Shown in pieces: positions 1 to 61,288 of a DNA stretch of 61,288 nucleotides. Both the position numbers and the translations under genes were made by a program. The DNA is from Methanobacteriaceae archaeon. Its GTDB lineage: Archaea > Methanobacteriota > Methanobacteria > Methanobacteriales > Methanobacteriaceae. Every line of letters starts with the position of its first letter. The stretch's first letter is position 1. The notes under the pieces were generated by a model. That model was not told where the DNA came from and made no database searches. It saw only the letters and a program-made list of their open reading frames with translations. The stretch is from assembly GCA_029219465.1 (NCBI GenBank), contig JAQXTL010000020.1, positions 1 through 61,288 on the forward strand, read 5' to 3'.

Positions 1-131
<131 letters not shown>

Positions 132-712
132 TGAACACAAACAGAAATACACTAATTATTAGCATAATTGAAGTACACATAAAAACATAGACGAGTATTT
201 GCACAAAAATCTGATAAAAACTAAAAGTTTCTATAATCAAATTTCACCACATCTACAAAACGTACATCATACCCGAAAAAAATCAGGTACTCACAAGCAC
301 ATTTATTAGATAATTTTAATAAACATGATAATTTATAGCTACGTGCGGAAAAAGCAGTCATCATAGTCATAATTGCTCCATGCAATTTAACTTAAACCAT
401 CGCCATAAAACACATAGCACATACTATAGATACAGAAATATTATTAACAAAAATAATTAAAAAATATTGCAAAAATATTTATAAAATTAAAATAAGAATA
501 ATTAATTCAAATTATTAAAAATTAAAAATAAATAATCTCCAAATAACAATAAAACAAAATATTATCAAAATAAAATATGAAATTTATAATTCTTAATTAC
601 ACAGATGAAAATAAAATCAATGATGAGAAATAAATAAAATTTTTTAAAAAACATAAGAATATAGTCATTTCATACAACGGAAAACATAACCTATATATAA
701 ACATTTCTATTT
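132..712 (-). promoter_or_regulatory. rRNA operon leader and promoter region
   Basis: This roughly 580-base stretch before 16S contains no credible gene. Reading the minus strand, a strong TATA-like element (TTTATATATAG, 691-702) is preceded by a BRE-like GAAATG, which predicts transcription start near 667 and a leader of about 535 nt. A second AT-rich box (minus TTATAAATA, about 476-485) could be a closer promoter. The leader holds a boxA-like minus-strand string CTGCTTTTTCCGC near 345-357, a possible antitermination site. The 16S processing stem cannot be tested because the other half lies outside the window. Confidence 0.55.
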
Positions 713-774
713 TGATAGGTTATTTTTAAAAAAAGTGTTCATAAATTATAGTATTAAGTTAAAAAAAATTAAAA

Positions 775-802
775 GAAGATTATTTTCAAACAAATAATCT
801 TC
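775..802 (-). terminator. Hairpin terminator after the AIM24-like gene
   Basis: An 11-bp perfect stem (775-785 with 792-802, 6-nt loop) lies 22 nt beyond the stop codon of the minus-strand gene and is followed on that strand by a T-rich tract. Confidence 0.6.
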
Positions 803-823
803 ATGAAATATTATTCCATAATC

Positions 824-1504
824 CTACTCAGCTCTTGTAGGTACATACGGAACAATAGCTTCTGCTAATCTGCTTATTGGCATGGTTTGTATCCATACTT
901 TTCCAGGACCTTCTAATTTTGCAAAGAAGAGACCTTCACCAAATAACATGTTTTTAACACCTTTAACTCTTTCAATGTCAAAATTAATGGTTTCTTCCAT
1001 AATAGCAATGTGTCCAGGATCAACGAGTAATTTTTCTCCAGGTGCTAATTCACGTTCGATAACTTCTCCATCAATTTCTAAAAATACAGTACCTTGTCCA
1101 GATAATTTTTGAAGAATGAAACCTTCACCACCAAATAATCCTGCACCAAGTTTTTTTCTAAAGAACATGTCTAAATTAACACCATTTTCAGCTGCTAAAA
1201 ATGCATTTTTCTGACCAATAATAGTTTGTGATCCATCTAATTCAATAGGAACAATTTTACCAGGAGTACAGGATGAAAATCCGATTTGTTCACCATCCTT
1301 TTCTGCAGTAAAGTAGTTTAAAAATACAGTATCACCAGATAAAGCTCTTCCAATACCTTTTAAGAGTCCTCCTCCAATATTAGTTTCCATTTTAATATCT
1401 GAAGTCATATATGCCATTGCGCCAGTTTCGTTTTGCATTGTTTCGCCTTTCTGCAATGTGCAGATTACCATTGGAAATGCTCCACCTTTAATTTCATATT
1501 CCAT
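824..1504 (-). CDS. AIM24/TIGR00266 family protein
   Basis: A 226-residue protein recognised as the TIGR00266/AIM24 family: a glycine-rich, beta-strand-rich protein with the typical GGGLLKGIGRALSGDTVF and GAGLFGGEGFILQKLSG segments. No signal peptide or membrane segment is visible, so it should be cytosolic. The family adopts a double-stranded beta-helix resembling tryptophan RNA-binding attenuation protein and its role in prokaryotes is unknown; the mitochondrial relative affects membrane organisation. The gene stands alone with its own downstream hairpin and does not look operonic with the adenylate kinase gene to its right (98-base gap). Family assignment is firm, function is not. Confidence 0.88.
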   Translation of the reverse strand: MEYEIKGGAFPMVICTLQKGETMQNETGAMAYMTSDIKMETNIGGGLLKGIGRALSGDTVFLNYFTAEKDGEQIGFSSCTPGKIVPIELDGSQTIIGQKNAFLAAENGVNLDMFFRKKLGAGLFGGEGFILQKLSGQGTVFLEIDGEVIERELAPGEKLLVDPGHIAIMEETINFDIERVKGVKNMLFGEGLFFAKLEGPGKVWIQTMPISRLAEAIVPYVPTRAE

Positions 1505-1601
1505 AATAAATCACCTAAGTTTCGGTAATCTTATATTAAATATTTATTATTAATAAAAATTTTTAAAAAAATAGTAATTATAATAAAAAAAATAAAAAAA
1601 A

Positions 1602-2147
1602 TTAAAGATTTGAAATTAACCAATCCATGAAGTCAATCTCACCAGCTGGAAAATTAAGTTTTTCTTCAATTACATATGAGATAACATTTACTGTTTCTTC
1701 AATGGATAATTTACTAACATCAATCTCAGAAATCTTATCACCATACTCTTCGAATGCTTCTGCTGTACATACTCCCATAGCTTCAGCTTCAAGGTTTTCA
1801 AGAATTTTACTCTCAGAGTAGTTACGCTCTTCAAGTCTTGGTCTTAAGATATCAGGATTTACTCTTAGAACAATTACTTTATCTGCTCCAGAGCATAAGT
1901 GAGCCAAATGGCCTTCAAATATGATTAATTCATCACTATTAGAAATAATTTCTAAAACTTTTTCGTTAAGAGCATCAATATCGATGATTTTATATCCTTT
2001 TTCATCATCGATTCCTAAAACAAAATCATTTTCAATAGCTAAATCATTAACTTTGATTAATTTACAGTTTAATTTAGAAGAAAGTACTTCACTAACAGTT
2101 GTTTTACCAGTGCATGGAGTACCAGTTATAAAAATAGCTTTTTTCAT
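1602..2147 (-). CDS. Archaeal adenylate kinase, AK6/Fap7-like
   Basis: A 181-residue P-loop kinase with Walker A GTPCTGKT at residues 9-16 and a compact NMP-kinase layout. The short lid (VNPDILRPRLEERNYSESKILENLEAE) is typical of AK6/Fap7, annotated in archaea as putative adenylate kinase. The family phosphorylates AMP, and in eukaryotes and archaea acts late in small-subunit ribosome maturation with Rps14/S11. Length fits the family. It starts only 20 bases after the DRG GTPase gene, but a hairpin/T-tract between the two may limit read-through. Whether metabolism or ribosome assembly is its main job cannot be told from sequence. Confidence 0.85.
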   Translation of the reverse strand: MKKAIFITGTPCTGKTTVSEVLSSKLNCKLIKVNDLAIENDFVLGIDDEKGYKIIDIDALNEKVLEIISNSDELIIFEGHLAHLCSGADKVIVLRVNPDILRPRLEERNYSESKILENLEAEAMGVCTAEAFEEYGDKISEIDVSKLSIEETVNVISYVIEEKLNFPAGEIDFMDWLISNL

Positions 2148-2162
2148 AATATCAAAAAAAAG

Positions 2163-2189
2163 AAGAATTATTTTTTAAGAATAATTCTT
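2163..2189 (-). terminator. Hairpin/T-tract overlapping the DRG stop codon
   Basis: A 10-bp perfect stem (2163-2172 with 2180-2189, 7-nt loop) includes the stop codon of the GTPase gene and is followed on the minus strand by CTTTTTTTTG. It lies between two closely spaced genes and so may be a partial terminator. Confidence 0.55.
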
Positions 2190-3262
2190 AAAACATCTTC
2201 ATCATTAAGTACATGGTCAGGTCCTACTTTTTGTCCAGGGAATTTAACAGAAGTTCCCCATACTTTAGCATGACGGAAGTTTTTCACAAATTCACGGTGA
2301 AGTTTGCGACATGCTCCAATTACAGTAGTACCTTTTTTAATAACTAAAGGATCATTCATATCCGCTTTTCTACCTTGAGGTTTTAAGTAAACCCTTACCA
2401 AATTAAGATTGTCAAAGATAGTATCTTTTAACTCATCAATATTGGTTTTTTTATCAGCAGAAATTGGAATGAATTCTGGAATGTATTTCTTAAGTTCTTC
2501 AAGGTATGCGTCATCTACAAGATCCACCTTATTTAATAGAATCTTCATCGGAACATATGATTTATTTCTATCCAAAACATCAATAAATTGATCCATAGTC
2601 ACATCATCACGGAAAAGTATGTCTGCATTATGCATACCATACTCATTAATGATAGATCTTATGATTTTTTCATCCAAATGAGTAAGTGGACAAGTTGAAG
2701 AAATGTGAATACCACCAAGTTTTTTCCTTTTAACAGTAACATCAGGAGGTTGTTCATTAGGTCTAATACCAATGTTTCTTAATTCCTCCAAGATAACACT
2801 TAAGTGTTGTGGATTTAATGTATCTAAAACAATTAAAATCAAGTCTGCAGTTCTTGCAACAGATAAAATTTCTTTACCTCTACCTTTACCACTACTTGCT
2901 CCAGTAATAATTCCCGGAATATCAAATACTTGAATTTTTGCATTTTTATGTTCCATAACACCAGGAACAATATCTAATGTTGTAAATTGGTATGCTCCAA
3001 CTTTACTTTCAGCATTAGTAATTTCATTTAAGAGAGTAGATTTACCAACAGACGGAAATCCAACAAGCACAACTGTTGCATCTCCTGTTTTTTTTACATG
3101 AAATCCTTGACCTTTATGGCCACCACTACTTCTTTGTAATGATTCTTCTTTTAATTTAGATAATTTAGCTTTAAGCTTACCAATGTGATGTGAAGTAGCT
3201 TTATTATATGGTGTCTTTTGTATTTCCTCTTCAATATCTTTTATTTTCTCTTCAATCCCCAT
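2168..3262 (-). CDS. DRG-family GTP-binding protein (Obg/HflX superfamily)
   Basis: A 364-residue translation-associated GTPase. It has the N-terminal helical region of DRG proteins ([21 protein letters not shown], about residues 14-34), G1 GFPSVGKS at 68-75, G3 DIPG at 114-117 and G4 NKVD at 244-247. A C-terminal TGS domain (about 290-364) ends in [14 protein letters not shown]. Archaeal and eukaryotic DRGs associate with ribosomes. Length and all motifs are normal. It is preceded by aglB on the same strand, separated by a hairpin terminator. Confidence 0.93.
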
Positions 3263-3280
3263 TAAATCACCATATTATGT

Positions 3281-3312
3281 AAAAAAAATTTTAGATTGGG
3301 AAAATCCCAATC
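3281..3312 (-). terminator. Hairpin terminator after aglB
   Basis: A perfect 8-bp GC-containing stem GATTGGGA/TCCCAATC (3294-3312, AAA loop on the plus strand) lies just downstream of the aglB stop codon and is followed on the minus strand by eight T residues (3281-3288). Confidence 0.7.
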
Positions 3313-3320
3313 ATTGCTGC

Positions 3321-6011
3321 CTATGAACCAGCAGCAGTATTATTAAAGTTTACTTTAAACAACAATACTCCGTTTTCTGCGTGAACATTTTCAAATATGT
3401 TTTGACCAGCTCCACCGTATAAGTATAATCTGGTAAACATTGAATTTGCTAATTCATTGCTCATTAAGATTGGTGTGTACTGATTCTTTTCACCCATTAA
3501 CAATAAAGTAAAGTTTGCATCTTTCACATTACCAACAGATTCGTTTTTCATAACCATTCCGTCTTCAACGACAATCATATGTGAAATGTTTAATGGATTA
3601 TATGGAGTGTCGTTTACCATAATCTGTTTTCCACTGTCAGTGTAGACTGCTTCAGTGTATGCAGTAGTTGAGTTGTTTCCACTACCTCTTTGGATTACAG
3701 CATTAATGGTCATTCCTTGATCATCAAGTAATTTCAATTTACCGGTAGAACCTGGATTTACTTTTACTTGTTCTGATGGCACATAATAGTTGTAGTTTAC
3801 AGAACTTTGATTTTTAAAGTCCCATGCACCGAAGTAACTCCACCAACCAGCTTTTTGAAGCATATCTGAAGATGCAACAAATATTACTGGACGAGGGTTT
3901 TCAGGGTGTGAATACTGAACAACATCTTTAGCCTGTGCTGCAGTTAAATGATACTTGGTTTGTAATGTTTTTTGAGCATCAGCTGCTTTCATTGGTAAAA
4001 TATCGATTAAAATATCGGTTGATTTACCTGAATCACCAGTAATGTTCATTAATGATTCAACAGCTTTTCCACCAGTTGTATCAAGCATTCTGAAAATACC
4101 TGCAGATAATTCTAAATTATCAGTAGTCATTGCTTTACCCAGCCAGAAAGCACGGTCCCCTGACTGAGAACCTCCATCGAAAGTTACTTGTTTATCAGCA
4201 GCAATCTCAAAGAGGTAACCGAAGTCCCACCAGGATGTAATTACAGTATCAGCAGGTTGGGTCTGATTAATCCATTCCATTGAATTCCACATTGGATCAC
4301 TAGTACCTGGAACTACAGTTTCAGATGTTAAGAATGCTCCACAAACACATGGAGTTACCAAAGCAAGAACTAAAGCAATAACTGCAACTTGTTTTTTAAG
4401 TGGAGTAACATTTTTAGACATTGCTTTTGGTTTGATTACATAAACAGATGCAGCACCAGCACCAACAATGATTACAAATGCTAAAATACCAAGAACGGTG
4501 TTAACAGTAACAGCAGGAACTGCAACGAAAATAGCTGCAATAACTGTGACTGCTAATAAAATTCTGTCATCATTGATTTTGGTTTTAATGTATTCGATTG
4601 CAATACCTACAAAAATACCAGTTAAAAGAGCAAATGGTAATACGATTGTGGTAATGAACCTTGAACCTCTGGTTACTGCAAGAGCAGTTAATACAATCCA
4701 TACTACAAATAAAGTACCGTATAATATTGTTAATTTTTTATCAGATAAAATGTCTGAAACATGTTCTAAATTGAATTTGCTTAAATCAATTTTAAGTTTA
4801 CGGCTGTTGTCGAGTCTTTTGGATGCAGCCAATCTTTCAGATTTATGTGGTTTAGCAGCTTCATTTGAAATTACTGAACCGCCTCTAAGTCTTAACATGT
4901 TTCTTACGAATAAGTAAAGTACAGTTAAACCTGCGAATAAAACACCAATACCACCAATACCGTTTACAGCACCAGCAGTGTTAGCTAAGAACAATGAGTT
5001 CATACCGCTTCCAAGCATAGCTGGAATTTGCATCTCTGCAACAGATACAAGTACGTTAGGGAATCCACCAACAACCCTAGATGCAGATTGCAATGAAAGT
5101 AATCCGAATAAACTACTGAATAATCCTAATACTCCATCTAATCCTTTGAATATTGCAAGACCAATAAATCCAATAATTCCTAAAATAACAATGGATTTTA
5201 AAGCACTTTGATTAATAAACCATTGGAATTTGCTTGAATAGTTTTCAGGAGTATCTTCACCAACATTAAAGTAGTAACATGCAATAAGATAAACAATTGC
5301 GAATATTCCCATAAGACCAATGTAAAATATGTAACCAGTCCAAGATTGAGAGAACAAACCAATAGATACAATTGATAAAATTGCAAATAATACTTTGTAT
5401 TTGATATCTTCGGTTCTTATACATTCTACAAAGAAGAATATGAAGAACAATGAAAATATGTAATAGAACATATCTGTATCGAAGAAACCAGGGAATGTGT
5501 GTGCGAAGTAGTTTGGAGCAAGAGTTATAATTAAGGTAGCAACAATTGCACCATACTCATTGGTTAATCTTCTTGAGAAAATGTAAGCTGGAATTACTGC
5601 AAGTGTGGATATAATAGCACCAGTCCAGAATGCAATTTCTCTAACTGAGAAATCTCCTCCAAAGAACTTGTTAGCAAGATCATGCAAAAAGGAAGTGACA
5701 TACACAATACCCAGTTCATAATTAATTTCGTTACCGGTAGGAGCATATCTGTGCATATCCCACTCACTACCGTTTATTTGCTGATCACCTACAAAACCAT
5801 GATCAACATAATCTTCAGTCAACCTTAAGTTATAATATGAATCCATTTCACTAAAATAAGGAAGACCAGAAGCATCAACGTAATCTCCTTTAGCCTCATC
5901 AGGTATAATATGTAAATCTGCAGCAGGCATCTTAAGTGCAAAAACGACTGCGAGCAAAATTAAAACAATGAATACTGACTTGACTATTGTCATTTTTGTT
6001 TCTTTATTCAT
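3321..6011 (-). CDS. aglB: Dolichyl-phosphooligosaccharide-protein glycosyltransferase AglB
   Basis: An 896-residue STT3/AglB oligosaccharyltransferase, the membrane enzyme that moves lipid-linked glycan to Asn of surface proteins. The N-terminal two thirds carry many hydrophobic segments. The first is at residues 6-28, followed by the catalytic external loop with an Asp-rich FSEMDSYYNLRLTEDYVD segment. The diagnostic WWDFGY motif (WWDxG) is at residues 594-599, starting the soluble C-terminal domain. A Lys/Arg-rich cytosolic loop around residues 380-415 separates blocks of membrane helices. Length is usual. The secreted adhesin at 54.6-56.8 kb, rich in Asn-X-Ser/Thr, is a plausible substrate. 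The start has a GAGGAAA ribosome site. Confidence 0.94.
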   Translation of the reverse strand: MNKETKMTIVKSVFIVLILLAVVFALKMPAADLHIIPDEAKGDYVDASGLPYFSEMDSYYNLRLTEDYVDHGFVGDQQINGSEWDMHRYAPTGNEINYELGIVYVTSFLHDLANKFFGGDFSVREIAFWTGAIISTLAVIPAYIFSRRLTNEYGAIVATLIITLAPNYFAHTFPGFFDTDMFYYIFSLFFIFFFVECIRTEDIKYKVLFAILSIVSIGLFSQSWTGYIFYIGLMGIFAIVYLIACYYFNVGEDTPENYSSKFQWFINQSALKSIVILGIIGFIGLAIFKGLDGVLGLFSSLFGLLSLQSASRVVGGFPNVLVSVAEMQIPAMLGSGMNSLFLANTAGAVNGIGGIGVLFAGLTVLYLFVRNMLRLRGGSVISNEAAKPHKSERLAASKRLDNSRKLKIDLSKFNLEHVSDILSDKKLTILYGTLFVVWIVLTALAVTRGSRFITTIVLPFALLTGIFVGIAIEYIKTKINDDRILLAVTVIAAIFVAVPAVTVNTVLGILAFVIIVGAGAASVYVIKPKAMSKNVTPLKKQVAVIALVLALVTPCVCGAFLTSETVVPGTSDPMWNSMEWINQTQPADTVITSWWDFGYLFEIAADKQVTFDGGSQSGDRAFWLGKAMTTDNLELSAGIFRMLDTTGGKAVESLMNITGDSGKSTDILIDILPMKAADAQKTLQTKYHLTAAQAKDVVQYSHPENPRPVIFVASSDMLQKAGWWSYFGAWDFKNQSSVNYNYYVPSEQVKVNPGSTGKLKLLDDQGMTINAVIQRGSGNNSTTAYTEAVYTDSGKQIMVNDTPYNPLNISHMIVVEDGMVMKNESVGNVKDANFTLLLMGEKNQYTPILMSNELANSMFTRLYLYGGAGQNIFENVHAENGVLLFKVNFNNTAAGS

Positions 6012-6262
6012 TAAATTTCCTCATTTAATTCGTTCATGACATTACTTTGAGTTTCAAAGCAATTTAATTAAATTAATAATTTTAAAAATAAAAATATTGA
6101 AAGAAAAAATATTTTTATTAGATTATAGGTTTATTTTTTAACATTATTAAGTATTGTGCATATCCTAAAAAATAAATAAGAATTGACTAAAATCCAAAAA
6201 TATTAAAAATAAATAATAAAAATATGAAAAAAATTATTAAAAAAATAGATATTGATTAAAAA
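6012..6262 (-). promoter_or_regulatory. aglB upstream region
   Basis: About 250 AT-rich bases between topA and aglB, both on the minus strand. It should contain the aglB promoter, but no single TATA element stands out and no repeat or RNA structure was recognised. Confidence 0.3.
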
Positions 6263-6287
6263 TAAATTAAAAGATTATTTTAATTTA
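6263..6287 (-). terminator. Hairpin overlapping the topA stop codon
   Basis: A 10-bp perfect but entirely A/T stem (6263-6272 with 6278-6287, loop GATTA) encloses the topA stop codon; T-rich sequence follows on the minus strand. Confidence 0.45.
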
Positions 6288-8431
6288 CTTTCAAGCTCAT
6301 CAACAGAACATGTAAAGCGACATTTTGGAAAACCTTTACATCCGATGAATTCACCATAACGGCCTGAACGTTTTAAAAGTGGTTTACCACATTCAGGACA
6401 TTCACCCACTTCAGTAGGTTTATGAACTTTGGTTTTGTCTTTTCCACAGTTAGGATCAAGACATGCTCTTTGACGAGGTTTACCAAATGAAATTATCGGA
6501 AGACCACATTTTTCACAGGTTTTCTTAAGGAAATTAGTTCCTTTTGGAATAGAATAGCTAGTAGTACAGTCTGGATAGTTAGCACATCCCACAAATGAAC
6601 TTTTAGTTTTTGGAGAATATCTTTTTACAAGATTTCCACCACAGGTAGGACAAGTTCCAACAATATTACTTTCCTGATAGGATTCATATAATTTAGAACC
6701 TATTTCTTTTGAGTTTTTAGTAATATCATCCAAAATGACTTTTACTTCTTTTTTACCTTCTTTTACAATTTCATTACGACTGGAACTATTGTCGCTAATA
6801 CCTTCAAGTTTGATTTCCAAATCCCTAGTAAGCTCTTCTGAAGTTAAATTATTACAATATGTGCTTAAAGTGTCAATCATGTTTTCTCCAAGCTGATTTA
6901 CCTCAATTTGCTGAGTACCGTTTATGTATTTACGATCATACAACTTATCGATAATATCTGCACGTGTTGCTTTAGTACCAAGTTCTCTTTTTTCAAGTTC
7001 CTTAATAAGAGAAGCCTGATTATATCTTGCAGGAGGTTTAGTTTCTTTTTCATCTGAAATTAATTCTAAAACCTTCATAAGATCTCCCTCTTTAATATCA
7101 GGGAATATCTCATCATCGATTTTTCTAAATGGATAATGTTCCATCCATCCTTTATGAGTAACTCTTCTGCGTTTGAATCTGAATTTTTCATCTTCAATAT
7201 CTAAAGTAGTACTCATTGTTTCGAACTTAGCAGCTTCAAAGAATACTGCAATGAATCTGTAAACAATAAGCTGATAAATCTTTTTATCATCCTTAGATAA
7301 ACCTTGAGGTAAAATTCCAGTTGGGTGAATTGCAGGGTGAGCTGCATCATCCTTTTTACCATTATTTGGTTTTAACTTGGATGGAAGCTGATCAATATGC
7401 TGTTTGAATTCTTTGTCATTGCTTAATTGACCAAATATTGATTTGAAATCCAAACTTTCAGGTAATTTTTGTGAGGAAGTACGTGGGTATGAAGTATATC
7501 CTGAAGTATAGAGATTTTGAGCAATAGTTTGAGTCTTTTTAGGTGAAAATCCAAATACATTATAAGCTTCAGACTGAAGTCCTCCTAAGTTAAATGGAAC
7601 AGGAGGTTTTGTTGTGGAATTGGAAAGTTTAATATTATCCACTACAGCATCTTTTCCTTGACATTTAGTCATTATCTCTTCAGCTCTTTTTTTATCAAAG
7701 ATTTTACCATCAACGTGGTTAACTTCAATATCGCCTTCGACAATAGCTTTAATTAACCAGTATGGTTCTGGGACAAATTCTTTAATTTCTTTTTCTCTTT
7801 CAACTAAAATAGATAATGTAGGAGTTTGTACACGTCCTGCAGATAATTTTAAGAATCTGTGTTTGGCACTGCTTACTGATTTCATTAATGCTTTAGAAAT
7901 ATTTACACCAAAATAATAATCCAAAACATGTCTTGCAATACCGGTATCTACCTGATTCATATCAAGATCTATTCTATTATCATATGCTTCAAGCAAGTCT
8001 TTTTTAGTTAAAGTGGAAAATTTCATACGGGAAATTTTATCCAAATTTTCCTGACCACATGCATATCTTAATGCATTATAACCTATTAAGGTACCTTCAG
8101 TATCATAATCGCATGCATGAACATAGGAATCTGCATTTTTTGCAAGCTTTTTGATTGCACGTACATAATCTTTAGTAAATCCACTGCCCTTTTTATTAAC
8201 TTCATAAGCAGGAGCCCAATGAAGATTAAAATAAACATTATCCTTTGGGTTATCAGGAGTAAGTGAATACAAATGTCCTACAGCAGATACAACTGTAATG
8301 TTTTTTGAATCCTTTTCGAGTTCCCAATATTTCACCTTTTTATTATATACTTTCTTTTTTGCACTAGGCGAAAGCGCCTTTGCAATCTTTTCAGCAGATG
8401 TTGGCTTCTCACATACAATTACTTCATGCAT
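6275..8431 (-). CDS. topA: DNA topoisomerase I (type IA)
   Basis: A 718-residue type IA topoisomerase, which relaxes negative supercoils by a transient 5'-phosphotyrosine break. The Toprim domain opens the protein ([17 protein letters not shown]) and carries the metal-binding DYDTEG. The catalytic tyrosine is Y315 in YPRTSS, preceded by the [14 protein letters not shown] segment. [10 protein letters not shown] follows near residue 485. Three C-terminal zinc ribbons are visible: CPTCGG...CANYPDC, CEKCG...CLDPNCG and CPECGK...CKGFPKC, as in archaeal topoisomerases. A strong GGGGGG-containing ribosome site precedes the ATG. It lies downstream of a 48-residue zinc-ribbon gene on the same strand. 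Confidence 0.95.
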
Positions 8432-8535
8432 TTTTATAAAACCCCCCGGTTTAAAAAAAATAATACTTATGATTATAATAATAGGTTATATAAAAATATT
8501 TTGAATAAAAATTGAAATTGAAAAGTTAAAAAAAG

Positions 8536-8682
8536 TTATAAATCTTCGTTGTAAAAACGATAAAAATCAGCGCAAAAGTCACAAATAGGAAATTTGCCGT
8601 TACGATAATATGCAAGGTCTGCCTTATTCATGTCAAATTTTTTACCACAAATAAAACAAGTCTCGATTTTTTCTTCAGTCAT
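8536..8682 (-). CDS. 48-residue zinc-ribbon protein, unknown function
   Basis: A small ORF starting ATG at 8682 with an AAGGTC ribosome site 5 bases upstream. The product is 48 residues, beginning MTEEKIETCFICGKKFDM and containing two CxxC knuckles (C9-x2-C12 and C34-x2-C37), so it probably binds one zinc ion as a treble-clef or ribbon fold. Aromatic residues are dense at the C-terminus (CADFYRFYNEDL). It sits between the serB-fusion terminator and topA, 104 bases from topA, so co-transcription with topA is plausible. I do not recognise a named family. Coding is supported by the start signal, paired Cys motifs and lack of other genes in this gap. Confidence 0.72.
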   Translation of the reverse strand: MTEEKIETCFICGKKFDMNKADLAYYRNGKFPICDFCADFYRFYNEDL

Positions 8683-8700
8683 GTTAAGACCTTAAAAAAT

Positions 8701-8730
8701 AAAAAAAAGTAGGTTAAGAAGCTTAACCTA
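8701..8730 (-). terminator. Hairpin terminator overlapping the serB-fusion stop codon
   Basis: A 9-bp perfect stem TAGGTTAAG/CTTAACCTA (8710-8730, 3-nt loop) spans the stop codon and is followed on the minus strand by a run of eight T residues. A clean intrinsic-type terminator. Confidence 0.75.
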
Positions 8731-10252
8731 TGTTGTATTTTTGTAAGAGTAAAATCTCTTCAGTAGATACTTTGCCACCTTGTTTAAATTTAGCAAAGAT
8801 TTCTTCTGCTCTTTCTTTTTCTTCACGGTTTCTGTTAGATCCACTAGAAGGTTTGGTTTCAGTTCTTCTTTTCTTAGGTCTGTTGGTATCTAATTTTTTG
8901 TTGATTACGTGAATGTCGCTTAAAATTGCTTTGAATTCTTCATGTTTAGCAGAAGCGTTTTTACGTGCTTCGATGAATTTTTTGTGTGCTTCATCTGCTG
9001 CAGTTCTGATATCATCAGTTTTTCTGAAGTAGGTGAGCATTTCTTCGTGAGCAACTTGAGCTTTTTCGGAAAGAGTAATAACTTTTTCGTGTTCTTCTTC
9101 AGATAACTTTTTGAGTTCTTGAGATTCACCTTGAACAGATTCATCTTCATGAATTTTCATTAATTGTTTTCTGAGATCGTTTGCGTTTTTAACAAGCTGA
9201 TTTTCTTTTTTAATGTCTAAAACGCGAGTTTCAATGATTTTATCAATCTTTTTGATTTCATTTTCTATTTTGATTTTGTCGCGTTTACCAGAAGACCATT
9301 CTAAACTTTTAATTTTGTTATTAGCTTCATTACGAGCTTTTTTAGCAGCTTCAACAGCTTTGTTAATTTCATTACGTTCATTTCTGAACTCAATAGCTTT
9401 GTTTAAGTTTTCTTTTAAAGATGCGTTTAATTCATCTCTAATTTTACGTTGTTCTTTAGCTATTTTGTTGAAATTTTCTCTTTCGTCAGCAACTTTGGAG
9501 ATTTCAGCTTCTTTTTCATCTTTTTGTTTTTTAACACCTTCCATGGTGTCAGCGAGAACAAAGTCAGATTTAGGAAGTGCTTTTTCTTCTTCTACAGTTT
9601 CAGTTTCAGCATCATCAGTGGTTAATTGATTAAGGATTTCATCAGAGACTTTGGTTAAGTCTTTTTCGTCTATTACAATATCAGCAATTTCTTTTACAGA
9701 ATCTTTTGCATTGAATGCAATTCCGCAACCAGCTGATTCAATCATGGAAATGTCGTTAGCGCCATCTCCAACAGCAACTACTTCATCTAAAGTAATTCCT
9801 GCTTCTTCAACAAGTCCGTTTAAAACATCTAATTTGGAACCAGATACTAAAGGACCAGTCACTTCACCAGTTAATTTACCATCTTCGACAGTGAAACTGT
9901 TAGTGCAAACTTTTTCGATTCCAAGTTTACCTTTAACATTTTCAGCTACTACATCAAAACTACCACTAATGATAGCTACATCTACGTCATTATCTTGTAA
10001 AGATTTGATAGCTTCAGAAGCACCAGCCATTAAATGGAGCTCATCAGCAACTTTTTCGATATCTTCAATTGAAGTACCTTCAAGAAGTTGAACTCTGTCT
10101 TTAATAGAAGTTTCAAAGTCGATTTCCCCTTGCATAGCTTTTTCAGTAATTGCAGCTATGTCTTCTTCAACATTTGCTAATTTTCCTATCTCATCTATCG
10201 CTTCACCATCAATAATAACGTTATCTAAGTCAAATACTACAAGTTTAATCAA
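8723..10252 (-). CDS. SerB-like HAD phosphatase fused to a long coiled-coil domain
   Basis: The best start is TTG at 10252, with GGTGG five bases upstream, giving 509 residues; a further upstream TTG lies inside that ribosome site. Residues 1-215 form a HAD phosphatase of the phosphoserine phosphatase type: motif I DLDNV (D8, D10), motif II ISGSFD, a Lys in the GSKLDVL segment and motif IV VGDGANDISMIE. After an acidic linker (about 220-240) comes roughly 240 residues of highly charged coiled coil. This resembles the archaeal coiled-coil family COG1340 and ends with a short helix (EEIFAKFKQGGKVSTEEILLL). The first domain would make serine from phosphoserine; the tail's role is unknown. The start is 12 bases after the TBP stop codon, so the two are probably one operon. 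Confidence 0.82.
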   Translation of the reverse strand: MIKLVVFDLDNVIIDGEAIDEIGKLANVEEDIAAITEKAMQGEIDFETSIKDRVQLLEGTSIEDIEKVADELHLMAGASEAIKSLQDNDVDVAIISGSFDVVAENVKGKLGIEKVCTNSFTVEDGKLTGEVTGPLVSGSKLDVLNGLVEEAGITLDEVVAVGDGANDISMIESAGCGIAFNAKDSVKEIADIVIDEKDLTKVSDEILNQLTTDDAETETVEEEKALPKSDFVLADTMEGVKKQKDEKEAEISKVADERENFNKIAKEQRKIRDELNASLKENLNKAIEFRNERNEINKAVEAAKKARNEANNKIKSLEWSSGKRDKIKIENEIKKIDKIIETRVLDIKKENQLVKNANDLRKQLMKIHEDESVQGESQELKKLSEEEHEKVITLSEKAQVAHEEMLTYFRKTDDIRTAADEAHKKFIEARKNASAKHEEFKAILSDIHVINKKLDTNRPKKRRTETKPSSGSNRNREEKERAEEIFAKFKQGGKVSTEEILLLQKYNIG

Positions 10253-10264
10253 TAATACCACCAA

Positions 10265-10810
10265 TTATATTAAATCTAGCTCACTTAATCTATCGTAAGC
10301 TCTTTCGACACCTAATTTAGCGTCGCTTTTTGTTTTAGCTCCGGTACAAACTACTTTACCTGAGCCGAATAATAATAAAACCACTTTAGGGTCAGATAAT
10401 CTGTATACTAAACCAGGGAATTGTTCTGGTTCATATTCAGTATCTTCAAGTTCTAAAGCTACGGCTTCTAAATTTAATGTGGATTCTAAGTTAGCAGAAG
10501 CCACAATGTTTTGAATTTTAATTTCAAACTCATGAGGAATTTCAGTATCAATAGTCCTCATTAAATCTACAGTTTTTTTGATTGCTAATTTAGAATCATC
10601 TATAGATTTTGCTCCAGTACATACAAGCTTACCAGAGCTAAAAATTAATGCTGCTGTTTTGGGATCTTTTAGTTTAAAGACTAATCCCGGAAACTGTTCA
10701 CGATTAAAATTAACCCCTTCTAAAGCTTGGGACACTTCAGTAAGAACAATGTCTTTACCAATGCTTGCAGAAGCAACAATGTTTTCAATTTTTATTTCAA
10801 CATCGGTCAA
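10265..10810 (-). CDS. tbp: TATA-box-binding protein (TBP)
   Basis: A 181-residue archaeal TBP that recruits TFB and RNA polymerase to promoters. It is made of two direct repeats of about 90 residues, each with VASA, QFPGLV(F/Y)(K/R)L, DPK and SGK(L/V)VCTGAK motifs that form the saddle; the phenylalanine pairs expected to kink DNA are represented. The start is TTG at 10810, seven bases after a very strong AAGGAGG ribosome site; no in-frame ATG fits. A TATA element (minus TTTATATAC, about 10906-10915) upstream gives its own promoter. The downstream serB-like fusion appears to be co-transcribed. Confidence 0.97.
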   Translation of the reverse strand: MTDVEIKIENIVASASIGKDIVLTEVSQALEGVNFNREQFPGLVFKLKDPKTAALIFSSGKLVCTGAKSIDDSKLAIKKTVDLMRTIDTEIPHEFEIKIQNIVASANLESTLNLEAVALELEDTEYEPEQFPGLVYRLSDPKVVLLLFGSGKVVCTGAKTKSDAKLGVERAYDRLSELDLI

Positions 10811-11125
10811 TTTAAAACCTCCTTAATTATTAAAAGTAGAATAGTAAAATTTAAGAAAACAATAAAATTAAGTTAAATTTTTACTAATAAAATATTTAAT
10901 TCAAATAGTATATAAAGGTATGTTTATTTAAATAAATTAATCAAAATTTTAAAAAAAATAGGAATTTTTTTAATTTTGAAAATAAGATTTTATTTATATA
11001 TAAACTTAAAATAATAGTAAGATAATAGGTATTTATAAATGTTACTAATTATTAGTAACTTTTATACAAAAAGATTAGTTATAAAGTTTAATTCAAAAAA
11101 TAAATAATCTCAAAGGGAAGATAAC
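10811..11125. promoter_or_regulatory. Divergent promoter region of tbp and the CYTH gene
   Basis: A 315-base AT-rich gap. On the minus strand, TTTATATAC near 10906-10915 serves tbp. On the plus strand, TATA-like elements occur near 10990-11002 and at 11029-11038 (TATTTATAAAT). The latter sits immediately before a perfect 19-nt palindrome listed separately. No ORF or structured RNA was seen. Confidence 0.5.
11041..11059. promoter_or_regulatory. 19-nt palindrome at the CYTH gene promoter
   Basis: GTTACTAATTATTAGTAAC is a perfect odd-length dyad (9-nt arms, central T). It begins just after a TATA-like element (11029-11038) and so covers the predicted transcription start, the usual place for a repressor site. 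The regulator is not known. Confidence 0.55.
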
Positions 11126-11677
11126 ATGATAGAAGTGGAAGTAAAGGCTAAAATTTCAAGTTTTAGTGAAATGGAAGAAAAGTTAGATAGTATCGGTGCA
11201 ACTAAAAGTAAACATGAATTCCAAGAGGACATATACTTCAACAGTCCTATTGTAGACTTTGCCGATACTGATGAAGCATTAAGAATAAGAACAACCAAAG
11301 AAAATGAAGACGTTAACATTTTTATAACATATAAAGGACCTAAAATAGATAAACACTCAAAAACCAGAAAAGAAATTGAAATGGGAATTGAAGATGCTGG
11401 CAAATGCTCAGATATTTTTGAAGCAATAGGTTTTAGAAAAGTAAGAGCAGTTAGAAAAAACAGACAGTACTACACATATGAAAACTTTGAAATATCCTTA
11501 GATGACATCGAAGGACTTGACCCATATATGGAAATTGAAATTGCACTTGAAGATGGGGAAAACTACACTGATGCTCAAGATGAAATCTTCAAATTATTTG
11601 AAAAATTAGGAGTAACAGACGGCTTTGAGAGAACCTCATATTTGGAACTTTTAGAAAACTTAAATATAACTAATTAA
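11126..11677 (+). CDS. CYTH-domain protein (CyaB/ThTPase-like)
   Basis: A 183-residue CYTH superfamily protein. The N-terminal ExExK signature (EVEVKAK, residues 3-9) and alternating charged strands (RIRTTKE, ITYKGPK, RKEIE, ISLDDIEGLDPYMEIEIAL) fit a triphosphate-tunnel metalloenzyme. Homologs are named class IV adenylate cyclase CyaB, although many act as thiamine triphosphatase or tripolyphosphatase; substrate cannot be read from the sequence. Length is normal for the archaeal family. A GGGAAG ribosome site precedes the ATG. It is followed 41 bases later by aksA and may share its promoter, which contains a 19-nt palindrome. Confidence 0.88.
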   Translation: MIEVEVKAKISSFSEMEEKLDSIGATKSKHEFQEDIYFNSPIVDFADTDEALRIRTTKENEDVNIFITYKGPKIDKHSKTRKEIEMGIEDAGKCSDIFEAIGFRKVRAVRKNRQYYTYENFEISLDDIEGLDPYMEIEIALEDGENYTDAQDEIFKLFEKLGVTDGFERTSYLELLENLNITN

Positions 11678-11718
11678 TATATATTATATATTCAAATTAA
11701 TATTTTAGATGTGATATA

Positions 11719-12888
11719 TTGCAATATTTTATTAGTCATTATAATAAAGAATCTGAATTAAAATTCCCTGAGGATTTACTCATATATGATACAACATTAA
11801 GGGATGGAGAACAAACCCCTGGCGTTTGTTTTAGTTTTGAGGAAAAATTAGAAATAGCTAGAAAGCTTGATCAGTTTAAGATTCATCAAATTGAAGCAGG
11901 TTTTCCAATAGTTTCAGAAAAAGAAAAAGAAACTGTAAAAACAATAGCTAATGAAGGTCTTGACGCTACAATTTTAGCTTTAACCAGAACCAAAAAAGAA
12001 GATATCGATGTAGCTCTTGATTGTGATGTAGGTGGAATTATTACTTTTGTTGGAACATCAGATATTCACTTAGACCACAAAATGCACATCACCCGTCAAG
12101 ATGCAATTAACTTATGTGAAACTGCTGTTGACTATGCTAAAGATCATGGATTATATGTTGCATTTTCCGCAGAAGATGCTACAAGAACAGATATTGAATT
12201 CTTAAAAAGAATATACTCAAAAGCAGAAGAATGTGGTGCTGACAGAGTACACATTGCAGATACAACAGGAGCAATCACTCCTCAAGGTATAGATTATCTT
12301 GTAAGAGAACTTGTAAAAGACTTAAAGGTAAATCTTGCACTCCACTGTCACAACGACTTTGGTCTTGCAGTTATCAACTCCATTACCGGTATTTTAGCAG
12401 GTGCAAAAGGTATTTCAACTACTGTTAACGGTATTGGTGAGAGAGCAGGAAATGCTTCCCTTGAAGAATTAATAATGGCTTTAAAAATCCTTTACGGTAA
12501 AGATTACGGATTTAAAACCAAATATATCAAAGAATTATCCGATATTGTATCTAACGCAAGCAGACTCCAAATTCCACCTAACAAACCTGTTGTTGGAAAT
12601 AACGTATTTAGACACGAATCCGGAATTCACGTTGATGCAGTTATTGAAGAACCTTTATGTTACGAACCATATGTTCCTGAATTAGTCGGACAAAAAAGAC
12701 AACTTGTTTTAGGAAAACACTCTGGATGCAGAGCAGTTAGAGCTAAATTAAATGAATGTGAAGTTGACGTTAGTGATGAACAACTCATTGAAATTGTAAG
12801 AGAAGTTAAAAAATCCAGAGAAGAAGGAAAATACATTAACGACAAAGTATTCAAGGAAATTGTTAAAAAAATCAACAATAAGGAATAG
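11719..12888 (+). CDS. aksA: Homocitrate synthase AksA (isopropylmalate synthase family)
   Basis: A 389-residue HMGL-like acyl-CoA condensing enzyme. The DTTLRDGEQTPG active-site motif is at about residues 24-35, the metal-binding LHCHNDFG near 210, and NGIGERAGNASLEE follows. The protein lacks the C-terminal allosteric LeuA dimer domain, being about 100 residues shorter than LeuA. Together with the adjacent homoaconitase subunit this argues for AksA, which condenses 2-oxoglutarate with acetyl-CoA toward the 7-mercaptoheptanoyl chain of coenzyme B. Citramalate synthase remains a weaker alternative. The start is TTG with GTGAT just upstream. It is followed by the aconitase-family gene after six bases, so they form an operon. 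Confidence 0.87.
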   Translation: MQYFISHYNKESELKFPEDLLIYDTTLRDGEQTPGVCFSFEEKLEIARKLDQFKIHQIEAGFPIVSEKEKETVKTIANEGLDATILALTRTKKEDIDVALDCDVGGIITFVGTSDIHLDHKMHITRQDAINLCETAVDYAKDHGLYVAFSAEDATRTDIEFLKRIYSKAEECGADRVHIADTTGAITPQGIDYLVRELVKDLKVNLALHCHNDFGLAVINSITGILAGAKGISTTVNGIGERAGNASLEELIMALKILYGKDYGFKTKYIKELSDIVSNASRLQIPPNKPVVGNNVFRHESGIHVDAVIEEPLCYEPYVPELVGQKRQLVLGKHSGCRAVRAKLNECEVDVSDEQLIEIVREVKKSREEGKYINDKVFKEIVKKINNKE

Positions 12889-12894
12889 ATTACA

Positions 12895-14148
12895 ATGAAT
12901 ATTACTGAAAAAATATTATCACAAAGAGCAGGTCATGAGGTAACACCTGGAGAAATTATTGAAATTCCAGTTGACCTTGCAATGTCTCATGACGGAACTT
13001 CCCCACCAGCTATTAAAACATTTGAAAAAATAGCTGAAAAAGTATGGGATCCTGAAAAAATAGCTCTCATATTTGACCACAACGTTCCTGCAAACACAAT
13101 TGGTTCTGCAGAATTCCAGGAAGTTTGCCGTGACTTTATTAAAAAACAAAACATTACTAAAAACTATATTCATGGTGAAGGAATTTGTCATCAGGTTGTT
13201 CCCGAAATGGGATTAGTTGAACCGAATATGGTTATTGTTGGTGCTGATTCACATACCTGTACCTACGGTGCTTTTGGAGCATTTTCAACAGGAATGGGTG
13301 CTACTGACCTTGCAATGGTTTGGGCAACTGGTAAAACATGGTTTATGGTTCCTGAAGCTATTAAAATGGAAATTGAAGGTGAATTAAATCCATCTATTGC
13401 ACCAAAAGATATTATCTTAAACATTATCGGAGATATTGGAATTGCTGGTGCAACATATAAAACTGCAGAGTTTTGCGGTGAAACCATTGAAAAAATGGGT
13501 GTTGAAGGAAGAGCAACCATGTGTAATATGGCTATTGAAATGGGTGCTAAAAACGGTATAATGGAACCAAACCGTGAAGTTATTGATTATGTATGTCAAA
13601 GAACTGGTAAAAAAGAATCTGAATTAAGTATTGTAAAATCAGATGAAGATGCAATTTATTCAAAAGAAATGCACTTTGACATAACTGACATGGAACCTCA
13701 AATTGCATGTCCAAATGACGTGGACAATGTTAAAGGAATTTCCCAAGTAGAAGGAACCTTTGTAAATCAATGTTTAATTGGATCATGTACTAACGGTAGA
13801 CTTTCCGATTTAAAAGATGCAGCAGAGTTATTGGAAGGAAACAAAATCCACAATGACACAAGATTACTTATTTTCCCTGCTTCAAGAGAAATCTACAAAC
13901 AATCTATTGAATTAGGATACATCGATACATTCATAGACGCAGGAGCTATTATTTGTAACCCTGGTTGTGGCCCATGTCTTGGAGCACATATGGGAGTATT
14001 ATCAGAAGGAGAAGCATGTATTTCTACTACCAACAGAAACTTCAAAGGTAGAATGGGAGATACAAAATCTTCAGTATACTTATCCAATTCAAAAGTAGTG
14101 GCAGCTTCTGCAATTAAAGGTGTCATTACCGATCCAAAAGATTTATAG
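12895..14148 (+). CDS. Homoaconitase/isopropylmalate dehydratase large subunit
   Basis: A 417-residue aconitase-superfamily large subunit. The 4Fe-4S ligands are visible as GSCTNGR (about residue 300) and CNPGCGPCLG near residue 360. VGADSHTCTYGAFG and NVPANTIGSAEFQ are also family landmarks. It would hydrate and dehydrate homocitrate-type acids together with a separate small subunit, not present here. Position directly after aksA suggests the coenzyme B homoaconitase (AksD/HacA) rather than leucine LeuC, but the archaeal paralogs are hard to separate. It overlaps the following chorismate-lyase-like gene at the stop codon, indicating translational coupling. Confidence 0.88.
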   Translation: MNITEKILSQRAGHEVTPGEIIEIPVDLAMSHDGTSPPAIKTFEKIAEKVWDPEKIALIFDHNVPANTIGSAEFQEVCRDFIKKQNITKNYIHGEGICHQVVPEMGLVEPNMVIVGADSHTCTYGAFGAFSTGMGATDLAMVWATGKTWFMVPEAIKMEIEGELNPSIAPKDIILNIIGDIGIAGATYKTAEFCGETIEKMGVEGRATMCNMAIEMGAKNGIMEPNREVIDYVCQRTGKKESELSIVKSDEDAIYSKEMHFDITDMEPQIACPNDVDNVKGISQVEGTFVNQCLIGSCTNGRLSDLKDAAELLEGNKIHNDTRLLIFPASREIYKQSIELGYIDTFIDAGAIICNPGCGPCLGAHMGVLSEGEACISTTNRNFKGRMGDTKSSVYLSNSKVVAASAIKGVITDPKDL

Positions 14149-14156
14149 TGATTAAA

Positions 14157-14720
14157 ATGTCAGAACCAAAAAATGAAGCAAACAGAGACATCATGGATAA
14201 AATTAGCCGTGTTGAAGAAGAATATGGTAAAACCTTCTCCAACACTCAAAAAATTTTATTAACAACTGATGGATCAATTACAGCAATTTTAGACGTATTA
14301 TATGGTAAAATTACCCTCTCAACACTTGATCAGCACTTTGAAGATGCTGATAAAGACCATGCTAAATTAGTTAATGTTGATGAAGGTGAAGAGATTAATT
14401 ACCGTGAAGTAATAATGCACAGAAACGGAAGACCTTTAATTTATGCAATATCTCACATCCCGTTATCCAGATGCACAAAGGACATCTGTACTGACTTAAT
14501 CAGAGCAGACATACCAATCGGTAGAATCTTAAAAAATTATAATATCGAATCTAGAAGAGAAATCAACAATATTTACATTGAAAAACCTAATGACACTTTA
14601 AAAGAATTGTTTGATACTGATGAAGATATGCTTGCAAGAGACTACGTCATTATCCACCATGACCAAATTTTAATGTGGATTAAAGAAGTATTCCCTATTA
14701 GCTATTTTACTGAAATATAA
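14157..14720 (+). CDS. Chorismate pyruvate-lyase family protein (DUF98-like)
   Basis: The start is ATG 14157, because the GTG at 14148 lies inside the GTGAT ribosome site; this gives 187 residues. It resembles the archaeal DUF98/UbiC-like family, thought to cleave chorismate to 4-hydroxybenzoate, a precursor of the methanopterin C1 carrier. Typical features are a basic core (REVIMHRNGRPLIYAISHIPLSR) followed by TDLIRADIPIGRIL and a Glu/Arg-containing LKNYNIESRREI. No transmembrane segments are seen. It is tightly linked to the coenzyme B genes upstream and fen1 twelve bases downstream. The family call is fairly secure; the enzymatic role is by homology only. Confidence 0.78.
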   Translation: MSEPKNEANRDIMDKISRVEEEYGKTFSNTQKILLTTDGSITAILDVLYGKITLSTLDQHFEDADKDHAKLVNVDEGEEINYREVIMHRNGRPLIYAISHIPLSRCTKDICTDLIRADIPIGRILKNYNIESRREINNIYIEKPNDTLKELFDTDEDMLARDYVIIHHDQILMWIKEVFPISYFTEI

Positions 14721-14732
14721 CTGGGTGAAAAA

Positions 14733-15716
14733 ATGGGTGTTAAACTAAAAGATATTGTTGAACCTGAGTCTATTAGCTTTAAGGATTTAGAAGGAAGAAC
14801 TGTTTCTATTGATGCATTCAATACACTTTTCCAATTCTTATCTACAATCAGACAGCGTGATGGAAGACCACTAACAGATGAAAACGGAAACATCACATCA
14901 CACTTAAGTGGAATATTATATAGAAACTCCTCAATGATTGAAAAGGACATAAAACCAATTTATATCTTTGATGGACAGGCACCTGAACTTAAAAGTGAAA
15001 CACAGGCTAAAAGAAGAGAGATTCGAGACGAAGCTGAAAAAATCTATAAAGATGCACTAGCTAAAGGAGATACTGAAAAAGCCCGTAAATTTGCAATGAG
15101 ATCATCTAAATTATCTCCCGAAATTATTGAATCTTCTAAAAAGCTATTGACATTAATGGGAATTCCCTATATTGATGCTAAAGGTGAAGGTGAAGCACAG
15201 GCAGCATATCTTGTTCAAAATGGAGATGCATATGCTGTTGCATCACAAGATTATGACTGTTTATTATTTGGAGCAAAAAGGGTTGTTAGAAACCTTGCAG
15301 TTAATTCAAATCTTGGAAACTTGGAATATTACCAATTAAACAAAGTTTTAAAAGAACTAAATGTAACACGTGAAGAATTAGTCGATATGGGAATTTTAAT
15401 CGGAACTGATTTTTGCGATGGACTTAAAGGAGTTGGTGCAAAAACAGCACTTAAATTAGCGCATAAAGGACAGCTAAAAGAAAAAATAGCTGAACTTCAA
15501 AAACAGTCCAGTCATGATTTAGATGAAGTTCGTGAAATCTTCTTAAACCATAATGTAAATACTGACTATAAAATCAAATGGGAAAAACCTAATAAAGACA
15601 AAATTATTGAGTTTTTATGTTATGAACATGGTTTTTCCGAAGATCGTGTTTCCAAGGCTTCAGATAAACTTAAAAATTTAAATTCCTCACAGGGAAGTCT
15701 TGATGCCTGGTTTTAA
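14733..15716 (+). CDS. fen: Flap endonuclease 1
   Basis: A 327-residue XPG/Rad2-family nuclease that removes 5' flaps during Okazaki fragment maturation and repair. The N-terminal block (LKDIVEP...GRTVSIDAFNTLFQFLSTIRQRDGRPL) and internal block (GIPYIDAKGEGEAQAAYLVQ, SQDYDCLLFGA, GTDFCDGLKGVGAKTALKL) carry the acidic metal ligands and helix-two-turn-helix. The C-terminus QGSLDAWF is a PCNA-interacting box. All expected residues are present and length is usual. GGTGAAAAA precedes the ATG. Confidence 0.96.
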   Translation: MGVKLKDIVEPESISFKDLEGRTVSIDAFNTLFQFLSTIRQRDGRPLTDENGNITSHLSGILYRNSSMIEKDIKPIYIFDGQAPELKSETQAKRREIRDEAEKIYKDALAKGDTEKARKFAMRSSKLSPEIIESSKKLLTLMGIPYIDAKGEGEAQAAYLVQNGDAYAVASQDYDCLLFGAKRVVRNLAVNSNLGNLEYYQLNKVLKELNVTREELVDMGILIGTDFCDGLKGVGAKTALKLAHKGQLKEKIAELQKQSSHDLDEVREIFLNHNVNTDYKIKWEKPNKDKIIEFLCYEHGFSEDRVSKASDKLKNLNSSQGSLDAWF

Positions 15717-15753
15717 ATAAAAAAAAGTTTTTAGAAGAGTAATATCTTCTAAA
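15717..15753 (-). terminator. Hairpin terminator between fen and the zinc-ribbon gene
   Basis: A 9-bp perfect stem TTTAGAAGA/TCTTCTAAA (15730-15753, 6-nt loop) lies between convergent genes. The A-run at about 15718-15726 becomes a T-run on the minus strand, so it best serves the minus-strand gene. Confidence 0.6.
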
Positions 15754-15754
15754 T

Positions 15755-16423
15755 TTATTCATTTTTAATTGCACGAGCAATAGCTTTTGCATTTTCTTCT
15801 ACTTTTTCTTTTACATAAATCTCAATCTGATTGAATATATCACTGTAGAGTGTTTGACCTTCACGGATATATCTGAATTTGAATACAGAAGATTGTGTTG
15901 TTATTTGAACAGTTCCATATCCAATAATTTTACCAATCAAACCATTACTAAAAGATACAGAGTCTATTTTATTTAATGAACTTTGCATCTGTGTTGTAGA
16001 GATTAAACCACACTTACCAAATACTCTTTTGTTGGTTAAGATTAAATCGTTGGTTTTATAACCATAAAATCTGATTATAAACCAGATTAAACCTACAATA
16101 GTGAAGATATTTAAGAAACTAAAAATTACAATAGGTCCAAAAGCGCCATAATATATTGAAGCTATTATTGTCATAACTCCAATCATTAATCCTATACCCA
16201 TAATAATTAACGGAAGATAAAGACATCCTACGTGAATTTGAGAACTTCTAATAACCTCTTCACCATCAATCATACTAATAGAGTATTTTTTAAATGATTG
16301 GTTAGTAGATGTTTTACTATAATTAGATGAAAGCTTGGATTCACCGAATTTGGTTCCGCATTCATTACAAAAAATAGAACCTTCCTCCAATTCTTTTCCA
16401 CAGTTTTTACAAAACCTTGCCAT
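15755..16423 (-). CDS. Zinc-ribbon, two-TM PH-domain-like membrane protein
   Basis: A 222-residue protein. Residues 3-25 form a zinc ribbon (FCKNCGKELEEGSIFCNECGTKF, two CxxC pairs). A Ser/Lys linker leads to two hydrophobic segments around residues 65-125. The rest (VFGKCGLISTTQMQSSLNKIDSVSFSNGLIGKIIGYGTVQI) matches the bacterial PH-like bPH2/YdbS-type domain, which follows a pair of membrane helices. The architecture of cytosolic zinc ribbon, TM pair and PH-like domain is frequent in Methanobrevibacter and other archaea; function is unknown. It is monocistronic, with a terminator downstream. Confidence 0.75.
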   Translation of the reverse strand: MARFCKNCGKELEEGSIFCNECGTKFGESKLSSNYSKTSTNQSFKKYSISMIDGEEVIRSSQIHVGCLYLPLIIMGIGLMIGVMTIIASIYYGAFGPIVIFSFLNIFTIVGLIWFIIRFYGYKTNDLILTNKRVFGKCGLISTTQMQSSLNKIDSVSFSNGLIGKIIGYGTVQITTQSSVFKFRYIREGQTLYSDIFNQIEIYVKEKVEENAKAIARAIKNE

Positions 16424-16481
16424 AAAATATCACCAGTAAATAATATATTTAATAGGCATATTATATAAACAATTTTAATAA

Positions 16482-17132
16482 TTAATAAGGTGGGAAATCC
16501 TTACCAAATACTTTTTGAGCATATTCCATGGCTGTGTAAACCTGACTTTTGTATTTTTTTAGCATCTCATTTTCAAAGTGTTTTCTTGATGAGGAAGATA
16601 AAATCAAATTAAGAAGTTCTTCATAAGTTTCAATAGCTAAATCCTTATTAAAACCATACTCATCAATAATTTGAGGGTTTAATTTTTCAAAGCATGGAAA
16701 CTCAAGTGTTTTACATACAGTTTCAGTTGAAAAATATGTCATTCTAATCAAAGGAGATACTGATGAGACTAAAACATGATTTCCTAATTTAATAAGTGGT
16801 GGAATTCCTGTTTTTTTATATCGCTCCATTGAAGTGAGTTTAACATAATTTTTAAGATTATAACAGTGAAGTTCTGTGTAAAAATCAGGTTTGTGATAGT
16901 TAATTAACTCCAAAACTTTCTTTCCGATTTCAGATTCATAATATTTTTTATCAATAGTTGAAATATATGGAGTTTTATCAAAATTATAAAAATAGAATTG
17001 TCCGCAGGATAAGTTTTCATCTTTAATTCTTTTGATGAATTTTAATGAAGTTACACCTTCATTGCCGTGAAGACCGCCGATAAATAGTTTAGTTGGGCCC
17101 TCACCATTGTCAATATATTTAAAAAAAGACAT
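16482..17132 (-). CDS. DUF2119 family protein with M14-like zinc motif
   Basis: A 216-residue protein I place in the methanogen family DUF2119. GGLHGNEG (residues 19-26) matches the HxxE zinc-binding motif of the M14 carboxypeptidase/aspartoacylase/succinylglutamate desuccinylase group. A second histidine appears in YTELHCYN near residue 94, and ETVCKTLEFPCFEKL carries a candidate catalytic glutamate. This suggests a zinc-dependent amidohydrolase or deacylase on a small molecule, but no substrate can be named. It follows ahcY on the same strand after about 22 bases and may be co-transcribed, though a hairpin lies between them. Confidence 0.68.
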   Translation of the reverse strand: MSFFKYIDNGEGPTKLFIGGLHGNEGVTSLKFIKRIKDENLSCGQFYFYNFDKTPYISTIDKKYYESEIGKKVLELINYHKPDFYTELHCYNLKNYVKLTSMERYKKTGIPPLIKLGNHVLVSSVSPLIRMTYFSTETVCKTLEFPCFEKLNPQIIDEYGFNKDLAIETYEELLNLILSSSSRKHFENEMLKKYKSQVYTAMEYAQKVFGKDFPPY

Positions 17133-17166
17133 AAAAAATAAGATTGAAGGAAAATTATGTTCCTTC
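17133..17166 (-). terminator. Hairpin overlapping the ahcY stop codon
   Basis: A 7-bp perfect stem GAAGGAA/TTCCTTC (17146-17166, 7-nt loop) spans the stop codon; a T-tract follows on the minus strand (17133-17138). It may attenuate transcription into the DUF2119 gene. Confidence 0.5.
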
Positions 17167-18405
17167 TTGCCAGTTAGACATGTAATCTTTTTGTTTTTGA
17201 GTTAATGAGTCAATTTCAATACCCATAGCCTCTAATTTCATAGAAGCAACATTGTAATCGATTGCATCTGGTGCTTTAGTTACACCAACAGGCAAATCGT
17301 TTTCTAAGATGTGTTTTGCAGATAATGCTTGTACAGCAAAACTCATGTCCATAATTTCAGCAGGGTGTCCTTGTCCACGTGCTGCAGATAAGTTTACTAA
17401 ACGACCGTCAGCAAGCAAGTAGATTTTACGTCCGTCTTTAGTAGTGAATTCTTCAATACTTTCACGTACTTCTTTAACACCAGTTGAAATAGCTTCTAAG
17501 TCAGGTCTGTTGATTTCTACGTTGAAGTGTCCGGAGTTTGCAAGCATACATCCATCTTTCATGTATTTGAAATCATCACCAGAGATAATATCAGCATTAC
17601 CAGTTACAGTAACGATTAAGTCAGATTGTTTTACAGCTTCACGGATAGTCATTACTCTGTATCCATCCATTCTTGCTTCAAGTGCTCTGATTGGATCAAC
17701 TTCAGTTACAATAACATCAGCACCAAGACCTGCTGCTCTAAGAGCAAGTCCTCTTCCACACCATCCATATCCACAGATGGTTACGGTTTTACCAGCAATA
17801 ACCATGTTGGTAGTTCCCATAATAGCATCGAAACTTGATTGACCAGTTCCGTAACGGTTATCAAATAAGTATTTAGTGTAAGCATCATTTACAGCAATTA
17901 CTGGGAATTTTAATGCTCCGTCAGCGTGCATTGCTTCTAATCTGTGTACACCAGTAGTGGTTTCTTCACATGCTCCTTTAATATGAGATAATAATTCTTT
18001 TCTTTCATTGTGAAGAACCATAATCATATCTGCTCCATCGTCAATGATTATGTCTGGTTTATGGTCAAGTACCATATTAATGGTTTGATAGTATTCTTCG
18101 TCGTCTTGTTCTCTCCACCCGTACACATTCAAACCAAGGTCAGCTGCTCCAGCAACTGCATCATCATGAGTGGATAATGGGTTACAACCAGTCATTGCAA
18201 CTTCAGCTCCACCAGCCATTAAAGTTAAACCTAAATTAATAGTTTTAGGTTCTAAGTGTAAACATGAACCAATAGTGATTCCTTTGAAAGGTTGAGTTTC
18301 TAAATATTCTTGTTTAATGTTTTCTAAAACAGGCATGTGTTTTTGAACCCATTCAATCTTTCTTACACCTTCAGGTGCTAAGGACATATCTTTAACTTTA
18401 CTCAT
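17155..18405 (-). CDS. ahcY: Adenosylhomocysteinase / S-inosylhomocysteine hydrolase
   Basis: A 416-residue NAD-dependent hydrolase with the family landmarks: GSCLHLEPKT, CNPLSTHDDAVAG, a substrate-domain EETTTGVHRLEAM, NAD-binding GYGWCGRGLALRAAGLGADVIVTEVDP (about residues 213-239) and NSGHFNVEI. It recycles the product of SAM-dependent methylation. In some methanogens the enzyme prefers S-inosylhomocysteine after deamination of S-adenosylhomocysteine; which applies here cannot be read directly. The C-terminal Lys/Tyr region of bacterial enzymes is replaced by a short archaeal tail. Length is typical of archaea. Confidence 0.93.
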   Translation of the reverse strand: MSKVKDMSLAPEGVRKIEWVQKHMPVLENIKQEYLETQPFKGITIGSCLHLEPKTINLGLTLMAGGAEVAMTGCNPLSTHDDAVAGAADLGLNVYGWREQDDEEYYQTINMVLDHKPDIIIDDGADMIMVLHNERKELLSHIKGACEETTTGVHRLEAMHADGALKFPVIAVNDAYTKYLFDNRYGTGQSSFDAIMGTTNMVIAGKTVTICGYGWCGRGLALRAAGLGADVIVTEVDPIRALEARMDGYRVMTIREAVKQSDLIVTVTGNADIISGDDFKYMKDGCMLANSGHFNVEINRPDLEAISTGVKEVRESIEEFTTKDGRKIYLLADGRLVNLSAARGQGHPAEIMDMSFAVQALSAKHILENDLPVGVTKAPDAIDYNVASMKLEAMGIEIDSLTQKQKDYMSNWQEGT

Positions 18406-18543
18406 AAAAATAACTCCTATAATTTTAAATTATATAATTAATAATATGTGTATATTTTTAATAACATTAATAAAGTTATGCTTTACCTAAATAATAAACT
18501 AATTAAATAAAAAATATAAAAATAAAACATAGGAGAGGTAATT

Positions 18544-18981
18544 ATGACACACGTTGAAAAATCATTAGAATTATTTAAATCAGATTTTAATTGTTCACAA
18601 TCAGTATTTGCAACATTCAGTGAAGAATTAGGACTTAGTGAAAAACAGGCTCTTAAAATTGGAGGATGTTTTGGTAGTGGAATGAGAAAAGGAGAAGTAT
18701 GCGGAGCATGTACTGGTGCTCTAATGGCATTAGGATTAAAATACGGACACAACGAAATTGGAGATACTGAAAACAAATTACTTACCAATGATAAATGTGT
18801 TCAATTCTTAGATGAATTTAAAGCTGAAAATGGGTCATATCTCTGTAATGAATTATTAAAATGTGACATTACCACCAAAGAAGGTGTGGAATATGCAAAA
18901 GAAAATAATTTATTTAATGAATTTTGCCCAAATATGGTTGCTTCAGCAGTGAAAATTGTTGAAAAAATCCTCAACGAATAA
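18544..18981 (+). CDS. C_GCAxxG_C_C family redox-type protein
   Basis: A 145-residue protein matching the C_GCAxxG_C_C family: SDFNCSQSVF at the N-terminus, then GGCFGSGMRKGEVCGACTGALMALGLKYG (about residues 39-67), and later Cys in SYLCNELLKCD and EFCPNMV. Conserved cysteines suggest a metal or Fe-S site, and family members often sit near redox transport genes; no biochemical function is established. The gene has a GGAGAGG ribosome site and is free-standing between ahcY (divergent) and tRNA-Met. Confidence 0.85.
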   Translation: MTHVEKSLELFKSDFNCSQSVFATFSEELGLSEKQALKIGGCFGSGMRKGEVCGACTGALMALGLKYGHNEIGDTENKLLTNDKCVQFLDEFKAENGSYLCNELLKCDITTKEGVEYAKENNLFNEFCPNMVASAVKIVEKILNE

Positions 18982-19069
18982 ATTCTTATAAATTATTTTT
19001 TTTCTTAATAAAATCATAAAAAAACAAAAAGTATAAATATGATGCAATAATAAAATATTATTGTTAGAT

Positions 19070-19179
19070 GCCGGGGTGGCTCAGCTGGTTAGAGCGCACG
19101 GCTCATAGGGTAATAATGCAGTGCTCTGACATATTCCTGGGATACCGTGAGATCGCGGGTTCGAATCCCGCCCCCGGCA
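19070..19179 (+). tRNA. tRNA-Met (CAT), elongator, with 36-nt intron
   Basis: Exons fold into a full cloverleaf: acceptor GCCGGGG/CCCCGGC, D arm GCTC...GAGC, anticodon stem CACGG/CCGTG with CAT at 19104-19106, and T arm GCGGG-TTCGAAT-CCCGC. Discriminator A is at 19179 and CCA is not encoded. The G1-C72 pair marks an elongator rather than an initiator. The intron is 19108-19143, at the canonical position 37/38. A bulge-helix-bulge can be drawn: central helix CUCA/UGGG, three-nt bulges UAG and AUA, and an outer GG/CC. A TATA-like AGTATAAATA lies about 30-40 bases upstream. Confidence 0.95.
19108..19143 (+). other. tRNA-Met intron (archaeal BHB type)
   Basis: The 36-nt intron is inserted after A37. 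Cleavage between the second and third bases of both three-nt bulges reproduces the mature anticodon loop exactly, as expected for the archaeal splicing endonuclease. Its last 11 bases, ATTCCTGGGAT (19133-19143), are repeated as the perfect reverse complement ATCCCAGGAAT at 19187-19197, just beyond the tRNA 3' end. Confidence 0.9.
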
Positions 19180-19186
19180 TCCTAAA

Positions 19187-19197
19187 ATCCCAGGAAT
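19187..19197 (+). repeat. 11-nt reverse complement of the tRNA intron 3' end
   Basis: ATCCCAGGAAT is the exact complement of intron bases 19133-19143 and lies 8 nt after the tRNA. In the primary transcript it could pair with the 3' strand of the splice motif. Confidence 0.7.
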
Positions 19198-19295
19198 TTC
19201 CATCTAACTTATTTTTTAAAAAACTTTTTCAAATAATAATAATTTTATACTCTTTTTATCAAAATACTTATTAATTAATTATTTGAGGTTTACAA

Positions 19296-20462
19296 ATGTT
19301 ATATAATACACTTGGAAAGACAGGTCTTAAGGTATCCAGACTCGGTTTTGGAACAATGAGACTTCCTACAACTAATTCTAATGCAGATATCAACAAACAA
19401 GAAGCATCTGAAATGTTAACCTACGGAATTGAAAATGGAATTAACATAATTGATACTGCTTATCCATACCATAGTGCAGAGCTTGACGGTAATGGAAACA
19501 GTGAAAAGTTTCTTGGTGAATATTTAACTGAAAATAGCTTAAGAGACGAAATTATATTACAAACAAAATCTCCTTCATGGTTAATGGAAAAAAGAAGCGA
19601 TTTTGATTATTATTTAGATATTCAACTTGAAAAATTACAAACTGACTATATTGATATTTATCTTCTCCACTCACTTACAGTTCCTGACTGGAATAAAGTA
19701 CGTGATCTTGGAGCTCTTGACTTTTTAGATGACGGTTTAAGCAGCGGTAAAATCAAACATGTCGGATTTTCATCACATATTGAAGTTGATTATTTTATTG
19801 AAATCCTTGATGAATATCCAAAATGGGAAGTTGCACTAACCCAGATGAATTACCTTGATGAATATTACCAGTCCGGAGTAATGGGTCTTAACTATTTAAA
19901 AGACATTAATGTTGGAAGTATGATTATGGAGCCTCTTCGTGGAGGAAGACTTGTTCAAAATATCCCACAGGACATTCAAAAATTATGGGACAGTGCAGAA
20001 AAGAAAAGAACTCCTGTTGAGTGGGCTTTACAATACTTATGGAACAGAGATGATGTTGACTGTGTTTTCAGCGGTATGACCAGTTTAGAACAGGTTAAAC
20101 AAAACATTGAAATAGCATCAACAGAAGACATCATCAGTGCAAATGATAGTGAATTAATAAGAGAAGTTGCAAGAACATACAAAACATATCTTGGAAATAG
20201 CTGTACCAGATGTGGATACTGTATGCCTTGCCCTCACGGAGTTGACATTATCAACTGTTTAACTGAATACAACATAGCACACATGATGCAAAACCCAAAA
20301 GCTAGTGCTATGCAATATTTTGCTTTAATCGATGAAGATTCAAGAGCAGACAGCTGTGTAATGTGTGAAGAATGTTTACCCTTTTGTACACAGATGTTAA
20401 ATATTCCAGAAGAACTCCAAAAGGTATACGAATACTTCGGAAGCGAATTCGATCATTTCTAG
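19296..20462 (+). CDS. Aldo/keto reductase with C-terminal 4Fe-4S domain
   Basis: A 388-residue predicted oxidoreductase. The N-terminal TIM barrel shows LGFGTMRLP and NIIDTAYPYH (catalytic Asp/Tyr region), then DYIDIYLLHS and the Lys-containing strand KHVGFSSH. The C-terminal region carries Cys motifs CTRCGYCMPCPHGVDI and CVMCEECLPFCTQ, matching the ferredoxin-like module of this archaeal/clostridial AKR group. It probably transfers electrons between a nicotinamide or other carrier and an aldehyde or ketone; the substrate is unknown. It is followed eight bases later by an E1-like gene, so the two are probably co-transcribed. Confidence 0.87.
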   Translation: MLYNTLGKTGLKVSRLGFGTMRLPTTNSNADINKQEASEMLTYGIENGINIIDTAYPYHSAELDGNGNSEKFLGEYLTENSLRDEIILQTKSPSWLMEKRSDFDYYLDIQLEKLQTDYIDIYLLHSLTVPDWNKVRDLGALDFLDDGLSSGKIKHVGFSSHIEVDYFIEILDEYPKWEVALTQMNYLDEYYQSGVMGLNYLKDINVGSMIMEPLRGGRLVQNIPQDIQKLWDSAEKKRTPVEWALQYLWNRDDVDCVFSGMTSLEQVKQNIEIASTEDIISANDSELIREVARTYKTYLGNSCTRCGYCMPCPHGVDIINCLTEYNIAHMMQNPKASAMQYFALIDEDSRADSCVMCEECLPFCTQMLNIPEELQKVYEYFGSEFDHF

Positions 20463-20470
20463 GTGAAAAA

Positions 20471-21214
20471 ATGACAAACGATAAAGACTATTGGGAAATC
20501 GTAACCCGCCAAATGAGCATCGTAAACAAAGAAGAACAAGAACGTTACAAAAATTGTAAAATCGCAGTTATCGGATGTGGTGGAATCGGAGGCCAAACAA
20601 TTGAAATGCTTGCAAGAATGGGTATTGGAGAACTTGTTTTGGTTGATAAAGATTGTTTTGATTTATCCAATTTAAACAGACAGAATTTCGCAACTACCGA
20701 TAAAATTGGAATGATTAAAAGTGAAGTCGCAAAACAAAAAGTTGAATTAATCAACCCATTTGTTAAAGTAACCTGCATTAACACACATGTTGATGAAACA
20801 AACATTGACGAAATCATAGCTGATTCAAATCTTGTTATTGAAGCACTCGACAATGTTTTAACAAGAGTTATCGTATCAAGATGTGCAAACGAAAAAAAGA
20901 TTCCTTTAGTACATGGTGCAATTAATGCAACATTAGGTCAAGTTACAACATTCCTACCAAATACAAAAAGTTATGAGGAAATGTTCAACCTTCCATCTCT
21001 TGGAAAGGAATTAACTGCTGATGTGATTGAAAGTTTAAACAGCATTGCAGCAGCAACACCACCTGTTATTGGACCAACTCCTAATTTAGTTGGATGTATC
21101 CAGGCAATGGAAGCTTTTAAAATCATTACAGGTGTTGGAAAAGTAACTGTTGCACCTGAAATTTTAACTTTTGACTTATTGAACTTAGGTTCTTTCTCTT
21201 TAGAAAAAATCTAA
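20471..21214 (+). CDS. E1-like ThiF/MoeB/HesA family adenylyltransferase
   Basis: The start is ATG 20471 with AGGTGA four bases upstream; longer readings of the frame overlap the preceding gene without a ribosome site. The 247-residue product has the nucleotide-binding GCGGIGGQTIEMLARMG (about residues 34-50), DKDCFDLSNLNRQNF and EALDNVLTRVIVSR. These belong to enzymes that adenylate the C-terminus of ubiquitin-like sulfur carriers such as MoaD/ThiS. The usual zinc-binding CxxC pairs and the catalytic Cys-containing PCYxC loop of MoeB are not seen: the loop reads FLPNTKSYEEMF. It may therefore be an activating enzyme without a thioester step. Partner unknown. Confidence 0.83.
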   Translation: MTNDKDYWEIVTRQMSIVNKEEQERYKNCKIAVIGCGGIGGQTIEMLARMGIGELVLVDKDCFDLSNLNRQNFATTDKIGMIKSEVAKQKVELINPFVKVTCINTHVDETNIDEIIADSNLVIEALDNVLTRVIVSRCANEKKIPLVHGAINATLGQVTTFLPNTKSYEEMFNLPSLGKELTADVIESLNSIAAATPPVIGPTPNLVGCIQAMEAFKIITGVGKVTVAPEILTFDLLNLGSFSLEKI

Positions 21215-21373
21215 ACATTAAGTTAAAATTTTATTCTTTTTTTATTTTGATTTGAACAAAAAAATAACAATAATACAAACAAATATACTAATTTTTATTA
21301 AAAACTATAAAATCTATGCATTAATATAGTAAAAATTGCATAATAGAAATTATATAACTATTTTCCACAAATA

Positions 21374-21421
21374 TTTATATACTACAAAATTAAGATATAG
21401 ACTCGATGGAAAGTATTTTCC
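21374..21421 (+). promoter_or_regulatory. glnA promoter with NrpR operator
   Basis: A TATA element TTTATATA is at 21374-21381. At 21408-21421 lies GGAAAGTATTTTCC, which is exactly GGAA-N6-TTCC, the operator bound by the methanogen nitrogen repressor NrpR. It lies where transcription should begin (about 21403-21408), consistent with repression when nitrogen is plentiful. nrpR itself follows glnA. Confidence 0.85.
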
Positions 21422-21466
21422 GACTATGTTTATATTAATCATGATTAATAAATGGAGCTTGATTCG

Positions 21467-22825
21467 ATGAGCGATATTCCAGAAGAAAAAATTGAAATAA
21501 TCAGAGAACAAATGAAAGAGGATAACATTAAGTTTATCCGATTACAATTCGTTGATATCAACGGAAGTGTAAAAAATATCGTAATTCCATTCGATCCTGA
21601 CGACGATTTAAATGAATTATTTAATGAAGGAATGTTATTTGACGGTTCCTCTATTGCAGGATTTGTTGGTGTTAACGACAGTGATTTAGTTTTAAAACCT
21701 GATATCAATACTTACTCAAGACTTTCCTGGAGACCAGAAGAATCTGCAACCTGTAGATTTATCTGTGACGTATGGACTGCTGATAAAAAACCATTTGCAG
21801 GAGATCCAAGAGGAGTACTTAAAAAATCCTTATCTCACATTGCAGAAATGGGCTTACAATATAACATCGGTCCAGAACCAGAATTCTTTATTGTAGACAT
21901 TGATGAAAAAGGATACCCAATGCCTTACGATGACGCAGGATACTTTGATGTGGAACCTCTCGATAAAGGAACTGACTTTAGAAGAGAATTAACCTTAAAC
22001 TTAGAAGATTTAGACTTTGAAGTTGAAGCATCTCACCACGAAGTAGCTCCAGGTCAAAACGAAATTGCATTCAAATTTAAAGATGCACTTAAAACTGCAG
22101 ATGCAGTAATTACCTTTAAACAAGCTATTAAAGCTATTGTAGACAACATGGCTACTTTTGATCAAATGGACTACAGAGTAACATTTATGCCAAAACCATT
22201 CTTTGGAGTAAGTGGAAGTGGAATGCACTGTCACCAGTCTGTATTCAAAGGAGATAAAAACCTCTTCTCAGACCCAGATTCCGAAACTGGACTTTCAAAA
22301 GACGCTCTTCACTTCATGGGTGGATTATTAAAACACGCACCTGCAATTACCGCAATTACTAACCCTATTGTAAACTCATACAAACGTTTAGTACCAGGTT
22401 ACGAAGCACCTGTTTACAGAGCATACGGTCTTAGAAACAGATCTGCTTTAATCAGAGTTCCAGCAGCACGTGGAAAAGCTACTCGTATTGAGTACAGATC
22501 CCCTGACCCTGCATGTAACCCTTACTTAGCATTTACTGTAATGCTTGAAGCAGGTATTGACGGAATCGTTAATAAAATCGACCCAGGTGAACCTGTAGAA
22601 CTTGATATTTACCAAATGACTGAAGAAGAAAGAGAACAAAGAGGAATTAAAGTCTTACCTACAAGTTTATGGGAAGCATACCATGCTCTTGAAGAAGACC
22701 CATTAATCCTTAATGCATTAGGTCCTCACGTAAGTGAAAAATTCTTAGAACTCAAATATCAAGAATGGGACGAATATCGTGTTCAAGTATTTGGATACGA
22801 ACAGAAAAAATATTTAGATATCTAA
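21467..22825 (+). CDS. glnA: Glutamine synthetase, type I
   Basis: The chosen start is ATG 21467 ([15 protein letters not shown]), with GGAG about ten bases upstream; an ATG five codons earlier at 21452 lacks a clear ribosome site. The 452-residue protein has the standard GS signatures: [54 protein letters not shown] and [17 protein letters not shown]. It makes glutamine from glutamate, ammonia and ATP, the main entry point for nitrogen. No adenylylation-site Tyr context is obvious. Its promoter carries an NrpR operator and a hairpin terminator overlaps the stop codon. Confidence 0.96.
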
Positions 22826-22852
22826 TCTAAATATTAACTTTTTATTTTTTTT
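22809..22852 (+). terminator. Hairpin terminator overlapping the glnA stop codon
   Basis: An 11-bp perfect stem (22809-22819 with 22825-22835, loop of five) encloses the stop codon and is followed by a long T-rich tract (22839-22852). It separates glnA from nrpR. Confidence 0.7.
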
Positions 22853-22886
22853 AATTTAATTGAAATTATACTGTACGGTGTTTTTT

Positions 22887-24569
22887 ATGTCAGAGTCTGA
22901 ACACAGAATGATGGAAATACTAAGAATACTAAGCGAACAAGAAAAACCAACTGGTTCTAAATTAATAGCAGATGAGCTAAAAAACAAGGGATTCAATCTT
23001 GGTGAACGTGCAGTTAGATACCACATGCAAATTTTAGATGAAAAAGGTTATACTGAAAGAATTGGAAATTCTGGAAGAAAAATCACAGCACATGGCCGTG
23101 AAAAGTTAGAAAAAGGAATAATTTATGATCAAGTTGATTTCATTTACTCAAAATTTGAAGAAATGATATATTTAGCAGACTTCAACTATATGACACAGAA
23201 AGGAAAAGTTGTTGTCAACACTTCAACCATTTATAATGAAGAATCAATTGATATAATTAAAAAAGTTATTGAACATGGCCTTTCTGTTAGCCCTTACGTT
23301 AATTTAAATCATACTGGTAATGACAACAAAATAGAAGTAACAACTTTATGTGGAACAACAGTAGACGGAGTGTTGCTTAATGAAGGAATTGCATCACAAC
23401 CACAATATGGTGGACTTCTAAAAATTGAAGATAATGAACCTGTTGGATTTACCGAATTAATTTCATACAAAAAGACTTCAGTATCCCCGCTTGAAGCATT
23501 CTCAGCAAAAGGATTTACATCAGTAATGGATGTAATTGAAAATGGGGAAGGAATTATTCCTGCAAACTTCAGATTAATTCCAGGAATTGGCCGCCAAAAT
23601 GCTATTGATATAATCAATAAACTAGAAAAAATTGGAATTGGTGGAATAATAGCTATTTCAGAAGAAGGAAAGAATCTTTTAGGAGTTCCAGTACCTGAAG
23701 GAATGGTTGGAATCTCTGTTGTAGGTGGAATTACTCCATTTTGTGCAGTGCAAGAAGAAAATCAGGATATTGAAATTAAAATTGCTGAAGAGATTAAAGA
23801 TTTCAAAACTTTATCTCCAATAGCTTCAAGAATCAATCCTGTATTATCACAAGTAAAAAGTACACCACCACAAAACATTGCATTTTTACTTTCAAAAACA
23901 TGGAACTTAATCCAGCAAGTTGATTTTGATATTGAAAAAAGAAAAGGAAATATCATTACAAATGTTTCATTTATGGACAAAGACAAGATTGACAAGGCTT
24001 TGGATATAATGGAAGAAACATACAATGACAAACCTAAATTCATTAGTCCATACTATAAATTAGTTGAACATCCAAGTAATGATTCAATGATTGGTCTTGC
24101 TACAATCTGCAGTTTAAGTATTGATGGAATTTTGATTGATAATGGAATTATGAGTAACCCAAAATATGGTGGATTACTTGAACTCACAGAGCCTCCATTA
24201 TTCATTGACTTAATTTCATACAACGGGTCCACAGAAGACCCACATATGATATTCCTAGCTAAAAATATGACATCTATAACTAATAATGATGGACATAGTA
24301 AAATACTTGCTAGTTTTAAAGAAATACCATATATATCAAGAGAACAAAGTGTCCATATTTTAGATATTTTAAACAATATAGGATTCCCAATATACAAAAT
24401 TGGAAAGCCAAGAGAAGTTACATACAACGCAAAAGCAAACAATTATAACTTCGGTATTGTTACAGGCAGTGGTTTAAATTCAATCGCTGCAATTAAAGAA
24501 AAAGGAATAGCTGTTAAGGTTAAAGCTATTGAAAAATTATTACCTTTCGAAAAGATGGATAGACTATAA
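22887..24569 (+). CDS. nrpR: Global nitrogen repressor NrpR
   Basis: The start is ATG 22887 (MSESEHRMMEILRIL) with GGTG six bases upstream, giving 560 residues. Residues 1-70 are a winged helix (KPTGSKLIADELKNKGFNLGERAVRYHMQILDEKGYTERIGNSGRKIT). Two homologous NrpR effector domains follow, about 80-300 and 310-555. Each contains a TLCGTTVDGVLLNEGIASQPQYGGLL / TICSLSIDGILIDNGIMSNPKYGGLL signature. This two-domain form is that of Methanococcus maripaludis NrpR, which represses nif and glnA and is released by 2-oxoglutarate. Location next to glnA, whose promoter has the operator, fits. Confidence 0.94.
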   Translation: MSESEHRMMEILRILSEQEKPTGSKLIADELKNKGFNLGERAVRYHMQILDEKGYTERIGNSGRKITAHGREKLEKGIIYDQVDFIYSKFEEMIYLADFNYMTQKGKVVVNTSTIYNEESIDIIKKVIEHGLSVSPYVNLNHTGNDNKIEVTTLCGTTVDGVLLNEGIASQPQYGGLLKIEDNEPVGFTELISYKKTSVSPLEAFSAKGFTSVMDVIENGEGIIPANFRLIPGIGRQNAIDIINKLEKIGIGGIIAISEEGKNLLGVPVPEGMVGISVVGGITPFCAVQEENQDIEIKIAEEIKDFKTLSPIASRINPVLSQVKSTPPQNIAFLLSKTWNLIQQVDFDIEKRKGNIITNVSFMDKDKIDKALDIMEETYNDKPKFISPYYKLVEHPSNDSMIGLATICSLSIDGILIDNGIMSNPKYGGLLELTEPPLFIDLISYNGSTEDPHMIFLAKNMTSITNNDGHSKILASFKEIPYISREQSVHILDILNNIGFPIYKIGKPREVTYNAKANNYNFGIVTGSGLNSIAAIKEKGIAVKVKAIEKLLPFEKMDRL

Positions 24570-24860
24570 TTAACTTACAGTCACATCCACTTCCTCACCA
24601 TTTTTAGGATAATGAGTAAATTCGATTATATCATCCGCAACTTCAAAAATATCAATTTCAACAGTAGCCCCCAAACGACTTTCGTCAAGAGAGACTAACA
24701 TTTTAAAACCTGGTTTTCCAAAGTATTCAGAAAAATCCATATTTAGGATTTCTCCTTCTGCGAAAATTCTATTATATGAAATTTCAATTCTATCATGAAT
24801 TTTAACATTTTCTTTTAAATAACTTACAGCGTCGTTTGTTGTTAATTCTAAATTTTTCAT
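24570..24860 (-). CDS. 96-residue DUF2097-like protein (paralog B)
   Basis: The start is ATG 24860 with GGTTGAT just upstream (the TTG at 24869 lies within that site). The product has 96 residues and is a clear paralog of the adjacent 96-residue gene. Shared features are an N-terminal (D/E)A(V/L)(S/E)Y(L/V)K helix, the motif SYNRIFAxGE(I/V)L, and alternating strands with ATVEIDIFEVADDIIEF. It resembles the methanogen family DUF2097, of unknown function; I hold that name loosely. It is the last gene after the fwd operon on the minus strand and converges with nrpR with no spacer. Confidence 0.7.
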   Translation of the reverse strand: MKNLELTTNDAVSYLKENVKIHDRIEISYNRIFAEGEILNMDFSEYFGKPGFKMLVSLDESRLGATVEIDIFEVADDIIEFTHYPKNGEEVDVTVS

Positions 24861-24970
24861 GATAATCAACCCTTGTAAACTATAATATAGTAGTTATCAT
24901 ATATAAACTTGTTTGTATATATACGAACAAAATATTGATTTATGAAAAATTAGATCAAAAAAATAATAGG

Positions 24971-24997
24971 AAAAAAGAGAGAAATTACAAAATTTCT
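24971..24997 (-). terminator. Hairpin/T-tract between the two paralogs
   Basis: A 7-bp perfect stem AGAAATT/AATTTCT (24980-24997) overlaps the stop codon of the upstream paralog and is followed on the minus strand by CTCTCTTTTTTCC. Confidence 0.5.
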
Positions 24998-25275
24998 ACA
25001 ACAAGTTTTTTATCGTCAGTAATATGACGCATTTCAATTAAATCATCTTTAATTTCATCGAAATCGATTTCGATAGATTGATTTAAAATTTCACCGTTTA
25101 ATTGAAGACTAACTCTAAAACCTTCACCAGTCATATCATCTTCTTCAGTGAATCCTAAAACTTCACCAGGAGCAAAAATACGATTGTAGGAAAGTTCTAA
25201 AACATCACCAACATTAACTTTGGTTTTAACATATTCAAGTGCTTCATCAAAACTCATTTCAACTTCTTCAATCAT
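24985..25275 (-). CDS. 96-residue DUF2097-like protein (paralog A)
   Basis: The start is ATG 25275, six bases after AGGTG; an earlier GTG overlaps that site. The 96 residues begin MIEEVEMSFDEALEYVKTKV and contain LELSYNRIFAPGEVLGF and NQSIEIDFDEIKDDLIEMRH, matching paralog B in order and spacing. The fold looks like a short helix followed by a beta-rich domain with acidic edges; there is no Cys, metal or membrane motif. It lies 42 bases downstream of fwdC, on the same strand and behind a weak hairpin. A role connected to methanofuran chemistry is only a guess from position. Confidence 0.7.
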   Translation of the reverse strand: MIEEVEMSFDEALEYVKTKVNVGDVLELSYNRIFAPGEVLGFTEEDDMTGEGFRVSLQLNGEILNQSIEIDFDEIKDDLIEMRHITDDKKLVVEIL

Positions 25276-25291
25276 TCTAAACACCTACACT

Positions 25292-25316
25292 AAAAAAAAG
25301 AAAAAAGAGAGAGGAA

Positions 25317-25328
<12 letters not shown>
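25292..25328 (-). terminator. Hairpin/T-tract overlapping the fwdC stop codon
   Basis: A 7-bp perfect stem AGGAATT/AATTCCT (25312-25328, 3-nt loop) spans the fwdC stop; the minus strand continues CTCTCTTTTTTCTTTTTTTTA. It probably ends most fwd transcripts before the paralog pair. Confidence 0.6.
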
Positions 25329-26183
<855 letters not shown>

Positions 26184-26194
26184 ATTAAACACCT

Positions 26195-27910
26195 CTATTT
26201 ACCATCAACATCTATTTGAATTGGGTTGGATACGTAGTGGTCATGTACAGGGTAGTTTTCCCATTTGACTGAGTAGTATTGGGTGAAGAACGGCATAATG
26301 TTGTCGATAACTTTTTGCTCGTTTTGTTCCCATCCTTTTACGTTAACCCAGATGTTTTGACTTTCTTTAACTTTTACAATTTCTTTGTCTTTTACTAAGA
26401 TTTGACCATCTTTAATAGTGTATTCAGCAATATCGAAACCTTTTTCAATATCAGCAGCTTGTCTGGATGGGTCAATGTCATTAGGATTTATGTCGTATAC
26501 TGCAATGTCTGCTCTGTAACCAGGAGTAAGTGCACCTCTGTCGGTGAATCCGTAGATTTTAGCAGGAGCAGATCTGGTAATAGTTGCAATATCGTAGAAA
26601 TCGTATTCTCTGTCGAGAGTTGCAAGGGTAGTTCTTTTTTCTGCCCATTTGTGAACTTCTCTGTTTTCGATCATTTCCATTCTTCTTTGGTTACTCATTA
26701 ACCAAGAGATGATTCTAGGATATCTAGTGAAAGGACCTGCGTTAGGGTGGTCAGTAGTCATACATACTTTCCATGGGTCGTCGATTTGTAAGAACAATTC
26801 AAGACCAATAGCCCATTGTAAAGTGTTAACAGGGTTTTTAGGAGAGTAGATACATGGGATGATACCAGCTGCAGTTTCACATTCAATATCTTTGTTGGTC
26901 CATTTTAAACCAGATAATTTGAATAAGTCGTATTCCATAGGAGCGTCTGCAGTCATTGTAGTGGTTTCATCGAAAGTAACTTGTCCTACATCACAAGTAA
27001 CGTGGTCGTGACTGTTAATGTATTTAGCAAGTTCTTCAGCACCAGATGCAGCATCTTTCCAACTGTTTCCAGTGTATGCGTGGAATTGTAAGTGACAGAT
27101 GTGCATAATTTGGTCTCTGATTTCAGCTGCTTTAGAACCTTTTTTAACGTTTTTAACAGCATCCATAGTTTCAATGGTTGTTGGAACGTTACCAGGGTGT
27201 CCTAAATCGTTAGGGTGAATGTGAATAGAGTGAGGTAAGTTTAACATTTCGTTAGCTTTTGCTAAAGCGATTACAACTTCTTTAGAAGTTACGTCGAAGT
27301 AAGGTGCTTTATCGTTAACACCGTGTACGTTCATACCCCAACCCCATGCTTCACTTCCACATGGGTTTACGATTTTAATTCCGTAACCTTTGGAGATTTT
27401 TAACCATGCAGATACAAATGCTGCAATATCTTCAATGTTGTTTTCTTTTGCGTATTCCATTACGAACCAGTTGTTACCGAATAATGGTAAAGCTGGGATG
27501 TCTAATTGTGGAATAGTTGCAATTTCTTCGTGAGTGTGTTTTGCTTCAAGAGGAGGCATAGCTGCTTCAACAACAGTACCGTAACCTAATCTTGAGTATC
27601 TGTAACCAGTTGCAGGACAACTTGGGATAGAGAAACCAGATTCAGATCTTAATACTTTAGTTTTTTGAGTAACACCTCTTCTGGAATCTTCAGGTCTGTA
27701 TAATCTTCCAACTACTAATTTTGGACCTGCAACGTGAGCGTGAGGGTCAATACCTGCTGGCATGACTATTTTATCGGTAACGTCTATGACTTTAGCATCT
27801 GCAGATACGTCATCTACAATAATACCATCTTTGAACATAACGTCTTTTTTCTCACCGTTAATTTCGTTAGCTGGGTCGTAGACAATACCATTTTTAAGAA
27901 TATATTCCAT
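26195..27910 (-). CDS. fwdA: Formylmethanofuran dehydrogenase subunit A
   Basis: A 571-residue amidohydrolase-superfamily subunit that condenses formate with methanofuran at a binuclear zinc site. Visible ligands include [11 protein letters not shown] (about residues 54-64), [27 protein letters not shown] and the later acidic [11 protein letters not shown], which should supply the catalytic aspartate. Length is standard. Ribosome site AGGTGAT precedes the ATG, nine bases after the fwdB stop. In the complex, formate produced at FwdB moves through an internal channel to this subunit. Confidence 0.95.
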
Positions 27911-27919
27911 TATATCACC

Positions 27920-29296
27920 TTAGAGTGCGTTTGGATTTGGCACAAATTTTGGAGCTACGTTTGGCTCTTCTCTGAGTTTCATTACTCTTTCTTTAAGTTC
28001 ACGGACAATCCATTCGTCGTCACGACAAGTTTCTGGTTTGTCAATAGCTTTTTTCATGTAGATAGGAACTCCATCCATACGGTAACTGGTACCAGCACAT
28101 TCTACAGCAATGAATGAACCTGGTAATACTACGTCAGCAAGCTCGGTGGAAGGACCCCAGTGAATATCGATTTGAATAACTGGAATGTCAGCTAAGTGTT
28201 GGTTTGCTCCGTTAGGGAAGTGAGCACCTGGGTCAGCTGCAATAACCATGAAACAGTCAGGTTCTTTTCTGACTAATAAATCGATAGTGTTGGTTTCACC
28301 TAACATGTATCTTGGGTAACCTCTACAGTAGTCTACACCGAAAGCGAATCCACATTCAAATGCCATGAAGATGTTGAATCCGTTTACGTTAAAGTGACCT
28401 CTCATAGGAGTAAGTCCCCATTTACTGTATTTGTTTAAGTCTTGAATCATTTTAATAGCAATATCAATGTTTCTTTGTTTTGATAAAGTGTGAGTTAAAC
28501 CTAAACCGAAGAAGAGTACACCAAATTCTGCGTTTTTCATTTCTTCTGCTAATTCGTAAATATCTTCTTTAGGAATTCCAGAAATTACGTCTTGGTATAA
28601 TTCTTTTCCTCTTAATACAGCTCTGATAGCGTTGTAGAAACCGTAGTCTCCGTTTTGTTCGAATCCAATCCATTTGTCAGAACATTTTGCAGTATCTGAG
28701 AATTTAGGATCCATAGTAACAACAGTTCTGTCGAATCTTCCTCTTTGTCTGAAGTATCCACGACAGAAAGCAGCGTATCTTGCTAAGTGTCTTGGGTGAG
28801 AGTTCATAGCGTTACTTCCAGAGTAAACAATCATGTCAGCTCTGTTTTGAACTTCCCCTAAGGTTTGAATAGGGTAACCTGCGTTTTGTACAGCTTGGAG
28901 AGAAGGACCGTGACAGATAGTAGCTTGGTTATCTAATACAGCACCGATGTATTCACCTAATGCTACACCTTCTTTCATACATTCAGTTGAGGTTTCAGAC
29001 CAACCGTAGAATACAGGTCTGATAGAGTTAGCAATGTATTCTGCAGCTTTGTCTAAAGCAGTATCCCAGTCAACTTCAGTAAGTTCTCCGTTTTCATCCC
29101 TAATCATTGGAACAAGTAATCTTTGGTCCATATCTTCCATGATTTTACTTGCTCCTAATCTGCATGCGTGTCTTACAGCAACAACGTGATTATCTTTAAC
29201 TAAGTAATCTAAATCATCACAATTACAACCACAGAAAGCACAAGTACAGTTTTCAACAATGTGATCATAATCAGTTACAGGTGGTTCATAAGTCAT
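27920..29296 (-). CDS. fwdB: Formylmethanofuran dehydrogenase subunit B
   Basis: ATG 29296 is preferred over the TTG two codons earlier, giving 458 residues. This is the molybdopterin oxidoreductase subunit that reduces CO2 to formate. The N-terminal 4Fe-4S ligands are [12 protein letters not shown] (about residues 18-29). The residue binding tungsten or molybdenum is Cys in ICHGPSLQ, so this is not the selenocysteine version. [23 protein letters not shown] is the usual pterin-family block. Whether the metal is W or Mo cannot be told from sequence. It overlaps fwdD by 11 bases. Confidence 0.94.
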
Positions 29297-29855
29297 GATC
29301 AATCAACTCCTCCCATTTACGTCCGTGATAAACAGGTAATTCACCTAAAGAATCCATGTTTTCAACAACATCGTCATCTTCTTCATCAACGTATTTTTTG
29401 TATACCCATCTCATTAAGTCAGCCATGAGTAATACTTTTCTATCAGTTTTTTCTACAGTACAAGTAATACCTTTGTAAGTAGGGTCTGAACAACAGTAGG
29501 TATCGTGGCTTACAATAGTGTTAGCCCATGGACCTTTACAAATGAATACAGTACCTTCGTGAGGTGCGTCTCTAGATACAGCACAGTTTACAACAACTTC
29601 ACCAAAGTCGGTTTTAACAAGGACGGTGTCCCAGTTGTTTACACCTAATTTAGCCATATCCCTAGGGTCCATGTAACAAGTACCGGAAGCGTTTTTATAT
29701 TCTTCTTTTAAAGTGGATCCTCTTTTCTTACAAGCACCTTGGTAGATGTCAGATCCAGTGTTTAACATACATTTAAGAACATCAGTAGTTCCTTCACCAG
29801 TAATTTTTACATCAGGTACTACAGGTTTTTCTAAATAAGTATTAGCGTAATGCAT
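29286..29855 (-). CDS. fwdD: Formylmethanofuran dehydrogenase subunit D
   Basis: A 189-residue protein of the molybdopterin dinucleotide-binding C-terminal family, which together with FwdB binds the pterin cofactor. Motifs are [31 protein letters not shown] and [12 protein letters not shown]. It is longer than the minimal FwdD (about 130 residues), with an extension ([37 protein letters not shown]) ending in an acidic tail. It overlaps fwdB by 11 bases and follows fwdG after 13 bases. Confidence 0.92.
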
Positions 29856-29868
29856 TATATAATCCCCC

Positions 29869-30099
<231 letters not shown>

Positions 30100-30107
30100 C
30101 CAATCAC

Positions 30108-31205
30108 CTAGTCTTTAATAGCATCTAAAGCTTCTTTCCAAGTAGCGGAGTTAATAGGAGTGTGGTCAACTTCAGTTCTTACTACAGTAATAGCATCGTT
30201 AGGACATGCATTTGCACATGCTTTACAACTTACACAGTATTCGCCGTAAGCAACAACGTGTGCCATTCTGGAACCTGGAGCGGTAGATACAGGGAATGCT
30301 AAAGCATTACATTGACAGATATCTACACAAGCACCACAAGCTTGACATTTGTCATCGTCGACTTCAATAGAACCTTTGAATGGTTTTTTAACTTTAGCAG
30401 CGTCTGTAGGACATACGCCTTCACACCATCCACAGTATACACAGAGTTCAGAGTCGATAATAGAGTTACCAGTAACAACTGCGTTAGCAGGGTTTAAGTC
30501 GTACTCTCCGTAGTTACATGCTCTACAAATAGCTTTGATAGCGTTAGTAGGACAGGATTTTTTACATACGAGACAGTATACACATTCATCTTTGTTGATA
30601 ACAATAGATTCTTTACCAGTTTCGTGATCAACGTAGATAGCTTCTGCAGGACATAATTCTTCACATACACCACAGTAAATACAGTCATCTTCGTTTACAT
30701 CGATTTCACCAGTTACTAAATCAGCACGGTCTGGTAAAACTCTGTCGATAACGATTGCGTCACGAGGACATGCAATTTCACATCTTTTACAGTAGACACA
30801 TTCATCATCATCAATTTCTGAGAAAGCATTGTAATGAGGATATGCTTCGATTTCTCTGATTGGTACGCCATCAATAGTTAATACTAATGCGTCAACAGGA
30901 CATAATCCACTGCACATACCACATAATACACATTTACTTTCGTCAATGCTTACTCTTTGAGCATCAAAGTCGTCTTGGAAGTTTTGAGCAATCTTTTCGT
31001 GTCCACTGAAGTAGATGTCGTTGGAAATTCTGTGACGAGCATCGATAGCAACAGCTTTTACAGTAATCGCTTCAACAGGACAAGTGGATTCACAAATCCC
31101 ACAACCTAAACAGACATGGTCATTGAAAGACAAGTTTCTGACTTCTTCTGCAGACCTTGTAATGTCAAAGTTATTATCTTTAACCTCTTTTAAATTTCTA
31201 ATCAT
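30108..31205 (-). CDS. fwdF: Polyferredoxin subunit FwdF
   Basis: A 365-residue polyferredoxin with eight visible CX2CX2CX3C modules: CLGCGICESTC, CVLCGMCSGLC, CVYCKRCEIAC, CIYCGVCEELC, CVYCLVCKKSC, CVYCGWCEGVC, CQACGACVDIC and CVSCKACANAC. They act as an electron wire into the formylmethanofuran dehydrogenase complex. An additional CRACNYGEY stretch between modules five and six is not a full cluster motif. Ribosome site GGAGATTT. The start lies one base after the HTH-ferredoxin stop codon. Confidence 0.94.
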   Translation of the reverse strand: MIRNLKEVKDNNFDITRSAEEVRNLSFNDHVCLGCGICESTCPVEAITVKAVAIDARHRISNDIYFSGHEKIAQNFQDDFDAQRVSIDESKCVLCGMCSGLCPVDALVLTIDGVPIREIEAYPHYNAFSEIDDDECVYCKRCEIACPRDAIVIDRVLPDRADLVTGEIDVNEDDCIYCGVCEELCPAEAIYVDHETGKESIVINKDECVYCLVCKKSCPTNAIKAICRACNYGEYDLNPANAVVTGNSIIDSELCVYCGWCEGVCPTDAAKVKKPFKGSIEVDDDKCQACGACVDICQCNALAFPVSTAPGSRMAHVVAYGEYCVSCKACANACPNDAITVVRTEVDHTPINSATWKEALDAIKD

Positions 31206-31206
31206 A

Positions 31207-31656
31207 TTAAATCTCCAAAATTTTTATTGAATTAGTTGGGCATTCATCTTCACAAAGCTGACAACCACAACATTGCATGGAGTCTGCATACGCTTTTAAG
31301 GACACCAATTTAATAGCATCCATCTTGCATGCATTTACACATAATCCGCAACCAATACAGGAGTCTTCTACACTTGCTTGGAAATTTCTTTCTTTGCAAA
31401 TGTTCACAATTTTACGACTCTGTTCTGGATTATTAAATATTGCTTCAGTCATTATTAAAAAATCTTTGGGAGATAAGTCGATGATTGTTCTTGCAACGTC
31501 AATTGAGTTCCAAGATAAGTTTCTACCATTCAAATAATGAGAAATAGTAGACCTATCAACACCTAACTCATCAGCAATCTCTTGATGACTTTTACCAGTC
31601 ATTTTTAATTTAACTGCAGCCAAATATTTTAAACCAGAAGCAATATGTTTTGGCAT
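31207..31656 (-). CDS. HTH-ferredoxin fusion, first gene of the fwd operon (FwdH-like)
   Basis: ATG 31656 is preferred, preceded by GGTGG with five-base spacing; an upstream ATG at 31668 lies inside a palindrome and precedes this site. The 149 residues contain an N-terminal helix-turn-helix (KSHQEIADELGVDRSTISHYLNGR, 22-45), a helical middle, and two 4Fe-4S motifs. The ligands are C100/C103/C106/C110 and C129/C132/C135/C139. It is the first gene of the operon, as fwdH is in Methanothermobacter. The joining of a DNA-binding domain to redox clusters suggests a redox-responsive regulator of its own operon, or an electron carrier with a relic domain. Confidence 0.8.
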   Translation of the reverse strand: MPKHIASGLKYLAAVKLKMTGKSHQEIADELGVDRSTISHYLNGRNLSWNSIDVARTIIDLSPKDFLIMTEAIFNNPEQSRKIVNICKERNFQASVEDSCIGCGLCVNACKMDAIKLVSLKAYADSMQCCGCQLCEDECPTNSIKILEI

Positions 31657-31666
31657 TTGAACCACC

Positions 31667-31685
31667 ATGTGTAATGATTACACAT
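31667..31685. promoter_or_regulatory. Palindromic operator, fwd side
   Basis: ATGTGTAATGATTACACAT is a perfect 19-nt dyad with a one-base centre. It lies in the fwd leader, just upstream of the GGTGG ribosome site, and about where transcription would start from the minus-strand TATA at 31695-31702. The half-site recurs upstream of mobB. Confidence 0.7.
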
Positions 31686-31989
31686 ATGTTTACCTATATA
31701 AATATAGTTACCTACTAGATTAAAGACACAATACTTATATATAACTGTGGTATAACTACACAATTTTTTTTAATAAAATCTCTTAAAATCCTTAAAATAA
31801 TTAAATAATAATTCATAATAATTAATTTTTTTAGAATTAATCAAATATCCTTTAAATAATAAAATTAAGAACGTATATTTATTAATAACATTAAAAAATG
31901 TAAAAATTATGTAAAATTTGTAATAAATATATTCCATAAAAGTATGAAAAAAACATGAAAAATCATGTAATTTATTTTGGTCATCCTAA
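31686..31989. promoter_or_regulatory. Divergent fwd/mobB control region
   Basis: About 300 AT-rich bases without a gene. Minus-strand TATA elements lie at 31695-31702 and about 31734-31744. The second is directly preceded by a degenerate copy of the operator, TGTGGTATAACTACACA (31746-31762), with one intact half-site ACTACACA. The rest, to 31989, shows only A/T-rich sequence. Confidence 0.5.
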
Positions 31990-32008
31990 ATGTGTAGTAA
32001 CTACACAT
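31990..32008. promoter_or_regulatory. Palindromic operator, mobB side
   Basis: ATGTGTAGTAACTACACAT is a perfect 19-nt dyad sharing the ATGTGTA(A/G)T half-site with the fwd-side copy. It lies 65 bases before the mobB start, next to an AT-rich TATA candidate (about 32006-32018). Confidence 0.7.
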
Positions 32009-32073
32009 AAATTATTTAGAAATTCTTAATTAATACAAAATACAATATTATAATATAATAAGGGGAAGATAAA

Positions 32074-33108
32074 ATGAAAATTGTATCCATAGTTGGAAAG
32101 AAAAATACTGGAAAAACTTCACTGACTGTAAAAGTTATTGAAGAGCTTACAAAAAGAGGTTATAATGTTGCATCAATAAAACATTCCCACCATACAATGG
32201 AAATGGACAGGGAAAACACTGATACCTGGAAACATAAAAATGCAGGATCAAATGTTGTAGTTGGAATTGGTTCAACAACATTCTTTAATGTAAGAAAAGA
32301 AATGGATCTTAACAGATTACTATTTTTAATAAAACATATGGACAATGTTGATTTTGTTGTAATTGAAGGATTTAAAAGATACAATTACCCAAAAATTGCA
32401 ACATCCCCTGATGTAGTTGATGAATACACAATTAAACAGGTTGATTCCTTTACAATTGATTATGAAGGTTTAACAGAATTAGTAGACCTCATTGAAGAGA
32501 GATCACACGACATAGTAGACACATTATTTGCAAACAACTGCGGATACAATGACGGTGAAGCTATTGCATGTGACATCAGAAATGGAAATATTACAGTAGA
32601 TAACTTAGATGAAGTTCACAGCTACCTTTCAATTGACGGTAAAGTAGTTGGATTAAACAGATTCGTTAGTGATTATCTAAAACAGTCCGTTCTTGGTGTT
32701 ATCAATACATTAAATTTAAAAGATTATAATGTTGAAGATATTCAAGATATTGAATTAATCATCCCTGGAAAATCCCACTTAACCCCAACTGATGCTAACT
32801 GCAGTATTCAAATTAATGGAAAAGATTTAGAAATAAATGCATTTACAAAAAATATTGTTTCAAATTCCATTAATGGAATGATAAGATCCCTTAAAACTGA
32901 AAGTGATGTTAAAACAATTGAAATTGTTATTTCCAATATTGAACATGACCAACTAGAAAATGCTTCAATTGAACTTAAAACAAACAATCACAGTGTTGAA
33001 ATCAATGAATTTACCCAGGGAATCTTAAAAGAAACAACCTATGCAATTGTAAATTCTTTAAAAATTGATGATGAAATTAAAGAATTAAAAATCAACGTAG
33101 GAGAGTAG
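32074..33108 (+). CDS. mobB: MobB GTPase with three C-terminal repeats
   Basis: A 344-residue protein. Residues 1-160 are MobB, the P-loop protein of molybdopterin guanine dinucleotide synthesis: [10 protein letters not shown] (8-17), [26 protein letters not shown] (33-58) and [16 protein letters not shown]. After a Cys-bearing link ([21 protein letters not shown]), residues 185-231, 244-287 and 298-343 form three similar units. Their pattern is strand-NGK/H-V-(I/L)N-x-F-helix-xINSLK-x-IK-x-IEI. The repeats are not part of ordinary MobB. The gene makes cofactor for Fwd and Fdh and shares an operator with fwd. moaA follows four bases later. Confidence 0.85.
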
Positions 33109-33112
33109 GCGC

Positions 33113-34048
33113 ATGTTAAAAAACGTAGTTAAAGACAAATACAAAAGACCTATCATCTCCTTAAGAATTACAATTACAAACAGATGTAATGAAAACTGCC
33201 TTTACTGTCATCATGATGGAATGGTATCTTCTAAAAATGAAATGACTCCTGATGAGCTATTTACTATAAGTAAAATAGCTAAAAGAATAGGAGTTAAAAA
33301 AATCAGGCTTTCCGGTGGAGATCCTTTAGTAAGAAAAGACATCGTAGAAATCGTTGAAAAGATTGCAAGTCTTGATTTTAAAGACATTTCACTTACAACT
33401 AATGGAGTATTGCTTGAAAAATATGCTCAGGGTTTAAAAGATGCTGGACTAGATAGAGTAAATGTCAGTTTAGATACTTTAAATAGAGATACCTACAAAT
33501 ACGTAACATCTAAAGATTATCTTGAAAAAACAAAAGCTGGAATTCTAAAAGCTGTAGAAGTTGGATTATATCCTGTTAAAATAAACATGGTAGTGATGAA
33601 AGATATCAACGATCATGAGATAAAAGACATGTTTAAATTCTGTCAGGAACATGGAATTATCCTTCAGTTAATTGAATTAATCGAAAGTGAAAGCTGTGAT
33701 GATGATGACTTCAGCAATAAACACCATTATTCATTAGACCCACTTGAAGAAAAGCTAACCAATATATCTGATGAAGTTCATGAACGTAAATTTATGCAAG
33801 GACGTAAGAAATATTACATAAACGATGGTGAAATCGAAATAGTTAAGCCTGTTGATAATGCTAAATTCTGCGCAAGTTGCTCCAGATTAAGGATTACACC
33901 AGATGGTAAAATCAAACCATGCTTACTTAGAAATGACAACCTTGTAGAATTAATTTCACATATAAGAAATGGTGAAAGTGAAGAGGAACTTGAAGAACTC
34001 TTCATGAAAGGAATATATAACCGTGAACCATTCAACAAAGAAGATTAA
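33113..34048 (+). CDS. moaA: GTP 3',8-cyclase MoaA
   Basis: A 311-residue radical SAM enzyme starting molybdopterin synthesis from GTP. The SAM cluster CX3CX2C is at C25/C29/C32 ([10 protein letters not shown]). [20 protein letters not shown] and VNVSLDTL follow. The second cluster is in [21 protein letters not shown] near residues 250-272. The usual C-terminal GG of bacterial MoaA is absent: the protein ends EPFNKED, so the tail needed for activity in bacterial enzymes is not conserved in this form. It lies four bases after mobB, in the same operon. Confidence 0.93.
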
Positions 34049-34105
34049 ACAATTCTACTTTAAACCTAATTAATCATTACCATTTAACCAAATAAAGATT
34101 AAAAA

Positions 34106-34142
34106 AATGTTATTTGTAAAAATAACATTATTCTCTCTTTTT
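34106..34142 (+). terminator. Hairpin terminator after moaA
   Basis: A 9-bp perfect stem AATGTTATT/AATAACATT (34106-34129, 6-nt loop) is followed by TTCTCTCTTTTTT. Confidence 0.7.
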
Positions 34143-34220
34143 TAACAAAAATCAATGATAAAATTATAAATAACATGATTTGTATTATAAATCGTTATAA
34201 ATTATTTAAGGTGAATATAT

Positions 34221-34984
34221 ATGAATTATGATATGTCTGGCAAAGTAACCATAATTACCGGTGGAGGAAAAGGAATTGGATTTGGAATAGCTACTGCATT
34301 TACAAAAGCAAAATCTAACCTTGTAATTACAGGTAGAACCGAATCAACACTCCTTAAAGCTAAAGAAGAACTTGAAGACAAATATGGTGTGAAAGTTTAG
34401 CTATTACAGCTGACGGCGGTTACGAAGACCAAGTAAAAGGAGCAATTGACAAAGTAGTTGAAGAATTTGGAAGAATAGATGTATTAATTAACAATGCACA
34501 AGCTTCCAAGTCCGGATTAAAACTTATTGAACACACAAAAGAAGACTTTGACTTAGCAATTAATTCCGGATTATATGCAGTATTTAACTTTATGAAATTT
34601 ACACACCCATATCTTAAAGAGACTAAAGGGTCTGTAATTAACTTTGCATCAGGTGCAGGATTATTTGGAAGAGATGGTCAATCATCATATGCTGCTGCAA
34701 AAGAAGGAATTAGGGGATTAACCAGAGTTGCTGCAACAGAATGGGGTCCTGATGGAATTAATATCAACATTGTATGTCCTCTTGTAATGACTGAACAGTT
34801 AGAACAATGGAGAGAAGAATATCCCGAAATTTATGATAAAACCATTCAAGGAATTCCATTACAAAGATTCGGTGATGCAGAAAAAGATATTGGTGGAACT
34901 TGCTTATTCTTAGCATCAGATGCTGCAAGTTACATTTCTGGTGAAACCCTTACCCTCCAAGGAGGATCAGGTTTAAGACCTTAA
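34221..34984 (+). pseudogene. Short-chain dehydrogenase/reductase, frameshifted
   Basis: From ATG 34221 (ribosome site AAGGTGAAT) the frame gives an SDR N-terminus with ITGGGKGIGFGIATAF and LVITGRTES, then stops at 34398-34400 after about 59 codons. The remainder continues in another frame without interruption to 34984. It contains INNAQ, SYAAAKEG (catalytic Tyr/Lys) and the C-terminal SGETLTLQGGSG. One missing base in the T-run at 34396-34398 (GTTTA where GTTTTA is needed) would explain it. Restored, the protein would be about 254 residues, the normal SDR length. It is either a recent pseudogene or a sequencing error; the rest of the gene is well preserved, which fits either. Confidence 0.85.
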
Positions 34985-35012
34985 GAAAAGAATTTTTTCT
35001 TTTCTTTTTTTA
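34983..35012 (+). terminator. Hairpin terminator after the SDR gene
   Basis: A 10-bp perfect stem AAGAAAAGAA/TTCTTTTCTT (34983-35006, 4-nt loop) begins in the stop codon and is followed by a T-run. Confidence 0.65.
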
Positions 35013-35043
35013 AAATAATAATATAACAATGTTATGTTTAAGA

Positions 35044-35090
35044 TTTAAAAAAATAAAATGGATGAAAGGGAAGAACCCTTAGATCCATTT
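35044..35090 (-). terminator. Hairpin terminator after fdhB
   Basis: A compound stem of AAATGGAT/ATCCATTT and AAGGG/CCCTT with a GA/AG internal loop (35056-35090) overlaps the fdhB stop codon. The minus strand then reads TTATTTTTTTAA. Confidence 0.7.
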
Positions 35091-36284
35091 AGCTTTAGAT
35101 ACGTGGTCGGTGAATGGAAGTGGGTCGTCACTGCCCATACCAGGTACGTATCCGTAGATTTCTCTTACTTTGTTGTTTACAGTACTCCATACTTTAGCTA
35201 CAGGGATTTCACATGGACATACTTCGGAACATTGTCCACAGTTGGTACATGCGTCAACCATGTGTACTAAACGAGTTAAGTGGAAGAAAGGAGCTGCAGG
35301 AGTGTATCCACCAGGTACCCATTCAGGACCTTCAGCTTCAAGACAGCAGTCTTCACAGAAACATAATGGACATGCTTCACGACAACCGTAACATTTCATA
35401 CATTTGGAGAATTCGTCTTCGTATTTGTAGAATACGTCGATAATATCACCAGTAGTACCTGCATAATCAACTTCCTTCTTCTCTTGGGATTCTTTAAGCA
35501 TGAAGTTGTTAATGTTTTCTCTGATTTTAATTCCTTTTTCGAGAGGTTCTTCGGTAGCGATTAAACCTGCGTCAATAACTTTACCTAAAACATCTGCACC
35601 TTTGTCGGAGAATACTTCTACGAAAGTAGCTTTTCCTGCTAAAGGTCCGATTACTCCCCAGTTACCTAATGCCATGTCAGCGTTGTAAGGGATTTTAAGG
35701 TTACATCTTTGACAGTTTTCTCTTCTACCCATACCTTGTTCTTCTAATTCACTAATAGCAATACCTTTTTCACCATCAGCTGTTTCCATGATGAGTTTTC
35801 CTTTAGCGATTTCTTCTTTGACAACGTCTTTAGGGTCCATTTCGTATACATCTCTAATCATGTTCATGGTAGGAACAGGTGACATGGTTCCTCCACAGTT
35901 AACACCAATCATAATTACGTTGTCTTCGATGATTTTTCCTTTTTTCATCAATTCTTTGATGGTCATTGCATCACAAGGTTTACATGCAACAGCAATTTTC
36001 ATGTCTCTTGCACCGTCTAAGTACTTGGATACAAATTTAGCAATGTTTAAGGTACCACAGTGGATAGATCCAGCAGTTTTAATAACATCTGCAGGGTCAG
36101 TTACAAGAATAGGTACTGCATCGTAGATATCTGCACCTTCAGTTACTCCAACAATACCGTCAACGATACCTTCTTCTAATAAGTATTTCATAATAGTGGT
36201 TACTACTCCACCGTACTCTCCTTTTTCTTTGATATCTTCGATAGCAGAGTATGCGTAGTACATATCGTTAATTTTTGCGCTCAT
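35079..36284 (-). CDS. fdhB: Formate dehydrogenase beta subunit (F420-reducing)
   Basis: A 401-residue FdhB/FrhB-type flavoprotein that transfers electrons from FdhA to coenzyme F420 or to partner complexes. The FrhB-type N-terminal region ([24 protein letters not shown]) is followed by [17 protein letters not shown] and [10 protein letters not shown]. The C-terminal half holds a Cys-rich segment [26 protein letters not shown] and the 4Fe-4S motif [16 protein letters not shown]. Length is normal. It follows fdhA by 17 bases and is the last gene of fdhCAB, ending in a hairpin terminator. Confidence 0.95.
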
Positions 36285-36301
36285 TTAAATCTACTCCTTA
36301 T

Positions 36302-38467
36302 TTATTTACCTACTTTAATGGTAGTAGTACTCATATCTTCAGCTTTAATTTCGGTGTCAGTACCATCTTTGTAGACTTCTCCTTTAACAACAACTTTTTC
36401 AGGGAGTTTTTCTACTTCAATAGCACAAGCTTTTAATTCAACCATTTTAGATTTAGGGTCGAAAGAATCAGAGTTAGTCAATACATTTGCAGCACATTCT
36501 ACAAAGTGCATTGGGATGTTTACAATACCTTCTCTAATGTTGTCAGTTACACGTGCAGGAATTGCAATTTCTCCTCTTCTGGAGTAAGCTCTTACTACTT
36601 CACCGTCGATAATTCCTCTAGCTTTAGCATCGTTAGTGTTGATTTCGATGAATCCAGTTTTTACCTCATTGCTTAAGGTTTCACATCTTCTGGTCATTGC
36701 AGCGTGGTAGTGGAATAATACTCTGGTAGTAGTTAAGAGTAATGAGTATTCTTCATCAGGAGTTTCTACTGGTCCTTTGTGTTCTAATGCTTGGAAGACA
36801 CCTAAACCATCAGGGTGTGCAAATTTCTCTTTGTGCATTAATGGTTGACATGGGTCATCTTCGGATGGGCAAGGCCAGTGGAGAGCTTCAGGAGTGTCTA
36901 ATCTTTCACGGTTCATACCTGCCATGATAGGAGCACATTCTCTGACTTCGTCGAAGATTTCTTCAGAAGATTCGTAGTGGAAGATGGATCTTGGTACGCC
37001 CATTCTAACTGCGATTTCTTCCATGATTTTCCAATCTAACCATGCGCCTTCAGGTGGTTCTTGAGCTTTGTGTAAGCATTGAACTCTTCTTTCACCGCTG
37101 GTGAAAGTACCTTCTTGTTCACCCCAACCTGCTGCTGGTAATACAACATCAGCACATTGTGCAGTGTCGGTTAAGAAACATTCTTGAACGATTAACATTT
37201 CTAAGTTTGCGAGTGCTTCTTTGGTGTGTTGTACATCTGCATCGGAGAGAACAGGGTCTTCACCGTGGATGTATAATACTTTTAAGTCACCGGAGTGAGC
37301 TGCGTTCATCATTTCAACTAAGGTTAAACCAGGAGTGGTTGGTAAGTTTACTTCGTAACCTTCAGCACTGTAGTAGTCGTTGAACCATGCAGTAGTTTCT
37401 GGGTCACTTACTTTTCTGTAACCTACGTAATCGGAAGGTAATGCACCCATATCACAAGCACCTTGTACGTTGTTTTGTCCTCTTAATGGGTTTACTCCAG
37501 TACCTTCTCTACCAATGTTACCGGTTAACATAGCGAGGTTTGCGGTGGACATTACGTTGTCTGCACCGTGGGAGTGTTCAGTAATACCTAAGGAGTATAC
37601 AATAGCTGCTTTGTCAGCAGATGCATATTCAATAGCTAAGTGTTCAATGGTTTCAGGAGAGATACCAGTGATTTCAGAAGCTTTTTCTAAGGTGTATTTT
37701 TGAACAACTTCTTTCATTTCTTCGTAACCTTTGGTTCTGTTTGCAATGAATTCATCATCTTGTAAGTCGTTGTCGATGATAACTTTAATCATAGCATTCA
37801 TTAAAGCAACGTCAGTACCAGTTTCGAATTGTACGTATTCATCTGCGAGTTTAGCAGTAGGAGTGAATCTTGGGTCTAATACTACTAATTTAGCACCGTT
37901 TTGTTTAGCTTGGATAATTTTACGTCCGAATAATGGGTGAGCTTCCATGTTGTTGGATCCGATACAGAAGATGTAATCAGCTTCTTTAATACTGTCAAAT
38001 CCGTTGGTCATAGCACCTGATCCAAAGGTGGTTGCTAAACCTGCTACAGTAGGTCCGTGACAGATACGTGCACAGTGGTCTACGTTTTGAGTTCCACAAG
38101 CTACTCTAGCTAATTTTTGAGTAATGTAAATGTTTTCGTTAGGTGAACGAGCACATGCGTAGAAACCAACTTTGTTTGGGTCTTCGTCAGAAACTTCTTT
38201 GAGTTTGTTAGCAACTAAGTCTAAAGCTTCATCCCAAGATGCTTCTCTAAATTCACCGTTTTCTTTGATTAAAGGAGAAGTTAATCTGTCTTCCCTATTA
38301 ATGAATTGGTATCCAAAGTTTCCTTTTGGACATACTTTACCCTCGTTTACAGGGCTTCTTTTTAAAGGTTCAACACCAACAATTTTTCCGTCTTTAACAA
38401 CGAAATTGAGTCCACAACCGGTACCACAGTATGGGCAGATTGTTGGAACATATTTAATTTCAACCAT
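36302..38467 (-). CDS. fdhA: Formate dehydrogenase alpha subunit
   Basis: A 721-residue molybdopterin oxidoreductase. The N-terminal 4Fe-4S motif is [10 protein letters not shown] (from residue 11) with CPKGN, and C136 in [10 protein letters not shown] binds the metal in place of selenocysteine; the codon is a plain [12 protein letters not shown] and the pterin-binding [21 protein letters not shown] follow, with [24 protein letters not shown] toward the C-terminal half. It oxidises formate to CO2 as electron donor for methanogenesis. Ribosome site GGAGATT. A strong hairpin lies between fdhC and this gene. Confidence 0.96.
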
Positions 38468-38498
38468 TTTATAATCTCCAAAATATTTTTGTTTTTTT

Positions 38499-38538
38499 AA
38501 AAAAAATTTAAAAAGCTTAAATTAATATTAAGCTTTTT
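38499..38538 (-). terminator. Internal hairpin/T-tract between fdhC and fdhA
   Basis: An 11-bp perfect stem AAAAAGCTTAA/TTAAGCTTTTT (38510-38538, 7-nt loop) followed on the minus strand by AAATTTTTTTTAA. It lies about 18 bases after the fdhC stop and 30 bases before the fdhA start, within the operon. Confidence 0.65.
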
Positions 38539-38555
38539 GAAAGTTCATCAAGTGC

Positions 38556-39359
38556 TTATTCTTTAAGGTAAGTGAACCAGTAAAGACAAGCTACGAAGAG
38601 TCCTCCACCAATAATGTTACCAATGGTAACTGGGACTAAGTTGTTTATAATAATACTGGACCAGGTTACTCCATTAGCTCCTAAGAACATACCTAATGGG
38701 ATAAAGAACATGTTTGCAACACTGTGCTCAAATCCGATGGTAACGAAAGCCATAATTGGGAACCAAATACCGAATATTTTACCAATAACATCATCAGATG
38801 CGTTAGCTAACCATACAGCTAAACATACTAACCAGTTACAACCAATAGCTTTAATTAAAGCTACTGTGAAAGGCATAGTTACTTTACCTTCAGCTACAGC
38901 AATAGCTTTAGTGGTAATAGCATATGCAGGTGCGGTTGCGTCAGTAGGACAAATTCCTCCCATGTAAGCTAAAACGTATGCAACGAATAAAGCTCCAACA
39001 AAGTTGAAAATCCAACTTACAACCCAGTTTTTAGCAAGACCGCCAACAGAAGCAGATCCATCTAAAACACCGATAATCATAAACATAACATTTCCAGTGA
39101 ATAATTCAGATCCTGCAAGGATAACAATAATCAAACCTACAGGGAACACTGCACCAAATACAAATTTTTCTAAACCTAAAGGAGCGCCAGCTTTAATCAT
39201 ACCTGCGCTTGTTACAATTGCTAATAAACCCCCAAATGCAATATATGCTCCTGCTAAGAAGGAGAGTAATACTACATTAATAATATTAGCAGAGTCTTTT
39301 GCTCCAGCAGTTTTTGATATTGCTTTTGCAGTATCTACTGGACTTTTAAATGAACTCAT
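38556..39359 (-). CDS. fdhC: Formate transporter FdhC (FNT family)
   Basis: A 267-residue formate/nitrite-type channel with six hydrophobic segments. Typical FNT features are [18 protein letters not shown] (first helix), [25 protein letters not shown] and the conserved [15 protein letters not shown] with the pore histidine context. It imports formate for FdhAB. Ribosome site AGAGGTTGAT precedes the ATG. The promoter upstream has a TATA at about 39463-39470, with AATGATAAATC placed immediately before it. Confidence 0.95.
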
Positions 39360-39807
39360 TTTATCAACCTCTTATTCCCTTTATAAATTAATTTTTATAA
39401 TACTTAAAGAATCCACTTACAGAGATGTTTTTTAAAGTATTATGGTTCTATATTACTTAATGACTATATAAACGATTTATCATTAGAAATAAAAAGAAAT
39501 GTTTAAATATAAAGAATTAACAAAATAATCATAATGATAAATCATTATAAATATAGTTAATATCGTATTTTTACTATTTTTTTATTGAATAATTTATTTA
39601 AAAAACTTAATTTAATCAATACATAATTTTAATCGTTGAATTTCATTAATAAAAAATTATACTTATAATTTTCAAGATTTTAAATATTTATAAAAGAAAA
39701 CACAAATATTGAACATACATAATTTTCATTACACTAATATTTATAAGAAAAGAGAAATTAATATAACTATTGTTATAAAAAAATATGAAATACAAGGGGT
39801 CGATGTG
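39360..39807. promoter_or_regulatory. Divergent fdhC/fdhD promoter region
   Basis: A 448-base gap. Reading toward fdhC (minus), AATGATAAATCGTT (39472-39485) abuts TTTATATAG. Reading toward fdhD (plus), AATGATAAATCATT (39533-39546) abuts TTATAAATATAG. The plus copy is the core of a perfect 18-nt dyad (39531-39548). From about 39560 to 39800 only AT-rich leader sequence is seen. The N-terminal frame extension of fdhD in this stretch has no ribosome site and is not taken as coding. Confidence 0.6.
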
Positions 39808-40557
39808 ATGAAGATTGAAGAAATTGATGCTATAACATATAAAAATAATCAGCACAACGAAGCAAGAGAAAAAGTTGTAAAAGATGAAACCATCACACTA
39901 ACAATAAATGGTACAATATCAAGAAGCTTATCTGCAATAGAAGATTCACTTAAAGAATTTGCAGTTGGATACCTATTTAATGAAAATCTCGTCAAATCAT
40001 TAGAAGATATTAAAAAAATTGAAATTGATGGCGTACAGATTAATGTAGAGATTGATGATACCTTACTTAAAACAAATGAAACCGTATTATGTTCCGATTC
40101 TGCAGGAGGATGGAGAAGTAAAATTAAAGAAGTACATCCTGTTGAGTCTGATTTCCAGGTAAATGTCAAAGAATTAATTGATCGAATTGAAGAGTTAAAA
40201 GACAACGCTGAAATCTGGCAAGCTACCGGTGGAACACACGTTGCAGGAATCGTTTATAACGGTGAATTTGTTGTAAAAGAAGATGTAAGCCGTCACGTTG
40301 CAGTAGATAAAGTAATTGGTTATGGTATATTAAATGGTTTTGACTTAAATCAGTCTTATGTAATCTACAGTGGAAGAATGCCAGCAGATATGGTAATTAA
40401 AATGACCAGAGCAGGCGTTCCAGTATTAGCATCAAATGCTGCTCCTGCAAATTCCGGATATAATATTGCAAAAAAAGGAAATATTACTCTCGTTGGATTT
40501 TTAAGAGGCCAACGCTGTAATATATATAATAATCAAAATAGAGTAATTTTTGACTAA
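39808..40557 (+). CDS. fdhD: Formate dehydrogenase accessory sulfurtransferase FdhD
   Basis: ATG 39808 (MKIEEIDAITY) follows GGGG/GTGAT signals and gives 249 residues. FdhD carries sulfur from a cysteine desulfurase to the pterin metal of formate dehydrogenase. Recognisable blocks are SAIEDSLKEFAVGYLFNE, EIWQATGGTHVAG, VSRHVAVDKVIGYG and SGRMPADMVIKMTRAGVPVLASNAAP. In the flexible loop that usually holds CxxC, this protein reads VLCSDSAGGW, with only one Cys. It is divergent from fdhCAB and convergent with hxlB. Confidence 0.92.
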   Translation: MKIEEIDAITYKNNQHNEAREKVVKDETITLTINGTISRSLSAIEDSLKEFAVGYLFNENLVKSLEDIKKIEIDGVQINVEIDDTLLKTNETVLCSDSAGGWRSKIKEVHPVESDFQVNVKELIDRIEELKDNAEIWQATGGTHVAGIVYNGEFVVKEDVSRHVAVDKVIGYGILNGFDLNQSYVIYSGRMPADMVIKMTRAGVPVLASNAAPANSGYNIAKKGNITLVGFLRGQRCNIYNNQNRVIFD

Positions 40558-40564
40558 ATTACTC
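40541..40564. terminator. Hairpin shared by convergent fdhD and hxlB
   Basis: A 9-bp perfect stem GAGTAATTT/AAATTACTC (6-nt loop) contains both stop codons. No strong T-run follows on either strand, so termination is less certain. Confidence 0.45.
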
Positions 40565-41149
40565 TAATACAGTATGTCTTGCTTTAAGATCACTTTCAGT
40601 TTGTTGCATTTTTTCCATTAATTCAGAAACAATTGCATCTAAAAAGACTAAAGTGGTCAACTCAAAAGCAGTTCCTAAAGGTGTTAAGGAAGTATAGTTT
40701 CCATGAATTTGACGTTTCATATAGTTTTCGTCATCAACTTCTTTTTTTGTTCTTCCTTTAACAAAAACATAAGCATCAGATAATTTTCCTAAAGTAGACT
40801 CAGGATATGAAGTTACAGCCAATACTTTAGAACCTCTATTTTTAGCAATTTTTGCTGCAGAAACGATGGTATTTGTTTCACCAGAACCTGAAATTGCAAT
40901 AATACAGTCATCTTCATAAATAGCTGGAGAAATAGTTTCTCCTACAACATAAGCACTTAAACCTAAATGCATTAATCTCATTGCAAAAGCTTTAGCAGCA
41001 AGTCCTGATCTTCCAGCACCAGTAACAAAGATATTTTTAGATTCGATAATAATATCTTCAAATTTGTCAATAGTTTCCTCATCTAAAAATTCTTCAGCAT
41101 TCTTAATATTATCTAATATCGCGTTAATAGAAGTTTTCATAATTTCCAT
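40559..41149 (-). CDS. hxlB: 6-phospho-3-hexuloisomerase
   Basis: ATG 41149 (MEIMKTSINAIL) is preferred over a TTG five codons earlier; it gives 196 residues. The SIS sugar-isomerase domain is clear: NIFVTGAGRSGLAAKAFAMRLMHLG, AIYEDDCIIAISGSGETNT, KVLAVTSYPEST and a C-terminal TPLGTAFELTTLVFLDA. It interconverts fructose 6-phosphate and 3-hexulose 6-phosphate. In methanogens this runs the ribulose monophosphate pathway in reverse to make ribulose 5-phosphate. Start choice is moderate; family is firm. It is divergent from the regulator at 41207 with only 57 bases between. Confidence 0.92.
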   Translation of the reverse strand: MEIMKTSINAILDNIKNAEEFLDEETIDKFEDIIIESKNIFVTGAGRSGLAAKAFAMRLMHLGLSAYVVGETISPAIYEDDCIIAISGSGETNTIVSAAKIAKNRGSKVLAVTSYPESTLGKLSDAYVFVKGRTKKEVDDENYMKRQIHGNYTSLTPLGTAFELTTLVFLDAIVSELMEKMQQTESDLKARHTVLE

Positions 41150-41206
41150 TTTATCTAATCCCAAAATCGATATTATTAATTATGATTAAAATTTTATTTA
41201 TAATTG

Positions 41207-42073
41207 ATGGAATTTGAAAGTAAAGGATTGATAAGTTTAGAGATAGATGGTGAAGTTTACGGATATAGATTATTCGAAAGTCTTGACTCCCTTTCGAAAA
41301 CAAAATCTCAAAGAAAATCTGCTAAACAGTTAAATATTTCTCATACTGTTTTTAATAGAAGAATACTTAAAGCAGAAGAAAAATTAGGGATAAAACTTAC
41401 CAAAAAAGTGGGAAATGGTACACATCTCACCCGTGAAGGATTAGACTTATTAGAAGAGTTCAAAAAATATGCAATCCAAATCGAAAAGACATCTACAATC
41501 AACATTGTTGGAGGTCATATCAGCACAGGTCTTTTGGACAGTATTGATTTACCTTTTAAAACAAATATCTACAGCAGCAATGACGAAGATGCATTTGAAC
41601 TTGCTAAAAGAGGAGTTGTGGATATATTAACCCTTGACGACCCGTTAATTGCTTTTGAAAGAGATATTAACTTTTATCCAATAGCTTATGATTACCTTGT
41701 TCTTATTTCAAGTCCAGAAACAAAAGATATTGAAAGTATTTCAGATTTGGAAAATCTTGATTTTGTAAGTGTTTCTGGATCTGCTCAAAGGCTTGCATGG
41801 GACAGTTTAAAACATTATGATATTAACATAAACATCACCGAAACTGTAAACTCCCAGTTTGAAGCATATAAATTAGTTAAAAATTCCAAAAATCTACATA
41901 CATTCCTTAATGCAAGTTACTTTAAAGGAAACGAACTTTTAAAATTTGATACCCAACATGTTATAAGTTTAGTTAAGGTAAACGAAGATAAAGACGATGT
42001 TGACGAGTTTATCAGATACCTAACAAATGAAGGGCAAAACGACATCGAAAAGCAAGGTTTCAGTCCGATGTAG
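41207..42073 (+). CDS. ModE/LysR-like HTH regulator with periplasmic-binding-protein-like domain
   Basis: ATG 41207 is preferred (the TTG one codon earlier adds nothing), giving 288 residues. The N-terminal winged helix (SQRKSAKQLNISHTVFNRRILKAEEKLGIKLTKKVGNGTHLTREG) is of the ModE/LysR type. Residues about 95-280 resemble a type 2 substrate-binding fold (IVGGHISTGLLDSIDL, GVVDILTLDDPL, YDYLVLIS, SGSAQRLAWDSLKHYDI) of the kind linked to molybdate or tungstate sensing in archaea. No ribosome site is visible, and a TATA-like element about 30 bases upstream suggests a leaderless transcript. Position beside fdhD makes metal- or formate-linked control plausible but unproven. Confidence 0.78.
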   Translation: MEFESKGLISLEIDGEVYGYRLFESLDSLSKTKSQRKSAKQLNISHTVFNRRILKAEEKLGIKLTKKVGNGTHLTREGLDLLEEFKKYAIQIEKTSTINIVGGHISTGLLDSIDLPFKTNIYSSNDEDAFELAKRGVVDILTLDDPLIAFERDINFYPIAYDYLVLISSPETKDIESISDLENLDFVSVSGSAQRLAWDSLKHYDININITETVNSQFEAYKLVKNSKNLHTFLNASYFKGNELLKFDTQHVISLVKVNEDKDDVDEFIRYLTNEGQNDIEKQGFSPM

Positions 42074-42218
42074 ATGATACTTTTCAGATGCTCTTAGAAA
42101 AAGTAAAATTATATAACATGACATATTTTATATCACACTCATATGACCGAATTTTAAGTTTCAAAACATTAAATAATGATAAGAAACAATATTAACATAG
42201 AAGATTTAAGGCGATATT

Positions 42219-43133
42219 ATGGCGAAAAATAGAGATTTACTAGCTATTGGGCACTCTGCTCACGATTATATCATTAAAGTACCAGAATTCCCAAAAGCAA
42301 ACTTTTCTGCTCCAATTACCAACATGAAAACATTCAATGGAGGAGCAGCAGCTAACGTTGCTTGTGTTGGTGCTAAATTAGGATTAAAAACATCTTTGGT
42401 TTCAGCGGTTGGTGGAGATTTTAAAAAAACAGAATACTATGAACATATGCAAAATTTAGATATTGATACTGACTCACTTATTATTGTTCCAGGCGAATCA
42501 ACTCCTACTGCATTTGTATTAACCGATGATAATTCAGACCAAATCAGTTACTTCTACTGGGGTGCAGCTCGTGAGTTTGCACAAAGTAAAGTACCTACCT
42601 CCGCAATAAAAAATGTTGAAGCAGTACATTTAGCTACAGGAGATCCTGATTTCAACTGGAAATGTTCTGAAGAAGCAAAAGATGAAGATTTACTTATTTC
42701 ATTTGACCCAGGTCAAGACCTTGGAATGTATGATATTAAAAAATTAAGAGATGTAATTAAAAATACAACAATTCTTTTCGGAAACCATCATGAAATCGGA
42801 AGAATCTTAGAATCTCTTGAAGTGGATTTAGATGGTCTTAGAGAATTAGGTCCAAAGATTATTGTTAAAACCTGTGGGGCTAATGGTAGTGAAATCTACT
42901 CCGATGAAGACAAAATTAAAATCGATGCTATTAAAACAGAAGCTATCGATCCAACTGGTGCTGGAGATTCATATAGAGCAGGATTCTTATCCAGATTCTT
43001 AAACGGCGAATCATTAGAATCATCTGCTAAATTCGCATCAACCGTTTCATCATTTATTGTAGAACATCAAGGTTGTCAAACCAACATGCCTACATTTGAT
43101 GAAGCATTTGAAAGAATGAATGGATTTTACTAG
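42219..43133 (+). CDS. PfkB/ribokinase-family sugar or nucleoside kinase
   Basis: A 304-residue PfkB carbohydrate kinase. It has the N-terminal GGAAANVACVGAKLGLKTSLVSAVGGD motif and the C-terminal ATP/anion-hole signature DPTGAGDSYRAGFL containing the catalytic Asp. Methanogen relatives phosphorylate nucleosides (broad-specificity archaeal nucleoside kinase) or sugars; the sequence does not decide. Ribosome site AGGCGAT. Free-standing, with a weak hairpin at its stop codon. Confidence 0.88.
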   Translation: MAKNRDLLAIGHSAHDYIIKVPEFPKANFSAPITNMKTFNGGAAANVACVGAKLGLKTSLVSAVGGDFKKTEYYEHMQNLDIDTDSLIIVPGESTPTAFVLTDDNSDQISYFYWGAAREFAQSKVPTSAIKNVEAVHLATGDPDFNWKCSEEAKDEDLLISFDPGQDLGMYDIKKLRDVIKNTTILFGNHHEIGRILESLEVDLDGLRELGPKIIVKTCGANGSEIYSDEDKIKIDAIKTEAIDPTGAGDSYRAGFLSRFLNGESLESSAKFASTVSSFIVEHQGCQTNMPTFDEAFERMNGFY

Positions 43134-43367
43134 AATCCTTTCCTTTTTTTCAAGTATACTTTATTTTTATCAATATGACTTTATTTCTTATTTAAAAAAC
43201 TAAAACAACTACTTTTTCAAAAATAATTGATACATATCAATAATATTTTAATTAAAAGCCAACCAATTAATTTAAATACCAATAATTAAATATAAAAAAA
43301 TATCAAAATGATATGGAATTTAAATAAATTAAATTTGACTGTTTTAAATCTTATTTGATGTGATATC
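43134..43367 (+). promoter_or_regulatory. thiC upstream region with TGATA/TATCA dyads
   Basis: ATTGATA-CA-TATCAAT is at 43226-43241, ATATCA-AAA-TGATAT at 43300-43314, and TGATATCA just before the ATG (about 43359-43366). TATA-like AATTTAAATA elements lie near 43269-43278 and 43317-43326. No TPP-riboswitch fold was recognised. Confidence 0.45.
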
Positions 43368-44666
43368 ATGACACAAATTAGTGATGCAAAAAAAGGAATA
43401 TTAACTGAAGAAATGAAACATGTTGCAAAAATAGAAAATGTTTCAGAAGATTTTATTTTAAAATCTGTAGCTAAAGGTACTATTGTAATACCAAGTAACG
43501 TAAACAGAGACATTGAAGCTTCCGGTATCGGTGCAGGTCTTAGAACCAAAGTAAACGCAACCGTTGGAACTTCAACTGATATTGTTGACTTTGATGAAGA
43601 AGTTAAAAAAGCACAAATTGCTATTGACCACGGTGCAGACTGTTTAATGGAATTAAGTATTGGTGGAGACTTAGATGTAATCAGAAGAAGAGTTCTCGAC
43701 ATGTCCCCATTACCAGTTGGTTCTGTACCAGTATACCAAGCATCCATCGAAAGTATCAGAGAACACGGTTCTGTAGTTGACATGACTGAAGATGACTTAT
43801 TCAATGCTATTGAAAAACAAGCAAAAGATGGTATTGACTTTATGGCAATCCACAGTAGTATTAACATCGAAACCTTAACCAGACTCAAAAGACAAGGCCG
43901 TGTAACTGGACTCGTATCCCGTGGAGGATCATTCATGTCCGGATGGATTGTTGAAAACGAACAAGAAAACCCATTATACTCAAACTTTGACTATGTCTTA
44001 GAACTTGCTAAAGAACACGACGTTGTTCTTTCACTTGCAAACGGTATGAGAGCAGGATCTATTGCTGATTCAACCGACAGGGCACAAATCCAAGAATTGA
44101 TCATTTTAGGAGAATTAATTGATAGATCTCGTGAAGCTGGAGTACAATGTATGATTGAAGGACCTGGACACATTCCAATCAACGAAATCCCAACTAATGT
44201 AATGATTCAAAAGAAAATGTGTTCCAACGCTCCTTTCTACATGCTTGGACCTATTGTATGTGACGTAGCACCAGGTTACGACCACATTGTATCTGCAATC
44301 GGAGCAGCATCCTCTGCAAAAGCAGGTGCAGACTTTATCTGTTACGTAACTCCTGCAGAACACCTCGCTCTTCCTAACCCTGAAGACGTAAAAGAAGGAG
44401 TTATTGCAACTAAAATTGGAGCTTACGCAGGTGACTTAGCAACCGGACAAATTGACGGTTCACAAGATTTAGCTATGGCTGAAGCACGTAAAAGACTCGA
44501 CTGGGAAGCACAATACGAATGCGCATTATTCCCTGATGCAGCACGTGCAAAAAGAGACCAAAGACCTCCTGAAGAAGAGGACACCTGTACCATGTGTGGT
44601 AACTTCTGTGCAGTAAAAATCGTTAACGAATGGTTAGACAAATCTGATTCTGACCTAATCAAATAG
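43368..44666 (+). CDS. thiC: Phosphomethylpyrimidine synthase ThiC
   Basis: A 432-residue radical SAM enzyme converting aminoimidazole ribotide to the thiamine pyrimidine. Family blocks are [87 protein letters not shown] and [15 protein letters not shown]. The C-terminal cluster motif reads CTMCGNFC, a CX2CX3C spacing, one residue shorter than the CX2CX4C of bacterial ThiC. The protein is also shorter at the N-terminus than the bacterial enzyme, as usual in archaea. A hairpin terminator starts at the stop codon. Confidence 0.94.
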
Positions 44667-44696
44667 ATAGATTTTCTATCTATTCTTATTTTTTAT
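44662..44696 (+). terminator. Hairpin terminator overlapping the thiC stop codon
   Basis: A 10-bp perfect stem AATAGATAGA/TCTATCTATT (44662-44684, TTT loop) includes the stop codon and is followed by CTTATTTTTTATA. Confidence 0.75.
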
Positions 44697-44710
44697 ATTC
44701 ATTTCCCAAA

Positions 44711-44745
44711 ATATGATGTAATAAACCACGTGTTTTACATCATAT
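44711..44745. repeat. 35-nt dyad between thiC and lysS
   Basis: 11-nt perfect arms ATATGATGTAA and TTACATCATAT flank a 13-nt centre containing CACGTG. CTATTTTTTA follows, so it may be a second terminator for thiC or a protein-binding site. Confidence 0.6.
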
Positions 44746-44884
44746 ACTAACTATTTTTTAAAAACTTTGAAAAAATAATCATCAAATCACTTAGTTTTAC
44801 TAATCTTTTTATATAAATAACAACAAATATCATTTTAATATAACTTATTTTATGATAATTTTTTTATTAAAACGGTGAATATAA

Positions 44885-46468
44885 ATGACACATTGGATTG
44901 AAAACATAGCTACTGAATTAGCAGAAAGAGATGTAGAAGAACATGTTATTGCAAGTGGAACCTCCATTTCAGGTTCAATTCACATTGGAAACTCATGCGA
45001 CATATTTATTGCTAATGCAATTGGAAAAAAATTAAGGGAACTCGGAAAACAAGCAAAAACCATCTGGATTGCAGATGACCACGATCCATTAAGAAAAGTT
45101 CCATACCCACTTCCTGAAGATTACGACAAATACTTAGGTATGCCATACTCCGTTATCCCATGTCCTGACGGCTGCTGTGACAACTTTGTAGAACACTTTG
45201 AAAAACCTTTACTCACAGTAATGGACGATTACGGAATTGAAATGGAAACCAAATCCGGTTTTGAAATGTACAAAACTGGAGTTTACAACGACTACATTAG
45301 AACCTCTCTCGAACACGTTGATGAAATCAAAGAGATTTTCAACGAATACAGAAGAGAACCATTAGCAGATGACTGGTTACCATACAACCCAATTTGTGAC
45401 GAATGTGGACGTGTAAACACAACTTATGCTTATGACTTTGACGGCGACATCATCAAATACAGATGTGAATGTGGCCACGACGGTGAAATGGATATCAAAT
45501 CAGGTAACGGTAAACTTACCTGGAGAGTAGAATGGGCTGCAAGATGGAAAATCTTCGGAACCACATGTGAACCATTCGGAAAAGACCACGCAGCTAGTGG
45601 CGGATCCTACGATGTAAGTAGCATTATTTCAGAAAAAATCTTTGATTACCCTGCACCATTCCCAGTACCATACGAATGGATTACTCTCGATGGTGAAGCA
45701 ATGAGTAAATCTCACGGAGTATTCTTTGCTCCAGAAGAATGGTTAAAAATTGGACCTGCAGAAAGTCTTAACTACTACTTGTTCAGATCCAAACCAATGA
45801 AAGCAAAAGACTTCTCACCAAAAATGTCTTTCTTAGACTTTATCGACCAATTTGATACCGTTGAAAAAGTATTCTACGGTGAAGAAGAAGCACCATCTGA
45901 AAAAGAAGGTAAAAAATTCAAAGAAATCTATGAAATCGTACAAATCAACGAAGGTAGTCCTTTACCATTCAGACCACCTTTCAGATTCCTCGTTAACGCT
46001 TACCAAATTGCTGGAGACGACTTAGAAAAAATCTTTGGAATTTTAAAAAGAAACTCCCAATTATCAAAAAGCTTTAAAGACAAAGAATTTGGCGACTTAA
46101 ATGAAACTGAATTAGCTCAATATCGTGAAAGAGTTGACAACGTAATTTACTGGTTAGATACTTATGCACCTAAATTCGTAAAATTCCAAGTGCAAGAGAA
46201 AAACATTCCAAAATTACCGTTGACCGAAGATCAAGACAAATTCTTAGCTGACTTAGCTGACTTGATGGAAAACAATGAATTCTCAGAAGCAACTGAATTG
46301 CACGATGCAATGTATGAAATCTTAGAAGCACAAGAATTAAAACCTCAAAAAGGATTCCAAGCTATTTACAAAATGATTCTTGGTCAAAAACAAGGTCCAA
46401 GAGCAGCTTCATTCTTGTTAAGTTTAGACAAAGATTTCGTTATTAAAAGATTGAGAAAAGAAGCTTAA
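44885..46468 (+). CDS. lysS: Lysyl-tRNA synthetase, class I
   Basis: A 527-residue class I LysRS, typical of euryarchaea. HIGN (about residues 36-39 in [13 protein letters not shown]) and AMSKSHG (KMSKS equivalent, near residue 278) are the ATP-binding motifs. A zinc-type Cys set ([31 protein letters not shown]) lies between them. The C-terminal alpha-helical region binds the tRNA. It charges tRNA-Lys in translation. A TATA element (TTTATATAAATAAC, about 44810-44823) and GGTGAAT ribosome site precede it. Confidence 0.95.
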
Positions 46469-46495
46469 TCTTTTAAATTTTTTCTTTTTTTATTT

Positions 46496-46873
46496 TTAAA
46501 GTAATGTTTTAAACTCTTTTTTCATTAAAGAATCATCAACAAACTGATAATCTAATTTTTCAAATATTTCAACTAAAATATCATCACGACTATCAAAGCT
46601 AACAACAATGCTTTTAAATTCATAATCAATAGCTATTTTTTCAAGCTGTCTGATTAATTTGTAAGCTATTTTTTCTCTCTCATCATATGAGTTTAAAAAT
46701 AAAGTAGTAATCTCTGCAGATTGTGAGTCATAAACTCTAAAACTAGCACATCCTACAGTTTTTTTAAAACTGACCAAAAGCAATACAACCTGAGGATCAT
46801 CTAAAAAACAACCAAAAGATTTACAAAATTCAACAAATCTTTCATCAGTTTCATCTGTAACAATAATCTCCAT
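46496..46873 (-). CDS. GNAT-like acetyltransferase (small)
   Basis: A 125-residue protein with a likely GNAT fold: a central strand-loop VVLLLVSFKKTVGCASFRVYDSQSAEITTLFLNSYDEREKIAYKLIRQLEKIAIDYEF fits the acetyl-CoA-binding beta4-alpha3 region, though the classic Q/RxxGxG/A loop is degenerate (NSYDEREKIA). It ends with KLDYQFVDDSLMKKEF, typical of GNAT C-termini. Substrate unknown. Its ATG overlaps the deaminase stop (TAATG), and AGGTGA serves as ribosome site within the upstream gene, so the two are translationally coupled. Confidence 0.62.
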   Translation of the reverse strand: MEIIVTDETDERFVEFCKSFGCFLDDPQVVLLLVSFKKTVGCASFRVYDSQSAEITTLFLNSYDEREKIAYKLIRQLEKIAIDYEFKSIVVSFDSRDDILVEIFEKLDYQFVDDSLMKKEFKTLL

Positions 46874-47343
46874 TATTTCACCTCAGTAGTATTTCCAACT
46901 TTCTTAAGTTCTTCTTCCCACACACCAGGGTTTTGTTTAATAAAGTCTAAAAATAACTCTCTACATTCCATTTTATCCAATACAACAACTTCAACATCGT
47001 TAGATTCAAGGAAATTCTCTGCACCCATTAGTGTAGTATTTTCTCCAATAACCACTTTTGGTATGTTATAAAGAATAATAGCTCCTGAACACATTGAACA
47101 TGGAGATAGTGTGGTGTAGAGTGTACATTCAATATAATCTTCATAGTTAAGACGTCCAGCATTTTCAATTGCATCCATTTCTGCATGCATAACTACTGAA
47201 CTGTTTTGAATTAATCTATTATGGCCTCTTGATATAATCTTGTTATCTTTAACTAAGACAGCACCAATAGGCAAGCCTCCATCCTTTGAAGACTTTTTAG
47301 CTTCTTTAAGAGCTTCATCCATAAAATAATTATCGTTTGTCAT
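46873..47343 (-). CDS. CMP/dCMP-type nucleoside deaminase
   Basis: The start is set at ATG 47343 (MTNDNYFMDEALKEAKKSS), which matches family N-termini; an in-frame ATG 11 codons earlier gives a poor hydrophobic extension. Neither has a clear ribosome site. The 156 residues include the zinc motifs HAEMDAIENAG and SPCSMCSGAIILYNIPKVVIG. Family members deaminate cytosine, guanine or tRNA adenosine (TadA-like); the length and GGLPIGAVLVKDNKIISRGHN segment are compatible with cytosine/guanine deaminase. Downstream it is coupled to the GNAT-like gene. Confidence 0.85.
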   Translation of the reverse strand: MTNDNYFMDEALKEAKKSSKDGGLPIGAVLVKDNKIISRGHNRLIQNSSVVMHAEMDAIENAGRLNYEDYIECTLYTTLSPCSMCSGAIILYNIPKVVIGENTTLMGAENFLESNDVEVVVLDKMECRELFLDFIKQNPGVWEEELKKVGNTTEVK

Positions 47344-47376
47344 TTTAAAAAAAGGAATAATAGATGAATAAAACAT

Positions 47377-48351
47377 CTATTTAAATCTACTTAATAATCC
47401 TTTATTGGATTCTTTTTCTAATGCTTCCTCAAGTTCTGCAACTTGATTTTTCAAATCAGCAATAGCTTTGTTGGATTCATTAGATAATTTATCAAAACTA
47501 CTTTCTTTAAGTCTGAGCTGATTTTTAAGTGAGGAAATTTCTTCTTTATATCCGTCAATTTCCTTTTTATTTTGAGAATCAACTTCATCTTTGTAGTTAC
47601 CAATTTCAATTAGTTCATTTCTTAAAGTTTTAACTTCATCAGAAAGACTGGTATTTTCCTTTTTAGCAGCCTCTAACTTGGATTTGACATCACTTAATTC
47701 GTCAAACAAATCAGAATTTTCTTTCTTCAATCCTTCTACATCAATTGAATCGAGTTTTTCTTTGTATTGATCAATTTTAGCTTGTAAATCATCTTTGATA
47801 GTTTTGAGTTCTGATTCTAGCTTGTCTGCTCTTACTTTGTTGACTGCACCTTCAGCACCAAGTTTTCCAATTTTATCACTTAAATCAGCATTAATATCTA
47901 ATTGATCATAATAGTTTCTGGTACTTTTTTCAAGAGCATCAGTCAATTCCAATTTGAGACTTTTAAGTTTTGAATTTTCTTTTTTAAGATTAGGAATTAT
48001 ATTATTAGTCAAATAATGAAGCTCATTTGATTGATTTGCTAATTTCTCATCTTTTTCTTCTAGTTGAGATTTTAGGTCATCTGAAATGTCACATTCATCG
48101 TTAGAAGATTCTTCTTTAACATCATCAGTAGGTTCTTCTACTACTTCATTTTCAATAACATCTTCCTTAGCAGATTCAATAACTACTTCTTCGTTAGGAA
48201 CTTCTTGAACAGGTTCTTTAGTAATGGTTTCTTCAACTTCTACAACAGGTTTTGATTTTTCTTCATCAGACTTACGATTATTTTTGAGTTTATCTAAGTC
48301 TAATTTAACTTTACCACCGTACATGGCATTAATTGGTTTATCACTTGACAT
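47377..48351 (-). CDS. Coiled-coil protein, unknown function
   Basis: ATG 48351 (MSSDKPINAMYGGKVKLDLDKL) is chosen because GGTGATT lies three bases upstream; this gives 324 residues. After a short N-terminal segment and a very acidic, Pro/Glu/Val-rich stretch (about 35-90), nearly all of the protein is predicted coiled coil with heptads of Leu/Ile/Val, ending SNKGLLSRFK. No signal peptide, membrane helix or enzymatic motif is seen, so it should be a cytosolic structural or scaffold protein. It precedes the deaminase on the same strand and is divergent from polC. I do not recognise a family. Confidence 0.72.
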   Translation of the reverse strand: MSSDKPINAMYGGKVKLDLDKLKNNRKSDEEKSKPVVEVEETITKEPVQEVPNEEVVIESAKEDVIENEVVEEPTDDVKEESSNDECDISDDLKSQLEEKDEKLANQSNELHYLTNNIIPNLKKENSKLKSLKLELTDALEKSTRNYYDQLDINADLSDKIGKLGAEGAVNKVRADKLESELKTIKDDLQAKIDQYKEKLDSIDVEGLKKENSDLFDELSDVKSKLEAAKKENTSLSDEVKTLRNELIEIGNYKDEVDSQNKKEIDGYKEEISSLKNQLRLKESSFDKLSNESNKAIADLKNQVAELEEALEKESNKGLLSRFK

Positions 48352-48532
48352 TAAAATCACCAAAATAGCAAAATTAATATTATAAAAATTCAACTACAAA
48401 TTACAAATTAAAATTTATACTTTAGAATATTTAAGTATTACTAAATTTGATAAAAATACTATTGAAAATTTATTAATATCAGTAAAACCAATAATAATAT
48501 ATTAATTAATTTTTGTAACTTGTGGCGATACC

Positions 48533-51500
48533 ATGGATTATTTTGATAGATTAGAAGCTGACACCCATCACCTATACGAAATAGCTAATGAAGCAAGGTC
48601 CAAAGGTCTAGATGTTGAATTAGAAACAGAAGTGCCTCTTGCAAAGGACTTAGCTGAAAGAGTTGAAGGGCTTGTTGGTCCTGAAGGCGTAGCTAAAAGA
48701 ATTAAAACATTAGAACAAGATATTACCAGAGAAGAAGTTGCTTTTGAAATTGCTGCAGAAATTGCATCCGGAAAGTTTGAACTTACTGGTGAAAAGGCAG
48801 ACTGGGATACAGAACAAAGATGTGACCAAGGCCTTAGAACTGCACTTGCTATTCTTACAGAAGGAGTAGTAGCAGCACCTCTTGAAGGAATTTCAGATGT
48901 TAAAATCAAAGACAACTTTGATGGAACAAAATATATTGGAGTATATTTTGCAGGACCTATTAGAAGTGCAGGAGGTACTGCAGCTGCACTAGCTGTACTT
49001 TTAGGAGATAAAATCAGACAAGCTATTGGTATTGATGTATTCAAACCAATAGATGATGAAATCGAAAGATACGTAGAGGAAGTTGAGTTATACGAATCAG
49101 AAGTTACAAATTTACAATACTCACCAACACCAGAAGAAGTGAGATTCGCTGCAAATCACATTCCAGTAGAAGTATCCGGAGAACAAACTGATAAAGTTGA
49201 AGTATCACACAGGGATTTGGAACGTGTTGAGACAAACAACATCCGTGGTGGAGCATTGCTTGCTATGGTTGAAGGAGTAATTCAGAAATCTAAAAAGATT
49301 AAAAAGATTTCTAATAAATTAGGTCTTGACTGGGATTGGCTTGAAGAATATTCCAAACCTAAAAAAGATGACTCCAAAGAAGATGCTGGAGATTCTGATA
49401 TTGTTCATGAACCAAAATATATTCAGGATATTATTGGTGGAAGACCAGTTCTTGGATATCCTTCTGAAAAAGGAGGATTCAGGTTAAGATATGGAAGATC
49501 TAGAAATACAGGTCTTGCAACAATGGGAGTTCATCCTGCAACAATGGCATTACTTGATTTCTTAGCAGTTGGAACACAACTTAAGATTGAATATCCTGGA
49601 AAAGGTAACTGTGTAGTTCCTGTTGATTCTATTGAAGGACCTACTGTTAAACTTAAAAATGGAGACGTGTTAATCTTAGACACTGTAAAACAAGCACGTG
49701 AAGTTAAAAAAGATGTTGTTGAAATCTTATTCTTAGGTGACATGCTTGTTGCATTTGGAGAGTTTTTAAGAAACAACCAGCCATTATTCCCATCAGGATG
49801 GTGTGAAGAATGGTGGATTCAATTATTAATGAGAAGTGAAAACTTCGATAGTGAAAATACTGATTTAGATTTACATAAATTGGAATATGAATATTTAACT
49901 GCAAAAGAAGCATTTGAATTAAGTGAAAAATACGATATTCCACTTCACCCAAAATACACATACTGCTACAATGATGTAACAATAAAAGACTTAAATTCAT
50001 TGATTGAGTTAATTGAACAAGGAAAATCAACATTCAGTGAAGATGAAGGAATGAAACTTGATTTATCCTATCAAAAAAGAATTCTTGAGATAATCGGAGT
50101 TCCTCATCTTGTACGTGACAACAAAATTATTATTGACAAAGACCATTCATATTCACTCATAAAAACATTAACTCAAAAATTACCTGAAAAAGAAACTACT
50201 CTTGAAGCTTTAAATGAAATTTCCAAAATTAAAATCATAAATAAAGCACCTGCATACATTGGTACACGTGTAGGTAGACCTGAAAAGTCAAAAGAAAGAT
50301 TAATGAGACCTGCACCACATGGATTAATTCCTATTGGAAACAATGGTGGGTCCAGAAGACTTGTCGCAACAGCAGCTAAAAAAGGAAGTATCAAAGTAGA
50401 TATTTCAAGAAGAAAATGTACCAATCCCGATTGTGGAATCAGCTCCTTTGGATCACTTTGTCCAAAATGTGGAAGCCCAACTGAAATGGGAAATCCATCC
50501 TTAAAAACAATACCTCTTGCAGCTATGCTTAAGAAAGCTTCAGATAACGTTAAAGTAAGACGTGTTGATGAAGTTAAAGGTGTAGTAGGTATGATTTCAG
50601 AATCAAAATTACCTGAACCTATTGAAAAAGGAATACTTAGAGCAAAACATGAAGTATTCACATTTAAGGATGGAACCATCAGACACGATTCAACTGATTT
50701 GCCACTTACTCATTTCATACCAAGTGAAATTGGTGTTACAGTTGAAAAGCTACTGGAAATGGGTTATGAAAAAGACTGTTACGGCAACCCAATTGAAAAT
50801 GAAGATCAAATTATTGAGCTTAAGGTTCAGGATATTGTTATTTCTGATAATTGTGGAGAATATTTGCTTCGTACTGCTCAATTCATTGATGATGAGCTTG
50901 AAAGATATTACCATATGGATACATTCTATAATGTTAAAGAGAAAAGTGATTTAATCGGACACTTGGTTGCAGGTCTTGCACCCCACACTTCAGCAGGAGT
51001 ACTTGGAAGAATTGTAGGATTTACAAAAGCATTAGGTTGTTATGCTCACCCTTACTTCCATTCTGCAAAGCGTAGAAACTGTGACAGTGACGAAGATGCA
51101 GTTATGTTGTTATTAGATGCATTAATCAACTTTTCAAAATCATATTTACCAAATACTAGAGGAGGAAGTATGGATGCTCCTTTAGTTTTATCTTCAAGAA
51201 TTGACCCTGAAGAGATAGATGACGAATCTCACAACTTAGATATATTTGACAGATTCCCTGTTGAATTTTATGAAGAAACATACACTCCTCATAAGCCTGC
51301 AGAAGTTCTAGAATACATTGATAATGTAGAAATGCATTTGGGAACTCCACAGCAATATGAAGGATTAATGTTTTCTCACCACACTTCAAGTATCCATGCA
51401 GGACCTACTGTTTGTCTTTATAAGAGATTGCCTTCAATGAGAGAAAAGGTTGAAGCTCAAATTGCACTTGCAGAAAATATTAGAGCAGTAGATCAAAGAG

Positions 51501-51829
51501 GTGTTGTAGAAAAAGTATTGTCTTCACACTTCCTGCCTGACATTATGGGAAACTCAAGAGCATTTTCCAAACAAAAGGTAAGATGTCCAAAATGTGGTGC
51601 AAAATACAGAAGAATACCACTTACCGGAAAATGCAGTTGTGGTGGTAATTTAATCTTATCTGTTTCAAAAGGATCTGTTACAAAGTACCTTGAGATATCA
51701 CAGGAACTTGTTAATAGATATCCTGTTTCACATTACTTAAGACAACGTTTAGAAATCCAGGAATATGGTATTAACTCGTTGTTTGAAAGTGATAAATCAA
51801 AACAGAGTTCTTTAGATATTTTCTTCTAA
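48533..51829 (+). CDS. polC: DNA polymerase II large subunit DP2 (PolD)
   Basis: A 1098-residue catalytic subunit of the archaeal replicative polymerase PolD. The N-terminal DYFDRLEADTHHLYEIANEARSKG and FAGPIRSAGGTAAALAVLLGDKIR blocks are characteristic. Zinc sites appear as CTNPDCGISSFGSLCPKCG and CPKCGAKYRRIPLTGKCSCGG. The catalytic acidic region with HPYFHSAKRRNCDSDEDAVMLLLDALINFS is intact. The C-terminus QSSLDIFF is a PCNA-interacting box. No intein is present, as the length is normal and motifs are uninterrupted. The small subunit DP1 is not in the window. Confidence 0.97.
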   Translation: MDYFDRLEADTHHLYEIANEARSKGLDVELETEVPLAKDLAERVEGLVGPEGVAKRIKTLEQDITREEVAFEIAAEIASGKFELTGEKADWDTEQRCDQGLRTALAILTEGVVAAPLEGISDVKIKDNFDGTKYIGVYFAGPIRSAGGTAAALAVLLGDKIRQAIGIDVFKPIDDEIERYVEEVELYESEVTNLQYSPTPEEVRFAANHIPVEVSGEQTDKVEVSHRDLERVETNNIRGGALLAMVEGVIQKSKKIKKISNKLGLDWDWLEEYSKPKKDDSKEDAGDSDIVHEPKYIQDIIGGRPVLGYPSEKGGFRLRYGRSRNTGLATMGVHPATMALLDFLAVGTQLKIEYPGKGNCVVPVDSIEGPTVKLKNGDVLILDTVKQAREVKKDVVEILFLGDMLVAFGEFLRNNQPLFPSGWCEEWWIQLLMRSENFDSENTDLDLHKLEYEYLTAKEAFELSEKYDIPLHPKYTYCYNDVTIKDLNSLIELIEQGKSTFSEDEGMKLDLSYQKRILEIIGVPHLVRDNKIIIDKDHSYSLIKTLTQKLPEKETTLEALNEISKIKIINKAPAYIGTRVGRPEKSKERLMRPAPHGLIPIGNNGGSRRLVATAAKKGSIKVDISRRKCTNPDCGISSFGSLCPKCGSPTEMGNPSLKTIPLAAMLKKASDNVKVRRVDEVKGVVGMISESKLPEPIEKGILRAKHEVFTFKDGTIRHDSTDLPLTHFIPSEIGVTVEKLLEMGYEKDCYGNPIENEDQIIELKVQDIVISDNCGEYLLRTAQFIDDELERYYHMDTFYNVKEKSDLIGHLVAGLAPHTSAGVLGRIVGFTKALGCYAHPYFHSAKRRNCDSDEDAVMLLLDALINFSKSYLPNTRGGSMDAPLVLSSRIDPEEIDDESHNLDIFDRFPVEFYEETYTPHKPAEVLEYIDNVEMHLGTPQQYEGLMFSHHTSSIHAGPTVCLYKRLPSMREKVEAQIALAENIRAVDQRGVVEKVLSSHFLPDIMGNSRAFSKQKVRCPKCGAKYRRIPLTGKCSCGGNLILSVSKGSVTKYLEISQELVNRYPVSHYLRQRLEIQEYGINSLFESDKSKQSSLDIFF

Positions 51830-52051
51830 AGAATTACTTTTCATACGCTCTTGGGATTTTAAATAATAACCGGACAACCATACCTAATAATATATAGTCC
51901 ACAACCAAGGCGAATGTTTTATATGCAATCATATTCAATATAATATTGAAGATGTTCGTATGGTTACGAACATTTTATTATACATGAGATTACATAGTAT
52001 AATATGTGAGAGAGCATACTCTCTAAACCAAAATTAAATGGTGTGTTGAAA
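51830..52051 (+). promoter_or_regulatory. nrdD upstream region with three dyads
   Basis: A TATA-like TTTTATATG lies at about 51917-51925. Downstream are TTCAATATAATATTGAA (51934-51950), a 22-nt dyad with 9-bp arms ATGTTCGTA/TACGAACAT (51952-51973), and a 6-bp hairpin AGAGAG-CATA-CTCTCT (52009-52024). All lie between the expected transcription start and the ribosome site. No ORF is present. Confidence 0.6.
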
Positions 52052-54361
52052 ATGGAAAACTTTGAAAACGACTTAAAAAAATCTGCAAAAATTAATGTAG
52101 AGAAAAATAATGGGATTACTGAAAGATTCAGTTACGAAAAATTATTAAAATCATTAATCATGGTTGAAACCCCCTTTTTCGAATCTGATAAAATCGTAGC
52201 TACTGTAATATCCCAATTATACGATGGAATTAAAACCAAAGAAATCAAAAAAATCGTACACGAATGTTTAGAAGATATTGACTCTGAAGTTGCAAACAAA
52301 TACTTAGCAAGTACCAGATTAAAAGTACGTACTTCCAGAGACACTATTGAAGCATTTGACTTATCAAAAATTGCAAATACCTTAATTGAAGAAACCGGAG
52401 CAAGTCAAGAAACTGCATTCGAAATTGCTACTGAAACCTGGAAAGAACTCAAAAAGTTAAATGTAGAGTACTTAACCGCTCCAATGATTAGGGAAATTGT
52501 TAACACAAAATTAGTCGAATACGGTTTAGAAGATTTAAGAAGCAGATACACTCGTTTAGGTATTCCAGTATACAACATTACCAATTTAATTGAAAACGGT
52601 AACAGAGACAATGCTAATATGATTCACAACCCTGAAAGTATTCACAAACATGTAGCAGACGAAGCATTAAAACAATATGCTCTTTTAAAAATGCTTCCAG
52701 CACACTTAGCAGATGCTCACATGTCTGGTGACATACACATTCACGACTTAGAATTCTTCGCTGGAAGACCTCTAAACTGTATGCAACACGATATTAGAAC
52801 TTTCATCAAATACGGACTTAAAGTAGACGGTACTGGTGATCATACCTCCATTGCAGGAGCACCAAACCACATGGAAACTTTAATGAACCACACTGGTGAA
52901 ATTATGCTTGCAGCACAACAAAACATGTCTGGAGGACAAGGAATGTCCCTTTGGAACGTATTTGTTGCACCATTTGCAAGAGGCAGAACCTACGAAGAAA
53001 TCAAACAATCTGTACAAATGCTTGTTTACAACTTGAACATGGCATATGCTGCTAGAGGATCTCAAGTTCCATTTACAAGTATGGCATTAGAATTCGGAGT
53101 TCCTGACTTCTTAAAAGAAGAAACTGCATACGGACCTAAAGGACAAGTAGTTGGAACCTATGCTGACTTCGAAGAAGAAACCAGATTAATCCAAAGAGCA
53201 TTTACTGAAACATTACTTGAAGGAGATAACGAAGGAAAACCTCATTTATTCCCTAACACAATCTACACTCTCCGTAAAGAAACAATGACCAGTGAATACG
53301 AAGAAGACATCAGATTAGTTCACGAATTATCTGCAAAATACGGTTCATCCTACTTTGTAAACATGTTCCCTAAATACAGAGGAGACATGGCTAACTACAT
53401 GGGTTGCAGAACCTGTTTACAAGATACCTGGACTGGTGACTGGGATCAAGACTGTTTAAGAACCGGTAACCTTGCATATGTTACTTTAAACTTACCAAGA
53501 ATCGGATATCAATCCAGAGATGAAAGCCAAGTATTCGAATACTTAGATGAATACATGGATCTCGCAGTTGAAACCTTAATGCTTAGAAGAGAACAAGGTT
53601 TAAAATGTTTAAATGATTTCCACATTTTACCATTCTTAAAACAAAAAGTTGCTGAAGATTCCTACTACAGAATCCAAAATTCAACATTATCCTTCGGTTT
53701 TGTTGGACTTAACGAAATGTTATCCTCATTATTCGGAGCAGGTATTGATGATGCAGATGCAAACAAATTTGGTGTAAAATGTATTGAATACATTAACGAT
53801 AGAGCTAACCAATTAAAAGATGAAACTGGACTTAGATGGTCTGTTCTCCAAACTCCAGCTGAATCCACTGCATACAGATTCGCAACACTTGATAAAAAAC
53901 AATACGGAGATCAAGCTATCTTACAAGGTGATGGAAATGCTAATTACTACACCAATTCATCTCACGTACCAGTAGATACTGGAATGTCTCTTATTGAAAA
54001 AATCAAAATTGAAGAACAATATCACAGTATCACCCCTGGTGGACACATTTTCCATGCATTCATGGGAGAATCTTACTCCGATCCAGATTCATTAATGAGT
54101 TTAACTAATAAAATCGCTAAGAAATCCGATATTGGATTCTGGGCTTACAGTTCTGCATTAAGTTTCTGTCTTAAATGTAAAACTTTAATGAAAGGATTAA
54201 ACAATGTCTGTCCTACTTGTGGAGAACAAGACGATGTAGAATGGTATGACAGAATTACCGGTTACGTACAACAAGTTGGACGTGCAAAATCTGCATCCGG
54301 AGGATGGAACCCTGGAAAACGTCAAGAATTAATTGACAGAAGAAGATTCGAAGATAACTAA
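52052..54361 (+). CDS. nrdD: Anaerobic ribonucleoside-triphosphate reductase
   Basis: ATG 52052 is chosen; the GTG three codons earlier overlaps the GGTG ribosome site. The 769-residue glycyl radical enzyme makes dNTPs without oxygen. An ATP-cone allosteric domain spans residues 10-100 (ERFSYEKLLKSLIMVETPFF...). The core has HIHDLEFFAGRPLNCMQHD, MSGGQGMSLWNVFVAPFARG and MGCRTCLQDTW. C-terminal zinc ligands are CLKCK and CPTCG. The radical-site motif is RITGYVQQVGRAKSA near the C-terminus. The activase NrdG is not adjacent. A hairpin overlaps the stop codon. Confidence 0.94.
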   Translation: MENFENDLKKSAKINVEKNNGITERFSYEKLLKSLIMVETPFFESDKIVATVISQLYDGIKTKEIKKIVHECLEDIDSEVANKYLASTRLKVRTSRDTIEAFDLSKIANTLIEETGASQETAFEIATETWKELKKLNVEYLTAPMIREIVNTKLVEYGLEDLRSRYTRLGIPVYNITNLIENGNRDNANMIHNPESIHKHVADEALKQYALLKMLPAHLADAHMSGDIHIHDLEFFAGRPLNCMQHDIRTFIKYGLKVDGTGDHTSIAGAPNHMETLMNHTGEIMLAAQQNMSGGQGMSLWNVFVAPFARGRTYEEIKQSVQMLVYNLNMAYAARGSQVPFTSMALEFGVPDFLKEETAYGPKGQVVGTYADFEEETRLIQRAFTETLLEGDNEGKPHLFPNTIYTLRKETMTSEYEEDIRLVHELSAKYGSSYFVNMFPKYRGDMANYMGCRTCLQDTWTGDWDQDCLRTGNLAYVTLNLPRIGYQSRDESQVFEYLDEYMDLAVETLMLRREQGLKCLNDFHILPFLKQKVAEDSYYRIQNSTLSFGFVGLNEMLSSLFGAGIDDADANKFGVKCIEYINDRANQLKDETGLRWSVLQTPAESTAYRFATLDKKQYGDQAILQGDGNANYYTNSSHVPVDTGMSLIEKIKIEEQYHSITPGGHIFHAFMGESYSDPDSLMSLTNKIAKKSDIGFWAYSSALSFCLKCKTLMKGLNNVCPTCGEQDDVEWYDRITGYVQQVGRAKSASGGWNPGKRQELIDRRRFEDN

Positions 54362-54388
54362 AATGGTTATCTTCACACACACCATTTT
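54350..54388 (+). terminator. Hairpin overlapping the nrdD stop codon
   Basis: A 9-bp perfect stem GAAGATAAC/GTTATCTTC (54350-54374, 7-nt loop) spans the stop codon; a short T-run follows (54383-54387). Confidence 0.6.
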
Positions 54389-54574
54389 TAACCCTTAACT
54401 AAACCATCAAGCTAATTTTCAACACTTTTTTTAACAATTGTATTCCTAATAAAATAGATATTTTGTAAAGTATAATTGAAAAGTTTAAATATGTAGTTTA
54501 CTAAAAGTAATACTGAAAATTAATAAAATATATTTGAACTATTAATTTTTATAAGATATTTTTTTGGAGATATA

Positions 54575-56842
54575 ATGAGAATAAAAAATTTTTCTATTTT
54601 AATATTTGTATTATTAATCTGCTGTATCGGCGCAGTTAGTGCTACAGAAGATAATACTATTGATAATAATTTAAATGAGATAAATACACAAGATTTAATC
54701 TCAATAAGTAATGAAGAATCAGTTAGTGTGGAGGAAACTGCATTAACTGAAAATATATTAAAATCTGAGTCAACTACACACGTAGTTACAAATCAAAACT
54801 ATAAAGATTATTTTGATGAAAATAATACTTTAACTGATTTAGTTAAAGACGGAGACACCTTAGATTTACAAGGTAACTTTACAAGCTCCGAAGATGAAAA
54901 ATTCATAATGGAAATTAACAAACAAGTTAATATCATATCATCTACCAAAGATGCAACATTCATATCAACTGCAACAGATAAAATTAGCTTTAACATTGTT
55001 GCAGGAGCAAATTATACTAATTTAAGTGATATTAAATTCATAAACACCTGTGTATTCGTTAAAGGTGCATCACACGTAACCATTGATGGAATTACCATCA
55101 TTGCAAATGAAAAAGGTGTGGGTTCTGGAACTGGTTTTGCTTCAATTCACTCAAATTCATACTACACCACTGTTAAAAACTGTTATATTGAAAATGGTGG
55201 TACCGGTTCAAGTTGTCTTGTATTAGGTAAAGGAGGAAAATACGCAACCTTTGATAATAACGTATTTAACATAACAGGTTCATCAGGTAACGTATTATCA
55301 TCTAACATCTACGTTGGAACTGGAGATAATCCTGAATTCGTAAATTACACCAATAATGTAATTAACAGTCAGGTTGCTGGATCTGCATTCATGTATGGTA
55401 TTACAGTATGTGGTCAAGGAAACCTTATTGAAAATAATACATTAAACAACTTTAAAGGAAACGGAATTATTAACCAATACGGAGCTACCTCAACTAAAAA
55501 CATATACAGAAACAACACCATTACCGGTGGAGGATCAATGGCTATTGGAACTTACAGTATTGTAGAAAACAACAAAGTTCAAGCAGTAATGACCATTACT
55601 GAAGGCTGTATCGCAACCGGCAACACCGTAAAAGGATTTACTATTTCTGGAAAACACACCACTGTTAAAAACAATGACATTAACGGTACCATAACAATTT
55701 CCGGAACCAATACTACATTTTGTGACAACAATATTGAAGGTACTTTAAGCATTGCAAAAGCTGCAACCAATACACTCTTTCAAAACAATACAATGAAAGG
55801 AAGTATGACTGTTTTATCCAATAACAATACCATTTCTGGAAACTTAATCAACACCACTGGTGATTATGCAATTGATTTACAAACCAGTGAAAACAATACT
55901 ATTTCAAACAATGTATTAGTTGCAAACGGTAAATTCGGAAATGATGCAATTAATGGAAATGAAAGTACCAACATCATATTAACCAATTTAGGTTTCAAAG
56001 CAACCATTAGCTTAGTGCTTCCTGAAAGCATTAACACTAAAGAATCATTTATAATTGAAGTTAGTGTTGTAGATGAACTTAAAAACCCATTAAATGGTAA
56101 AGTTGTTCTTCAATTAAATGACGGCAGCCAAGTATCCTGTGATATTGTTGATGGAAAAGGTACTATTAACTGCGTTGGAAGTACCCCTGGTTCAACCATG
56201 GAATTTGAAAATACTAATCTCACCAACATTGAAGGATATGAAAATGTAGTGCTTAATGCAGGTAGTATTAAAGTTAACAAACTTGATTCCACTATCATTG
56301 CTAAATACATTGTAATGACATACAACAGCAATACTGCATGTATTGTTACATTAAGAGATAGTGAAGGAAATGTTATTAAAAATGCAAAAGTAAGCGTTCT
56401 TATTAATGGAAAAACTTCTGTTTTAACTACTAACAGCCAAGGTCAAATTAAAATCACAAATAGTTTAGTTCCTAAACAATATAGTGTAAAAATCAGTTTT
56501 GCAGGAAACAATGCTAATAATAAAGCAACAAAAACAGTTAAAATCACTGTTAAAAAAGCAACTGCAAAATTAACAGCAAACTCAGTGACCTTCAAAGCTA
56601 AAACAAAAACTAAAAAATACACTGTAACCTTGAAAAACAACGCTGGTAAAGTTATGAAAAATACCAAAGTTACATTAAAAGTTAAGGGTAAAACCTACAC
56701 TGCTACAACCAACAGTAAAGGTAAAGCAACATTCAAAATAACCAAATTAACTAAAAAAGGTAAATACAGTGCAGTAATTAGTTATGCAGGTAACGCATAC
56801 TATAATAAATTAAGTAAAACTGTAAAAATTACAGCAAAATAG
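54575..56842 (+). CDS. Secreted adhesin-like protein with beta-helix and Ig-like repeats
   Basis: A 755-residue protein. Residues 1-24 are a signal peptide (MRIKNFSILIFVLLICCIG, cleavage likely after AVSA). After a Ser/Glu-rich spacer, about residues 70-490 form a parallel beta-helix of the pectate-lyase/NosD type with many NN-I/V-I turns (NCYIENGG, NNVFNITGSSGN, NNTLNNFKGNGI, NNDINGTITISG). About 490-755 are Ig-like repeats, ending in two Lys-rich copies (VTLRDSEGNVIKNAKVSVLINGK, VTLKNNAGKVMKNTKVTLKVKGK). It matches Methanobrevibacter adhesin-like proteins, which are thought to bind other cells or pseudomurein. No C-terminal membrane anchor is seen. Asn-X-Ser/Thr sites are frequent, fitting glycosylation by AglB. 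Confidence 0.85.
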   Translation: MRIKNFSILIFVLLICCIGAVSATEDNTIDNNLNEINTQDLISISNEESVSVEETALTENILKSESTTHVVTNQNYKDYFDENNTLTDLVKDGDTLDLQGNFTSSEDEKFIMEINKQVNIISSTKDATFISTATDKISFNIVAGANYTNLSDIKFINTCVFVKGASHVTIDGITIIANEKGVGSGTGFASIHSNSYYTTVKNCYIENGGTGSSCLVLGKGGKYATFDNNVFNITGSSGNVLSSNIYVGTGDNPEFVNYTNNVINSQVAGSAFMYGITVCGQGNLIENNTLNNFKGNGIINQYGATSTKNIYRNNTITGGGSMAIGTYSIVENNKVQAVMTITEGCIATGNTVKGFTISGKHTTVKNNDINGTITISGTNTTFCDNNIEGTLSIAKAATNTLFQNNTMKGSMTVLSNNNTISGNLINTTGDYAIDLQTSENNTISNNVLVANGKFGNDAINGNESTNIILTNLGFKATISLVLPESINTKESFIIEVSVVDELKNPLNGKVVLQLNDGSQVSCDIVDGKGTINCVGSTPGSTMEFENTNLTNIEGYENVVLNAGSIKVNKLDSTIIAKYIVMTYNSNTACIVTLRDSEGNVIKNAKVSVLINGKTSVLTTNSQGQIKITNSLVPKQYSVKISFAGNNANNKATKTVKITVKKATAKLTANSVTFKAKTKTKKYTVTLKNNAGKVMKNTKVTLKVKGKTYTATTNSKGKATFKITKLTKKGKYSAVISYAGNAYYNKLSKTVKITAK

Positions 56843-56877
56843 TAGATGAAAACTCATCTACTACACTCTCTTTTTTA
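56840..56877 (+). terminator. Hairpin terminator overlapping the adhesin stop codon
   Basis: A 10-bp perfect stem TAGTAGATGA/TCATCTACTA (56840-56863, AAAC loop) starts on the stop codon and is followed by CACTCTCTTTTTTATC. Confidence 0.75.
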
Positions 56878-57002
56878 TCTAAAAATATTAAACTTAATAA
56901 ATATTTTTTAAAAAATACTAAAAAACTAAAAGTATATTAATACCATTAAACTAAAATTATAATATTATCATATTACTGAGTGATAATTCATTATTTTCAC
57001 AT

Positions 57003-57081
57003 TCTATGTTACTAGTATTTATGGGCAATTTAATACTAGGTCGCTGATAACATAGATTAATATTACCCAGACAGCTGATAA
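57003..57081 (+). ncRNA. Structured leader of rpl21e-rpoF
   Basis: Hairpin A: TCTATGTTA (57003-57011) pairs with TAACATAGA (57048-57056), and CTAGTATT (57012-57019) with AATACTAG (57032-57039), for 17 bp with an 8-nt 3' bulge. Hairpin B: GGGCAAT (57023-57029) pairs with ATTACCC (57062-57068; one C-A mismatch) and TTAAT (57030-57034) with ATTAA (57056-57060). A and B cross and so cannot both form fully. GCTGATAA occurs at 57043-57050 and again at 57074-57081, directly before the GAGG ribosome site. This is probably a cis-acting regulator, possibly for autocontrol by the ribosomal protein. Confidence 0.6.
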
Positions 57082-57092
57082 GAGGTTATATT

Positions 57093-57383
57093 ATGCAAAG
57101 ATCAAGAGGATTAAAAAGTAGATCAAGAAAAAAAATGACTAAAACTCAAAGACCAGGAAGAACCAACCCTATTACTAACAGAATGCAAAGATTCGAAGAA
57201 GGGGACTTAGTTCACGTTACCATTAACCCAAGTATCCAAAAAGGACAACCTGCTCCTAGATTCCATGGTAAAACTGGAAAAGTCACTGGTCAAAAAGGTA
57301 AAGCTTACATTGTATCCTTAAAAGAAGGAAACAAAGCAAAAGAATTAATTGTAAGACCTGACCACTTAAAATTACAAAAATGA
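57093..57383 (+). CDS. rpl21e: 50S ribosomal protein L21e
   Basis: A 96-residue archaeal/eukaryotic L21e with the basic N-terminus [14 protein letters not shown] and the family block [31 protein letters not shown]. Its stop codon overlaps the rpoF start (ATGA), so the two are translationally coupled. A structured leader lies directly upstream. Confidence 0.96.
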
Positions 57384-57733
57384 TTTCTATGATTGGAAAA
57401 GAAATTATTGAAAGTGAACCAATATCAAGTGCAGAAGTAAGAAAAATTCTTGAAGATTTTTCACAAGAAAATGAATTAAACTACGAACAAAATATTACTT
57501 TAAATCACCTTTCAAGATTTAAAAGATATTCCGTTGAAGATTCAGAAGAAATCGTTGCAAAACTTCAAGAAGAATTTGGTTTAAGAGACAAGCTTGCAGT
57601 ACGTATCGCTAACTTAGCTCCACAAGATTTAGCAGATTTAAGATTAATTTTAGCTAAAGAAAGTGCAAATCTTGACAAAGCAGATATGGAAAAAATTCTT
57701 GAACTCTTAGAACAATACGATATAGAAGAATAG
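57380..57733 (+). CDS. rpoF: DNA-directed RNA polymerase subunit F (Rpb4 homolog)
   Basis: A 117-residue Rpo4/RpoF with the helical HRDC-like fold ([51 protein letters not shown]). With RpoE it forms the polymerase stalk. ATG 57380 overlaps the L21e stop; a second ATG three codons on (57389) is an alternative start. In many euryarchaea this gene is followed by DUF655 and ksgA; here two opposite-strand genes intervene. Confidence 0.94.
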
Positions 57734-57758
57734 TTTTTAACTATTCACTCTTTCTTTT
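57728..57758 (+). terminator. Hairpin terminator overlapping the rpoF stop codon
   Basis: An 8-bp perfect stem GAATAGTT/AACTATTC (57728-57746, TTT loop) includes the stop codon; CACTCTTTCTTTTTTTA follows, ending before the convergent marR gene. Confidence 0.75.
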
Positions 57759-57759
57759 T

Positions 57760-58200
57760 TTATAAATTTTTTAGAATCTTATTTAATAAACCAATGAGCA
57801 TATTTCGCTCTTCATTATTATCCAAACATTCCATTATTCTTTTAAACTCATTTTTTTCGAATTCATCATGTTCTTTTTTAATTGATTCTCCTTTTTGGGT
57901 AAGAATTAGGATAAATGAGCGTCCATCATTTGGATTTTTCTTTCTTTTTAAAATATCTTTTTTCTCAAGCCTATCAATTGTACTTGTTAGAGTGCTTTTG
58001 GGAATTTTAAATGATTCTTGAATATCCTTTATAATTACATTATCATTTTCGTAGATTTTGTTTATAATACTCATTTCAAATAAACTGACATCACTTGTAA
58101 AATGATATTTATCTTTAAATTCATCAGTATATGTTTTACAAACAAATCCATGAACTACTTCACTAAACTCATCAATCTGTTTATTTAAATCTTCATCCAT
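57760..58200 (-). CDS. MarR-family transcriptional regulator
   Basis: A 146-residue MarR protein. The winged helix is visible as NVIIKDIQESFKIPKSTLTSTIDRLEKKDILKRKKNPNDGRSFILILTQKGESIKKEH, with flanking helices for dimerisation. Such proteins are usually ligand-released repressors of neighbouring genes. It follows the methyltransferase gene by 13 bases on the same strand, and inverted repeats in their common promoter could be its own site. Confidence 0.9.
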   Translation of the reverse strand: MDEDLNKQIDEFSEVVHGFVCKTYTDEFKDKYHFTSDVSLFEMSIINKIYENDNVIIKDIQESFKIPKSTLTSTIDRLEKKDILKRKKNPNDGRSFILILTQKGESIKKEHDEFEKNEFKRIMECLDNNEERNMLIGLLNKILKNL

Positions 58201-58213
58201 AATATCAACTTAA

Positions 58214-58831
58214 TTATTTATTTACATCTGCATTAATAAAGAATTTATTCCATTTTAACAATTTAAAGTTATTTGGAGTGAAATTAGCTTCTTTTAATAA
58301 ATCTAAAATTTCATCCTCATTATAAATTCTAACATCCCCACTGTTTGAAAATCTAATGAAAAAATTCATAATATCCCTTATAACTACCGGAGCTGTTGGA
58401 TCACCAATAATTAATGTTCCATTACTTTTCAAAACACGATTTACCTCAAGTAATGCTTTGTTAGGATTTGGATAATGATGGAAAGATGCATTACAAAATA
58501 CAACATCAAATGTATCAGAATCCCATGGAATTTTTTCACAATCCCCTACTTTTAACTCAGCACAACCCTTTAACGATTCATCAGCAATTTTTATCATTTC
58601 ATCTGCAATATCCAATCCAAAAAGCTCAATATTATTGTTAGTATCATTTAACTGTTTAAGCAAAATTCCTGAACCACATCCTAAATCTAAGACTTTTTTA
58701 GGTTTTTTAGACAATACTCTAGTTATCATTTCCTGATACATTGGCATTGTAAATGCTCCTTCACGGCTTTTAGAGTATCTCTTTGCATTTTTATTAAAAA
58801 ACTCCCTAGATTTTTCTTTATTATCACTCAT
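58214..58831 (-). CDS. Class I SAM-dependent methyltransferase
   Basis: A 205-residue UbiE/Methyltransferase_11-type enzyme: motif I KVLDLGCGSGILLKQL (about residues 40-55), ELFGLDIADEMIKIA, then VGDCEKIPWDSDTFDVVFCNASFHHYPNPNKALLEVNRVLKSNGTLIIGDP. The substrate is unknown; the HHYPNP motif recalls methyltransferases acting on small molecules. It heads a two-gene unit with marR. The gene pair lies antisense within an otherwise conserved information-processing cluster, which suggests later insertion. Confidence 0.87.
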   Translation of the reverse strand: MSDNKEKSREFFNKNAKRYSKSREGAFTMPMYQEMITRVLSKKPKKVLDLGCGSGILLKQLNDTNNNIELFGLDIADEMIKIADESLKGCAELKVGDCEKIPWDSDTFDVVFCNASFHHYPNPNKALLEVNRVLKSNGTLIIGDPTAPVVIRDIMNFFIRFSNSGDVRIYNEDEILDLLKEANFTPNNFKLLKWNKFFINADVNK

Positions 58832-59030
58832 ATTATCAACTTGTTTAAATTAAAATAGTTCATATATCGTACTATTTAATTCTATGTTCGAACTATTATT
58901 TAAAGTTACTAGACTGAACAATCAAATACAAGATTTTAGATATCTTTATTATACTTAAAAAATAAATTATAAATCAGTTTATTTATAAAAACTAATCTTA
59001 GTTTTATAAAAACAATAGTGAGTGATAAAG
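58832..59030. promoter_or_regulatory. Divergent promoter of methyltransferase/marR and the DUF655 gene
   Basis: An inverted repeat AATAGT...ACTATT (58854-58876) and a GTTCGAAC dyad with flanking CTATT (58886-58897) lie where the minus-strand promoter should be. Read on the minus strand they form two related sites, AATAGTTCGA and AATAGTACGA. Candidate MarR sites. Confidence 0.5.
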
Positions 59031-59669
59031 ATGGTTGATAATAAAAAAAGAAATGGAAAAAAACCAACTAGAAAAAAAGAACAACAAGCAGTTGTTCTTG
59101 ATTATTTAAGCCGAGGCTATGTTAAGTCAGATATGTCTAAATTTGGCGGAAAACCTATTGCTCAAGCTATTGGTACAGAACAATTCACTTTACTCGAGTT
59201 AATTCCAAAACACGGTGTTGATTTAGAAATAGGAGATACCGTATACATTGGAGCAAACAGAAAAGAGAAAACAAAAATTCACAGAGTTCTTGGATTATTG
59301 GACTTTGAAAAGTTAACCGCAACAAGTAGAATTGAATTAGATTATTCAATCAGAGACATTGTTACTTCAAATGAAGAAAAATATGTTAACTTCTTTAATA
59401 CAACCGGTGCAATCAGTACAAGACTTCACACACTCGAGTTAATTCCAGGTATTGGTAAAAAATACATGTGGGATATTATTAATGCAAGAGAAGAAAAACC
59501 ATTTGAAAGTTTTGCAGACATAACAGAAAGACTTCCTACATTAACTGATCCTGCAGGAATGATTGTAAATAGGGTTAAACAAGAATTAGATAAAAATACA
59601 GTCAAAAGAGGAAAAAGTAAGTATTACATATTTACTCAAGTTCCAAGAAGACCTAAAACTCAAAAATAA
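59031..59669 (+). CDS. DUF655 RNA/DNA-binding-like protein
   Basis: ATG 59031 is chosen: GTGAT four bases upstream is the ribosome site and contains the alternative GTG. The 212 residues start with a basic segment (VDNKKRNGKKPTRKKEQQA). An OB-like region follows (DYLSRGYVKSD...IGDTVYIGANRKEKTKIHRVLGLL), then a helix-hairpin-helix ELIPGIGKKYMWDIINAREEKPFESFADITERLP. This is the archaeal DUF655 family, usually beside rpoF and ksgA, suggesting a role in nucleic-acid metabolism; exact function unknown. The ksgA start is only eight bases after its stop. Confidence 0.88.
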   Translation: MVDNKKRNGKKPTRKKEQQAVVLDYLSRGYVKSDMSKFGGKPIAQAIGTEQFTLLELIPKHGVDLEIGDTVYIGANRKEKTKIHRVLGLLDFEKLTATSRIELDYSIRDIVTSNEEKYVNFFNTTGAISTRLHTLELIPGIGKKYMWDIINAREEKPFESFADITERLPTLTDPAGMIVNRVKQELDKNTVKRGKSKYYIFTQVPRRPKTQK

Positions 59670-59677
59670 GTGATAAA

Positions 59678-60550
59678 TTGAATAGTGAAAATTCCCCATC
59701 CCTTTCTAAGGTAACAAAAAGCATCCTAAACGAAAACGGGATTAAGTTAAACAAGAATCTTGGTCAGAATTATTTAATTGACAAAAATAAAAGAGACCAG
59801 ATTATTAACTTTGGAAACATCAATAAAGATGATGTAATCTTGGAAATCGGAACAGGAATTGGAACACTCACAATTGAACTTGCCAAAAAAGCAAAAAAGG
59901 TAATAGCTATTGAACAGGACTCAAATATCTGTAAAATATTAGCTAAAAGGCTTAAAGACGAAAAAATAGATAATGTAGAATTGATTAACGATGATGCTTT
60001 AAATGTTGAATTTCCAAAATTCAATAAAATCATCTCTAATCTACCTTATCAAATCTCATCACCAATTACTTTTAAATTTTTAGATTATGATTTTGATTTG
60101 GCCATTTTAATGTATCAAAAAGAATTTGCTGATCGTATGAATGGCGAAGTTGGAACAAAAAACTATTCTAGACTTTCAACCATGCTATATTTCAAATGTG
60201 ATGTGGAAAAATTAACTGATGTAAGTGCTGAAAGTTTTATTCCAAAACCAAAAATTGATTCTTCTGTTGTTAAGCTAACACCAAAAGAAAATAAAATTTC
60301 ACACGAAGACTTTAAAGTTTACTCCAAATTCACAAAGGCTTTATTCCAACACAGAAACAAGAAAATCAGAAATGCTTTAATTGATTCAAGACACGTAATA
60401 ACCAATTTGGATAAAAAAGAAATGAAAAAGTGTATGAATTCAATTGAAGATGAAAAATTAAATGAATATTTAAAAAACAGGGTTGTTGCAATTACTCCTG
60501 AAGAAATACTATTTTTATCAAAACAACTAAACTCACTTTTAAACGGATAG
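59678..60550 (+). CDS. ksgA: rRNA adenine dimethyltransferase KsgA/Dim1
   Basis: The start is TTG 59678, three bases after AGTGAT; no suitable in-frame ATG exists nearby. The 290-residue enzyme dimethylates two adenines near the 3' end of 16S rRNA. Motifs: LGQNYLIDKNKRDQII (N-terminal clamp), ILEIGTGIGTLTIELAKKAKKVIAIEQD (SAM), DALNVEFPKFNKIISNLPYQISSPI (catalytic NLPY) and ALFQHRNKKIRNAL. Length is usual. It is followed six bases later by the HemK-like gene. Confidence 0.95.
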   Translation: MNSENSPSLSKVTKSILNENGIKLNKNLGQNYLIDKNKRDQIINFGNINKDDVILEIGTGIGTLTIELAKKAKKVIAIEQDSNICKILAKRLKDEKIDNVELINDDALNVEFPKFNKIISNLPYQISSPITFKFLDYDFDLAILMYQKEFADRMNGEVGTKNYSRLSTMLYFKCDVEKLTDVSAESFIPKPKIDSSVVKLTPKENKISHEDFKVYSKFTKALFQHRNKKIRNALIDSRHVITNLDKKEMKKCMNSIEDEKLNEYLKNRVVAITPEEILFLSKQLNSLLNG

Positions 60551-60556
60551 ATTACC

Positions 60557-61141
60557 ATGCAAGATTTTAAAATCAATATTGACGATAATGTTTATATTCC
60601 TGCAGAGGACAGCTATTTACTTGCAGACAATCTGGAGATTAAACAAGGACAAAGTGTTTTGGAAATTGGAACAGGATCTGGTATTGTTGCCATGTATGCA
60701 TCAAGGCTAACTGATAATATTACTGTAACAGACATTAATTTTGATGCATGTGAGCTTGCACGCAAGAATTTCGAAGACAATGGCATTGAAAATATTGAAA
60801 TTTTGTTTGGAAATCTCTTTGAACCTGTAAAAAATAGAAAGTTTGATGTAATTTTATTTAATACTCCATATCTACCTACCGAAGAAGATGAAGTTTTAGA
60901 TGACACTATAAATTATGCATTTGACGGTGGATTAAATGGTAGGAAAGTAATTGATTTGTTTTTAAATGAAGTGGGAAATCATTTAAATGATAATGGAATT
61001 GTACAGATAATACAGTCTTCACTTTCAGGTAATGAAGAAACTTTAGAAAAATTAGATCAGTTAGGTTTTGTATCAGAAATAGCTGCAAAAGAACATTTCT
61101 TTTTTGAAGATATAACATTAATAAATGCTTATAAAATTTAA
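60557..61141 (+). CDS. HemK2-like protein N5-glutamine methyltransferase
   Basis: A 194-residue class I methyltransferase. Motif I VLEIGTGSGIVAMYASRL and the catalytic NTPYLP (NPPY-type, about residues 103-108) put it in the HemK/PrmC family. The small size fits the archaeal/eukaryotic HemK2 (Mtq2) branch, which methylates the GGQ glutamine of release factor aRF1, usually with Trm112. It is the last gene of the rpl21e-rpoF-DUF655-ksgA cluster. Other small-molecule targets cannot be ruled out. Confidence 0.87.
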   Translation: MQDFKINIDDNVYIPAEDSYLLADNLEIKQGQSVLEIGTGSGIVAMYASRLTDNITVTDINFDACELARKNFEDNGIENIEILFGNLFEPVKNRKFDVILFNTPYLPTEEDEVLDDTINYAFDGGLNGRKVIDLFLNEVGNHLNDNGIVQIIQSSLSGNEETLEKLDQLGFVSEIAAKEHFFFEDITLINAYKI

Positions 61142-61169
61142 AAAAAGGAGTCTGTAAAATTTTATAGGC

Positions 61170-61288
61170 TTATTTAATTTTTATGTGATTTTGAGTCCAA
61201 TTTTGCATTTGGAAGTCTAAAAATGTCAGAATTCCTTCTTTAGTTTTGTATAATTTCTTTATTATTTCTGGATTGGTTTGTCTGTAGT
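61170..61288 (-). CDS. 3' end of an unidentified gene (partial)
   Basis: The minus strand is open from the window edge to a TAA at 61170-61172, giving 38 residues: YRQTNPEIIKKLYKTKEGI, then LTFLDFQMQNWTQNHIKIK. Other frames of this stretch are closed. The composition looks coding but no family can be recognised. It converges with the HemK-like gene. Confidence 0.45.
   Translation of the reverse strand, partial: YRQTNPEIIKKLYKTKEGILTFLDFQMQNWTQNHIKIK

Follow-up and report, generated by a model that had tools for sequence, protein, structure and literature searches.

FwdH of Methanobacteria, annotated as a formylmethanofuran dehydrogenase subunit, as a candidate iron-sulfur autoregulator of the fwd operon

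Known regulators and the FwdH protein

Regulators of the IscR/FNR type join a DNA-binding domain to an Fe-S cluster that tunes their binding to promoters, in the way that is proposed here for FwdH; they are bacterial proteins of other folds (Rrf2, CRP) with a single cluster per monomer. In lambda-type repressors, multi-site regions with fixed spacing are typical of repression by looping. Among the regulators of methanogens, MsvR has a V4R domain, acts on another operator and is not an Fe-S ferredoxin fusion. In the part of its description considered here, MsvR is redox-responsive, like the protein proposed below, was first characterised in Methanothermobacter and is modulated by cysteine residues (PMC3729527). 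The nearest architectural analogue is CnfR/PatB of cyanobacteria, which combines an XRE-type HTH with two 4Fe-4S sites and activates the nif genes (PMC8510180). It thus shares with FwdH an XRE domain, a ferredoxin-like 4Fe-4S pair and a target that is an Fe-S-rich, oxygen-sensitive enzyme (PMC8510180).

The target in our case is formylmethanofuran dehydrogenase, which commits CO2 to methane and has 46 Fe-S clusters according to the title of the 2016 structure paper by Wagner (cited in PMC8516115). A DNA-binding protein that is encoded beside formylmethanofuran dehydrogenase genes and acts on them has been described for Methanothermobacter: Tfx regulates fmdECB, the operon of the molybdenum isoenzyme, and its own transcription is repressed by tungstate. 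The consulted parts of the review (PMC3087415) describe no Fe-S domain in Tfx, and by its description Tfx is set apart from FwdH. The same source lists fwdH as the first gene of the Methanothermobacter operon fwdHFGDACB for the tungsten enzyme and its product as subunit H, and those parts of this review of Methanothermobacter genes yielded no regulator for the operon of the tungsten enzyme.

The locus described here belongs to a Methanobacteriaceae archaeon, whose analysed genome comprises 1.66 Mb in 21 contigs and is about 99.6% complete. It lies within a window of 61,288 nucleotides, by which we mean the whole stretch of DNA that was analysed, and in which the fwd genes run on to about 25317 (Table 1). 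Judged from sequence, FwdH looks like an autoregulatory Fe-S transcription factor and not like an enzyme subunit, and we consider it likely that it is a DNA-binding autoregulator acting through TGTGT-N7-ACACA dyads.

Table 1. Position of fwdH, its neighbours and the associated DNA sites in the window
Feature	Position	Strand	Remarks
fwdF polyferredoxin, second operon gene	30108..31205	-	NF042909
fwdH, proposed regulator, first fwd operon gene	31207..31656	-	149 aa, XRE-type HTH and 2x[4Fe-4S]
FwdH two 4Fe-4S motifs, residues 97-146	31219..31368	-	C100, C103, C106, C110, C129, C132, C135, C139 invariant
FwdH HTH, residues 18-46	31519..31605	-	R35, S36, T37, S39, H40, Y41, G44, N46 invariant in 45 homologues
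O2, proximal dyad ATGTGTAATGATTACACAT	31667..31685	.	over predicted transcription start of proximal TATA (start inferred from TATA distance)
Proximal TATA-like box TATATTTATATA (on - strand)	31695..31706	-	from sequence; conserved in relatives
Distal TATA box TATATATA (on - strand)	31736..31743	-	from sequence; conserved beside O1
O1, distal dyad TGTGTAGTTATACCACA (- strand)	31746..31762	.	abuts distal TATA
Iron-box-like palindrome TTTTGGTCATCCTAAA (consensus TTTAGG-N4-CCTAAA)	31975..31990	.	imperfect in window
O3, upstream dyad ATGTGTAGTAACTACACAT, in front of mobB	31990..32008	.	245 bp from O1, 323 bp from O2
mobB, molybdopterin-guanine dinucleotide biosynthesis protein B; divergent neighbour, second candidate target	32074..33108	+	
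moaA, GTP 3',8-cyclase; downstream of mobB	33113..34048	+	

The fwdH open reading frame reaches 31668 (153 aa), but its start is likely M5 (MPKHI, 31656), since more distant relatives align from MPKHI, the Shine-Dalgarno sequence GGTG directly precedes it and, as read from the sequence, the upstream ATG is out of frame in Methanothermobacter. An earlier sequence-only reading of this DNA had noticed an HTH and two 4Fe-4S motifs in the first fwd gene; its residue numbers fit the 149-aa form and not the 153-aa frame. Both domains are real, with HTH_3 (PF01381) scoring above cut-off, and the fusion protein does carry the enzyme-subunit annotation that had been expected for it. HTH_3 was matched in all 45 homologues (E <= 0.01), the invariant residues from R35 to N46 are those of the recognition helix, and all eight cluster cysteines are invariant in the same 45 proteins, on the same chain as the HTH. 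In the AlphaFold2 model, residues 1-89 are helical and confident (pLDDT about 80-95), and the Fe-S part is of low confidence. A Foldseek comparison with XRE regulators such as C.Esp1396I gave weak matches (best E 0.34), and the sequence match to lambda cI is likewise weak. FwdH and its locus share with lambda cI and other XRE repressors the XRE/HTH_3 domain, the 17-bp odd dyads and the multiple operators, but there is no phage context, a ferredoxin domain takes the place of the cI C-terminal domain and the fold match is weak. Compared with CnfR/PatB, where the 4Fe-4S part is N-terminal and the XRE domain C-terminal, the order is reversed with the HTH of FwdH at the N-terminus; FwdH is moreover encoded inside the operon that it apparently controls, the promoter context is archaeal, and the likeness that was seen is that of the two domains.

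Orthologues of FwdH occur in Methanobrevibacter, in sister genera, in Methanothermobacter-like families (in Methanothermobacter at G047:C1:1420674-1421120) and in one genome of 1,243,342 bp, as a rule with one copy per genome. The N-terminal domain was not found outside the class Methanobacteria in a phylum search of only 152 genomes, and in a further small set of archaea the matches were partial and, where coordinates were listed, mainly in the ferredoxin part. In the FwdH-negative Methanobrevibacter genomes FwdF is matched only once, where two or more matches are usual, and this indicates an assembly gap. A genus of the same family (g26, genomes from G131 on), which we take to be Methanosphaera-like, has neither FwdF (NF042909) nor FwdH, as fits a lost CO2 reduction; because both are absent, this genus is uninformative for the co-occurrence of dyad and FwdH. 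NCBIfam has a model for FwdF; among the matches listed for FwdH, none is specific to it or reaches its cut-off.

The annotation itself, the listing of FwdH with the enzyme in the consulted part of PMC3087415, the place of the gene inside the operon and a canonical dicluster ferredoxin motif set would all suit a genuine Fwd subunit that serves in electron transfer or assembly, in which case the dyads would be bound by another, unlinked transcription factor. We regard this as improbable. Electron transfer leaves no role for a conserved XRE-type HTH whose recognition helix is invariant, and the FwdH chain is absent from the solved structures of the Fwd complex: sequence and family-profile searches of all PDB chains found no FwdH, and the Fwd-containing entries 5t5i, 5t5m, 5t61, 7bkb and 9sw6 match only via FwdF or other ferredoxin subunits. 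A weakly bound FwdH subunit could, on the other hand, have been lost in purification.

Dyads at the fwd promoter

Two perfect 19-nt odd dyads had been claimed in the sequence-only reading, and the coordinates as well as the perfect symmetry of both, O2 and O3, were borne out. Across the 1.66-Mb genome the exact 17-bp core TGTGTARTNAYTACACA is limited to these two sites, and this restriction to the fwdH locus is what is expected for a local regulator and speaks further against a subunit role of FwdH. The site O1 differs from the core by two mismatches, and the sole other two-mismatch match in the genome (C2:105269) is inside an ORF. O1 had been taken for a degenerate third copy; it is a real site, but across relatives it is the best conserved of the three.

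This conservation was followed through 81 extracted fwdH promoters (80 distinct). At O1, the TGTGT-N7-ACACA dyad keeps at least six of eight core bases in all 81 promoters (at least seven in 78, six in three), with 60 distinct 17-mers among them, and, with a single exception, its position relative to the start codon is about -104 to -109. The expected co-occurrence of the dyads with the fwdH gene thus extends across the class Methanobacteria, and a loss of the dyad in relatives that keep the gene, which had been named as the outcome that would speak against the idea, was not seen among these promoters. The O2 core is kept to at least seven of eight bases in 60/81 promoters, at about -27 to -31 from the start codon, and is degenerate or lost in the other 21, mainly in the M. 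ruminantium-like group and part of Methanobrevibacter. An earlier count over 78 promoters, for which the shuffle control was made, found at least seven of eight core bases in 74/78 promoters at O1 (17/3900 in shuffles) and in 59/78 at O2 (6/3900 in shuffles); the 81-promoter counts use better start sites. The spacing between O1 and O2 is 77-79 bp in 55 of the 57 promoters that have both, and exactly 78 bp in 42. At the dyad pair 6/12 of O2, Methanobrevibacter has A-T and Methanothermobacter G-C, so that both halves changed together, in keeping with a symmetric site.

O2 belongs to the leader, immediately 5' of the Shine-Dalgarno GGTG and outside the coding sequence, and this position would be in keeping with an RNA hairpin or a riboswitch-like leader element. 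That the dyads are elements of this kind is nevertheless highly improbable, as O1 and O3 are upstream of TATA boxes and outside the fwd transcript, and the region 29500-34500 has no Rfam match. In the locus L158, an insertion of about 190 bp parts O2 from the Shine-Dalgarno sequence and yet O1, O2 and an upstream dyad are all retained, which disfavours the leader-RNA explanation. L158 had also been considered as a relative without dyads, and this was rejected because all three sites are present and merely displaced by the insertion.

In essentially all promoters O1 is 2-4 nt upstream of a TATATATA-type distal TATA without overlapping it, which would equally suit an activator that recruits TBP/TFB from O1, with help from O3 at a distance. 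The dispensability of O2, a repressor-like site that 21/81 promoters are without, and the activator role of CnfR, the analogue closest in architecture (PMC8510180), point in the same direction. However, O1 covers the BRE region and O2 the predicted start, and several sites at fixed distances are the typical arrangement for looping repression. Because of these site positions we lean towards FwdH being a repressor, and regard activation through O1 as a less probable but serious alternative.

A wider regulon was also considered and rejected: the extra matches in Methanothermobacter are mostly inside ORFs, and none is a clear second target. At fdh genes, where the sequence-only reading had proposed to look for the dyad, none was found within the window. 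An intergenic overlapping TGTGTGTATGAGACACACA dyad was observed upstream of a methyltransferase-like gene (L193:1783-1801, G047 C1:1643782-1643800); it is present in 8/8 Methanothermobacter-like genomes searched, once with one change.

The upstream dyad, the molybdopterin genes and an iron box

In most loci of Methanobrevibacter s.s. the dyad ATGTGTAGTAACTACACAT precedes mobB, and the sequence flanking it has drifted. The mobB gene has two candidate TATA boxes, one on either side of O3. Outside Methanobrevibacter s.s., no mobB promoter with a strong dyad was found, except for a 10/10-core site at L172, which is a probable sister-genus locus. The link between the fwd operon and the pterin genes that had been read from the shared palindrome is therefore supported by dyads in Methanobrevibacter and is not general, and by comparison of the loci the fwd sites are class-wide and the molybdopterin-gene link looks like a later addition. 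The MobB protein (32074-33108) is considerably extended at its C-terminus, and self-comparison hinted at an internal repeat (26% identity over about 107 residues).

In 31 loci O3 and O1 are 245-248 bp apart; in five others the distance is 256-257 bp, longer by one turn of the helix. The spacer between them (228-231 bp among 32 loci) is about 51% identical in equal-length pairs compared without gaps. The gap between O3 and mobB, though shorter, is more variable (mean 62, s.d. 6). O3 also stays fixed relative to O1 where mobB is displaced, be it by about 190 bp, by an insertion of 1.7 kb with a ferredoxin and a polyferredoxin gene, or further, and in most cases in which mobB is displaced from fwdH a separate dyad is found near mobB. 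As O3 keeps its place with respect to the fwd promoter and persists where mobB is gone from its side, it can on these grounds be assigned to the fwd control region as well as to mobB. Upstream dyads with no mobB adjacent are also found elsewhere, against a background of 0.027 hits per 570 bp: several sister genera have one that is O3-like, between -349 and -365, and the M. ruminantium-like group has a tandem pair, near -385 and -409. The helical-phase argument holds within Methanobrevibacter s.s.; the O3-O1 distances of other genera do not fit one helical phase. All these loci are related and do not count as independent events.

Some loci show further arrangements. In L181, an M. ruminantium-like relative, FwdH-type dyads stand three in a row at -408, -385 and -362 from fwdH, in 23-bp steps, and its sisters keep two of the three. 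In several Methanobrevibacter species, at L092:3314-4534 and also in L093, L095 and L096, genes for a 63-aa ferredoxin and a 338-aa FwdF-like polyferredoxin are inserted between mobB and fwdH, and dyads flank this insert on both sides.

In Methanobrevibacter s.s. a TTTAGG-N4-CCTAAA box is located on the fwd side of O3, and it accompanies O3 and not mobB. The genome has nine perfect copies of this palindrome, one of them between feoA and a FeoB part and three before feoB. In the feoA/feoB region (G000 C6:31598-33899, L256-L259) four perfect palindromes were observed, three of them within about 200 bp before feoB. With up to one mismatch the count is 28 versus 21 in the control and thus only slightly above it, so that weight is placed on the perfect copies at feo, where the palindrome is a candidate iron regulon motif. 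In Methanococcus voltae, DtxR regulates FeoAB (PMC8516115), and a DtxR-type protein may bind the box here. Because the box next to O3 has perfect copies at feoA/feoB, iron is a likely input, which suggests that iron supply is at least part of the sensed signal.

The clusters of FwdH might instead be structural, and FwdH a simple autorepressor that holds fwd expression steady without sensing redox state or iron. This would agree with the report, in the consulted part of PMC3087415, that the tungsten enzyme is constitutively formed in Methanothermobacter, but the invariance of the eight cluster cysteines in 45 homologues and, in Methanobrevibacter, the iron box abutting O3, which indicates an iron input, make it unlikely. 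The same constitutive formation means that the dynamic range of fwd control may be small.

Proposed control of the fwd operon and its meaning

In the mechanism that we propose for FwdH as an autoregulator, the N-terminal XRE-type domain, probably as a dimer, would bind the 17-bp TGTGT-N7-ACACA dyads at its own promoter, namely O1 (beside the distal TATA), O2 (where transcription from the proximal TATA begins) and O3 (some 246 bp upstream). The C-terminal dicluster ferredoxin domain would tune this binding to the Fe-S supply or the redox state. Under repression, FwdH on O1 would block TFB/TBP, FwdH on O2 would block the start site, and a loop would be stabilised through O3. In Methanobrevibacter s.s., where O3 is within the mobB-moaA promoter, formylmethanofuran dehydrogenase and its pterin cofactor would be jointly controlled. 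An iron-loaded DtxR-type protein might compete at O3 and relieve the repression when iron is plentiful, a step that we put forward tentatively. The complete picture, in which a ferredoxin-type transcription factor senses the Fe-S or ferredoxin state, forms a multi-operator DNA loop and has one arm made iron-dependent by an iron-repressor box, is similarly speculative; if it is true, FwdH would be the first cluster-based regulator of the CO2-entry step of methanogenesis. The overall interpretation of the locus given in the sequence-only reading is partly supported.

Fe-S transcription factors and XRE-ferredoxin fusions are already known kinds of proteins. What is new here is the regulator role for a class-wide protein annotated as a subunit, the conserved multi-operator design and the join with an iron box. 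No description of FwdH as a regulator was found in the literature searched, which mostly did not extend to subscription journals and in which fwdH is rarely mentioned. If the regulator role is true, the enzyme-subunit annotation in most Methanobacteria genomes would need correcting. Through an Fe-S regulator of this kind, conserved and encoded in the operon itself, methane output in the dominant methanogens of gut and rumen would be tied to the supply of iron and reductant. As only a single small protein and three short sites on the DNA are involved, it would offer a testable handle on a key step of gut and rumen methane formation.
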